A DNA stretch of 39,598 nucleotides from a virus: the IMG/VR virus record IMGVR_UViG_3300022745_000013, positions 1 through 39,598 of that record; one strand, 5' to 3'. Of this stretch, positions 1 through 39,598 are shown piece after piece (the first letter of the stretch is position 1; each line of letters begins with the position of its first letter). The notes beneath the pieces were generated by a model that did not search any database, was not told the DNA's origin, and was given only the letters and a program-made list of their open reading frames with translations. Both the position numbers and the translations under genes were made by a program.

Positions 1-96
1 GATTCGCCGTTAGTGTGTAGTTGGTAATTCCAACCTTCACCATGTTTGCAGAGCCACCCGTCACCGAGTACGAGCCTGCAAGGGCAGTTATCTTTC
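1..96. repeat. Terminal direct repeat, left copy (circular overlap)
   Basis: These 96 bases are identical to 39503-39598. A minus-strand reading frame crosses the join without a stop and with a total length divisible by three, so the contig closes into a 39,502-bp circle. The repeat lies inside a gene with tandem 66-bp units, a likely place for an assembler to break. A true short terminal repeat on the virion DNA is possible, but a headful-type terminase makes an assembly overlap more likely. Confidence 0.95.
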
Positions 97-442
97 GTCC
101 GACACTAAGAGCAGCACTTCCACCTGTCAGCGAGTAACTACCTGCCAAACCAGTTAGGCTATAAGCAATGCCTCCGGTGAGTTTGGTGAGCGTTGCAGAG
201 CCTCCAGTGATGGAGTAAGTGCCTGCGTTTGCAGTCAGTTGACGCGCAACCTTGAGGACTGCCGTGCCACCTGTCAGGCTGTACGTCCCTGCACTGGCTG
301 TAAGTGAGCGTCCTACCTTGAGTGTCGCCGTGCCACCAGTGAGCGAATATGTGCCTGCGCTGGCTGTGATGCTCCTGCCAACCTTCAGGACAGCAGTGCC
401 GCCTGTGAGCGAGTAAGTGCCTGCCAGAGCAGTGAGTGTGCG
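1..442 (-). repeat. Tandem 66-bp (22-aa) coding repeats
   Basis: Seven repeats, starting at base 442 and running down through base 1 into about 39440 on the circle. Each encodes (R)xLTAxAGxYSLTGGxAxLKVG. The first three units are nearly identical and the last four have diverged, one carrying a short insertion. The YSLTGG segments suggest short beta strands joined by tight turns. Near-identical units allow copy-number change by recombination. Confidence 0.85.
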
Positions 443-1108
443 GCTTACCGGCCCACCACCTCCACCAGCAAGCAAGCGTCCAACTGCTACGTTGCCGCCG
501 ATAGGCCATCCATCGGAGTTGCCAGAAGGCCCGCTACTTACACCAGCAAACGAAACCGCAGTGACAAAGACGTTGTCACTAGCACTGACATTCCAAGTGC
601 TTGTAATCGTGCCTGCCGTGACAGACATCGAGGACATCTTAGTTGCACCGGCAGATTGCAGCGTTGTGCCGTTGCTTGTCGTTAGATTTGCGTATGTCTC
701 AGTGCCCGTCGAAATAATCAACGAGCCATTTGCACTGCTTGCTGTCAGTGTGGCACTTGCCGAGGTACTTACAGACTGAAAAGCAGTCGTTGTCGCTGTG
801 GTGGACTCGACACCTGTCGTGCCCGTGATTTCCGCAACGATTAACGCTACGTTGCTTCCAGTGCCAACTGATGTAATCGTGCCGCCCGTTGTTACTGGAG
901 CGACAAATATCCAAGTACCAGAACCCCACCCGCTGTCGGTGTCATGGGCAACCAGCGAATAGGTGTTGCCAAGGTTGTCAGTGACCGTTGGCTGCGTTGT
1001 ACCAGTGCCAACAGACGCGACAATGTAGTTGCCTACCGATACTGGAGAGGCAAACGAAGCATTTAGGAATGTGCTCTGTGCTGACTGGACGACTGTTGGC
1101 GTAGTCAT
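1..1108 (-). CDS. Repeat-bearing virion surface or fibre-like protein (N-terminal part, continues at 39502)
   Basis: The full gene is complement(39189..39502,1..1108) on the circle: 473 aa, ATG at 1106-1108 behind an AGGCGGG ribosome site, TAG at 39189-39191. Residues 1-190 are a Thr/Ser/Gly/Val-rich beta domain. Residues 200-222 are a glycine-rich linker. From residue 223 there are seven imperfect repeats of about 22 aa with the core AGTYSLTGG. The tail (about 385-473) is charged, coiled and acidic, ending in four leucines. The gene lies between the two surface-like genes after the portal and the pre-scaffold genes, so it is probably a capsid-surface or neck appendage. A host-binding fibre is an alternative. 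The function is inferred from composition and position. Confidence 0.8.
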   Translation of the reverse strand, partial: MTTPTVVQSAQSTFLNASFASPVSVGNYIVASVGTGTTQPTVTDNLGNTYSLVAHDTDSGWGSGTWIFVAPVTTGGTITSVGTGSNVALIVAEITGTTGVESTTATTTAFQSVSTSASATLTASSANGSLIISTGTETYANLTTSNGTTLQSAGATKMSSMSVTAGTITSTWNVSASDNVFVTAVSFAGVSSGPSGNSDGWPIGGNVAVGRLLAGGGGGPVSRTLTALAGTYSLTGGTAVLKVGRSITASAGTYSLTGGTATLKVGRSLTASAGTYSLTGGTAVLKVARQLTANAGTYSITGGSATLTKLTGGIAYSLTGLAGSYSLTGGSAALSVGRKITALAGSYSVTGGSANMVKVGITNYTLTAN

Positions 1109-1130
1109 TGGTTACCCGCCTAAGCAGTCG

Positions 1131-2585
1131 TTAGTTGTAACTGGTCAGTACCTTGACCTGATTGGCTGCAACCGCAGTGGTGTCTGTATCGGCTGCAAGG
1201 TTGGTGATCGCCAACGCGATACCAGTTGCAAAGCGATACCCAAACGGCCCGAAGGGGACGTTCACAGTACCTGATGCTGGAATGCTTAGAGTTATCACGG
1301 GGACTGATGTGCCAACCGTAGGAGCAGCAGCCAAGTTGTAGAGTTTGACAAATGCCGCAGCCGCGCCAGTATTGCTTGCGGTGACGGAAAACACCGTGCC
1401 AGCCGATGCCTTGACAGACGTTGCGTTGGTTGTTGCCGCGCTGTTGATAGCGGAGGCAGTCACCGTCATGTTCGGCGAGATGCCAACAGTCAGCGCAGGA
1501 TCGGTCGCTGCAACAGCAGTCGATGCCGCTTTGACTGCGGGGCTATTCGTGCCGTCCGAGATTTGAGCAAACCAGCGTGTGGCAGCAGTACCTACCGCTT
1601 GCGTGGCAGTCACTGCCAAGTTGGCAGCAGTCGCATTGTTTGCGGTCACCACCACGTTGGCAGCGGTGTTGTTGCCAATCAGTGTGGCAGAAGGTGTCCA
1701 CGGGTCGGTGCTGATGCGGCTGAATGCTTGAATCGAGCCACCAGTGATGGTTGTGGCAATACGAAGTCGCAAGTACACACAACGGATGGGGAAGGTGTAG
1801 ACGATGTTGGCAGCGGAGGCTGTGACTGCTGCGGTAATAGGCACAGCCGTCACCAACGCGGCATTGAACACCGGCAATGCGGTCCAGTTGACGTTGTCGT
1901 TGGACTGCTCAAAGATGTATGTACCGGCAGTACCGGTGCTGTTCACCTGAACCGAAGCCGCACGGTAACCAGCCACGTTGACAGCAGCAGTGCCCGATGT
2001 AGGCGTCAGGATGTTGTTGACGGTAGCAGTCTGCGCGGATGCACCTGTCAGCACCAAAGGTAACTCAGTTACGGGCTGGATGCCACCAGACTCACTGTCT
2101 CCCAAATCACCGTATGCGGTGTTCAGCGAGAAAGTCGTTGTGGTTGATGCGCCCGTATTGGTGGCAATGACGTTGATGTAGTTGCCGTTTATGGTGAAAG
2201 AGCGAGACATACCCACGCCAGCACCAACATAAAACACAATGTCAGGCACAGCGCGAGTGCCTGCAAGGTCGATGTACTGCTTGACCGTCAGCGTGATGGG
2301 CTGGTCACTTGTAAGCAAAAGCGAGATGCTTGGCTGATTCTGCGCGTCCTCAATCGTGCCGGTGAACGATGCGCCTGCGGCAAGTTGCGCGGTGCTGGTG
2401 TTTGCCGTACTGAAAGCAAAGATCGTTGAGTTTTTGCTAGTCGGAAACGGGTTTGCAGCACTCGTTTGGTTAACCGAACCAGCCGCACCCCATGCGCTCT
2501 TCGCCAAAGGGTACTCAACGGTGGAGATAGTGTCACTTGCGAATGTGCTGCCGCCACTACCGGCGTTGGTTACGAAATTTGCCAC
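1131..2585 (-). CDS. Virion structural protein, beta-rich, possible decoration or fibre
   Basis: 484 aa, very rich in Ala, Thr, Val, Ser and Asn with almost no Cys or Trp, as expected of an all-beta secreted or virion protein. The start is GTG at 2583-2585, with an AGGGG ribosome site seven bases upstream. Residues about 195-290 resemble a jelly-roll/discoidin-like strand pattern with a conserved segment YIFEQSNDNVNW. It follows the portal and the 136-aa protein in the same late operon and precedes the repeat protein by 22 bp. I do not recognise the exact family. A structural role rests on composition and position. Confidence 0.75.
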   Translation of the reverse strand: MANFVTNAGSGGSTFASDTISTVEYPLAKSAWGAAGSVNQTSAANPFPTSKNSTIFAFSTANTSTAQLAAGASFTGTIEDAQNQPSISLLLTSDQPITLTVKQYIDLAGTRAVPDIVFYVGAGVGMSRSFTINGNYINVIATNTGASTTTTFSLNTAYGDLGDSESGGIQPVTELPLVLTGASAQTATVNNILTPTSGTAAVNVAGYRAASVQVNSTGTAGTYIFEQSNDNVNWTALPVFNAALVTAVPITAAVTASAANIVYTFPIRCVYLRLRIATTITGGSIQAFSRISTDPWTPSATLIGNNTAANVVVTANNATAANLAVTATQAVGTAATRWFAQISDGTNSPAVKAASTAVAATDPALTVGISPNMTVTASAINSAATTNATSVKASAGTVFSVTASNTGAAAAFVKLYNLAAAPTVGTSVPVITLSIPASGTVNVPFGPFGYRFATGIALAITNLAADTDTTAVAANQVKVLTSYN

Positions 2586-2611
2586 TTTATACCCCTGCTT
2601 TCAGTTGCCGA

Positions 2612-3022
2612 TTAAGCTGCCGTGAAGACGTTGCCGGAGAATGTGAAGGTGAACGTGTCACCAGAAGCAAGAGATACAGGTGCGCCGTAATCCCACTGTG
2701 CAACAGGTGTAGAAGTAGTCGTATCCCACAATACAGCGTATTGGAATGGGCCAACAGCACCAGTTGCAGTCCAGGCAGTAGGATTTCCCAACGTGAAGGT
2801 GTAAGTACCAGCAGACTGTGCAGCGGTAGTCACAGAGCAAGCATTGCCGCCTGCCGTGTATCCGTTACCTGTTGCCAAGTCATCAGTACCAGCCACAAAG
2901 GAAGTCTTAGCGACTGCCGAAGCGTTGGTAAGTGCTACTTTCCAAGTGTCAGAGCCAACATTGATGTTTTCCAGCAGCGGCTCAATGGCTGCGGTGCATT
3001 TTGTGTAACTTGCGGTTGGCAT
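2612..3022 (-). CDS. Minor virion protein, conserved phage family
   Basis: 136 aa, ATG start behind a GGAG ribosome site. The sequence has the pattern of a widespread tailed-phage family: an N-terminal helix, then SDTWKVALTNA, NGYTAGGN, and a C-terminal VLWDTTTSTP followed by DYG and a final beta strand. Members are usually annotated as minor structural proteins with no assigned role. It starts 8 bp after the portal stop and is clearly co-transcribed. A head-surface role is plausible but not shown. Confidence 0.7.
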   Translation of the reverse strand: MPTASYTKCTAAIEPLLENINVGSDTWKVALTNASAVAKTSFVAGTDDLATGNGYTAGGNACSVTTAAQSAGTYTFTLGNPTAWTATGAVGPFQYAVLWDTTTSTPVAQWDYGAPVSLASGDTFTFTFSGNVFTAA

Positions 3023-3030
3023 AAATACTC

Positions 3031-5571
3031 CTATTGAACGCCGATAGCACGACCATCAGGGCCGCGAATGATTGTTTTTGGTTTGGGGTTAGCCAATGTG
3101 TGAACCAAGCCTGCAATTCCTTGCATCAACTCACCATGCATTGCCTTCAGGTCAGCACCTTCCGATGCCTCATCACCGCCAATTTGTTGGGTGATTTCGT
3201 TAGCCGCTGCCTGCTGTGCAGCAACAGAAGCTGTATCAAGTGCGTTTTGTGCGCTGATTTGTGCAACTTGAATCTTCACGCTGGCATCTAGCTCTGCCTT
3301 TTCGCGGTCAGCCTGAGCCTTGATTTGTGCAATGCGCTCGTTGGATTCAATTTCTGCTTGCTTGATTTGAGCTTCATAGATTGCTTGCTTCTCAGCGATT
3401 TGCGCTTCCAACTCAAGGCGTTGCGCTTCCCGTGCCGCTTCAATCTGGTTTTGGGCAGTAACTTGCTCGTGTTGAGCCTGTTGCTTCATCTGCTCCAGTT
3501 GGGCTTGGAATTGCAATTCACGCTGGTGCTTCTGGTCTTCCAACTGAGCTTTTGCCTGCTCCAACTGTTGGGTAGCCTGAGCCTTAGCCTGCTCAATCTG
3601 CATCTGTCCTTGAATCTTCACCATCTCAGGATTCGGTGGCGAAGGTGGCATCTTGGTATGCGGGTCAGACGGATCGCTGAAGAATAGAGAATCCTGCTTG
3701 AATCCAAGAGCCTCAGACAGTTTCTTGTGCGACTCGTAGATGTTTGCAGGAGACACAATCCCCGCGCCAAACGCCTGCTGTTGGGACTGAATCAGGGCCA
3801 TCAAATGCTGCACTTGCTGATCCTTGTTGCCAGTGCCCAAGCCTACGTTGATGGACAAGTCATACTGATTGCGCCAAGCCCGTGGATCAATCGTCACCCA
3901 CTTGCCTGCCACGCGAATCTGATCCTCTTTCTCCTGATGCTGGCTAACCAACTTCAAGATGAGCAGGAACAAGTCCTTCATGCCAGTTTCTGCAAACTGC
4001 CTTGCCATCAATTCCACCCGCGAATCCATGCGGTTTGTCTGGATGTTTACGCCGGTTGCAGTCTGATTCAAAGCGTCAGCATTCACGCCTTGGGTGTTGC
4101 GTGTCAGGCCCGTGCGCTGCTCCTTCTGCATTTCCAGATAGTCGAGCAACTGGTAGGAGCTGGAGTTATCGCTAGAGCCTTGATCCAAACGCCCTGCCAT
4201 ACCTGCCTGCTTCATGCGGACAACACCACCTGGGCGGGAGGTGAGCAAGTCATCCAGATTTACCTGCCCGTCAACAGCGAAGTAACGCCCGTTAACCGAC
4301 AAATACAGGTTGTCCAGAATGGCACGGGTTACTGCCGTTTTCGTCTTCTGAATCTCCAATGCTTGGTCAGCAGGGCACAGTCCGAAGAATTGGTGCGGCA
4401 GTGGCTCAGGGCAGATAGAAACGAATGGAGGGCCATCGCATTCCTCGTTGTCAAGCAGACGATTGCCTGCGCGTGTCATCTTGCGCCATTCCGCGATACC
4501 GTCACCATCAGCATCGACGCGCATATAGCACTCAGTCACCCAAATCTGCTTCTGGCTTGGATCTCCTGGCACTTCATTAGCACCGGACTGCCAGCCAGTT
4601 TCGTCATTGAAGGTGATGCGCTCAATACGCTCTGCACTCAGACTTGCCTGAATGTCATCGCTGGTTAAGTCATCCACATTGGAATAACCCATTGCCTTCA
4701 AGTCGCTGATTGTCCGCAAGACTTGGTGGGCGCAGAAACGTGCTTCTGCAATGCTCTTGGCATCACGGTTAATCAGGAATTCTTCAGGCGGGACGTTGTA
4801 AATCTTTACCTGCTTGACTTCCTTTGTCCGCTTGCAGGCAATGTCGTGCAGCATCTTTGCAGGCTGAGATTGGATATGCTCAATCTGCTGCTGAATGCCC
4901 TGTATGGCTTGCAATGCTTGGGGATTGGGTGCAAGTACACCGTTGGGGCCTTGGACGGGCTGTTGAGCCGCTTGTTGAGCCTGTGCAAGCTGTTGCATCA
5001 GGTGGGCAATAGCCTCTTGGCGCTGCTCTGCGTCTTCTTCATCAGGCTTGGCAGTGTGCTCGATGATTTCTACTTCTTCATCGTCTGCAATCAACTGCAA
5101 ATCTTCGTCTGACAGGTTGTTGTATTCCTCACGCATCTCATTGCGTGTCTCGTCCCACATCACCTTCAGAATGCCAACCTTGGACAGCAAAGCGTCCTTA
5201 ATCCATGTCCGCAGGATGAGGAAGCCAGGATTCTTTTTGTAGAAGATGTGATTTACATAGTCAGTCACTTGCTTCGCAGCGTCCTCGTCAGTCTCCTTTT
5301 GGGGGACAAACTCGACTACTGCATCTGAAGCAGTGAAGACCTTAATCAGAGATGTTTGCAGCCAATTGACGGTATCTGCAACGCTGGAATCAACGAAACT
5401 AGACCGGCCTTCCACTTCAGGAGGGGACAAGTCACCAACTGCGCGACCAAGGTAATACTGAAGATTCTTGCGGCGAGCTTCCGACAACTTACCCGTGCGG
5501 TAGCCCGTGCTGCTGCGTATTTCGTTGCCAGTTATCGCCAGCAACTCATCGTCGCTCATCCGTTTAGCCAT
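3031..5571 (-). CDS. Portal protein, P22-like
   Basis: 846 aa. It would form the dodecameric ring at one capsid vertex through which DNA is packaged and ejected. The N-terminal half shows the short-tailed-phage portal pattern: VDSSVADTVNWLQ near residue 80, then FLILRTWIKDALLSKVGILK, then a long segment with LLDNEECDGPPFVSICPEP near 390. From about residue 655 to 800 it is a long Gln/Ala/Glu-rich coiled coil, comparable in position to the helical barrel of the P22 portal. Its length exceeds the 725 aa of P22. It follows the large terminase by 37 bp. Confidence in portal is high and in the P22-like subtype moderate. Confidence 0.9.
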   Translation of the reverse strand: MAKRMSDDELLAITGNEIRSSTGYRTGKLSEARRKNLQYYLGRAVGDLSPPEVEGRSSFVDSSVADTVNWLQTSLIKVFTASDAVVEFVPQKETDEDAAKQVTDYVNHIFYKKNPGFLILRTWIKDALLSKVGILKVMWDETRNEMREEYNNLSDEDLQLIADDEEVEIIEHTAKPDEEDAEQRQEAIAHLMQQLAQAQQAAQQPVQGPNGVLAPNPQALQAIQGIQQQIEHIQSQPAKMLHDIACKRTKEVKQVKIYNVPPEEFLINRDAKSIAEARFCAHQVLRTISDLKAMGYSNVDDLTSDDIQASLSAERIERITFNDETGWQSGANEVPGDPSQKQIWVTECYMRVDADGDGIAEWRKMTRAGNRLLDNEECDGPPFVSICPEPLPHQFFGLCPADQALEIQKTKTAVTRAILDNLYLSVNGRYFAVDGQVNLDDLLTSRPGGVVRMKQAGMAGRLDQGSSDNSSSYQLLDYLEMQKEQRTGLTRNTQGVNADALNQTATGVNIQTNRMDSRVELMARQFAETGMKDLFLLILKLVSQHQEKEDQIRVAGKWVTIDPRAWRNQYDLSINVGLGTGNKDQQVQHLMALIQSQQQAFGAGIVSPANIYESHKKLSEALGFKQDSLFFSDPSDPHTKMPPSPPNPEMVKIQGQMQIEQAKAQATQQLEQAKAQLEDQKHQRELQFQAQLEQMKQQAQHEQVTAQNQIEAAREAQRLELEAQIAEKQAIYEAQIKQAEIESNERIAQIKAQADREKAELDASVKIQVAQISAQNALDTASVAAQQAAANEITQQIGGDEASEGADLKAMHGELMQGIAGLVHTLANPKPKTIIRGPDGRAIGVQ

Positions 5572-5608
5572 AGTAGGGACGCATCACTGCGTTGCCTTTC
5601 AAAGTTGT

Positions 5609-6904
5609 TTAAGCAATCATGCCCATCGATGGGTAACGTAAAACACTTCCCCATTCCTCATTCGATAACGAATCAGACGCAAGACATAGATACCTAAAGG
5701 CATCTGCCCCGTGACTATACGAATCATGTAAAGGGGCTTGTGCTTCCCCTGTTTTCTGGCTGATATTCCACCTGTAACGCTTCAAACACTCCACCAGACG
5801 CTCTGTCCTGTCCTTGTTGAAGTACACACGCGGGAATACCTCCCGTGTACGATTTATGCCGTTAACAATGGAGGTTTGCGTCAGAGATTCCTTTGGAGTG
5901 ACATTCCAGCTAAGTTGTCTCATCACCGTGGCATCGTCCTTGCCCGTCTGATGTCGCACATGGAAACCGTCATGCGGTAGCCAAACGTCACCCCAATTCA
6001 TAGGCTGATCGTCCAGGCGTAACGCTCTCAACTCTGCGGAGTAGTCAGCCAATGTCCTTTGGTTGCCCTCTATGTAATGAATGATTCGTATCTCAGACGA
6101 TACTTTCTGGGCAAGAATCAGGGTTGTTGCGTCATTCCAGCCCAAATCCACGATTACATGGGTTTTGATTGAGCCGTCATGGGGGACGTGTCCAATGCGC
6201 CCTGCTGCAATGGTTTGGCTCATTGCGTCAAAGTAAATAGCACCCTCGACTGCTGGTTTGCACTGACCTAGCCAAACGTGGCGATAGTCATCAATCCGCA
6301 TTGTCTTTTCAGCGTGCGCCCTCTCCGCTTCCAATACTTTTGGAAAGTATGGGTTGTCGGAGTAATTCATCAGCACCGACACACAGTCAGGTGGTGGATT
6401 CTTGACAAACATCTCATGGGTTGGATCAGTCTCCAACTCAGGGTTGTAAGTAACCCAAATCTCCGAGCCTTCCTTACGGATAGTAGGAATCAGGGTTTTC
6501 CAAGACTTGGCGCTGATTGATTGGGCTTCTTCGCACCAGCAAATATCCACGCCCTCGAATGACTTCAAAGCGGTGGCTGTAACGTCTGACAGGCCAGAGA
6601 AGAAGATTTGCGACCCATGAGGGCCACGTATTTCAGTCTGAAGCACTTCAAACACCTCAGACAGTCCCATCTGCTCTATCTGATCCGTCAACAACTGGTG
6701 GACAGACTGTTGGATGGACTTCTGCACTTCACGGGTGCAAAGAATGCGGGTTTCCTGCTTTACACAGCGTAGGAGCAAAGCACGGGCGAATCCCCAAGAC
6801 TTACCACTGCCTCGTCCCCCACGGGCTACCTTGTACCGTGCAGGCTTGAAGAGAAACTGCAACGCCTTTGGAAAGCGTATGTCTTTCTCAATCAAATTTG
6901 ACAT
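5609..6904 (-). CDS. terL: Terminase large subunit (PBSX/Terminase_3 type)
   Basis: 431 aa, the ATPase-nuclease motor that cuts concatemers and pumps DNA into the capsid. Walker A is GGRGSGKS at residues 29-36. Walker B is VDICWCEEA at 119-127, with the catalytic acidic pair. The RNase H-like nuclease domain has D253 in VDLGWND, D312 in LPHDG and D401 in HGADAFRY. The length is normal for the family. It overlaps the end of the preceding small gene by 17 bp and precedes the portal. Headful packaging is the usual mode of this family. The mode here is inferred. Confidence 0.96.
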   Translation of the reverse strand: MSNLIEKDIRFPKALQFLFKPARYKVARGGRGSGKSWGFARALLLRCVKQETRILCTREVQKSIQQSVHQLLTDQIEQMGLSEVFEVLQTEIRGPHGSQIFFSGLSDVTATALKSFEGVDICWCEEAQSISAKSWKTLIPTIRKEGSEIWVTYNPELETDPTHEMFVKNPPPDCVSVLMNYSDNPYFPKVLEAERAHAEKTMRIDDYRHVWLGQCKPAVEGAIYFDAMSQTIAAGRIGHVPHDGSIKTHVIVDLGWNDATTLILAQKVSSEIRIIHYIEGNQRTLADYSAELRALRLDDQPMNWGDVWLPHDGFHVRHQTGKDDATVMRQLSWNVTPKESLTQTSIVNGINRTREVFPRVYFNKDRTERLVECLKRYRWNISQKTGEAQAPLHDSYSHGADAFRYLCLASDSLSNEEWGSVLRYPSMGMIA

Positions 6905-7124
6905 TCAGGTTGATGCCAACTGCGCCACCGTCTGGGGCTGAGAGTGTCACCGAGCTAAGGTCAGACAGGGATTTACGCAATAAGATTTCAATTGCCTTCA
7001 TGCGAGACATTGAAATTTCACTGCCTTCAGTAAGTGCATGTTTTTGCAAGACATTTATTAGCTGACTTGCTTGGATTTTTGCCCTTACGTCTTCGCTATG
7101 AAGTTTGTTTAATCGTGCAGCCAT
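6888..7124 (-). CDS. Probable small terminase subunit or terminase-associated protein
   Basis: 78 aa, ATG behind AGGA in CTAGGAATCCAATG. It is helical with a KIQASQLINVLQKHAL segment and a second helix SRMKAIEILLRKSLSDL. This pattern is common in the short protein directly upstream of the large terminase in podoviruses, often named small terminase. It overlaps terL by 17 bp and is the first gene after the terminator at 7155-7182, so it heads the late operon. It is shorter than most confirmed small terminases, so the assignment is mainly by position. Confidence 0.65.
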   Translation of the reverse strand: MAARLNKLHSEDVRAKIQASQLINVLQKHALTEGSEISMSRMKAIEILLRKSLSDLSSVTLSAPDGGAVGINLNVKFD

Positions 7125-7154
7125 TGGATTCCTAGTGATAAGGTTTGTCCAGAT

Positions 7155-7182
7155 AAAAAAATGCCCGTGTATTCCAACGGGC
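7155..7182 (-). terminator. Rho-independent terminator between early operon and late genes
   Basis: On the minus strand a perfect GCCCGT/ACGGGC stem with an 8-nt loop is followed by ATTTTTTT. It lies 18 bp after the stop of the wHTH gene at 7201 and 30 bp before the first late gene. This is the position of the terminator that lambda Q lets polymerase read through. Confidence 0.85.
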
Positions 7183-7200
7183 TAAGACCAAGGGGGGTAC

Positions 7201-7524
7201 TTAGTCAGGGGAGATTGTGCGATTATCAGAAGTTGGTAAAGGGTTAGTCGTATCGAAGATTGAACGCACAGACTTCAATGTGCTGGATACCCTCAGTTGG
7301 GGCAGGCAATAGACGGTTAGTCCGTTTGCGTCTTCCGTCTTCTCGATAGCTCCGACATATACGAGATTCCATATCGCTGCCCTTCCCTTGTTTACTACCA
7401 AGCCTGTTTGCTTGATGATGTTGACTCTTGAAATAGGGCCATATTCCTCAACACATTCATAGACTGTCTTCATTGAGCCAATTGGACGGGCGAATTTGAC
7501 GGGCTTTCCTTTTTGCAGGCTCAT
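7201..7524 (-). CDS. Small winged-helix DNA-binding protein, candidate late regulator
   Basis: 107 aa. A winged-helix pattern spans residues about 18-75: MKTVYECVEEYGPISRVNI, recognition-helix region TGLVVNKGRAAIWNLV, then the wing GAIEKTEDANGLTVYCL. The C-terminal tail is Ser/Thr-rich and probably disordered. The ATG overlaps the stop of the zinc-ribbon gene (ATGA). It is the last gene of the PR-like operon, just before the terminator, as Q is in lambda. No Q-family sequence similarity is evident, so a late-regulator role is inferred from position only. Confidence 0.7.
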   Translation of the reverse strand: MSLQKGKPVKFARPIGSMKTVYECVEEYGPISRVNIIKQTGLVVNKGRAAIWNLVYVGAIEKTEDANGLTVYCLPQLRVSSTLKSVRSIFDTTNPLPTSDNRTISPD

Positions 7525-7652
7525 TCAAGCACCTTTTCAACAGTTTTGAACTTGTGACCGTTAAAGCAAAGTCGATACCGGACGTACCCTGCTTTTAGCT
7601 TCCTTGTCTCAGTGACATTGGTATATTTGGTTTGGCAGACAGGGCAATTCAT
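7521..7652 (-). CDS. Small zinc-ribbon protein
   Basis: 43 aa. The N-terminal CPVC pair and a later CFNGH supply a plausible C2-CH zinc site. The spacing and the TxVTETRKL...YRLCxxGHKFKTVE layout resemble the zinc ribbon at the start of NrdR and of many small phage proteins. Both ends overlap neighbours by the ATGA arrangement, which supports a real translated gene. A nucleic-acid-binding role is inferred from the zinc-ribbon pattern only. Confidence 0.7.
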   Translation of the reverse strand: MNCPVCQTKYTNVTETRKLKAGYVRYRLCFNGHKFKTVEKVLE

Positions 7653-7888
7653 TTCATGTCATCCTGCATCTTGTCCCACTCCTCGATCTGGCGCATCTTG
7701 TATAGGCATGAATCAATCATTTCTTCCAAGTCATGCACCATCCATGCCCTGAAGTTGAGTTGGTTGTTTCTCAGGCTTACGCCGTATTTCTTCAAACCTA
7801 AGCGCTGGCGTTGAGCAATAATTCTTGCCAAGTCCCCTTCCGTCCCTTCCAGGCGTAGAAAGCCTCCGTCCACTTCAATAGTTGTCAT
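7649..7888 (-). CDS. MazG-like small phage protein
   Basis: 79 aa. The middle part, RQRLGLKKYGVSL then RAWMVHDLEEMIDSCLYKMRQIEE, matches the pattern of short phage proteins grouped with all-alpha MazG-like NTP pyrophosphatases (GLxKYG ... EExxD). The usual acidic cluster is only partly present, so activity is uncertain. It lies between NinG and the zinc-ribbon gene with 4-bp overlaps on both sides. Confidence 0.6.
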   Translation of the reverse strand: MTTIEVDGGFLRLEGTEGDLARIIAQRQRLGLKKYGVSLRNNQLNFRAWMVHDLEEMIDSCLYKMRQIEEWDKMQDDMK

Positions 7889-8418
7889 AACCTTGCCTCC
7901 AATCGTTTAACTTTCTTGCGGAAAACCTTGATAAGCCTCTCCAGGTACTCAATGTCGTAACGGGTTAGCTGGTTTTGTCCCATGAGCCAATCCAACCTTT
8001 CCTGCCCAATGCGCTCCAAGATGCGCGGCCTGTAACCCTCAAGGTTTCCGCTTTTGTGGTTGTTGCAGATAGAACAACCCTTGTGGATATTCCAAAGGTT
8101 GAAGCGCACAGAAGAAGCTGCACCAACACTGCGGAAGTGGGATGCGTGCCACTGACCATCCCAAGTAGCAGGACGCTCACAGGAGCAGCAAGGCAAATCC
8201 TTATCCCGTAGCCGAACGTACTTGTTCACGATGGCTTGGGCTTCAGACAACCATTGCTGGCGACTCTTTATTGCCTTCTTCCTAGCCTTGGTGCGCTCTG
8301 CTTCTTCTTTCTTTGCAGCCTTGACTAGCCTGCTTGCGCACATAACTCCGCAAACATTCTGGAGTGGACGGACAGGTGTAAAGCAGGCTCCACAGTGCTT
8401 GCAGGTTTTATCCTTCAT
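7885..8418 (-). CDS. ninG: NinG-like recombination protein
   Basis: 177 aa from the ATG at 8416-8418. It begins MKDKTCKHCGACF with an N-terminal Cys cluster. A lysine/arginine-rich helix follows, then CCSCERP, HASHF and CSICNNHKSGN, the HNH-like zinc region typical of NinG (Rap), which in lambda promotes RecBCD/Red recombination and acts on branched DNA. An upstream in-frame start at 8472 is less likely because it would overlap ninB by 65 bp. With this start the overlap is 11 bp. The ninB-ninG order matches lambdoid phages. Confidence 0.88.
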   Translation of the reverse strand: MKDKTCKHCGACFTPVRPLQNVCGVMCASRLVKAAKKEEAERTKARKKAIKSRQQWLSEAQAIVNKYVRLRDKDLPCCSCERPATWDGQWHASHFRSVGAASSVRFNLWNIHKGCSICNNHKSGNLEGYRPRILERIGQERLDWLMGQNQLTRYDIEYLERLIKVFRKKVKRLEARL

Positions 8419-8803
8419 GGAAGACAACCCCTTTATCTGCACCGAAAGCCAGAGCCAATTCCAGTAGCTCACTCATTTCCTCTTTTGTCATCTTGGAAGT
8501 GGATAAGCCAAGGACTACGAAACCACCATCCACTCCTGGCACTGTCTTTTGCTTCCTAAGTGAAGCAGTCAGCATGGTTTTCCAATCGTCTGCGGTTAGC
8601 TTTTCCCCGTACCAATCGACTTGGTTGGCTATGTCCGTCAGTGCTGCCCACATCAAGCGGTTTTGCTCGTTGCTGCGCTTTTCCTTGCGGACAGTTACTT
8701 GAAGACGGTGGCCTGCTATCAAGTAAGGCTTAACAAGTGCCCACAAGTCTGAAAGTGCCTTGTGCCCCTGTTGTGCGTTGTATAGGGTGTAAGTGCTACT
8801 CAT
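8408..8803 (-). CDS. ninB: NinB-like recombination mediator
   Basis: 131 aa. NinB (lambda Orf) binds SSB-coated single-stranded DNA and helps recombination. Typical motifs are KEKRSNEQNRLMWAAL near residue 40, LTADDWKTMLTASL near 70, and GFVVLGLSTSKMTKEEMSEL near 100. The start at MSSTY is chosen because its ATG overlaps the upstream stop (ATGA). A longer reading from 8827 would overlap more of the upstream gene. The ninB-ninG pair fits the lambdoid early operon. Confidence 0.88.
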   Translation of the reverse strand: MSSTYTLYNAQQGHKALSDLWALVKPYLIAGHRLQVTVRKEKRSNEQNRLMWAALTDIANQVDWYGEKLTADDWKTMLTASLRKQKTVPGVDGGFVVLGLSTSKMTKEEMSELLELALAFGADKGVVFHEG

Positions 8804-8949
8804 GCTTTCAATGCCTTCAATAGCCAATCGTCATACGCAGCCTTGGGACTAGAGCCACCGCCAGTAATCATTCCTCCGGCACATATCCACCACTGGTACT
8901 CCCATCCACAATCGAAGAATCGGCCTTTCATGTAAATGCGGGGCTTCAT
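8800..8949 (-). CDS. Small conserved phage protein, 49 aa
   Basis: MKPRIYMKGRFFDC, then WEYQWWICAGG and GGGSSPKAAYDDW. The tryptophan-rich centre followed by SPxxAYxxW resembles short proteins found in many phage early regions with no known function. Its start overlaps the upstream stop, and its stop overlaps the ninB start (both ATGA). This is strong evidence that it is translated. Confidence 0.65.
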   Translation of the reverse strand: MKPRIYMKGRFFDCGWEYQWWICAGGMITGGGSSPKAAYDDWLLKALKA

Positions 8950-9149
8950 TCGTTGTCCTCAATGAAACGCATATATCCACGGCAACGCTCTTCAAATCCA
9001 CGTCCATAAATCCGCGCTTCCAAGTGCTGCAACCGTTTAGCTAACCAAAGTGCTGCTGCTGCCTTTCCTAGCTTCTTGACGTTGTGGTGGTAGCTCATGC
9101 GTGACTCTCTTGCTTCTGCCATTTCGATAATCTTTCTATCGGACTGCAT
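8946..9149 (-). CDS. Small basic helical protein, unknown
   Basis: 67 aa from the ATG at 9147-9149 (MQSDRKIIEMAEAR). A GTG three codons upstream is an alternative. The protein is helical and rich in Lys, Arg and Ala, with LGKAAAALWLAKRLQHLEARIYGRG in the middle. It overlaps the end of the wHTH gene by 14 bp and the next gene by 4 bp. I do not recognise the family. Confidence 0.6.
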   Translation of the reverse strand: MQSDRKIIEMAEARESRMSYHHNVKKLGKAAAALWLAKRLQHLEARIYGRGFEERCRGYMRFIEDNE

Positions 9150-9306
9150 AAATCCCACGGGATGGCTTGTGGACTACTCCCTCTTGCCACAAGTCCCTCA
9201 GTGTTTGGTAGCACTGGCGATAGCTCCAGCCTGTAATCAATTCAAAGTCTTGAAATGACAATGGGCCATGCTGGAGCACGAGGATTGCTGCGCGGCGTTT
9301 AGTCAT
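9136..9306 (-). CDS. Minimal winged-helix protein, 56 aa
   Basis: MTKRRAAILVLQHGPLSF, FELITGWSYRQCYQTLRDL, WQEGVVHKPSRGIYAV: this is almost exactly one winged-helix domain and nothing else. The GPxS...TG pattern recurs in the proteins at 7201 and 17611. The ATG overlaps the upstream stop and has a good GGAGG ribosome site (TTGGAGGTTGTATG). Probably a small transcription regulator. The target is unknown. Confidence 0.7.
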   Translation of the reverse strand: MTKRRAAILVLQHGPLSFQDFELITGWSYRQCYQTLRDLWQEGVVHKPSRGIYAVR

Positions 9307-9737
9307 ACAACCTCCAATGCGCGTTTTGCCATTGCAATAGTTGCAGGAGTGCCGCGAGAAGGGTTTGCCAGCAAGTCACGCGCCCATTGCTTGCAGTCAA
9401 CACGTTGAATAGGTGTTTCCCACTTTTCACGCAACGGGGCCAACTTTGCCAACTCAGCAGCAAGTCGCGCTGGATCGGCTTTAGGCTCTGGCAACTTCAA
9501 TGCTTCAGGAGAAGGTGCGGAATAGCACAACTTCTTAAACTCGATTACGTTTGGGCAACGCTCTGGCAAATTCTCCAATGCCCATGCAATCCGGTGAAGG
9601 CTGTTTGCATAAGCGGACAACTCATGCGCCCATACCGTTTTAACGTCACCAATGGGGCTTTCTCCAAGCGATCTATCCCACGCTGCACCATAGGTAGCGG
9701 CAAGGCGTTTAAACAGCCTATCGATGGCTTTATCCAT
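9303..9737 (-). CDS. Replication protein P-like helicase loader candidate
   Basis: 144 aa. It follows the O-like initiator with an 8-bp overlap, the position of lambda P, which loads the host DnaB helicase. The N-terminal part, IDRLFKRLAATYGAAWD, IGDVKTVWAHEL and RIAWALENLPERCPNVIEFK, follows a pattern seen in P-like proteins of betaproteobacterial phages. It is shorter than lambda P (233 aa). Assignment is by position plus moderate motif resemblance. Confidence 0.6.
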   Translation of the reverse strand: MDKAIDRLFKRLAATYGAAWDRSLGESPIGDVKTVWAHELSAYANSLHRIAWALENLPERCPNVIEFKKLCYSAPSPEALKLPEPKADPARLAAELAKLAPLREKWETPIQRVDCKQWARDLLANPSRGTPATIAMAKRALEVV

Positions 9738-10560
9738 TTATCACCTCAATTCGTTTAACAGGGATGTCAATCACGTTTAGGACGTTGCTGTCAGGATGAG
9801 ACTCGCCTGTCATTTCTTCCCAACGCTCACGGGCTTTGCGGGAGTCGCGCTCCTTAAAGCTCTCAGGTTGCTTTGATTTGCCTTTTGGTGGCAGTGCAGC
9901 AGCAAGCCAATCAAGTGGCTGAAGTGGTTTTGCACGAATGCATTCACGCAATGCGTCAACTACTGCGTCATCGCCGTGCTGCTTACGGAGTCCACCAAAG
10001 AAGGACCGCGCTTGTTTGTCAGTTGAGCCAGCGTTAACCAACAACGGAATCCCGTAAGAGAAAATGATTTCGCTTGTGGAAAGCGCCGCTTTTGCGGCTG
10101 TACCTTTAGGTACAGAAGAATCAGGAATCAGTGAATCAGTGTTAAGGGAATCAGGAATCAGTGAATCAGGCGGATTTCCACGGTGCTCGTACGGTGAATC
10201 ACTAGGCTCTAACGGTTCTTTAACCGTTATTTCACCGTTAATGTCTGGAATGACTGAGTGTTTTTCAGTGTGGTGCGGCCTTTGGTGCTTGTGCCAATTC
10301 GTTACTTGCACGTACTTTGTGCCGTTAACTTCATAGCGAATAATGAAGTTCTTGGCTGCAAGCTGCGCCAACATTGCTTCAACATCAACATCATCAGCAG
10401 GGAAGACGTTTATCTTGATCTTCTTTGGACGGTCTTCTAGTCGGCCTTCACGGTCTGCAACTGTCCACAGTCCAGCAAAAAGTAGTCGCGTGGCGAAATC
10501 AAGCTCAACCATGTCTTCATTGCAGAAGAATCCAGGCTTAATATTTCTTGATCTAGCCAT
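9730..10560 (-). CDS. O-like replication initiator carrying the phage origin
   Basis: 276 aa from the ATG at 10558-10560, which overlaps the upstream stop in TAATG. Residues 1-110, starting MARSRNIKPGFFCNE, form the winged-helix DNA-binding domain of phage replisome organisers. Residues about 125-150 contain a repeated (P/T)DSLIPDS peptide that encodes the DNA iterons. The C-terminal half has a DnaT/primosome-like ARSFFGGLRKQHGDDAV segment, which probably contacts the helper protein encoded next. The position of the iterons inside the gene is as in lambda O. Confidence 0.82.
   Translation of the reverse strand: MARSRNIKPGFFCNEDMVELDFATRLLFAGLWTVADREGRLEDRPKKIKINVFPADDVDVEAMLAQLAAKNFIIRYEVNGTKYVQVTNWHKHQRPHHTEKHSVIPDINGEITVKEPLEPSDSPYEHRGNPPDSLIPDSLNTDSLIPDSSVPKGTAAKAALSTSEIIFSYGIPLLVNAGSTDKQARSFFGGLRKQHGDDAVVDALRECIRAKPLQPLDWLAAALPPKGKSKQPESFKERDSRKARERWEEMTGESHPDSNVLNVIDIPVKRIEVING
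10085..10240. other. Putative phage replication origin with iterons and hairpins
   Basis: Inside the initiator gene, two 22-bp copies (10118-10139 and 10148-10169) each hold three GAATCAG heptamers, giving six in 52 bp. They are flanked by perfect inverted repeats: GCCGC/GCGGC at 10085-10098, TGTACCT/AGGTACA at 10099-10114, and AACGGTT/AACCGTT at 10211-10228. Direct iterons within the initiator gene match the lambda and P22 plan. Origin function is inferred. Confidence 0.65.
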
Positions 10561-10829
10561 TACGCTACATGGCTCCATGATTCGTAAGAAAGAACCTTTT
10601 CAACCGTACGAACATGGACTCCGTACGCTTTAGCTAGTGCTTCATTACTAAGGTTTTCGCGGATATGCTTCTTTAAGTTTTCACGCTGTTTTGCTGCGCT
10701 ACGGATTGAAACAACGTCCAAATCAAGCAGTTTTGCGTGATTCAACTCTTGGCCCCGTCGAGCCATAGAACGGGCGCGAGAAAGGTACTCAGACCTTTCC
10801 AGCACTGAATCAGGGCGATGCTGTTTCAT
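10560..10829 (-). CDS. Small helix-turn-helix protein
   Basis: 89 aa. The C-terminal part, RENLSNEALAKAYGVHVRTVEKVLSY, is a clear helix-turn-helix of the type found in resolvase and NUMOD tails. The N-terminal part is basic and helical. It lies between the methyltransferase and the initiator, overlapping both (ATGA and TAATG). It may regulate the operon or target a DNA-modifying neighbour. No specific function is visible. Confidence 0.68.
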   Translation of the reverse strand: MKQHRPDSVLERSEYLSRARSMARRGQELNHAKLLDLDVVSIRSAAKQRENLKKHIRENLSNEALAKAYGVHVRTVEKVLSYESWSHVA

Positions 10830-13051
10830 GCCATTTCCATTTCAAACAGACCAACCTGCTCCCGTTCAGCGTCTGCAATGTTATGGCAGGCCAATTCCCA
10901 GTACTGTGGCTTCAACTCCGTACCAACAAACTTGCGGCCCATCTTCACAGCGCAATAGCCCTCAGATCCAATTCCGGTAAAAGGAGAGAAAATCAAATCA
11001 CCCTTATTCGTCCAAAGGTGAATGCAACGCTCGATCACATCAAGCTGAAGTGGGCACATGTGCTTTTCGTCGTTCTCATCACGGGCAGGCAACTTGTTCA
11101 AAGTGCGGCCCTGATTGATGTCGTCCCAGATAGGGCTTGCATACTTTTGCCACATCATCACTGGCAAGTCATCACCGTGCGTAACCCGTTCTTCGCAGTC
11201 TCCAGGCTTACGCATAGTCACAACGTAGTCAGGAAGTCCCATGCGGCTCATGGTGCTGTTTTCGCGGATGGTCTTGTGCAACAGTCCCAGTGCCTTTGTA
11301 CGCTGCATTGCAACTACCGGGTCTTTCCAGATTGCGACTTCCGAGTGGTAGATAAATCCGGCGTCTTGGAATGCACGAATCAAATCACCTCGGAAATCAC
11401 GCAGTCCGATAAACCCTTGACGCATCTTGGTTGTCGGAAGATTCATGCAGTGAAAAGACACATTGCGTCCAGGCTTCAACACACGGAACAACTCAGCAAT
11501 CAGGAACTTCAACTGCGCTACAAACTCATCGTCACCTTTGCAATTTCCCATATCGTGATCTGAGTTTGAGTACACAAACAGATCAGCAAAAGGAGGGGAA
11601 AAAACCGAGTAATCAACACTGTTTGATTCCATGCGTCGAGAATGCTTTACGCAGTCTCCTAGGTACACAGTGAAGTTCTCAGACTTATGAACATCCTCGC
11701 GGTATTCATCAACAATGTTTGATTGGCCTGCCAGTTCGTTATTCATAATGTCTTTCATGTGTTCAATCATTTGTGCGCTCATCTCATGGTGTTGCACTTC
11801 TTTGCGTTTCAGGTTGTCAAGAATCTGGCCTTCGTTTTCAGCTGTAAAAAGGTGAACTTGAACGGATCGCTTTTGTCCAAACCGATATGAACGGCGAACA
11901 GCTTGATAAAACTTCTCGAATGAGTCATCCAGCCCCACAAATGCCATCCGAGCGCAGTGTTGCCAGTTCATTCCAAACCCTGCTATCTTTGGCTTTGAGA
12001 TAAGAACGCGAACTTCGCCATGAGCGAAACCAAGAAGATTCTTAGACTTGGATTCGGGTGAATCTGAACCTTGAACGTTTACAGATCCTTCAATGAGCGA
12101 TTGAAGATATTCAGCCTCATCGTTTAAGTGAGTCCAAATCAGCCACGGCTCGTTTGGCTCTGAATTGACTATCTTTGCAAGTGCTTGGCATCGTGCTTCA
12201 ATGGAATCACGCTGCGCCTTTCGGCGTTCAAGCATCGTCCGTGCAGGACGGGCGAACAACTCATCTCCAAGCTGCTCAGTCTCCACAACATGCTCAAAAT
12301 ATTGAAGCGGTGGAAGCTCATAGCGTGAGCCATCGAAACCAATATCAGAAGGATTACGGAGAACAACAGCCCATCCACCCATCCACTCCCAAAACTTAGA
12401 AGCACCCCATCCCTTGAGTCGCCATGTCCCTGTGTCGCCGGTATCGTTGACAAAATAAGTTGCCAGCATCTCTGTGCGTGTCATAACACCTAGAAACTCA
12501 CACTGGTTTCCTAGTTCCTCAAAGTCATTAGGGCTTGGTGTAGCTGTGCAGCTAAGACGATACGGGACGGATTGGCACGATTCAATGATCGCAGTGCGCG
12601 TCTTTCCGTTATGGCTTTTCAGGATGCTCGATTCGTCAAGAACGATGCCATGTAGCTCAGTGAAGTCGATTACATCAATGCGCTCATAGTTCGTAATCCA
12701 TACGCCAGGAGCGTTAGGAGTCTCACCTGCAGGAACCCGCTTAACTTCAATGCCAAATGTCTTACCCTGCTCAATGGTCTGCTCAGATACAGCCAATGGC
12801 GCAAGAATCAGAACAATTCCACCAGTATGCGAATGGACCTCATCAGCCCATGAAAGCTGCATAAGCGTCTTACCTAGTCCGGTGTCTGCAAAGATCGCAG
12901 CACGTCCACGACGAACAGCCCAACTCACAATGGCGTGTTGAAAGTCAAACAAGTTCTCATTCAAGTCACCAGGTCGATGCCCAGTTGCTACCTCAGTGCG
13001 GCGCTTGCTTTTTACAAACGTCTCGTAATCATCTAAAATCAATTCACTCAT
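10826..13051 (-). CDS. SNF2-type helicase fused to DNA methyltransferase
   Basis: 741 aa from the ATG at 13049-13051 (AAGG upstream). An in-frame ATG at 13126 is possible. The helicase half has TGLGKT at 57-62, LDESS at 138-142, TATP at 169-172 and the SNF2 motif VI QAVRRSYRFGQ at 383-393. The methyltransferase half has the catalytic SPPF at 485-488 and the later AdoMet-binding FSPFTGIGSEGY near 688-699. The catalytic motif comes before the cofactor motif, the order of beta-class enzymes, and SPPF favours N4-cytosine or N6-adenine amino methylation. It lies early in the replication operon. Likely role: methylating phage DNA against host restriction. No nuclease motif is visible. Confidence 0.9.
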   Translation of the reverse strand: MSELILDDYETFVKSKRRTEVATGHRPGDLNENLFDFQHAIVSWAVRRGRAAIFADTGLGKTLMQLSWADEVHSHTGGIVLILAPLAVSEQTIEQGKTFGIEVKRVPAGETPNAPGVWITNYERIDVIDFTELHGIVLDESSILKSHNGKTRTAIIESCQSVPYRLSCTATPSPNDFEELGNQCEFLGVMTRTEMLATYFVNDTGDTGTWRLKGWGASKFWEWMGGWAVVLRNPSDIGFDGSRYELPPLQYFEHVVETEQLGDELFARPARTMLERRKAQRDSIEARCQALAKIVNSEPNEPWLIWTHLNDEAEYLQSLIEGSVNVQGSDSPESKSKNLLGFAHGEVRVLISKPKIAGFGMNWQHCARMAFVGLDDSFEKFYQAVRRSYRFGQKRSVQVHLFTAENEGQILDNLKRKEVQHHEMSAQMIEHMKDIMNNELAGQSNIVDEYREDVHKSENFTVYLGDCVKHSRRMESNSVDYSVFSPPFADLFVYSNSDHDMGNCKGDDEFVAQLKFLIAELFRVLKPGRNVSFHCMNLPTTKMRQGFIGLRDFRGDLIRAFQDAGFIYHSEVAIWKDPVVAMQRTKALGLLHKTIRENSTMSRMGLPDYVVTMRKPGDCEERVTHGDDLPVMMWQKYASPIWDDINQGRTLNKLPARDENDEKHMCPLQLDVIERCIHLWTNKGDLIFSPFTGIGSEGYCAVKMGRKFVGTELKPQYWELACHNIADAEREQVGLFEMEMA

Positions 13052-13116
13052 CTGCTTACCTTTTCTAAGTTGGTGATAGAAGGCCCACGCTGTTTGCGCA
13101 GTCGTGGGTTTTCGCT

Positions 13117-13314
13117 TTACTGGCATGCCTTTGGTTGCACACCGAAGTACCTTTTCAGCTTGCCTTCCTGCTTCTTCAGGATCGTCCAGCCCTGCTCCTT
13201 TAGGTCTGAAATTCGACGGTGGGGACTGACAGAAGGAAGCACGGCAGCAATGTCCACGCTGGTGCAACCTGATTTGCGAAGAAGCAACTTCTTCAGCTTG
13301 TCCTGTTGGGTCAT
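13117..13314 (-). CDS. Small winged-helix/HTH protein
   Basis: 65 aa. KLKKLLLRKSGCTSVDIAAVLPSVSPHRRISDLKEQGW is a compact winged helix, followed by KKQEGKLKRYFGV. This pattern is common in phage early genes, where short proteins regulate transcription. It starts 17 bp after the Cro-like gene and is the second gene of the PR-like operon. The stop lies in the region of possible upstream starts of the helicase-methyltransferase gene. Confidence 0.68.
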   Translation of the reverse strand: MTQQDKLKKLLLRKSGCTSVDIAAVLPSVSPHRRISDLKEQGWTILKKQEGKLKRYFGVQPKACQ

Positions 13315-13331
13315 GTGTTTAAACCTATGGG

Positions 13332-13544
13332 TTAAATTGCAGGTTGACTAAGCAAAAACGCAGGCTTACGCTTTGCCTTCCTTGCGGTCTTGATTCGCAT
13401 GGATGCACCGTTAACCTGATCTGCTATTGATTGCGGAAGCACTTCAGGCCACATATAGATGGCTTGCACGGTCTTGTAGCCCATCGCTTCAGCGGCTTTT
13501 TTTGGCGTACCACCAAGGAGATTGATTGCGTCTGTTTTTTGCAT
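13332..13544 (-). CDS. Cro-like repressor
   Basis: 70 aa. MQKTDAINLLGGTPKKAAEAMG, YKTVQAIYMWPEVLPQSIADQV: this is the helix-turn-helix of the short Cro/YdaS-type proteins. It ends in a basic tail. It is divergent from the CI-like gene at 13615 across a 70-bp region carrying two dyads, the standard arrangement of a lambdoid switch. No good Shine-Dalgarno sequence precedes the ATG. Confidence 0.8.
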   Translation of the reverse strand: MQKTDAINLLGGTPKKAAEAMGYKTVQAIYMWPEVLPQSIADQVNGASMRIKTARKAKRKPAFLLSQPAI

Positions 13545-13552
13545 ACGCTGAA

Positions 13553-13570
13553 TTGTAATAGGAATTACAA
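13553..13570. promoter_or_regulatory. OR-type operator, TTGTAAT dyad
   Basis: Perfect inverted repeat TTGTAAT-AGGA-ATTACAA just upstream of the Cro-like gene. The same half-sites recur at 14238-14290, upstream of the rightward operon, so both operons are probably controlled by one repressor. Confidence 0.7.
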
Positions 13571-13593
13571 GCGCATTGCAAGATTTATTACAC

Positions 13594-13607
13594 GATTAGC
13601 GCTAATC
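13594..13607. promoter_or_regulatory. Second dyad next to the repressor start
   Basis: GATTAGCGCTAATC is a perfect 14-bp palindrome ending 7 bp before the repressor ATG. GCTAAT in it could serve as the -10 of the repressor promoter, which would make the transcript nearly leaderless, as for lambda cI. Its sequence differs from the TTGTAAT dyads, so it may bind a different protein. Confidence 0.55.
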
Positions 13608-13614
13608 TGCAAAA

Positions 13615-14040
13615 ATGACAACCTACGGTGAAAGACTTGCCAAAGCTATGGCACACAGAAGCGCTCAGTTAGGGCGTGAGGTGTCGCGGCTTGAGTTGGC
13701 GAATGCCGCTGGTTGCTCAAGGCAAAACATAGGAATGATCCTCACCAACGCGCAGGGCGATCAAAGACTTTCCACGGAGAAACACGCAAAAGCTGCGGCG
13801 TTTCTTAAAGTGAATGCTGATTGGTTGCTAGACGGTACTGGAGAAATAGATTCCCCCAAGCACTACACGCTGACAGCAGAGCCAGGTGAGTACAAGCGGG
13901 ACGTATCAGGGCCAGCCAGAGAAATTGCCAAGCTCTACGACTTGATACCGGAAGGTGACTTGGTTAAGCGCGCTCTAGCCTATAACGCTGCGACTCAAGC
14001 GATTCTGGACGTACTCCAAGAGAAGAAACCCACCGAGTAA
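13615..14040 (+). CDS. CI-like phage repressor lacking a peptidase domain
   Basis: 141 aa. The N-terminal helix-turn-helix is YGERLAKAMAHRSAQLG, SRLELANAAGCSRQNIGMIL, then an extended helix ending VNADWLLDGTGE, the typical end of a CI DNA-binding domain. The remaining 65 residues contain no S24 (LexA-type) peptidase motif, so RecA-stimulated self-cleavage is not expected. No Shine-Dalgarno sequence precedes the ATG, which fits a leaderless transcript. It is followed by its own terminator at 14087-14112. Confidence 0.85.
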   Translation: MTTYGERLAKAMAHRSAQLGREVSRLELANAAGCSRQNIGMILTNAQGDQRLSTEKHAKAAAFLKVNADWLLDGTGEIDSPKHYTLTAEPGEYKRDVSGPAREIAKLYDLIPEGDLVKRALAYNAATQAILDVLQEKKPTE

Positions 14041-14155
14041 GCAACTCCTCTTCTGTAAACACCACCACACGCTCACCGTGTAGCCCAGCCTCCATTGCGG
14101 AGGCTTTTTTTTGCTCGTAATCCTGAGCTTGGACAAGTGCAACGCTTGTCTTCAT
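13964..14155 (-). CDS. Doubtful small ORF antisense to repressor 3' end
   Basis: 63 aa beginning MKTSVALVQAQDYEQKK, with the segment GERVVVFTEEELLTRWV in the middle. A GGAG ribosome site lies 9 bp before the ATG. It runs against the last 77 bp of the repressor gene and reads through the repressor terminator. The VVFTEEEL segment resembles the end of some small phage regulators. It could be chance, but it is the only ORF in this 285-bp intergenic region. Confidence 0.3.
   Translation of the reverse strand: MKTSVALVQAQDYEQKKASAMEAGLHGERVVVFTEEELLTRWVSSLGVRPESLESQRYRLERA
14087..14112 (+). terminator. Rho-independent terminator of the repressor gene
   Basis: Stem AGCCTCC / GGAGGCT with the 5-nt loop ATTGC, followed by eight T residues. 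It is 47 bp downstream of the repressor stop and separates it from the rightward operon. Confidence 0.88.
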
Positions 14156-14237
14156 TGTTTCTAACTCCCATTACCTGTTTTTCCGTACAGTTTAACCTGC
14201 AAGGCTTACGTCAGTTGGTCTAAGTGTTTACCCTATG

Positions 14238-14290
14238 TTGTAAATTTATTTGTAATTCCTATTGCTTTTTGCTTGTAAACCGTATTACAA
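14238..14290. promoter_or_regulatory. OL-type operator cluster and rightward early promoter
   Basis: Three related sites: a TTGTAAA half-site at 14238, TTGTAATTCCTATT at 14250-14263 (identical over 14 bases to the complement of the 13553-13570 operator), and the dyad TTGTAA-ACCGTA-TTACAA at 14273-14290. TATTACAAT at 14283-14291 could be the promoter -10. The cluster is 35 bp before the first gene of the plus-strand operon. Confidence 0.7.
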
Positions 14291-14325
14291 TCATTCCAAC
14301 GCAACAAACAACGAAGGGGAATGAG

Positions 14326-14712
14326 ATGCACACACCGACAACTGCCTGGGATCGCCCACCAACAGACGCAGAGCTAAACCGTTTCTACGGCAAGCCAGCC
14401 AAGACAGAAGTGCGTGACAACTACTTTGAAGTGCTGACAGAAACAGTGCGCAAAGTGCCTGCCAAGAATCTGTCGCTGCCTTATGTGAGCTATCGCAACG
14501 TGCCTCACTTTGGCTCTATCGAAAGCTACCCGCTGGCAGAAGTGATTGAGGACTACATGGGCTATGACAAGCCTATGGAAGCGTTTTTGGCAGTGTTTGA
14601 GAAGTCTGACTGCCCATTGGTTGCAAAGCTGCGCGAAGCAATTGCAGAGCGTTTTGCAGACGCTAACGCCGATGAGTTGGAAGCATTTAAAGCAGCAGGA
14701 GACGAGGAATGA
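14326..14712 (+). CDS. First gene of the PL-like operon, unknown
   Basis: 128 aa from the ATG at 14326, behind AGGGGA. An upstream start at 14224 would begin inside the operators. The sequence starts MHTPTTAWDRPPTDAELNRF and ends in an acidic helix rich in Ala and Glu. It holds the place that antiterminator N holds in lambda, but it lacks an arginine-rich N-terminus, so an N-like role is not supported. I do not recognise the family. Confidence 0.7.
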   Translation: MHTPTTAWDRPPTDAELNRFYGKPAKTEVRDNYFEVLTETVRKVPAKNLSLPYVSYRNVPHFGSIESYPLAEVIEDYMGYDKPMEAFLAVFEKSDCPLVAKLREAIAERFADANADELEAFKAAGDEE

Positions 14713-14873
14713 ACCACACAACACGCCGCTACCCGCGCACCCTCAACGAAGCCTACGGGCCTTATTGCAGCCCTTACGTTGAAGACACGGAGCGCACCTA
14801 CTGGACTCCCACGCTGATCTTGTTTGCAGTGACGTACTTCCTTGCATTTGTAACTCTTTACATGGTGCTGTGA
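14709..14873 (+). CDS. Small single-span membrane protein, 54 aa
   Basis: MNHTTRRYPRTLNEAYG, then one hydrophobic segment LILFAVTYFLAFVTLYMVL at the C-terminus. It overlaps the upstream stop (ATGA) and the downstream start (TGATG). Probably an inner-membrane protein made early. Such genes are often involved in exclusion or host takeover, but nothing specific is visible here. Confidence 0.65.
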   Translation: MNHTTRRYPRTLNEAYGPYCSPYVEDTERTYWTPTLILFAVTYFLAFVTLYMVL

Positions 14874-15121
14874 TGAACATCCAAACAGAATTTGTAAACC
14901 CACCTATCCCAGTCCGCAGATACGACTGGACTGCTATTGATGTGGACACATACGACGAAGAGACAGGCAAGCCCGCTGGATACGGAGTGAGCGAGGAATT
15001 CGCCATTGCGGACTTGATGGGACAGCTTGGAGCTAGTTGCACAGACATAGCTGAAGAGTTGGCAGGTCGTGGCTTCACTGATGCACAGATCGCCAAGGTA
15101 ATGAATACGGAGGTTGTATGA
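14873..15121 (+). CDS. Hypothetical protein, 82 aa
   Basis: Starts MNIQTEFVNPPIPVRRYDW, then an acidic segment DVDTYDEETGKPAGYG and a helical half with ELAGRGFTDAQIAKVMN, which looks like a short helix-turn-helix or UBA-like fold. It overlaps both neighbours by 1-4 bp. Unknown function. Confidence 0.62.
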   Translation: MNIQTEFVNPPIPVRRYDWTAIDVDTYDEETGKPAGYGVSEEFAIADLMGQLGASCTDIAEELAGRGFTDAQIAKVMNTEVV

Positions 15122-15603
15122 AGCCGCACCCAGAGTTTCAAGACTACTTGTTTGACGAACAAGGTAATGCTTACCGCAAGAAGAAAAGTGGAAAGCTAAT
15201 AAAGCTGATCGGAACAAAGTGCGGTAACGGATACAGGGCTATTTCGTTTTGTGTGAATGGCGTTTATCTGAAGCGTGAGTACATACACAGAATGGTTTGC
15301 AAACTGTTTAACGGCGGTGACGGTGTTGGATTGCATTGCAGGCACCTTGACGGCGACATAACAAACAACGCAGCTTCAAACCTTGCATGGGGCACACCAC
15401 TAGACAACGCAGCAGATATGAAGCGGCACGGAACAACAGCAAAAGGTGAGCGCAACCCAATGGCTGTTTTGACTGAAGAAAAGGTAAAGGAAATGCGTAA
15501 GGTTCGTAGCGAATCTGGAAAAACCTATTTGCAAATTGCAAATGAATTCGGAGTTTCAAAAATGACTGCATTTCGTGCAGTTACACAGAGGGCATGGATA
15601 TGA
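15118..15603 (+). CDS. HNH homing endonuclease with C-terminal HTH
   Basis: 161 aa. The HNH_3-type core is HRMVCKLF, then CRHLDGDITNNAASNLAWGT (residues about 77-96), with the His, Asp and Asn positions of the fold. The C-terminal helix-turn-helix is TYLQIANEFGVSKMTAFRAV. Free-standing enzymes of this type cut DNA lacking them and spread by repair. It fits into the operon with 4-bp overlaps at both ends, unusually neat for a selfish insertion. It is related in design to the HNH gene at 34837. Confidence 0.88.
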   Translation: MKPHPEFQDYLFDEQGNAYRKKKSGKLIKLIGTKCGNGYRAISFCVNGVYLKREYIHRMVCKLFNGGDGVGLHCRHLDGDITNNAASNLAWGTPLDNAADMKRHGTTAKGERNPMAVLTEEKVKEMRKVRSESGKTYLQIANEFGVSKMTAFRAVTQRAWI

Positions 15604-16220
15604 GTATTTACACAAAGCTGAACACAGCACGAAACCAGTTTCATACGCTGAAGCTGAAAAAGTCTGGCCTGAACAAGTTTGCTGGTTACGAATACTTTGA
15701 ACTAGCTGACTTCCTGATACCAGCAATGGACATTCTTTCAAAGAACGACTTGTGCGCTTTCATTTCGTTTGGCAAAGACTTGGCGACTATGAAGATAGTT
15801 GACGCTACGGACAGTAGCTTTATTGAGATTACATCTCCAATGTCAACAGCCGCCCTTAAAGGATGCCATGAGGTGCAACAGCTTGGCGCAGTGCAATCCT
15901 ATTTGCGCCGTTACCTGTGGGTTGCAGCGTTGGAAATTGTCGAGCATGACGCACTGGATAGCTCTGCACCACTGACAAGCAAAGTCCAGGCAATCAAGCA
16001 ACCCGCATTGGGTGGAATTGGTGACGAGTTGCCAATTGATCGCCGTGACTACCTGCGTGAGCTTGCAGCGTGGATCACAGACAACGCTGATGACGCAACC
16101 GTAGTCCGTGAAGAGCTTGCAGTCCAAAACTTGGATGAAACGCAACTGCTCTATATGCAAAGTTTCCTGAATCCTGCCGTGCGTAAAGCATTGGGCATGA
16201 CATACAAAAAAGCCGCTTAA
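15600..16220 (+). CDS. erf: Erf-family single-strand annealing protein
   Basis: 206 aa from the ATG at 15600, which overlaps the HNH stop. Erf-superfamily marks are LKKSGLNKFAGYEYFELADF near residue 22, GKDLATMKIVDATDS near 60, and QQLGAVQSYLRRYLWVAAL near 97. The protein anneals complementary single strands and circularises terminally redundant phage DNA, as in P22. The C-terminal region (about 140-206) is variable. The SSB-like gene follows after an 82-bp gap. Confidence 0.9.
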   Translation: MSIYTKLNTARNQFHTLKLKKSGLNKFAGYEYFELADFLIPAMDILSKNDLCAFISFGKDLATMKIVDATDSSFIEITSPMSTAALKGCHEVQQLGAVQSYLRRYLWVAALEIVEHDALDSSAPLTSKVQAIKQPALGGIGDELPIDRRDYLRELAAWITDNADDATVVREELAVQNLDETQLLYMQSFLNPAVRKALGMTYKKAA

Positions 16221-16302
16221 CGATTACGGGGGAAAGCGACTTTCTAGAAGTCAGGAACTACGCCAGCGAGTACCCCACCTTTTAACTAACTGAAAGAAAA
16301 CT

Positions 16303-16668
16303 ATGAGCTACGACACACCATATCGCCCTAAAGACAACACCGGCAGCATCTTTCGTAATGAAAAAAAGGAAAAAGACACGCATCCTGATGGAACAGGATC
16401 AGCAGTGATTGATGGTGTTGATTATTGGGTTAGTAGCTGGAATGCAGTCGGGAAATCCGGTATCCAGTACCGCAACTTGGCATTCAAGCGCAAGGATTCT
16501 GCATACCAAGAACCGCAGCAAGCACCAGCACCCAAGGCATTCAAGCCTGCTTCACAAGACGCAGCCAAGGCCCGTCAGTTGCCACCACAAGATGGACGCA
16601 CAGCAGATCGCTCAATGCCCCACAAAGACTATGGCAATGAGTATGCGGACGATTCGATTCCCTTCTGA
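16303..16668 (+). CDS. SSB-like single-stranded DNA-binding protein (DUF736-like)
   Basis: 121 aa. The N-terminal half, NTGSIFRNEKKEKDTHPDGTG, GVDYWVSSW and YRNLAFKRKD, resembles the DUF736 group of small OB-like proteins. The middle is Pro/Gln/Ala-rich and disordered. The C-terminal acidic tail DDSIPF copies the DDDIPF tail of bacterial SSB, which recruits repair and replication proteins. It directly follows erf, where an SSB is expected. An 82-bp intergenic gap precedes it. Confidence 0.78.
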   Translation: MSYDTPYRPKDNTGSIFRNEKKEKDTHPDGTGSAVIDGVDYWVSSWNAVGKSGIQYRNLAFKRKDSAYQEPQQAPAPKAFKPASQDAAKARQLPPQDGRTADRSMPHKDYGNEYADDSIPF

Positions 16669-16670
16669 TC

Positions 16671-16778
16671 GTGCGTGACTTCATAGATATGTACCGCCTA
16701 TACCGCCGAAACGCGATAGGCGTATTTCCCTCAATCAAGATGGCATTTGAAGTGGCAAGGAGCCGGTGGAATGCGTAA
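16671..16778 (+). CDS. Tiny basic phage protein, 35 aa
   Basis: GTG start two bases after the SSB-like stop. It contains RDFIDMYRLYRRNAIGVFP, then KMAFEVARSRWN. Short proteins of the form DFxxxYRxYRR...A occur widely in phage early operons, with unknown function. The stop overlaps the next ATG (ATGCGTAA). An internal ATG at 16689 is an alternative start. Confidence 0.55.
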   Translation: MRDFIDMYRLYRRNAIGVFPSIKMAFEVARSRWNA

Positions 16779-17283
16779 GTTGTCAGCGTATGCCCGTAAA
16801 GCTAGGCGTGAAAACAAGACATACAACGGCGCGGAGTGGTTAAACGTAATCACTAAGTGCCGACAGTACGACGAGGAATTACTGCCTGGAGCGATTGCAA
16901 CAGAGCCAAGTTTCTCCGCAGCGCAACGGGCAATTATTGGAATCCGTACGGCGTTTGAAGCAATAAAGGCTGGACAAGGCTCTGAGCAGGATTGGGACAA
17001 GCTTGCCCATGCAACAGGAGTGACAAAGGTAAGAGCGTTTCAGATTGCTGGAAACAACAACGAAATGATGCCGCCACTGGATGAAGCCGATGCCGCCTTG
17101 ATGAAGGTGAAAAACCGCTACATCAAATGGGACAAATGGGAAGTGTTGCCAGCAGAGATTGAGCCGATTACTTATGCGCTGGAGTTGTACGAAATGGTTG
17201 TCACCAGTTCCAGCCCCGCGCAGATGAGTGAAGCGGTTTTGTATCGAGACAAGATTTTGAAGAAACAAAGGGAATTGGCGTGA
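16771..17283 (+). CDS. Hypothetical protein, 170 aa
   Basis: ATG at 16771 behind AAGGAG. The N-terminus is basic (MRKLSAYARKARRENKTYNG). The rest is helical with the segment LAHATGVTKVRAFQIAG, which resembles a helix-turn-helix. The C-terminus is a helical KILKKQRELA. It may be a DNA-binding regulator. I do not recognise the family. Confidence 0.65.
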   Translation: MRKLSAYARKARRENKTYNGAEWLNVITKCRQYDEELLPGAIATEPSFSAAQRAIIGIRTAFEAIKAGQGSEQDWDKLAHATGVTKVRAFQIAGNNNEMMPPLDEADAALMKVKNRYIKWDKWEVLPAEIEPITYALELYEMVVTSSSPAQMSEAVLYRDKILKKQRELA

Positions 17284-17486
17284 AGAAGAAGGATTTCAGC
17301 GAGATTTCGTACCAGCAGAAGAAGTCGTGCGGACTGCTTGGTTATCAAGGAAAGCGTGTGCGTGAACCCAATGAAGCACCTGGACAACTGGTTAGCAAGA
17401 TGGAAGGCATTTACAAGCCCGATCCAACAGCTTTCTACCGGAATGACGGGCACAAGCATCTGAAGAGTAAGGGCGCGAAATGCTAG
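17280..17486 (+). CDS. Hypothetical basic protein, 68 aa
   Basis: GTG start overlapping the previous stop (GTGA). The sequence is basic and soluble, with KKKDFSEISYQQKKSCGLLG and a basic C-terminus ending SKGAKC. Unknown. Confidence 0.55.
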   Translation: MKKKDFSEISYQQKKSCGLLGYQGKRVREPNEAPGQLVSKMEGIYKPDPTAFYRNDGHKHLKSKGAKC

Positions 17487-17614
17487 ACGAAGACATTGAA
17501 GACGCTTGGAGCCTGATTGACACAGTGCTGGACTTGAGTTTTGCGGTAGCGGTTTGCTTTTTCACCGCGACTTTTGTTTACACGATTGCGTACTTTTTCG
17601 GGACTTGGAAGTGA
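17480..17614 (+). CDS. Small membrane protein, 44 aa
   Basis: Acidic N-terminus MLDEDIEDAW, then one long hydrophobic span from about residue 17 to 41 ending YFFGTWK. It overlaps both neighbours (7 and 4 bp). An inner-membrane peptide of unknown role. Confidence 0.6.
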   Translation: MLDEDIEDAWSLIDTVLDLSFAVAVCFFTATFVYTIAYFFGTWK

Positions 17615-17970
17615 ATCGAATCTATACAAGGGAAAAGACGGACGAAGTGTTGTCCTTGCTGACAGATGTTGGCCCTATGTCCACGGTTGAACTGGTGCTA
17701 CTGACAGGTAGAGGCCCACACAGTATCCGCAACTCACTGCGAATCTTGAGAGCAAACAAAGAGATTCACATCAGCCAGTACCTGTCGCCAGTTTCAAAGG
17801 GAAGACAGCAACCTGTGTACTCACAAGGCGAAGGTGTCGATGCGGTGGAGAAAGGCAAGACAGCGAAGGAGCGAAACGCAAAGTACCGCGCAAAGCACCG
17901 AATTGCTATTCGTGCGCGTGATGCTGTTCGTCATAAGCGTGAGGTGAATATGTGGGCAGGACTTCTATGA
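17611..17970 (+). CDS. Winged-helix DNA-binding protein
   Basis: 119 aa from the GTG at 17611, which overlaps the previous stop. The wHTH domain spans about residues 6-72: TREKTDEVLSLLTDVGPMS, TVELVLLTGRGPHSIRNSL, RILRANKEIHISQYL, and a YSQGEG wing end. The C-terminal third is strongly basic and helical. It shares the GPxS...LTG pattern with the proteins at 7201 and 9136. Confidence 0.68.
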   Translation: MNRIYTREKTDEVLSLLTDVGPMSTVELVLLTGRGPHSIRNSLRILRANKEIHISQYLSPVSKGRQQPVYSQGEGVDAVEKGKTAKERNAKYRAKHRIAIRARDAVRHKREVNMWAGLL

Positions 17971-18086
17971 AGCTCTCCGACATTCTTTGGGGCTTGATTA
18001 TTTTCACCATCCTCGTTGTGACATTCCCATTCATTGTGATGTGGGGTTGCATTGAAGCAGTTAAACAAAAAAGGACAGGACGATGA
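17967..18086 (+). CDS. Small membrane protein, 39 aa
   Basis: MKLSDILWGLIIFTILVVTF continues the hydrophobic span to about residue 30 and ends in the basic VKQKRTGR, so the C-terminus is likely cytoplasmic. ATGA overlaps occur at both ends. Unknown. Confidence 0.58.
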   Translation: MKLSDILWGLIIFTILVVTFPFIVMWGCIEAVKQKRTGR

Positions 18087-18406
18087 CCGACTTAGAAATT
18101 TCCAAAGCCCTCGCACTGGCGATTGGGTGGCCTGAAGACCAAGTAACCATCACAACAATGAGTGTTGATGGTGGCGTCACATGGGTAGATGCGTGTGTTT
18201 CTGTACGTCCAGACGGAGCTAGTTATGGTCGCCCGTTTTGGTACACCGACTGGAACATCATCGGCCCGATAGCTGAACGCTACAACTGCTTTCCTTACAA
18301 GTGGCGCGACACGGACTTGTGGGTCACGGTGAATGCATGCGAGCCTTACGCAGACACCCCGCAGAAGGCGATTGCACTGGCGGTGATTGAAGGGGCGAAG
18401 AAATGA
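18083..18406 (+). CDS. NinX/DUF2591-like phage protein
   Basis: 107 aa. ISKALALAIGWPEDQV, FWYTDWNIIGPIAERYNCFP and a C-terminal ADTPQKAIALAVIEG form the pattern of the short DUF2591-like proteins common in phage accessory regions. There is no known activity. It overlaps both neighbours by 4 bp. Confidence 0.62.
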   Translation: MTDLEISKALALAIGWPEDQVTITTMSVDGGVTWVDACVSVRPDGASYGRPFWYTDWNIIGPIAERYNCFPYKWRDTDLWVTVNACEPYADTPQKAIALAVIEGAKK

Positions 18407-18735
18407 AACTACCAGAGCCAGTGGCATGGGAACTGCTTTTCAACAGTGGACACCATGATGACTTCACTATTGAAAAAGGTGAAGCCAATGAATATGGGGA
18501 AAACAAAATCCCTCTCTACACCGAATCCCAGATGCGCCAAGCAATCAAGGATGCGTATGAAGAGTGCGCGAAGTTGTGTGAAGAGTACAGCGAGGACAAG
18601 TGGAATTTGTACAAAGGACGCGAACCCTACACAGGCTTTGAGGAAGGTCGAGCAGACAAACGCGCTCACGGTCAAAGTGATGGTGCAGACGACTGCGCTG
18701 AAGCCATCCGTAATTTGAAGGAGCAAGTCGAATGA
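18403..18735 (+). CDS. Hypothetical acidic phage protein, 110 aa
   Basis: It begins LPEPVAWELLF, then IPLYTESQMRQAIKDAYEECAKLCEEY. The PxPVAxE...PLYTexQMrqA layout is very common in phage small-gene clusters, with unknown function. The C-terminal helix is ADDCAEAIRNLKEQ. Confidence 0.65.
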   Translation: MKLPEPVAWELLFNSGHHDDFTIEKGEANEYGENKIPLYTESQMRQAIKDAYEECAKLCEEYSEDKWNLYKGREPYTGFEEGRADKRAHGQSDGADDCAEAIRNLKEQVE

Positions 18736-18878
18736 ACCGAGAAACCATCATGGCACTTGCTCGTGAAGCAGGTTTCCGCGAATGGCACCCAGACATTCTG
18801 GAGATGTTTGCACTGCCCAGCACCATTGAACGATTCGCTGCACTAATCATTGCAGCAGTACAAAAGGAGGACGTATGA
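18732..18878 (+). CDS. Small phage protein, 48 aa
   Basis: MNRETIMALAREAGFREW, then TIERFAALIIAAVQKED. This resembles a short conserved phage protein (MNRexIxxLAreAGF...LerFAalV) of unknown function that commonly lies next to the preceding family. ATGA overlaps occur on both sides. Confidence 0.65.
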   Translation: MNRETIMALAREAGFREWHPDILEMFALPSTIERFAALIIAAVQKEDV

Positions 18879-19105
18879 CCGAAGCAGAAACACTGGCGAC
18901 CCAACTCGACCAAGGCGACTTCTCGATGACAGAGATTCAACTCGCCGCAACCCTGCTACGCCAGCAAGCGGTTGAGATTGAGCGACTGCGCGAGGCGTTG
19001 GTGCGAACGCTTGAATCGCTTGAGTTCCACCAGCGAATGACGCGACCAATCACAAGCACGCTTGAATCAATTGACGCTGCCCGTGCAGCACTGGAGAAAC
19101 AATGA
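18875..19105 (+). CDS. Coiled-coil protein, 76 aa
   Basis: The whole protein is helical: TEIQLAATLLRQQAVEIERLREAL is a strong heptad pattern, followed by a second helix ending DAARAALEKQ. Probably a small oligomer. No catalytic features. Confidence 0.58.
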   Translation: MTEAETLATQLDQGDFSMTEIQLAATLLRQQAVEIERLREALVRTLESLEFHQRMTRPITSTLESIDAARAALEKQ

Positions 19106-19323
19106 CGTTAATTGCAAAAGGTTACGGCAAAGACCTGCGCATGATGCGCAAAGAATCTGGAGTAACGCAAGCTGAACTCGCAACTGCTATGGGGTTAAGC
19201 ACAACGACTATTAGCAAAATTGAAATAGGACTCCAACAGCCATCACTCGACCAACTATTTCTTTGGGCCAGCTCTTGTGGCTTCACAGCAAAGATATTCT
19301 TTTCAAGAAAGGATCAATCGTGA
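19102..19323 (+). CDS. XRE-family HTH regulator, 73 aa
   Basis: A textbook XRE helix-turn-helix: LRMMRKESGVTQAELATAMG, LSTTTISKIEIGLQQPSLDQL. It ends FTAKIFFSRKD. The size is like HipB-type single-domain proteins, but no toxin partner is visible next to it: the following gene is an acidic 56-aa protein. Likely a local regulator. Confidence 0.78.
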   Translation: MTLIAKGYGKDLRMMRKESGVTQAELATAMGLSTTTISKIEIGLQQPSLDQLFLWASSCGFTAKIFFSRKDQS

Positions 19324-19490
19324 ACGCAGAACAGTTCTATGAAGAATTTAAGGCGGGACTTTCCTACCTTGGAGTTCGGTGGGGTGATATGGCACAAGTG
19401 GAAGTGTGGGTTGATGATGACACCTTCTACATGAAGCTTGATGGAAAGCAAGTCAGCTTTGCTGCGCTACTGGAGAACAAACATGATTGA
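19320..19490 (+). CDS. Small acidic protein, 56 aa
   Basis: GTG start overlapping the XRE stop. NAEQFYEEFKAGLSYLGVRWG, then VEVWVDDDTFYMKLDGKQVSF. Alpha then beta, acidic. Unknown. It may partner with the XRE protein, but no toxin family is recognised. Confidence 0.55.
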   Translation: MNAEQFYEEFKAGLSYLGVRWGDMAQVEVWVDDDTFYMKLDGKQVSFAALLENKHD

Positions 19491-20265
19491 AGAAGCGAAG
19501 GAAATTTCCAAGCTGCTCCGCAGTAGTGGCGAAGGCTGCAATTGCAATGCGTGGAACTCAGGCGAGTGCGCGTGTGATGCGACATGGGGCGAAAACTACA
19601 CCAAGGATGCAGCAGACACTATCGACGCACTGGTGGCAGAGGTGGTGGCGCTTAAGGAGCCGGTCCAGGAGCCGATGGGATTGCTTATGCCGCCAACGTC
19701 AGCGCCAACAAATAGACCAAAAGTCATTGATATGTCACGGCTTCCAGCAATGGACGGGCAAGAGGCTTACAAGATGGCAAAGGCGCTTTCGGACCTCCTT
19801 TCCACCGCCCCAGTGCCAGATAGCGATTGCCTTGGCTGCAAACAGCTAGAAGCGCAACTAAAGACAACACGGGCCGTACTGCACAAAACCTCTGCCGAAC
19901 TCGATGAAGTGAAGAGCACCGAACCAAAGCAGGAACAAGCAAACGAGATTGTCTCCATCGAAGGTATGCCTGTTGGAATGGGCAATGAACCGGAGCAAGC
20001 GGAGCCTGAAGGTTGGGATGACTGCCGATCCGAAAAACTGTGTCGCCGTTGGTGCGGAAATTCTGCTTGCATCAGTCACCCAGAGCCTAACAGAAACACT
20101 GAGTTGCTAAAGCAGGCGTTGGAAGCGTTGGAGTCATTCAAGCTGCCGGAGGATTCAATCCTAGCAGCGCAGGCAGGCAATCTGATTCTGCGTGTACCGA
20201 TGGGAACCGTGAATCTCCAAGCTGCCGCGTACACCGCAATCAAACAGCACTTGGGGGAAGCATGA
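19483..20265 (+). CDS. Hypothetical protein, 260 aa, cysteine-containing
   Basis: ATG at 19483, 8-bp overlap with the previous gene. The N-terminal segment CNCNAWNSGECACDATW has four cysteines in a zinc-like arrangement. A second cluster, DCRSEKLCRRWC, lies near residue 190. Between them are coiled-coil segments such as LEAQLKTTRAVLHKTSAELD. The C-terminal domain is helical. It looks like a mosaic of small-gene-cluster modules. Function unknown. Confidence 0.62.
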   Translation: MIEEAKEISKLLRSSGEGCNCNAWNSGECACDATWGENYTKDAADTIDALVAEVVALKEPVQEPMGLLMPPTSAPTNRPKVIDMSRLPAMDGQEAYKMAKALSDLLSTAPVPDSDCLGCKQLEAQLKTTRAVLHKTSAELDEVKSTEPKQEQANEIVSIEGMPVGMGNEPEQAEPEGWDDCRSEKLCRRWCGNSACISHPEPNRNTELLKQALEALESFKLPEDSILAAQAGNLILRVPMGTVNLQAAAYTAIKQHLGEA

Positions 20266-20456
20266 GAAACGAAGATGAAATGGTGCGCGTAACAGTAGTC
20301 CTAACGCGAGGCGGTGATATGCGAACGCATGTTGTCGCAGCCGGTCAAGTCGAACCACCTGCATTGAATACGCTTGTTGCTGGTATGGCTGCGCGTCTTA
20401 TGCACAGCTTCTCGTCTGACACAGTGACGTTTGACGTGAATAAGGGGGAAGCATGA
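20262..20456 (+). CDS. Hypothetical protein, 64 aa
   Basis: MRNEDEMVRVTVVLTRGGDM, then a hydrophobic helix NTLVAGMAARLMHSF and a beta end. ATGA overlaps occur on both sides. Unknown. Confidence 0.52.
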   Translation: MRNEDEMVRVTVVLTRGGDMRTHVVAAGQVEPPALNTLVAGMAARLMHSFSSDTVTFDVNKGEA

Positions 20457-20716
20457 AGATAGAAGTAGAAATCACTGAAGCAGAAATCAAGTCTGCCATT
20501 GAGCGAAAGATTCGCGTTGCCATTGCGGATGAAGTGAACGGCTGGAATGCTGACAACTTCATCAAGGCGCAGATCAAACAGCATTGGCGTGAAGTTGCTG
20601 ACAAGGAAATCCAACGTGCTTGTGCTGACTCTGACCTACTGCGCGGAAAGATCATGTCTGCACTGGAGGCAAAGATCAAAGGACAACTGACTGCAATGAT
20701 GAAGGTGAAGAAATGA
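20453..20716 (+). CDS. Charged helical protein, 87 aa
   Basis: MKIEVEITEAEIKSAIERKI and further amphipathic helices with alternating acidic and basic residues, ending MMKVKK. Similar short helical proteins occur in phage early clusters. Unknown function. Confidence 0.55.
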   Translation: MKIEVEITEAEIKSAIERKIRVAIADEVNGWNADNFIKAQIKQHWREVADKEIQRACADSDLLRGKIMSALEAKIKGQLTAMMKVKK

Positions 20717-21012
20717 AGCCAGCACCAATGACAGATGAGCAGATAAAGACGGAAGCAATGGATGCCTTTGACTGCACTTGGGACGCTGATGATGAAACGC
20801 TTGTAAACAAATATGGGCACGGTGTTTACCTGTATCACTTCCTAGACTTCGCACAAGCCATCATCGCCGCCCGAGATGCACAGTGGGAGCAGATGCTGAA
20901 GGATGTTCCCGAAACCAACTTCGGGAACATGGCGGGCAAGGTATACGACATCACAGACGCCACACCACCCGAACCGGAGACGGGGTTTTCACTATTAGGA
21001 GAACTGATGTGA
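20713..21012 (+). CDS. Hypothetical protein, 99 aa
   Basis: MKPAPMTDEQIKTEAMDAFD, then FLDFAQAIIAARDAQWEQML. This is the common phage pattern FAxAIiaArdaqWe, of unknown function. The C-terminal tail is flexible. Confidence 0.55.
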   Translation: MKPAPMTDEQIKTEAMDAFDCTWDADDETLVNKYGHGVYLYHFLDFAQAIIAARDAQWEQMLKDVPETNFGNMAGKVYDITDATPPEPETGFSLLGELM

Positions 21013-21212
21013 GTGGAAAAGGTTCGGCCCCTCGGCCTTTCAGCGTGACAAACGAAGAATACGCCTCGCGCTGGGATGCTATTTTTCAGAGAGATTTGAG
21101 CAAGTCAGATGAACATGCACAAGAAACGGCAGAAGTTATACAGGACGCTTCTGTGATTAGGCAGGCTTTTGAGAAGGATGAGGAAAATGAGCGAATTCCT
21201 GAATCAAAGTGA
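21009..21212 (+). CDS. Small conserved phage protein, 67 aa
   Basis: GTG start at 21009 overlapping the previous stop. SGKGSAPRPFSVTNEEYASR, then WDAIFQRD. The GKGSxPRPfsv...YxxrWDxIF pattern is widespread in phage early regions. The rest is an acidic helix. No assigned role. Confidence 0.62.
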   Translation: MSGKGSAPRPFSVTNEEYASRWDAIFQRDLSKSDEHAQETAEVIQDASVIRQAFEKDEENERIPESK

Positions 21213-21390
21213 GTTGCATCAAGTCACTGGATACGCCCGTCCTACTTCGCAGGCAGCTTGGCTGAAAGAGCATGGCTTGCCGCACCGATTGGACAGGGGT
21301 AGAGTGATTGTTTCCCGTGTCCATGTCCAGGCATGGCTGGAAGGCCGCGAAGTAGTCTCCAATGGCTTACGAATGGAGTTTGTGAAATGA
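21187..21390 (+). CDS. DUF4224-like protein, possible excisionase
   Basis: 67 aa from the ATG at 21187 (MSEFLNQSELHQVTGYARPT). The pattern LhqvTGyarPtsQaaWLkehG...RgRViVSR is that of DUF4224, a small wHTH-like family often next to integrases. It overlaps the integrase start (ATGA) and the previous gene by 26 bp. A recombination-directionality role is inferred from size, fold and position. No experiment is implied. Confidence 0.72.
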   Translation: MSEFLNQSELHQVTGYARPTSQAAWLKEHGLPHRLDRGRVIVSRVHVQAWLEGREVVSNGLRMEFVK

Positions 21391-22388
21391 ACAAGTACCC
21401 AAAGCTGAGAACCCATGTCCGTAAAGGTGCAAACGGGCAGCGTTGGGTTTCTTATTACTACGATATGCGCGGAACCGGAGAGAAAGACATTCCTCTAGGC
21501 AAAGACTATGCCAAGGCTTTGGAGCAATGGGACAAGATACACAACCAAAAGCCGCTGACACAAGGGCGTATTCAGGAAGCGTTTGACAAGTGGAAGGCAG
21601 ACTGCCTGCCACTCTACACCGTTAAAGGGACAAGGGACGTTTACAAAACCAACCTGAAGTATCTGGAGCCTGTGTTTGGGCAGGCCGGTTGGCATGAAGT
21701 AACCCTGCCAGTGATTTGCCAGTACCTTGACAAACGAACCGCCAAGACGCAGGGGAATCGTGAAATGTCTGTGCTGTCTATTGTGTGGAACAAGGCTCGG
21801 AAATGGGGCATGACAAACCTGCCCTTCCCTGGATTCGGCGTTAAAGGCTGGAAGAACCCAGAAAAGAAGCGCAAGAAGGAAGTGCGTGACGTTGTATTTG
21901 ATGCCATCTATGCACACGCCAGCCGTGTATTGAAAGACTCGATGGACATTGCAACGGCTACGGGAATGCGGATAACGGACGTTAGGACGATTCTGATGCC
22001 GGTGGACGGGCAGATACAGCTTAGAGCCTCAAAAACGGCTAAAGGAGCTGTATTTACAGTGTCGGAGTCGCCAGTATTGACTGCCGTTGTTAAGCGCAGG
22101 GAAGCCATGAAAGCGCATTCTGTGATGCTCCTGTGTACGGATTCAGGCAGGCAGATAAGCGAAAAAGCACTTTGGCATCATTGGGACAGGGCAAGGAAAG
22201 CCGCAGCCGAAGCCAATCCACTGTTGGCAGAAGAGATTCTGAGCATCTACAACAGGGATATGAGAAAACGTGCAGCAGACTTGTCCAATGACTTGGAAAG
22301 TGCCTCTAAGCTACTCCAGCACTCCAATCCCAAGGTGACAGAAGACCACTACCGGACGAAGCCGGTGAAGCTGAAAGCGGTACGTTAA
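21387..22388 (+). CDS. int: Tyrosine integrase
   Basis: 333 aa from the ATG at 21387. The arm-binding N-terminus is MNKYPKLRTHVRKGANG and the core-binding domain is about residues 55-160. Catalytic residues visible: R195 in TGMRITDV, K216 in ASKTAKG, R293 in RDMRKRA, H312 in LLQHSNP and Y322 in EDHYRT. The residue normally His before the second Arg is R290, a substitution also seen in other phage integrases of the RDxRxKAA type. The gene is the last of the PL-like operon and points at attP, 6 bp downstream. Confidence 0.92.
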   Translation: MNKYPKLRTHVRKGANGQRWVSYYYDMRGTGEKDIPLGKDYAKALEQWDKIHNQKPLTQGRIQEAFDKWKADCLPLYTVKGTRDVYKTNLKYLEPVFGQAGWHEVTLPVICQYLDKRTAKTQGNREMSVLSIVWNKARKWGMTNLPFPGFGVKGWKNPEKKRKKEVRDVVFDAIYAHASRVLKDSMDIATATGMRITDVRTILMPVDGQIQLRASKTAKGAVFTVSESPVLTAVVKRREAMKAHSVMLLCTDSGRQISEKALWHHWDRARKAAAEANPLLAEEILSIYNRDMRKRAADLSNDLESASKLLQHSNPKVTEDHYRTKPVKLKAVR

Positions 22389-22393
22389 AACGC

Positions 22394-22567
22394 TTCCGCA
22401 TCAAGTAATATTAAGAGTGAAGCAGGTATGGAGACTTTGCGGAAGTAATCAGGCTCTAGACCGCATGGTTAAGCCATTTCGCAAACGGATTCATAATCCA
22501 AAGCCCTCTAGCATCCATGCGGGTTAGCGGGCAGAGTTTCCGCAAATGTCCGCATGGGGCTTCCGCA
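22394..22567. other. Putative attP with arm sites and tRNA-like core
   Basis: TTCCGCA occurs at 22394-22400, inverted at 22438-22444, and again at 22538-22544 and 22561-22567, with a GTCCGCA variant at 22548-22554. These repeats flank a central region, as integrase arm sites flank a core. The centre holds GGATTCATAATCC at 22487-22499, which reads like a tRNA anticodon loop with CAT. A pair CCGCATGG (22461-22468) and CCATGCGG (22515-22522) is inverted around it. No complete tRNA is present. Confidence 0.7.
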
Positions 22568-22674
22568 ATTGACTTTTGGTTGCCTAAGAACCATAATTCT
22601 CATGTTAAAGCCTTGAACGTATATGGGTCGGCAGCTCGCATCGAAAGATGGTCATGACGCGGATCACCTTGAGT

Positions 22675-24339
22675 TCAGGGCTTTTTCTTTTTGAACTTGC
22701 CTTCAGGTATTAGCCCGCTTACCCACTGGCGACCACTTTTCAAGTCCCCGCTTATAGGGATCGACACATTGAAGCTCTCGCCAGTAGCAGGGTCTTTGTA
22801 AAGATTTTGAAGACTTGGAACACCACGTTTAGTAGCTACTTTTGCAGAATCGTCTCCAGCACTAAGAAGCCACGGCATAACTTCTGTCGGGTCAAAATAG
22901 TCTGCTTCTTTTCCATTTGGCTTTAACTCGCCAGACAATCTTGAGTCGTAGATGTGTCCTATGTGCAAATCCATTTCATTTTTTGGGTAAGGTGGCTGTT
23001 TACCTTGCGTAAGTAGTGAATATGCGTTGTTAAGACCAGACTGCTGTTCTGGAGTGGTTAGAAGGCCATTTTTTATGACAGAAGGAACATTCTCCCCCCT
23101 ACGCATTGCTTCCAACCTTCTCAAGGCTTCCTTTTGCGCCCAATCTGGGATGCTATTCTGTACGGAAGCATCACCACGGCGCATGATTAGCTGATTGATT
23201 GGTACATCGTAGGAGTCTTCAGGGAATATTGCCCTGCGTTGTGCAGCGTCTAATCCAAGGCGTGATTGCGTTGCACGGGCTTCAGCTTCGCCTGCAAGAC
23301 GTTGGTAGGCTTCCATTGGCGTGTATGGGGTTGTCCTGTTGTCTAACCCGTATGTCTTTACCAATTCATTCAGATCATTGAACCCACCCTCTGAATTCGG
23401 GTAATGTTGCGGGAATAGGACATTTGGCTGTGTTGCCAAATCACGCGCATCTCTTGAAGGAATCCAATCTGGAGCGCCCATCTCACGGTACTGATCTGCA
23501 ACTTTTGCATCAATGTGGTGAATGTCAGAACCAGGTGCTTGCTCCCTCTGTCGAAGAATTTCCTGTCTCCATGAAAGTGCATCGCGGGCAAGTTTTGCGT
23601 CTGATTGCTGGCTGAACATCTCAGGCCCACCACCTTGCGCCCATCCTTCTTTGTTTTGTATCCAGTGCTGCAATTCATGTGTAGCCAAGGATTTAGGATT
23701 GGCGTCTATGTTCCAAGCAGGGTCTTGCACTTCAATCAAGTTTGGGCCAGCTCTATATGTTCCACCATCTAAATGCGAAGACTTAATATTCACGTCTTGT
23801 GCAGATGGATATGCGTCATAAAGCGATTTGTGATCCAAGAAGTCTGGAAGTTTTGTGTAATTTGTATGATGCACATCCATCTTTGCAGCGTTATCTGGAA
23901 TCTCCTGCCGCCACTGTCCATCTGGCCCCTTCCATGTGCCTGTCTCACTCCAAATCTGGCGAGGTTCAACGCCTTTTGATGCTAGGTCTTCAGCCTTCTT
24001 TGCTGCAAGTGCGTCCCAAACCTTTGCGCCCTTTCCGATAAACATCAACGGGCCAATGTTTTCAGAAGCAAACCGACCTGCTTGATTCTGCAAAGCCTGA
24101 TTCGCAGGGCCAACACCTATGGCATTTTTTGGGTCTTCACGCACAGCATCTTTAAGCAGTCCATACTGAATTGCAGCATCATCGTTAGCTTTCTTCAGTG
24201 TGCGTTTGACGCTTCCAACAGGGTCAGCAAGCAATCCAAGTAGCGGCGTGTCTGGTGATACTTCAGGATTCAATGAGCCACCAGGAGAGGCATCATTCCA
24301 GTATTGTTTGAGTGCGCCGAATAGTCCGAGTCCTGCCAT
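22675..24339 (-). CDS. Large late protein with HELQH zincin motif (LPD-type)
   Basis: 554 aa. HELQH at residues 221-225, followed by WIQNKEGWAQGG, matches the metallopeptidase-like domain (HExxH) of large polyvalent phage proteins. GEAEAR at 350-355 could give the third zinc ligand, and AxxRR follows. The N-terminus MAGLGLFGALKQYWND is of the type found on ejected virion proteins. It is the last gene of the late transcript, after the holin and next to attP. It may be an ejected protease or a late accessory factor. Activity is inferred from motif only. Confidence 0.75.
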   Translation of the reverse strand: MAGLGLFGALKQYWNDASPGGSLNPEVSPDTPLLGLLADPVGSVKRTLKKANDDAAIQYGLLKDAVREDPKNAIGVGPANQALQNQAGRFASENIGPLMFIGKGAKVWDALAAKKAEDLASKGVEPRQIWSETGTWKGPDGQWRQEIPDNAAKMDVHHTNYTKLPDFLDHKSLYDAYPSAQDVNIKSSHLDGGTYRAGPNLIEVQDPAWNIDANPKSLATHELQHWIQNKEGWAQGGGPEMFSQQSDAKLARDALSWRQEILRQREQAPGSDIHHIDAKVADQYREMGAPDWIPSRDARDLATQPNVLFPQHYPNSEGGFNDLNELVKTYGLDNRTTPYTPMEAYQRLAGEAEARATQSRLGLDAAQRRAIFPEDSYDVPINQLIMRRGDASVQNSIPDWAQKEALRRLEAMRRGENVPSVIKNGLLTTPEQQSGLNNAYSLLTQGKQPPYPKNEMDLHIGHIYDSRLSGELKPNGKEADYFDPTEVMPWLLSAGDDSAKVATKRGVPSLQNLYKDPATGESFNVSIPISGDLKSGRQWVSGLIPEGKFKKKKP

Positions 24340-24346
24340 GATTACC

Positions 24347-24853
24347 TCACTTCAACGAAGCCTGCGCCAAAAGTTCCTTGGTCCTGTCAGAGCCTTTGTT
24401 TGAGCCAAGCCAGAAGTTGATTACCCCACCAAAAGCAGCGGCTAACGAACCCAACATAATCATCAGCGGTGCGGACTCCACAAGGGACTTGTCGCGTGTC
24501 ATGCTGACAAGAATGGCAAAGAACCCAATGGTGATGATGGTGGACAGTATTTCTGGAAAGTAGCTGTGTGTTGCCTCACGCATCTTTCGAGCGCCAGCCA
24601 CGTTGTCGTTCTCCAGTTCCAGAACCTTAATGTCATGGTCGCCTGCCCACTTCTTGAAGTCTATTTCTGCCAGCTTGATCTGGCTTATCTGGTCCGGCGT
24701 CATCTTCCCGCTGTTCAATACTTCCGTCACCGCTTCAACGGTCTTTGCTTCAAGGCCGAGTTTGTCAGCAAGGAACGAAGCAGCGGCACCGCCAAGAGGT
24801 CCACCAAGTGCGGAACCAATCAAAGGTGCAAGCGTTTTTAGCCATTCATTCAT
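24347..24853 (-). CDS. Holin, GTA-type 3TM family
   Basis: 168 aa. The N-terminal amphipathic LAPLIGSALGGPLGGAAASF, a charged middle FKKWAGDHDIKVLELENDNV, and two C-terminal hydrophobic spans (about 99-118 and 128-149) match the 3TM holin family used for gene-transfer-agent release. It would make the inner-membrane lesions that let the endolysin or its regulators act. It overlaps the upstream 68-aa gene by 4 bp and lies 7 bp before the HELQH gene. Confidence 0.78.
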   Translation of the reverse strand: MNEWLKTLAPLIGSALGGPLGGAAASFLADKLGLEAKTVEAVTEVLNSGKMTPDQISQIKLAEIDFKKWAGDHDIKVLELENDNVAGARKMREATHSYFPEILSTIITIGFFAILVSMTRDKSLVESAPLMIMLGSLAAAFGGVINFWLGSNKGSDRTKELLAQASLK

Positions 24854-25056
24854 GTCAATTCTCCGTAACCAGTTTCGTAGTACGTCCTGCCCTCAGTGAG
24901 AGTCGTCCATAGCATCCATATCCCTGTACCCAACCCATGCGCTTCCCTGCCCCTGCCCTGCATAACGTAGTCTTCACGCTTTTGGAGCATCTTGGACAGG
25001 GCAACGGCTTCCAATTCGGACAACCGTTTGTCTTGCAGGTTTATCTTGTTGAGCAT
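24850..25056 (-). CDS. Small lysis-cassette protein, 68 aa
   Basis: LQDKRLSELEAVALSKMLQKREDY is a helix, then RGREAHGLGTGIWMLWTTLT, with no clear signal or membrane span. It lies between the secreted HNH protein and the holin with 1- and 4-bp overlaps. Unknown function. Not a spanin by sequence. Confidence 0.55.
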   Translation of the reverse strand: MLNKINLQDKRLSELEAVALSKMLQKREDYVMQGRGREAHGLGTGIWMLWTTLTEGRTYYETGYGELT

Positions 25057-25445
25057 CAGGGACAGCCTTGACTAAGCTCGTTTCCACCGTACACCTTGCG
25101 CTCGTATCTATCCTTGCAATAGTCAGCAGCGCACGATTTACCCTCATCAGGTATCCAAGCCATATTGAAAACAGCATCACGGCCTCCACACGCCAATGGA
25201 ATTGTGTGATCTATCGCCCAACCTGGACACGCACCTGAATGCTTTCCAGTGGAAGGACACGCCCACATCTTCTTGAAAGCGTTGATGACTTTGGTAGATC
25301 GATGGATTGAGCCATCAGCGTCACGGATAACCTCGCCTGCGTAGCGGTAGTCAACGATTGGGTCTAGCGTCTGTGCAATACCTTGCTTGATTAACAAGAG
25401 CGTTGCCACCACAACGATGAAGATAAGTTGTGCAATGCGTGTCAT
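25056..25445 (-). CDS. Secreted HNH-motif protein in the lysis cassette
   Basis: 129 aa. The N-terminus MTRIAQLIFIVVVATLLLIK plus QGIAQ is a signal peptide or anchor. The body has WACPSTGKHSG, then GWAIDHTIPLACGG and FNMAWIP, which is an HNH core (DH ... N), and further cysteines that could form disulfides or bind zinc. Exported HNH proteins next to endolysins occur in other phages. Whether it cuts DNA in the periplasm is not known. It overlaps the endolysin by 4 bp. Confidence 0.75.
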   Translation of the reverse strand: MTRIAQLIFIVVVATLLLIKQGIAQTLDPIVDYRYAGEVIRDADGSIHRSTKVINAFKKMWACPSTGKHSGACPGWAIDHTIPLACGGRDAVFNMAWIPDEGKSCAADYCKDRYERKVYGGNELSQGCP

Positions 25446-25882
25446 GCGAAAACCTTTACCCCGTCCTTATTGATTACCAAGGCTTGGCGCTGCATTCCAT
25501 TGAAAGCGATGTGCACCCACCCGCCACCAGTAGGAGTGACAAACTCAAGAATCACCTGTTTGAAGTCGATGTTGCTTTTCAGAATCTCGCGCACAATCTT
25601 TTCAGGAGTGCCGAAAGTTGGGCAGGTGAAGTCCACTGCGAAGCCTGTGATGTGGTCAGAAGTAGGTTTGCTTCCCACTGCTTTGTTTAGCTCTGGGCAG
25701 CGATACCAACTATTGATATGGATGGGTTGCCCAAGGAGTTGACGTACAAGCTCCATCCCTAAAGCCGCTTGTTTCATGTTTAGCACTACGTCCAGTGTCG
25801 GGTCGTTGTCGATTCCTAGACGGGAGGCGGTCTGGCTGGTTGTAGCCTCCTCAAGCGAAAAATGCGCCGAAAGCGGAGTCAT
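25442..25882 (-). CDS. Endolysin, peptidase M15 family
   Basis: 146 aa, an L,D- or D,D-peptidase that cuts peptidoglycan stem peptides. Zinc site: H77 and D84 in SDHITGFAVDF, and H124 in GGWVHIAF. R61 in SWYRCPELN is the usual substrate-side arginine. There is no signal peptide, so export depends on the holin. The length is normal for single-domain M15_3 endolysins. Neighbours on both sides overlap by 4 bp. Confidence 0.92.
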   Translation of the reverse strand: MTPLSAHFSLEEATTSQTASRLGIDNDPTLDVVLNMKQAALGMELVRQLLGQPIHINSWYRCPELNKAVGSKPTSDHITGFAVDFTCPTFGTPEKIVREILKSNIDFKQVILEFVTPTGGGWVHIAFNGMQRQALVINKDGVKVFA

Positions 25883-26265
25883 TTGCCAACCTTTGCGTTT
25901 ATCGTGTTGAGCAATTCAATGTGGCGCTTGTAGGAGTCTTCACGATGGTCTGCCATCACCTTGGCGAAGTCCTTCCTATCTGTCTCTGCATTCTGGAAAA
26001 GACGCTCTATATGCTCTGCCAACTTGTCAGTCCTGCGGCGCTGCTCACTCTTCACCTCGTCCACTGCGGTATCAACATATTCCGTTATACGGTCATTAAG
26101 GACAGAGTGCCCCGTAGAGGCATCCTTGCGTACTGCATCATGTTTTTCCCACAACATTTCATGCGCCCTTTCATTGCGATGCCACGCCCAACCAACTAAA
26201 GCTAAGAGTGGTGCCCATACGAAGTCTTTGATAAACGTGAGTAGGTCGAAGTCCGGCTGAGTCAT
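25879..26265 (-). CDS. Membrane-anchored coiled-coil protein, possible spanin-like or holin
   Basis: 128 aa from the ATG at 26263-26265 (MTQPDFDLLTFIKDFVW). One N-terminal membrane span, APLLALVGWAW, is followed by a long coiled coil. The topology resembles an i-spanin, but no lipoprotein partner is embedded or adjacent. Upstream starts (26370) are less likely: they would overlap the previous gene fully out of frame. It lies just before the endolysin. Confidence 0.68.
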   Translation of the reverse strand: MTQPDFDLLTFIKDFVWAPLLALVGWAWHRNERAHEMLWEKHDAVRKDASTGHSVLNDRITEYVDTAVDEVKSEQRRRTDKLAEHIERLFQNAETDRKDFAKVMADHREDSYKRHIELLNTINAKVGK

Positions 26266-26564
26266 ATGATTGCCACTGCTTTGATGTGGTTGTGATTCGG
26301 GTCGATGCGGTTGATAGACAGAGCTATCTGGATGCACAGAAGGTTTTGCGGGTGATCGAAGTCGAAGCAAAGACGCTCCAACGTGTCGGAGATAGTCACT
26401 TCACCGTCTTTAGGCCAGCCAACAAGCAAAGCCCAAGAGGTATGACAGAGGATTACGTCAACAATCCACGCAGTGACAGCGATGGGAGCGAGATACCAGT
26501 ACTTCTTAGGATTGCTCACGCAGATAAGCGCAGGCTTTAGAAGAAGTAGAAGTATCTCCGTCAT
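26262..26564 (-). CDS. Conserved phage membrane protein near lysis genes
   Basis: 100 aa. MTEILLLLLKPALICV, then YWYLAPIAVTAWIVDVILCH and the motif GWPKDGEVTISDTLERLC, then a soluble tail ending NHNHIKA. The WPxxGExTiSdTLERL motif occurs in phage proteins of unknown function next to lysis genes. Two hydrophobic segments. It could be a second holin or antiholin. This is a position-based guess. Confidence 0.68.
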   Translation of the reverse strand: MTEILLLLLKPALICVSNPKKYWYLAPIAVTAWIVDVILCHTSWALLVGWPKDGEVTISDTLERLCFDFDHPQNLLCIQIALSINRIDPNHNHIKAVAII

Positions 26565-26884
26565 AGCAGCGCTCGCAGTGCAGCGGCCTCTGCTTCCACT
26601 TGGTAAACCTTGGCTACACCTGGAATGGCAGACAGGTCAACCTGTCCGCTGGTAATCGTCTTGAAGGCTTCTGCCATGAGCATCACAGTTTCCCGTAGGT
26701 TGCGCTGTGTGAGTTGGTTGTCTGCGTCCAGTTTGGCAAGTTGCTCTGCTGGTGTAGGAACATGGACAGGCTTGAGTGCTTCCGCTTCTTCTGCCGTGAT
26801 TGGCACAGAGCCAGCAGGCAGCAATTGCAAAAAGTTGTCGTCATCAAGAAAGTGGACGCTGTTGTCAGGGGCTTTGTAGTGCAT
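26561..26884 (-). CDS. Tail-fibre assembly-like protein
   Basis: 107 aa. MHYKAPDNSVHFLDDDNF, then LLPAGSVPITAEEAEAL: this is the head of phage tail-fibre-assembly or XkdW-like proteins. The rest is a helical bundle. It follows the tail fibre by 9 bp, as fibre chaperones usually do. A good ribosome site (AAGGA) precedes the ATG. Confidence 0.7.
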   Translation of the reverse strand: MHYKAPDNSVHFLDDDNFLQLLPAGSVPITAEEAEALKPVHVPTPAEQLAKLDADNQLTQRNLRETVMLMAEAFKTITSGQVDLSAIPGVAKVYQVEAEAAALRALL

Positions 26885-26893
26885 GATTTTTCC

Positions 26894-27988
26894 TTAGCGA
26901 AGTTCAACCCACAGTCCAAGCGTTGCGCCGGACAGGTTAGTTGCCAAGTAAGACTGCCCCGGAGGTACTAGTGTTGACATAGTGTCATTACAGTTAGCAG
27001 CAGCAGTGATATAGGCTGTTTGTATGCCATTAACAGACAAAGAGAACGAGCTTCCTCCTACTGCTAGTCCGCATCTGACATTGATTCGTATTGGCCTCCC
27101 TGTGGTGTTGTAGTACGTTGTACCAAGTGCCCGTGACGCTGTTACATCCTGCCAAGTCTGCCCATACCCAAGCGAAGACATTGCAGCCAGAGCCTGCCCA
27201 CCATATCCTTGAATAGTCGAAGGTGCAGTTGCCCAAGTGCCTGCCGTTGCCTGTGTGGATTCAACGTAGCCAATTACGCGATAAGCCACGTTTGACCGAG
27301 CAGTGGTGGAGTACACAACCGATGCAGAAGTTGCAGCGGCGGATATTGCTGTGGTGCTGATGAGTCCTGTTTCGGACAAGTCATTGCCACCGGAAATATT
27401 CACAACCCCCAATTCGATAGTGCCTGCGTTGTTCAGAGCGAGGACTACCAGACGGGACTGTGTTGCATTGACTGTGCCTAGAGTCGCAGTGGTAGGAACA
27501 ACCAAGTTAGCAGGCGTCCCCGTCACCGTAGTAACGGCCCCGCTTCCAAGCGTGGTGCTGCGGAAGTCCAATGCCAACGCAGAGGCACTGATAGTCAGTG
27601 CGCTGGAAGCAACTGAGGCTGAAATTGGGAGAATTTGAGGCGGGTTGTAAGACTTGACAAAGGCAGTTGTTGCTACCTTTGTGCTGCTGTCTGTACTAGT
27701 CTGAGTCGTTGCTGTGGCAGAGCCAAGAGCAGGAGAATTCAGGCTTGTAATGTCAGTATTGGCACCGGATGCTGCTGCGCCAATAGCGGCAGGCGTGAGT
27801 CCCATGTTTGTCACAGCAGTGGCAGGGACATAAGTGCCAGTACCAAGACCCACCAAGTCACGGATTTTGGCAATGAAACTTGCGTGCGCCCTTTGCGTGT
27901 CATCCAGTACGCTAGGAGATTGCGCCCCATCAGGGAAATTTAGGGAAGCTGTCGTTGACAACTGGTCTATCGTACTGGGCACGGGCAT
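26894..27988 (-). CDS. Tail fibre or tail-spike protein
   Basis: 364 aa. The N-terminal VLDDTQRAHASFIAKIRDLV would be the attachment helix, then AAIGAAASGANTDITSLNS and SSTKVATTAFVKS, repeats typical of tail fibres. The C-terminal two thirds is a beta-rich body ending in YLATNLSGATLGLWVELR. It would bind the host surface. The upstream leader contains a 20-bp element shared with the gene at 36270-36587. Confidence 0.82.
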   Translation of the reverse strand: MPVPSTIDQLSTTASLNFPDGAQSPSVLDDTQRAHASFIAKIRDLVGLGTGTYVPATAVTNMGLTPAAIGAAASGANTDITSLNSPALGSATATTQTSTDSSTKVATTAFVKSYNPPQILPISASVASSALTISASALALDFRSTTLGSGAVTTVTGTPANLVVPTTATLGTVNATQSRLVVLALNNAGTIELGVVNISGGNDLSETGLISTTAISAAATSASVVYSTTARSNVAYRVIGYVESTQATAGTWATAPSTIQGYGGQALAAMSSLGYGQTWQDVTASRALGTTYYNTTGRPIRINVRCGLAVGGSSFSLSVNGIQTAYITAAANCNDTMSTLVPPGQSYLATNLSGATLGLWVELR

Positions 27989-28000
27989 GGTCTTTTACTC

Positions 28001-28020
28001 CAGCGTCATCTCGACGTTAA
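28001..28020 (-). promoter_or_regulatory. Shared 20-bp leader element, copy 1
   Basis: CAGCGTCATCTCGACGTTAA here and CAGCGTCCTCTCGACGTTAA at 36590-36609 match in 19 of 20 positions. Both lie just upstream of a minus-strand structural gene, and both are followed (on the plus strand) by GGTAAAGGGTT, at 28043-28053 and 36640-36650. A late-regulator site or a post-transcriptional leader is possible. No sigma-70 promoter is obvious on that strand. Confidence 0.6.
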
Positions 28021-28030
28021 GTTGGGGGGA

Positions 28031-28058
28031 TTGTAAAAATGGGGTAAAGGGTTATAGT
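28031..28058 (+). promoter_or_regulatory. Sigma-70-type promoter for the orphan membrane gene
   Basis: TTGTAA (28031-28036) and TATAGT (28053-28058) are separated by 16 bp. The predicted start of transcription is at or beside the ATG at 28065, so the message would be leaderless. It points against the surrounding late genes. Confidence 0.6.
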
Positions 28059-28064
28059 TGTGGG

Positions 28065-28235
28065 ATGGAACCTTGGCTAATTGCTCTCATCGTCAAACCA
28101 TTCGCCGGACTTGTACTGTTTGGGCTAATCTGCCTTCCTGCGCGTTTCGCAGTTATCAAGTGGTTTCCTGAAGGCAGATTGAAAAGCATCCTGCTAAAGC
28201 CCGTTAACGGCAAGAAGACCAGCAGGAGCGACTGA
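28065..28235 (+). CDS. Orphan plus-strand membrane protein, possible moron
   Basis: 56 aa. MEPWLIALIVKPFAGLVLFG continues into LICLPARFAVI, giving one or two membrane spans, then a basic tail ending KKTSRSD. It is transcribed opposite to every neighbour, has its own promoter, and overlaps the end of the 616-aa ejection protein by 42 bp. An independently expressed membrane protein inside a late region is typical of lysogeny genes such as superinfection exclusion factors. The function is inferred from context. Confidence 0.62.
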   Translation: MEPWLIALIVKPFAGLVLFGLICLPARFAVIKWFPEGRLKSILLKPVNGKKTSRSD

Positions 28236-30044
28236 GCCTACATAAGCGCCACCTTTTCGCACTGGCGCTTCAAGAGACAGAAGTCCGCGATTCTTAGCCG
28301 TTTTCTGCATCAATCTAGCCGCTTCTTTCGGGTCAAGCATCACAATACCCAATTGCTCTGCCAACTTCTTGTTAGCGTCAGAGTAGGCAATCTGTCCACC
28401 GCGCTGTGCAATGTTTCCAACGATACCCGCTGGCCCAAAGTTGCGTAGCATTTGAGGCACACCAGCCTGATCCAACATATTGGTGAAAGCCAACTTCTGC
28501 ACGGTATCGGAGCCAACACCCCGTCCAGCAGTACGAGCGAAATCAAGGCTCTGCAAGTCTTGTTTGATGCCGTTTAGAACACCCATCTGCTCAGGTGTAA
28601 ACGTACCTTCAATGGTTGCACCCTTACGCCCCAATGCAGATTGAGCAGTCTTGTCATTCAACGCACGATTGAAAGCAGCGGGAGTCATGTTTCCCTGAAT
28701 GTTTCCTGCGGAGCGTTGCAGGATTAAATCTGCCACTTCCGATTGGTTAACAGGTGCAGACAACTTCCTGAAAGTCTCTCGCGCTTGCCCATAAGCAGGC
28801 ACTTGCTTTTCAATCTCAGACAGAAACTGCTCTTGCGTGTTTCCTGCTGCACGTTTTGCATTCCGCGCCAAACCTTGCTGTCCTGCCAACCCCTCGATTG
28901 CGTCATCCAGAGACATTTTGATGGTATGAGCATCACGCCCAAGCATTCCAGCAGGAGTGCCAGGAACAACATAAGCAGGAGCGCCATTAGGCCCAAGGAT
29001 TGACGATGGTTGGGCAGGAGTGCCAGATGTTAGCGAGAAATGCTCGCCATTGTTTGCTGCCAAGTTTCTTGCGTCATTGACAGCAGACTTCATCACCGGA
29101 CGGCTAAGGAGTTTCTCCAACTCTGGCGTAATCGTGATTTGCTCACCATTCGCAGCGGCATATAAAGCCTCAGTTGCAGACTTACGCGCAGCAATACTTG
29201 CTTGCTTGTCGCCAATGATGTTTTGCAGTGCTGCAATCCGCGCTTGGTTGTTTGCCAACTGTCGAGCAGCAAAGTCATTCATTACCACAGGATCAATCGC
29301 AGTTGCAGTGCGCTCCAAAGCAGCAATGCCAGCATTGTTTGCAGCTTGCCCAACAGTAGGCATTGAGCCTTGCACCGTTGTGCCTGCGTTTGCAAGGTTA
29401 GCCGCTGCGGTATCAGCTTGGTTTCCTGCTGCTGTACGCAATGCCCTGCCAACAATGTTATCTCGTCCACCTTGATAGAAAGGTTCTAGGAATGACTTTG
29501 CAATCTTTCCTGTGGTGATTGCAGCAGGAACTACTGCGCTTGCTCCCGCACCAATCAGCGTGTTTTTGCTTCGCTCTCCGTCTTCTGCAACAGGCTGTGC
29601 AAAGCCAGAAATAGCACCAATCGCAGCAGCACCTGGAATGGTTGCAGCACCTGGGATGGCAAGCAATGGCGCAGAAGTTGCAAGGGAGCCAACAATATTG
29701 CCTGCCGTTGCACTTCCAAACTTCATTAAATCAGCGTCACGCTTACGGGACTCTGCAACATCATCTTTGCTTACCAAGCCAACGAGTTGCCCCAATCCCC
29801 TTCCGGTGTCAGCAAAGGACTTCCCCAATCCTGCAAGGAATTTATCCGTGCCACTCATGCCAACAGTTGGCGAATACTTCTCAGCATCCGCTTGGTAGTT
29901 GGCTTCGCGCTTCCTTTGCAACTCTTGAGCAGGAGAGGAAAAGTGTGACGCCATCATCTGCTGCGCCTGCTCGGGTGTAGTCCCATCGGGTACTTCAAAC
30001 CGTGCAATGCGCCCGTCATCAAGTTGGAAACGTGCTATTGGCAT
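28194..30044 (-). CDS. Internal virion/DNA ejection protein, 616 aa
   Basis: N-terminal MPIARFQLDDGRIARFEVPD then TPEQAQQMM, a domain seen on ejected phage proteins. Next comes a glycine/alanine-rich hydrophobic region about 105-150 (LATSAPLLAIPGAATIPG) that could insert into membranes. The remainder is a long helical rod. It lies in the ejection block between the 426-aa protein and the tail fibre. It plays the role of P22 gp16/gp20-type proteins by position. Sequence identity to those is not evident. Confidence 0.75.
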   Translation of the reverse strand: MPIARFQLDDGRIARFEVPDGTTPEQAQQMMASHFSSPAQELQRKREANYQADAEKYSPTVGMSGTDKFLAGLGKSFADTGRGLGQLVGLVSKDDVAESRKRDADLMKFGSATAGNIVGSLATSAPLLAIPGAATIPGAAAIGAISGFAQPVAEDGERSKNTLIGAGASAVVPAAITTGKIAKSFLEPFYQGGRDNIVGRALRTAAGNQADTAAANLANAGTTVQGSMPTVGQAANNAGIAALERTATAIDPVVMNDFAARQLANNQARIAALQNIIGDKQASIAARKSATEALYAAANGEQITITPELEKLLSRPVMKSAVNDARNLAANNGEHFSLTSGTPAQPSSILGPNGAPAYVVPGTPAGMLGRDAHTIKMSLDDAIEGLAGQQGLARNAKRAAGNTQEQFLSEIEKQVPAYGQARETFRKLSAPVNQSEVADLILQRSAGNIQGNMTPAAFNRALNDKTAQSALGRKGATIEGTFTPEQMGVLNGIKQDLQSLDFARTAGRGVGSDTVQKLAFTNMLDQAGVPQMLRNFGPAGIVGNIAQRGGQIAYSDANKKLAEQLGIVMLDPKEAARLMQKTAKNRGLLSLEAPVRKGGAYVGSVAPAGLLAVNGL

Positions 30045-30053
30045 TTTTTAACC

Positions 30054-31334
30054 CTATTCAAATCCAAGGAATGTCACACCACCCTTTGCGGCAGAAGGGG
30101 AAGGAGAATCAAACGATGTTGCAGGCATCGGCATCGGGTTGTAAAACTTAGCCAATCCAGCAGTGCTTGGGTCTGCCTTCATGTTTGCAATGTTGTTTTG
30201 ATGCTGCTGGTATGTAAACTTTGCCGCCCGAGTAGATGCAAGTGCCAGTTGTCGAATTTCAGCAGGTGTAAGGCTTGAAATGTCGCCAGACATAGCTTTC
30301 TCTGCCAACTTGCCTTCACTCTCAGTAATCGCACCCTGCCCCGTCATCTGCTTGCGTCCTTGCAATGTCATTTCTGACAGTCCACGGATAACATCGCGGG
30401 AGCGTGCAATTGTTTCTGCTTCGTCTTTTCCAGTAACGCCAAGCATCTGCCCAATCTGAGCAGCAGTCATGCGAGCATTTGCCAATGGGCCAGCAATAAT
30501 CTTGCCGCTATCAATGGCTTTCACAATCCGGTTGGCTGCGTCAACTTGTTGCACTGCACCGTTTGCCGCGCTGTATGTGTCCTTCACCATTGGGCCAACT
30601 TGACCGGCAAGACTCTCGCCCATCTTGTTTTCCACTTTGACACTTGTATTTGCAGCGCCAGCCTTCGCCTTGCCAAGCTCGTATTCTTGGTAAGCAGTGT
30701 TTGGCACAACTGCGCCAGTGGGAGACAGGGAAAACGGCTTGTTTGGATTTGGTACTGCACGGCCTGCGTTTTCTGGATCGTATGGATTAACTCCAACGCC
30801 TTCCACAAACTCCAACTTATCACGGGGCTTCAATGCACCGTAATTCCTTGTGCGCTGAAACTCAGCCAATGACTCAGGCGTGAATTTGTCAGTGTCCACC
30901 TTGTTGAAAGGCGTTTCCTTGATGAGACTGCTTTGGATTGCAAGTGCTTTATCAGGTGCTCCATTTGCTGCCAACCAGTTTGCATACCCGCTGTAATCGT
31001 ATCCGGCAGGAACAGCTTCGCGCCCTGCGCTTGGAGGAATTCCGGTAGAAGTGTCGCCAGCAATCGGAGCAAGTCCAGGCTGCGCAGGAATAATGAATTT
31101 CCCTGCCGCTTCTTGCATCTTCTTCTGCTGCTCAAACTCCATTTGTGCTTTTTGCATTTGCAAGTCTTGCACTTTGCGTTGGGCTTGGGCTTGGCGCATT
31201 TGTTGAGCAGAGCCAACGCCCTCCATCAACCTTTGCCCAAACCCTGCACCATCAGCACGGGGGGAAGCCGCAGCCAACAAGCCCAAGCCTAGTTGGGCAT
31301 CACCGTTGTCGAATAAATCAAGTAATCCTGCCAT
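30054..31334 (-). CDS. Internal virion/ejection protein, 426 aa
   Basis: Begins MAGLLDLFDNGDAQLGLGLL, then a Gln-rich coiled coil AQAQRKVQDLQMQKAQMEFE (about 50-72). The second half, MTLQGRKQMTGQGAITESEG and LTPAEIRQLALASTRAAKF, resembles the helical C-terminal domain common in podoviral internal proteins. It lies 9 bp before the 616-aa gene. An ejected-protein role is inferred from position and composition. Confidence 0.72.
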   Translation of the reverse strand: MAGLLDLFDNGDAQLGLGLLAAASPRADGAGFGQRLMEGVGSAQQMRQAQAQRKVQDLQMQKAQMEFEQQKKMQEAAGKFIIPAQPGLAPIAGDTSTGIPPSAGREAVPAGYDYSGYANWLAANGAPDKALAIQSSLIKETPFNKVDTDKFTPESLAEFQRTRNYGALKPRDKLEFVEGVGVNPYDPENAGRAVPNPNKPFSLSPTGAVVPNTAYQEYELGKAKAGAANTSVKVENKMGESLAGQVGPMVKDTYSAANGAVQQVDAANRIVKAIDSGKIIAGPLANARMTAAQIGQMLGVTGKDEAETIARSRDVIRGLSEMTLQGRKQMTGQGAITESEGKLAEKAMSGDISSLTPAEIRQLALASTRAAKFTYQQHQNNIANMKADPSTAGLAKFYNPMPMPATSFDSPSPSAAKGGVTFLGFE

Positions 31335-31336
31335 GA

Positions 31337-32374
31337 TTAAGCCTTTAAGAGTCCACGATTCATCTTGTTAATCATCCCCATGCCGTACTTCTTTACAGCC
31401 TGTTGATTCAAAACAGCTTCACCAGTGTGGGCTGAGATGTATGCGTTGTCAGGGCTACCATCAGTGCGAGGTGCGGCTACCTTCTTCTTGGTAATCAAGC
31501 CGCCTTTGATGCTTTCACCGCCACCACCACCGTACCCGTTGGCATTCAGAGATGCTGCCATTGCTGCATTGGTTGATTCACTGTTGCTGTCAGGGCTTCC
31601 ACCACTCATGCTTCCAAGTCCGCTTGGGCTTCCAGATGCAGCTGCTTCAGCAGCAGCCAATCGAGCAGTTTCAGCAGAAGATTGGTCAACAGGGGAAATC
31701 CCCTTTGCCTCATTTGCGTACTGAAGCGCCTTGGCTTGGTCAATCAATGACGTATCGCTCTTAGACAAAATTCCATTGGCGTAAGCAGTCAATGCCGCCA
31801 TGTTTGGATTCTGCGCGAAGAAGTCCATGCGCTCAGAAGGAGTCGTGGTGTCGTACCAGCCTGGGGTGCGCTGCATAACTGCAGGAGAATGTGAGCCAAC
31901 AGACTGCACACCACTGCCGAAGTTATTACCGCCACCACCGCTTACCGCGCCAGAGCTAACGGGGTTAACCGTGAAGCCCAAGTTTCCAGTAATCGGGGTG
32001 AAGCCACCCTGATAAGAAGCAGGCGCACCACTCGCAGCGGAGGTATCACCACCAACGAAGTTAAGCGGAGTCTGCCGCACCAGAGGATTGCTACGGTCAA
32101 AGAATTGATTGCTGCTGATTTGCTTCAACAGACTATTGCCCATTGCGCGTCCAGTGTTGGACAAGCCTGCACTGTTTGCATAAGCCTGCTTCTGGTAGTC
32201 GCTCAGAGGGTTCGCAAGGTACTGCCCTTGCATTGATTGGCCCAAACCAAGGTTACTACCCAGCCAGCCCTGAGCAGGCCCCCACGGGTCTTTATTCTGT
32301 GTTTGCTGAGAGTTGCCAGACGAAGCAGCACCAGCCAGTGCGCCACCAAGGGAAAGAATAGTGCCCCAATCCAT
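31337..32374 (-). CDS. Internal virion protein, glycine/serine-rich, 345 aa
   Basis: Begins MDWGTILSLGGALAGAASSG, a short hydrophobic amphipathic start. The middle is low-complexity Gly/Ser/Asn. The C-terminus, DGSPDNAYISAHTGEAVLN plus KKYGMGMINKMNRG, is the conserved tail found on phage internal or tail proteins (GExVLN). It lies 2 bp before the next ejection gene. Probably part of the ejectosome. Confidence 0.7.
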   Translation of the reverse strand: MDWGTILSLGGALAGAASSGNSQQTQNKDPWGPAQGWLGSNLGLGQSMQGQYLANPLSDYQKQAYANSAGLSNTGRAMGNSLLKQISSNQFFDRSNPLVRQTPLNFVGGDTSAASGAPASYQGGFTPITGNLGFTVNPVSSGAVSGGGGNNFGSGVQSVGSHSPAVMQRTPGWYDTTTPSERMDFFAQNPNMAALTAYANGILSKSDTSLIDQAKALQYANEAKGISPVDQSSAETARLAAAEAAASGSPSGLGSMSGGSPDSNSESTNAAMAASLNANGYGGGGGESIKGGLITKKKVAAPRTDGSPDNAYISAHTGEAVLNQQAVKKYGMGMINKMNRGLLKA

Positions 32375-32376
32375 GA

Positions 32377-33045
32377 TTAAGCTCCAGAAGAGTTAAAGCC
32401 CTTGCCGAGTGCAGAGCCAAGCGACCAGCCACCTAATGCGCCCAACATGGGATTGCCTGGCATCTGAGTAGTCGAAGAAGCGCCCTGCCCACCAATGCCA
32501 TTAGCAATGTTTGTGAAGTTAGACAGGTATTGCAGAGGCGTGTTTTGGATGTTGCTGGAGTTGTTAATGTCCTGCTGATTCCATCCATTAGCGTCATTCA
32601 ACAAGCCACGCGCCAATTGAGCGTTGCCCATGTTTTGATCGTAGGAATCGTTATAGAGACTACGGTTGAAGCCCTGATCCCACTGGTACATATTCTGCTG
32701 GTTGTTGTAGTCCTGCATACGCATACCGGCAGCAGTCTTACCCATCGAGTCCATCAGATTCTGCTGTTGGTTTTGTTGCATCTGCTCCAAACCAGAATTA
32801 CCAAACGAGCCACTTTGAGCCATTGCGCTCTCTGTGTTTGGTTTAACCATCAAGTTGTAGTTGCGAGTCATGTCACCCATCGTTGCATCGATATTCGATT
32901 GCAAGTAGGGGTTGTTAGAGCCTAGAAACGGGTTGTTAGCCTGCCAAGCGGGTTGGCTCTGTGTTTGAGGCTGGTTGGGCGAGTAGCTTGCATTGCCACC
33001 ACCAAAGCCTAAGTTGCCGTTTACGTTGTCGAAGAATCCTGCCAT
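32377..33045 (-). CDS. Internal virion protein, Asn/Gln-rich, 222 aa
   Basis: ATG at 33043-33045 (MAGFFDNVNG). The centre has NNPYLQSNIDATMGDMTRNY, then NTESAMAQSGSFGNSGLEQM and QQNQQQNLMDSM. This arrangement is characteristic of a podoviral ejection-block protein. The C-terminus is Gly-rich. A longer start at 33126 would overlap the previous gene by 67 bp without a ribosome site. Confidence 0.75.
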   Translation of the reverse strand: MAGFFDNVNGNLGFGGGNASYSPNQPQTQSQPAWQANNPFLGSNNPYLQSNIDATMGDMTRNYNLMVKPNTESAMAQSGSFGNSGLEQMQQNQQQNLMDSMGKTAAGMRMQDYNNQQNMYQWDQGFNRSLYNDSYDQNMGNAQLARGLLNDANGWNQQDINNSSNIQNTPLQYLSNFTNIANGIGGQGASSTTQMPGNPMLGALGGWSLGSALGKGFNSSGA

Positions 33046-33059
33046 TTTTTGTCTCCAGC

Positions 33060-33350
33060 TTAATTGCCCGTAAGAAACCTGCATTGAATCCATGTGCCAG
33101 GAGTACCACCCACCGTGCACCTCCATCCATGAATCACATATTTGCTACCCGCAGTGCCCAATTCAGAAGGTGTTGCATTCAATACAAAGTCACCCTGCGC
33201 CCATGTCCCTGAAGTCGGGACAGAAGTCATTGCTGCGTAAAACCCTGCAATCTTTCCTTCGCTTATCAAATTCACCTGATAAGCAATCTGCTTTGCCCAA
33301 CGGGTAGATTCAGCGTCCTCATTGGTACGGGGAATAATGTTGAGCTTCAT
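33060..33350 (-). CDS. Small structural protein, 96 aa
   Basis: MKLNIIPRTNEDAESTRWAK, then a helix QIAYQVNLISEGKIAGF, and a beta C-terminal half FVLNATPSELGTAG ... GWRCTVGGTPGTW, a pattern found in short tail/neck proteins. It overlaps the tail-hub gene by 4 bp. It might be a tail-knob or fibre-attachment piece. The role is unassigned. Confidence 0.65.
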   Translation of the reverse strand: MKLNIIPRTNEDAESTRWAKQIAYQVNLISEGKIAGFYAAMTSVPTSGTWAQGDFVLNATPSELGTAGSKYVIHGWRCTVGGTPGTWIQCRFLTGN

Positions 33351-34804
33351 GCATTCCCCTGTGGAGTAAGGACTGCACCGTAAGCAATCACTCGCACATC
33401 ACCAGTGAATGAGAAACTAGCCCTGTGCCACCGGCCCGACTGCAATACGTCAAACTTTCCATCGTTCATGGTTGCGGTACTAGACAAGGCAGGCGAATCA
33501 CCCTCCGTTGCTTTTGTGTACCCACTCATGGTTGCAGCAGTTGGCTTGTATCCAGGTGCAAAGCGCAGACGTACCTTAGACAACAAGGAATAGGTGTCAT
33601 CGTCGCCAGCGTCACCCGTGGTAAACCCACTGTTACCCGTAACGCCTGTCAGAGTCTTCAGTTGGTGAGTAGCGTCAAAGTAAGAAAGTGCGCGTCCACC
33701 AGTGAGCCAGAATTGGCTATCGAAAGAGTAGCTAGTCAGCCCGTCAATCGTGCTGGAGATAGAAGACAGTCCATCAATCGTCACACCAGAGCTAACGTAA
33801 TTCAGCACTGCCTCGATAGTCACTGAAGCCACACCCCACTGCTTAGTGCCCAAGTGGTACACCAAAGCCGTGTCACAGACAGTAGAGCCAACAGAAGGGA
33901 AGCAAGCCCATACCGTGTTGTTTTGCCTGTCAAAAATGCATTTGGAGCGGAAACGGTTTCCAGGATCGGATGCGTTGAAAAACCACTGGCGCACGGTATT
34001 CGTACCAATCGGCGCAGGGCGTGATCCGTCAAACAACCATATGTTGTCCATTCCAATAATGAAATGAGCACCACCCACATCACACCATGCCTCTTGCCCG
34101 ACACAGCCAGCGTCACCACCTGGCACTAGCGCCCAATCCCACACGGCAGGAGCACCAACAAACTGCCCGATATAGATTGCCTTCTCTTTGTAGGCAACTG
34201 CGTAATCACCCAACCTACCACCGGCTGTAATCTGCCCTTGGACAGAGACTAAACGCCCCGTAGTGGCAAGTGTGGAAACGCTTGGAGTCCAGTTTGTTTC
34301 GTCATTGCTGGCACAGCACCACCACCTGTCGGAAGAAGTCCCATATGTGCCATCAATCGTATTCAGGGCCATGACAAAAGAGCCAACACTGAAAACAACC
34401 TTGGCTTTTGGGGCAGTGGCCACGGTAGAGAAAGCGCCCGTGCTGTTACTACGTTGGATGTAATCAGCAAGGTTTGAAGCAAGGGTTGCATTACCAAACT
34501 GGCAGTAAGTCCAACGCGAGTCCACTCCACCCGTGTAAGTAGCGCCCGAAACGTCAGTCCATGAGCCTGATACCAACTCATAAAGTTTCGTTGACGTACC
34601 TGCGAAGATTCGGCGCGTGTCGTCTAGTTTGGTTACAACAGCACCGCCAACACAAGTAGCAGAAAGTGCAGGCACACCACTAGGAATTGCACCAGTAGGT
34701 GCTCCACGCATCCCTTGCTCATAAGGTATGAAATTGCTGCAATCCGTCAAAACTCCAGGCTGACATGGATCTGCATCTGGCAAAAAACCTGATAATTTAT
34801 CCAT
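33347..34804 (-). CDS. Tail hub/DNA-stabilisation protein (P22 gp10-like, putative)
   Basis: 485 aa. MDKLSGFLPDADPCQPGVL starts it, then blade-like repeats with RRIFAGTSTKLYELVSG, RWTYCQFGNATLAS and HFIIGMDNIWLFDGSRP. This beta-propeller pattern occurs in the tail hub that closes the portal of P22-like phages. Size (P22 gp10 is 472 aa) and position after the adaptor agree. The sequence relation to gp10 itself is not evident, so the subtype is tentative. Confidence 0.7.
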   Translation of the reverse strand: MDKLSGFLPDADPCQPGVLTDCSNFIPYEQGMRGAPTGAIPSGVPALSATCVGGAVVTKLDDTRRIFAGTSTKLYELVSGSWTDVSGATYTGGVDSRWTYCQFGNATLASNLADYIQRSNSTGAFSTVATAPKAKVVFSVGSFVMALNTIDGTYGTSSDRWWCCASNDETNWTPSVSTLATTGRLVSVQGQITAGGRLGDYAVAYKEKAIYIGQFVGAPAVWDWALVPGGDAGCVGQEAWCDVGGAHFIIGMDNIWLFDGSRPAPIGTNTVRQWFFNASDPGNRFRSKCIFDRQNNTVWACFPSVGSTVCDTALVYHLGTKQWGVASVTIEAVLNYVSSGVTIDGLSSISSTIDGLTSYSFDSQFWLTGGRALSYFDATHQLKTLTGVTGNSGFTTGDAGDDDTYSLLSKVRLRFAPGYKPTAATMSGYTKATEGDSPALSSTATMNDGKFDVLQSGRWHRASFSFTGDVRVIAYGAVLTPQGNA

Positions 34805-34836
34805 ATTTATTCCGTCAATCTGCTATGATCCGACAC

Positions 34837-35349
34837 ATGAAAATATGGAAACCTGTTGTTGGCTATGAAGACCTCTACCAAGTCTCTAGTGATGGAGAAG
34901 TTATGCGTATTGGCAAAGGCGGAGCGGCTATTGTTGGAAGGATACTTAAGCCAGCCACTGACTCCGATGGATATAAAAGAGTTGCACTTTCCAAGGATGG
35001 AATTTGTGTAACTAAGAAACTGCATAGGCTTGTAGCTGATGCACTCCTTGGAGGAATCCCAAATGGATACACGGTTAACCATATTGATGGGGTAAAGGCT
35101 AACAATTGCGTTTCCAACCTTGAAATAGTCACGCGAGGTGAAAATATTTCCCACGCTTTTCAAGTTATAAAAACACAAAATAACAAAGGCGAAAACAATG
35201 GTCGCGCAAATCTCACTGAAGCCGATGTTTCCGAAATAAGAAAGAGACTCTTGTCCGGAGAAAATGGGGCAAAAATTGCGCGTGATTTCAATACCACCAG
35301 ACACACAATCAGCGACATTAAACGCAGAAAGACTTGGAGCCACGTTTAA
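34837..35349 (+). CDS. HNH homing endonuclease (NUMOD4-HNH)
   Basis: 170 aa. NUMOD4 domain at the start: IWKPVVGYEDLYQVSSDGEV. HNH core: LHRLVADALLGGIP, NHIDGVKANNCVSNLEIVT. C-terminal HTH: GAKIARDFNTTRHTISDIKR. It is on the opposite strand to the structural operon and sits between the adaptor and tail-hub genes without disrupting either. This is a selfish insertion typical of such enzymes. Upstream ATGs at 34825 and 34765 exist. The NUMOD4 start favours 34837. Confidence 0.88.
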   Translation: MKIWKPVVGYEDLYQVSSDGEVMRIGKGGAAIVGRILKPATDSDGYKRVALSKDGICVTKKLHRLVADALLGGIPNGYTVNHIDGVKANNCVSNLEIVTRGENISHAFQVIKTQNNKGENNGRANLTEADVSEIRKRLLSGENGAKIARDFNTTRHTISDIKRRKTWSHV

Positions 35350-35366
35350 GCCTAGAAGTGCGTCCA

Positions 35367-35978
35367 TTACACCACCTTGACGCGCAGCGCAGAGCCGCTG
35401 TGTGTGGAACGGTCATCAACATTCTGAAGTTGATTCAACTCGTTTTGGTAACGCTGCTCATACAACTGCCCAGCTTGAATGTCGCGGGTGTAGTAACTAG
35501 CCTCAATCAGACACGCCCAAAGGTAGATATTGGGGTGATTCGTCATCAACCAGTTAGTGCTGTTGGTAATCAGCGAGGGAAACCGTGCGTAGTAGATGCA
35601 AGCAATAGAGTAAGCAGCGTCCGGTGTCGGGCCAAACAGGATGTTGTCACCTTCTACCGTGAAGCAGGATGGCATATCTGTGTATGTGCTGCTGAAATTA
35701 GCGTCCAAATGCTCAACCGGCACATAAACCAACTGCTGGCTAGGGCTAGAAGCAACGGATACGTTTTCAAACTCCAGCCAATCCGTAGGCAATGCCAAAG
35801 ACTGCACATTGGCAGTGGTTGTCAGTGTCGTGCTGGTGATTTGTTTGCGCAGACGCAAATCACGACTGATCTTCGCCTCTGCCATCGTCACAAAGTCAGG
35901 AATGACAGAAGTAAGGTCAGTGCGGTGCGTCCACGCTGCGATAGACGCTTGCAGGTCAACGTAATTGGCTAATGCCAT
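35367..35978 (-). CDS. Head-tail adaptor (SU10/P22 gp4-like)
   Basis: 203 aa. MALANYVDLQASIAAWTHRT, IPDFVTMAEAKISRDLRLR and PDAAYSIACIYYARFPSLI, then NHPNIYLWACLIEASYYTRD, form the standard pattern of the phage adaptor that rings the portal and links it to the tail hub. The length is typical. It is upstream of the tail hub, separated only by the inserted HNH gene. Confidence 0.85.
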   Translation of the reverse strand: MALANYVDLQASIAAWTHRTDLTSVIPDFVTMAEAKISRDLRLRKQITSTTLTTTANVQSLALPTDWLEFENVSVASSPSQQLVYVPVEHLDANFSSTYTDMPSCFTVEGDNILFGPTPDAAYSIACIYYARFPSLITNSTNWLMTNHPNIYLWACLIEASYYTRDIQAGQLYEQRYQNELNQLQNVDDRSTHSGSALRVKVV

Positions 35979-35979
35979 A

Positions 35980-36270
35980 TCAAACTCTGCCTTCCCATAT
36001 CCTGAAGGCTTGCAGCGCAGGATCGTTTACCAACGCTTTAACGTGCTCTTGGGAGTTGCAGAATTCCTCAAACGTGATGCCAGTACGGGAAAGGTAGTTT
36101 TCTACAACCACCATAGGAATCTCTGCTGCGTGTTTCATGTCGCTACCGTTACCTGCACCGATAGCATTCATGCCCTTTGTGTAGTCAACAATAGGGCGCA
36201 CATCCTGAGTACGCATCACCTGATAAGTGTGATCCGCACCCTCAAGAAACCTAGTCTGCATTTCAGACAT
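35980..36270 (-). CDS. Conserved podoviral neck-region protein, 96 aa
   Basis: RFLEGADHTYQVMRTQDVRP, KHAAEIPMVVVENYLSRTG and a C-terminal NDPALQAFRIWEGRV. Short proteins of this form precede the adaptor in SU10-like and related phages. The FRIWEGRV ending is especially characteristic. The function is not known. The start overlaps the previous stop. Confidence 0.68.
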   Translation of the reverse strand: MSEMQTRFLEGADHTYQVMRTQDVRPIVDYTKGMNAIGAGNGSDMKHAAEIPMVVVENYLSRTGITFEEFCNSQEHVKALVNDPALQAFRIWEGRV

Positions 36271-36587
36271 TAGGATGCCTCAATAGGGACGATGTTTACT
36301 TTGCCAGCAGATGTACCCTGGATGTAAGCAACAGTTGTCACTCCATTGGGCACAGGAATAATCAAAGCATCGGCAGGCTGCACCAGCGTGTCATTCGCTG
36401 TGGCAGTCACACCAGCTACACCGAGCTTGATATAGCTCTCAGTAGTGGCTGCGATACGGATAAAACGGGGAAGTACACCAGCAGAGCCATTCGGGATAGC
36501 TACTGTGGCAGACGCTGCACCAGTAGTCACCGTGGAACCAGTGGTAACACCAACAGGGAGAAATCCCATGTTATTGTTATAAGACAT
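36270..36587 (-). CDS. Capsid-associated small protein, possible decoration
   Basis: 105 aa, beta-rich: FLPVGVTTGSTVTTGAASAT, FIRIAATTESYIKLGVAG and ALIIPVPNGVTTVAYIQG. Small beta proteins next to the capsid gene are often decoration or head-surface proteins. A GAGAGGA ribosome site lies within the shared 20-bp leader element. It is the first gene after the capsid terminator hairpin. Confidence 0.65.
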   Translation of the reverse strand: MSYNNNMGFLPVGVTTGSTVTTGAASATVAIPNGSAGVLPRFIRIAATTESYIKLGVAGVTATANDTLVQPADALIIPVPNGVTTVAYIQGTSAGKVNIVPIEAS

Positions 36588-36589
36588 TA

Positions 36590-36609
36590 CAGCGTCCTCT
36601 CGACGTTAA
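36590..36609 (-). promoter_or_regulatory. Shared 20-bp leader element, copy 2
   Basis: Matches 28001-28020 in 19 of 20 positions. Read on the minus strand it ends two bases before the ATG of the 105-aa gene and includes the GAGAGGA ribosome site. Upstream lie GGTAAAGGGTT (36640-36650), also shared, and a 15-bp palindrome AATTACG-G-CGTAATT (36616-36630). Confidence 0.6.
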
Positions 36610-36647
36610 TAAACAATTACGGCGTAATTTTATGAACGCGGTAAAGG

Positions 36648-36668
36648 GTTGGGGCCTTCCACCCCAAC
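36648..36668 (-). terminator. Hairpin after the capsid gene
   Basis: Perfect 7-bp stem GTTGGGG/CCCCAAC with a 7-nt loop, 33 bp after the capsid stop, followed on the minus strand by CCTTTACC. The T tract is weak, so termination may be partial, which would allow read-through into the neck genes and high capsid expression. Confidence 0.6.
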
Positions 36669-36700
36669 GGCATTTATCAGGTGCTGCCTGTTAACTCAGC

Positions 36701-37645
36701 TTAGAGTATGTCGCGCACGGCGGCGCTTGCTTTCTCTTGCTTGGCTTCCAAGGTGTACTCAGTCACCAGAGCCTTGCCAACACCGTCAAAGGTGGAAGGC
36801 AGGTCTTGCATGGTGGGAGCAGTCAACTCAGCCAGTGCCCAATAGTCCATGTCCAGAATGAACACGGTACGAGCGCGCTGGAAGCGGTTAGGCACAACCT
36901 TCAGCGTACCGAAGTCGGACACATAAACCGAGATTGCTGCATTCAGCGTTTGGTCTGCGTCTTTGAAACGGGTGCTGTTACCAGTGAAGGTAGAGAAGGT
37001 TTGTTTAGCTGCGGGGCTAACCATAATCAACTCAGGATTACCACCTTGAGTGAATGCGGATTGCAGAGCAGTCTTCAACAGAGCTTCAGTGAAGGCACGT
37101 TGAGTACCGTCAGTAGGAGCGGTGCCAGGGTCAGTGGTGTATGCACCAGTAACGTAGCCAGTGTGAGCGTCCACGTTAGTCAGCACCCAACCTTCAAGAC
37201 CGCGAGTCTGACGAGCAGTCGTGGAGTTACCAGCGTTGGTGGTGGTGTTCTGCGTCAGAGCAGTTTCCATGTCACGCTTCAATTCCTTGGACACATTCGC
37301 CATTTGGTAGGCGAGCATATTTTTCATGCCATAAGGATTGGAAGCCTGCTGTGTACGAGACACGGCAACAACCTTCGAGCTGATCTGTGTACGATTCCAC
37401 AGACGCACGGGGGTAGGACGAGTGCCAGCACCGAATGTGTCACCTTCAAGCTGTGCATTGTTAGCAGCAGCAGTCAGGTCATCGGTGATGAATTCGTGCT
37501 TGGTGGAAGAGGCTTTGGTCTTCTTCAGAGCAGACAGGAAAGGCGTGTCGGTGGGCGCAATATTTGCGATCACATCGGAAACATCTTCAGCATTGACCAG
37601 TGCGTTGTAGGTAAACGTGGTCTGAGCATTTGCAAACATAGTCAT
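36701..37645 (-). CDS. Major capsid protein (DUF5309/SU10-type, HK97 fold)
   Basis: 314 aa. NAEDVSDVIANIAPTDTPFL, LWNRTQISSKVVAVSRTQQA and FNNPE-like NPELIMVSPAAKQTFSTF, then YVSDFGTLKVVPNRFQ. This is the family pattern of DUF5309 capsid proteins. It follows the scaffold by 12 bp and has a strong AAGGAG ribosome site nine bases before the ATG, fitting a highly made protein. Confidence 0.9.
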   Translation of the reverse strand: MTMFANAQTTFTYNALVNAEDVSDVIANIAPTDTPFLSALKKTKASSTKHEFITDDLTAAANNAQLEGDTFGAGTRPTPVRLWNRTQISSKVVAVSRTQQASNPYGMKNMLAYQMANVSKELKRDMETALTQNTTTNAGNSTTARQTRGLEGWVLTNVDAHTGYVTGAYTTDPGTAPTDGTQRAFTEALLKTALQSAFTQGGNPELIMVSPAAKQTFSTFTGNSTRFKDADQTLNAAISVYVSDFGTLKVVPNRFQRARTVFILDMDYWALAELTAPTMQDLPSTFDGVGKALVTEYTLEAKQEKASAAVRDIL

Positions 37646-37657
37646 GGTTATGACTCC

Positions 37658-38575
37658 TTAAAACATTTTGGCGAATAGAGCCGCTGCGTCTTCTGCTTTA
37701 CCCGACTTGCGAAGGGCTTGCATATCCGCTGTGCGACCATCAGTAGGACGGGAGACACCTGGCTTCTCCATGCGTGGCGGGAGCTTTTCGACTGCTTTCG
37801 TAGTCTCTTTAGCCTTTGCCATCATTTGTCGATAGAGCATTGCTTCACGCGCCATCACCACTGTTTTGTGGTCGGTCAGTTGGGCAACCTGCTCTTGCGT
37901 GTAGCCACGCTCGACTAGGTGTTTTACAAGTGCGGCTTTCTCTGCTGCTGCCTTTGCGGGGTCTTTCCAAGAAGGAAGGTTCTCCAGTAATTGGGCCTGT
38001 TCTTGGGCAATCAACTCCTGCATGGCTTGGGCCTGCTGCGCTTGCGTTTGGCGCTCGTAATGAGCACGCTCCTGCTGGACTTGCTGCAAGGTAGCTTGTC
38101 TCTGTTGATAGAGATGCTGTTGCTTCAAGTACTCGACGGGATCAGTGTTTAGCAATTCCTCCCAATTGGGGGCTTGCTGAATAGTGTTTGCCAGTGCAGC
38201 TTCATACTGCTGCAACCGGCTTTGATACTGTTGGCGCTCTGCGAGTGCTTGCTGGGCAATCTCTTGCGCCTGCTTGCGCTCTGCTGCGAGTGCCATTGTC
38301 TTTTGACGGTAGTCTGCGTCACGCGAATAGCCTTTTAGCAACTCGTCTTCTGTGACTTCAATCTCTTTACCGTCTGCCTTGACTTTGTAAGTCTTAGGCT
38401 TTTCTTCCTCGATTTCCTCAGGGACTTCTTCTTTGATTTCCTCATCTGGGATTTCAATTTCAGAAGGAGGTGCTTTCGCTTCAGGTGGAGGAGGTGTAGC
38501 CTCACCAAAAGACTTACCTAGCGCAGCCTCAAAACCCGCTACTGCGTCAGATTCCGATGAAGGAGTGTCAGACAT
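37658..38575 (-). CDS. Scaffolding protein
   Basis: 305 aa from the ATG at 38573-38575 (MSDTPSSESDAVAGFEAALG), with a GGAAA ribosome site. A GTG 11 codons upstream is less likely. The N-terminus is acidic and disordered, PPPEAKAPPSEIEIPDEEIK. The middle is KVKADGKEIEVTEDELLKG then a long Gln-rich coiled coil (about 95-215). The C-terminus is basic. This composition, next to the capsid gene, identifies a head-assembly scaffold. Confidence 0.85.
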   Translation of the reverse strand: MSDTPSSESDAVAGFEAALGKSFGEATPPPPEAKAPPSEIEIPDEEIKEEVPEEIEEEKPKTYKVKADGKEIEVTEDELLKGYSRDADYRQKTMALAAERKQAQEIAQQALAERQQYQSRLQQYEAALANTIQQAPNWEELLNTDPVEYLKQQHLYQQRQATLQQVQQERAHYERQTQAQQAQAMQELIAQEQAQLLENLPSWKDPAKAAAEKAALVKHLVERGYTQEQVAQLTDHKTVVMAREAMLYRQMMAKAKETTKAVEKLPPRMEKPGVSRPTDGRTADMQALRKSGKAEDAAALFAKMF

Positions 38576-38592
38576 TTGTTTCCAATCAAACG

Positions 38593-38617
38593 CTGCCCCC
38601 TTTGTCACTAAGGGCAG
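38593..38617 (-). promoter_or_regulatory. Hairpin before the scaffold gene
   Basis: CTGCCC(CC)TT pairs with AAGGGCAG across a 7-nt loop, an 8-bp stem with a two-base bulge, 18 bp upstream of the scaffold ATG. It could tune translation or mark a processing site. No T tract follows. Confidence 0.4.
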
Positions 38618-38663
38618 AGTGCGGCGCTTCTCAGCGGACGCTAAAAGGCTAAGTGACTAGCCG

Positions 38664-38990
38664 TTAAACCTTCAAGATTTCACCGGAAGACAACCGAATG
38701 GCTGGACTTCCATGATTCACATCACACTCCGAATAGCAACCGGAGTAGCGGCTAGGAGCGTCTTCAAGGTTGGAGTAAATCAAAGTCACCCGCTTTTCCT
38801 TGTTGTCCCACTCCCACTTGTAGAGCCACTTGTCAAACTCAGCCCATGTCAGAAGGGGCTTGCCAGCGATTCCTTCAGCTTCTGGAGGAAGTTTCTCTCC
38901 CTCTCCAACTGAATCGACGCTAGTTTCCCCGTCTCTGCTACGGCGCGTATATGCTCGTTTAGGTTTGACAACAGTTTCTTCATCAGCCAT
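38664..38990 (-). CDS. Hypothetical pre-scaffold protein, 108 aa
   Basis: ATG at 38988-38990 (MADEETVVKPKRAYTRRSRD). The N-terminus is basic and disordered. From about residue 50 a folded domain with LTWAEFDKWLYKWEWDNKE and RYSGCYSECDVNHG ends in beta strands GEILKV. It overlaps the 103-aa gene by 142 bp in a different frame, with the overlap covering its disordered part. Unknown role. Confidence 0.58.
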   Translation of the reverse strand: MADEETVVKPKRAYTRRSRDGETSVDSVGEGEKLPPEAEGIAGKPLLTWAEFDKWLYKWEWDNKEKRVTLIYSNLEDAPSRYSGCYSECDVNHGSPAIRLSSGEILKV

Positions 38991-39160
38991 ATCTGCTCTC
39001 GTCCTTCTGTGTCCCTTGCGGGAGAATTCGCCCATTCTTGGGTGAGTCGATCATTGATAACTGTGAAAGCCTCAACAAATATCTCATCACTCAGCAACTC
39101 GTTTGCCCGCATCCCACGGGTAGATTCAAAGCGTAGTTGTGCCTCGTTTTCAGGTGTCAT
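38849..39160 (-). CDS. Conserved phage protein, 103 aa, helical
   Basis: FESTRGMRANELLSDEIFVE, FTVINDRLTQEWANSPARDT and EGREQIWLMKKLLSNLNEHI, then RAVAETGKLASIQLERERNF. This all-helical pattern (ARDTEgRE.lW) occurs widely in phage head regions, of unknown function. It starts 28 bp after the repeat protein and precedes the scaffold block. Confidence 0.7.
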   Translation of the reverse strand: MTPENEAQLRFESTRGMRANELLSDEIFVEAFTVINDRLTQEWANSPARDTEGREQIWLMKKLLSNLNEHIRAVAETGKLASIQLERERNFLQKLKESLASPF

Positions 39161-39188
39161 TGGTTTATGTTACGAATCAAGTAAAGGG

Positions 39189-39598
39189 CTACAACAGAAG
39201 GAGAATGTCTTCATCGTCTAGCTCTGCCTCTATCTGAGCCAGCAACCTAGCTTCTGCGGCCTTGTAGTCAATGTTTGCCCTGCTTGGTACTTTGACCTTC
39301 ACACCATTCAAGGAAACGCTTACAGGGGATTCTTTCTTCTTCTGCTTGGCTTGGCGAATGACAAACTGAGCGTCTTCCAAGGAATCGACTTCAATGATTC
39401 CCTTTTCAGTCTCAACTTGGTATTTCTTCTTCCTGCCTGCGCCTGAAGCCTCACCACTCCAAGTAAGTACTGCACTTCCACCTGTGATGGAATAAACGCC
39501 AGGATTCGCCGTTAGTGTGTAGTTGGTAATTCCAACCTTCACCATGTTTGCAGAGCCACCCGTCACCGAGTACGAGCCTGCAAGGGCAGTTATCTTTC
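39189..39598 (-). CDS. Repeat-bearing virion protein (C-terminal part)
   Basis: Continuation of the gene at 1-1108. Bases 39503-39598 are the duplicated overlap. It encodes the last repeats (ending YSITGGSAVLTWSG), a basic segment GRKKKYQVETEKGIIEVDSL, and a helical acidic tail AEARLLAQIEAELDDEDILL. The tail lies 28 bp before the next gene. The C-terminus could be an assembly or docking segment. Confidence 0.8.
   Translation of the reverse strand, partial: KITALAGSYSVTGGSANMVKVGITNYTLTANPGVYSITGGSAVLTWSGEASGAGRKKKYQVETEKGIIEVDSLEDAQFVIRQAKQKKKESPVSVSLNGVKVKVPSRANIDYKAAEARLLAQIEAELDDEDILLLL
39503..39598. repeat. Terminal direct repeat, right copy (circular overlap)
   Basis: Identical to bases 1-96. 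The unique circle therefore ends at 39502. Confidence 0.95.

Follow-up and report, generated by a model that had tools for sequence, protein, structure and literature searches.

The gene at positions 10826 to 13051 on the minus strand of a 39,598-base viral sequence (IMG/VR record IMGVR_UViG_3300022745_000013, here called the window) encodes a SNF2-type translocase fused to a beta-class DNA amino-methyltransferase (MTase), in an intact frame of 741 amino acids (aa) plus stop with no internal stop codon. The protein is a further member of a common, annotated but biochemically uncharacterised phage family, and represents no new kind of system. We propose, with a probability of about 0.5, that it acts as an orphan modification enzyme, in which a double-stranded DNA (dsDNA) translocase feeds an MTase along newly replicated phage DNA, sparing this DNA from host restriction.

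Motor and methyltransferase on one chain

An alternative reading from an upstream TTG would give a protein of 813 aa, but this start is less likely, because a purine-rich ribosome site (AAAAGG) lies directly upstream of the ATG at 13051 and the best-matching relatives align from the first residue of the 741-aa chain onward. Fewer than 40 residues lie N-terminal to the motor (residues about 27 to 440; 11732 to 12973, minus strand), which comprises two RecA-like lobes and a helical insert and was recognized by Pfam through SNF2-rel_dom (PF00176; residues 38 to 189, 2.7e-07, 30.4 bits versus a cut-off of 24.9) and Helicase_C (residues 288 to 392, 8.1e-06), both above their gathering scores. It is followed by the MTase domain (residues about 453 to 741; 10829 to 11695, minus strand), delimited by Pfam and by the structural model, with N6_N4_Mtase (PF01555) at residues 479 to 721 likewise above its gathering score (3.7e-15; 56.9 bits versus a cut-off of 26.7). 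The initial annotation had placed a set of helicase and MTase motifs on this one chain, and every one of them is present there in the order given, all on the minus strand: Walker A TGLGKT (T57 to T62; 12866 to 12883), Walker B LDESS (L138 to S142; 12626 to 12640), motif III TATP (T169 to P172; 12536 to 12547), motif VI QAVRRSYRFGQ (Q383 to Q393; 11873 to 11905), MTase motif IV SPPF (S485 to F488; 11588 to 11599), and MTase motif I SPFTGIG (residues 689 to 695, including F691TGIG695; 10967 to 10987). The order of the last two, SPPF before FTGIG, is that of the beta class and, together with the PF01555 score, bears out the earlier assignment of the MTase to this class of amino-methyltransferases. 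The target-recognition position (residues 615 to 660; 11072 to 11209, minus strand) is short, and conserved instead of variable.

Structure prediction with AlphaFold2 gave a mean pLDDT of 88.9 and a pTM of 0.81 for the whole chain. The best match of the predicted motor among solved structures was the INO80 ATPase (Z 33.0, 372 aligned residues, 3.1 Å), and ISW1 and SNF2h matched as well, with Z scores of about 29 to 33 across 360 to 390 residues at about 3 Å. These predicted likenesses agree with the Pfam result in pointing to a motor of the SNF2 dsDNA-translocase type, as had been claimed from the motifs. When modelled alone (pLDDT 89.7), the MTase resembled TTHA0409 most closely (2zie; Z 27.2, 222 aligned residues, 2.1 Å), with further matches to CcrM (Z 24.1), MboIIA (23.7), a rotifer N4-cytosine enzyme (23.3), PvuII (22.5), and the type III Mod subunit (4zcf; 20.5). 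Both N6-adenine and N4-cytosine enzymes are thus among the closest solved MTases, and matches to the NCBIfam adenine models were weak and far below cut-off. Given that SPP(F/Y) is the commoner signature of N4-cytosine MTases, the SPPF motif slightly favours N4-cytosine over N6-adenine as the predicted product.

Both active sites are conserved well beyond the window. Across 232 homologues, G58, K61, D139, E140, A170 to P172, G360, N362, Q383, R387, and R390 are invariant, SPPF occurs in about 95%, S485 is retained in 226, and SIPF is found in seven; with the motif residues fixed or almost fixed throughout this set, the motifs are no product of chance. Purifying selection is strong in the motor and in the MTase, with dN/dS values from close pairs of 0.057 and 0.038, respectively, and of 0.028 in the recognition stretch (residues 576 to 660). 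Among relatives of the 45 to 70% identity class, conservation peaks in the MTase loop at residues 576 to 614 (68%), whereas residues 615 to 660, the recognition position (49%), vary no more than the second lobe of the motor (48%). Motifs IV and X are also separated by a nearly constant distance (175 to 199 residues in 198 of 221 proteins). In DNA methyltransferases, it is usually the recognition domain that varies, which would make the constant recognition stretch of the fusion unusual.

A widespread family, fused or split

The PHROG 16 profile, annotated as "DNA helicase," matched the protein with an E value of 1.1e-73 and aligned residues 9 to 738 with profile positions 250 to 924 of 986, thereby spanning both domains. 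A tblastn search matched 358 GenBank phage records, 304 of them at a query coverage of at least 80%, although redundancy, with 147 records from Mycobacterium and 85 from Flavobacterium, means that these counts are not independent; the homologues in phage records are about 31 to 53% identical to the window protein. Relatives are also encoded on at least 600 IMG/VR contigs and at 126 loci of species-representative genomes, the classified ones mostly from Bacillota, Bacteroidota, and Pseudomonadota. Altogether, carriers include phages or prophages of Pseudomonadota, Bacillota, Bacteroidota, and Actinomycetota, cyanobacterial phages, and viruses of methanogens. Some of the actinophage copies are already annotated as "DNA helicase/methyltransferase fusion protein," and the coupling of SNF2 motors to MTases in phages was described in 2017 (Iyer 2017, PMC5512222), the only paper on helicase-methylase fusions that we found to bear on phage fusions. 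The fusion is therefore no surprise. For the members of this family, we found no literature data on tested function, methylation, recognition motif, or protection. The interest of the family lies in its wide distribution and in its design, a small single chain that joins a motor to a methylase as in type I and type III restriction systems and P1 DarB, minus the cutter.

The initial annotation had named as its own refutation that all homologues be split genes and the window copy a frameshift. Instead, 193 of 247 loci examined are fused, about 42 are split, two are frameshifted, and the other 10 are mostly cut by contig ends. (A script had scored 44 loci as split; two were removed whose break falls within the MTase domain and is frameshift-like.) That the single chain in the window arose artefactually from two genes, through misassembly or a frameshift, could appeal to the split loci, but it is ruled out by the relatives, and we give it a negligible probability: all 72 proteins that share more than 70% identity with the window protein are fused, IMG/VR relatives at 78 to 93% identity align in one frame among the matches listed, and the whole chain is predicted to fold as one confident model.

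Where the genes are split, the break lies mostly at the domain border, at about residue 450 to 458. In 34 of the 37 pairs in which the helicase gene comes first, the spacing is between -42 and +11 bp, with an overlap of 4 or 8 bases in most pairs, an arrangement suggestive of translational coupling; the other three carry inserts of 385 to 643 bp. The MTase gene comes first in five further split loci. FastTree trees of 93 representatives imply at least 12 to 15 changes between the fused and the split state, and in the same set the motor and MTase distances correlate with r = 0.80 (permutation maximum, 0.21), or 0.76 for split pairs alone. A query with the motor only matched 331 phage records, 24 of which belong to distant Streptococcus phages, and in the one Streptococcus phage inspected a separate MTase gene lies a few ORFs downstream of the motor. 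The two parts co-occur in fused and split loci alike and therefore travel together, whether fused or not.

The statement that the chain lacks a nuclease also held, since a Pfam scan detected no nuclease domain in the window chain or, in answer to the proposed check for homologues with an added nuclease, in 13 diverse members of the family. Fused ORFs have a median length of 750 aa, 90% of them not exceeding 793 aa, and the two longest hold intein-like inserts. One such insert interrupts the motor exactly within Walker A (GLGK|GQPYETP...VTHN|T) in a 1145-aa protein from IMGVR_UViG_3300018018_000144, and another lies at a different site, MTase motif X (HV|CLARGS...VVKN|CPLQF), in the 1341-aa gp60 of Mycobacterium phage Pacc40, whose motor also contains a long low-complexity insert. 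In phages Minnie and Veteran, the counterpart of Pacc40 gp60 bears the annotation "anaerobic ribonucleoside reductase," a name that the intein may explain.

Genomic surroundings

An integrase gene (21333 to 22388), together with genes for major head, scaffold, portal, and large terminase proteins, shows the window to be a temperate tailed phage. An 86% identical relative of the fusion lies in a metagenome-assembled genome sampled from the same order as a Janthinobacterium genome, which is why we propose that the host may belong to the Burkholderiales. The leftward operon opens with a Cro-like regulator (13332 to 13544, minus strand; PHROG 409, 4.7e-05), divergent from a repressor-like gene (13615 to 14040, plus strand). 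A perfect 14-nt inverted pair, AATAGGAATTACAA and TTGTAATTCCTATT, at 13557 to 13570 and 14250 to 14263, flanks the repressor-like gene and possibly represents the operators of the genetic switch. Between the cro-like gene and the fusion lies a 65-aa HTH-like ORF (13117 to 13314, minus strand), which overlaps, in a different frame, with the extra N-terminal part of the improbable 813-aa reading of the fusion.

Downstream, the stop codon of the fusion overlaps by 4 bases with the ATG of an 89-aa ORF (10560 to 10829, minus strand), as in a tightly packed operon; this ORF has an HTH-like C terminus and no family match in Pfam or PHROG. A gene for an HNH (homing-type) endonuclease (15118 to 15603, plus strand), located upstream of Erf, clusters with this ORF, perhaps through a shared HTH. 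The replication initiator that follows (9730 to 10578, minus strand; PHROG 16167, "replication initiation protein," 3.1e-54) is lambda-O-like in position and contains iteron-like direct repeats, GAATCAGGAATCAGTGAATCAG, in a 15-nt register at 10118 to 10169. A 144-aa ORF (9303 to 9737, minus strand) occupies the lambda P position and was assigned by position, having no Pfam or PHROG match, and further along are a NinB/Orf recombination mediator (8408 to 8827, minus strand; PHROG 72, 1.9e-36) and a NinG/Rap junction endonuclease (7885 to 8472, minus strand; PHROG 171, 2.6e-77). Erf and SSB genes are encoded on the strand opposite to the fusion. The PHROG 16167 match, the repeats, and NinB and NinG confirm the earlier placement of the fusion next to the initiator and iterons, within a replication and recombination module.

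The neighbours of the fusion were surveyed in the 177 related loci whose flanks extend for 5 kb or more. A replication or recombination family (initiator, SSB, Sak4, Erf, ExoVIII, Cas4 exonuclease, NinB, NinG, DnaC-like loader, or clamp) was found nearby in 111 of them, the replication systems differing between loci (an initiator; Sak4, SSB, and Cas4 exonuclease; a DnaC-like loader; or a clamp). This adjacency to several unrelated replication systems weakens the suggestion, also made from the window, that the fusion marks the origin. At six related loci, a large ORF of about 770 to 850 aa lies a few genes downstream of the fusion; one of these ORFs is primase-helicase-like, and all differ from the replication genes of initiator type seen in the window. 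In 34 of the 177 loci, the same region also holds a gene for a C5-cytosine methyltransferase (PHROG 363, PF00145) of heterogeneous length (264 to 763 aa), and many such phages thus carry two unlike DNA methylases.

Proposed function and comparison with known systems

Under the modification reading, the fusion would probably be made early from the replication operon of the temperate phage, an expectation that the initial annotation drew from the position of the gene. Judging from the families of the two domains, the N-terminal SNF2-type motor would use ATP hydrolysis to move along dsDNA without cutting it, and the C-terminal MTase would methylate bases on their exocyclic amino group (N4-cytosine or N6-adenine) within a short target, one that much of the family probably shares. 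Their coupling may allow newly replicated phage DNA to be scanned, or cleared of proteins, and quickly methylated, and the methylated DNA would then be spared by host restriction enzymes, both in the cell and in progeny virions. This reading is favoured by active sites that are both intact and near-invariant in the 232 proteins, by strong purifying selection in both domains, and by a motor and an MTase that are rarely separate and whose distances correlate. The predicted folds, that of the motor resembling dsDNA translocases (INO80, ISW1, SNF2h) and that of the MTase resembling TTHA0409, CcrM, MboIIA, and PvuII, would also suit it, and the C5-cytosine MTase in 34 of 177 loci is what would be expected under restriction pressure. 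It is weakened by the constancy of the recognition position across very different hosts, given that copied local specificities should vary. It is tempting to speculate that phages of bacteria and archaea share one fixed short target, or a very relaxed specificity, in which case the fusion would be a portable, near-universal module for anti-restriction or DNA marking that needs no match to the restriction specificity of each host; we regard this extension as unlikely.

The main rival to the modification reading, although a doubtful one in our estimate, is that the fusion is an accessory of replication or recombination, its motor remodelling forks or the intermediates of Erf, NinB, NinG, and SSB while methylation marks phage or new DNA, with the main benefit going to replication. 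Surroundings such as those found in 111 of 177 loci fit this role equally well, and a constant recognition stretch would fit a fixed housekeeping target. However, the replication systems that accompany the fusion are of several kinds, the phage already encodes an initiator, and many unrelated early genes share the region. The remodellers Mot1 and INO80, which displace proteins, are among the nearest solved motors and raise a different prospect, namely that the translocase strips restriction or defence proteins off phage DNA and the MTase is secondary. This is improbable, as the MTase is the more strongly conserved part and is present in every complete close relative.

Even less probable is that the fusion serves prophage exclusion, marking the lysogen and sensing or blocking unmarked invading DNA much as a BREX-like system, or a restriction system devoid of its nuclease, might do. 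Host restriction and defence systems do combine SNF2 motors with MTases (PMC2292703), and one is a helicase-methylase-ATPase system (PMC11705971), but no effector is fused here, the gene follows the cro-like gene in what is predicted to be the lytic operon and does not accompany the repressor, and PADLOC matched the fusion mainly with generic Type II MTase models.

The closest counterparts of the fusion are members of its own family. Mycobacterium phage Sarma624 gp65 (PHROG 16) has the same motor-then-MTase order, aligned across residues 9 to 738, in a similar non-structural (early-type) position, whereas in its clade SIPF replaces SPPF and MTase motif X is preceded by a longer stretch than in the clade of the window. 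Synechococcus phage S-CBS3 gp40 and Caudoviricetes vir525 protein 7 are full-length fused homologues with 50 to 52% identity, but their replication neighbours differ from those in the window (a RepA-like hexameric helicase in S-CBS3). Outside the family, TTHA0409 (2zie, from Thermus) aligns with the MTase end to end and shares the short recognition stretch, with SPPY as its motif, but is a stand-alone protein, entered as "putative modification methylase."

Restriction and defence systems share parts of this architecture. Type III restriction-modification (EcoP15I Mod/Res) likewise combines a beta-type Mod fold with an SF2 motor; the fusion differs in having no Res nuclease, in its SNF2-type motor, in its fused parts, and in a short, constant recognition stretch in place of a large variable recognition domain, and is thus not of this type. 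Type ISP (LlaBIII-like) enzymes have an N-terminal Mrr-like nuclease and a gamma-class MTase, whereas the fusion has no nuclease and is of the beta class. The HMA defence system consists of a helicase, an m5C methyltransferase, and a third ATPase (PMC11705971), and the fusion, with its amino-MTase, falls outside it. Prevotella orphan MTases with a SNF2 neighbour (PMC5608340) and Wolbachia WO phages carrying a SNF2 helicase and a methylase (PMC3173496) offer outwardly similar pairings. The phage precedent for the anti-restriction idea, by analogy, is P1 DarB, which protects DNA in cis and whose MTase is coupled to a SNF2-like motor; translocation-coupled methylation has been proposed for this type of dyad, and anti-restriction was shown for DarB (PMC5512222). 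Like the fusion, the DarB-type (polyvalent methylase-helicase) dyad unites a SNF2-like motor and an amino-MTase on one phage chain. However, it places a gamma-class NPP(Y/F) MTase before the motor and carries LPD36 in a very long, virion-borne protein (PMC5512222), whereas the fusion is of the beta class, motor first, and 741 aa long. These differences in MTase class and domain order weaken DarB as a precedent, and the likeness is therefore one of design and not of membership.
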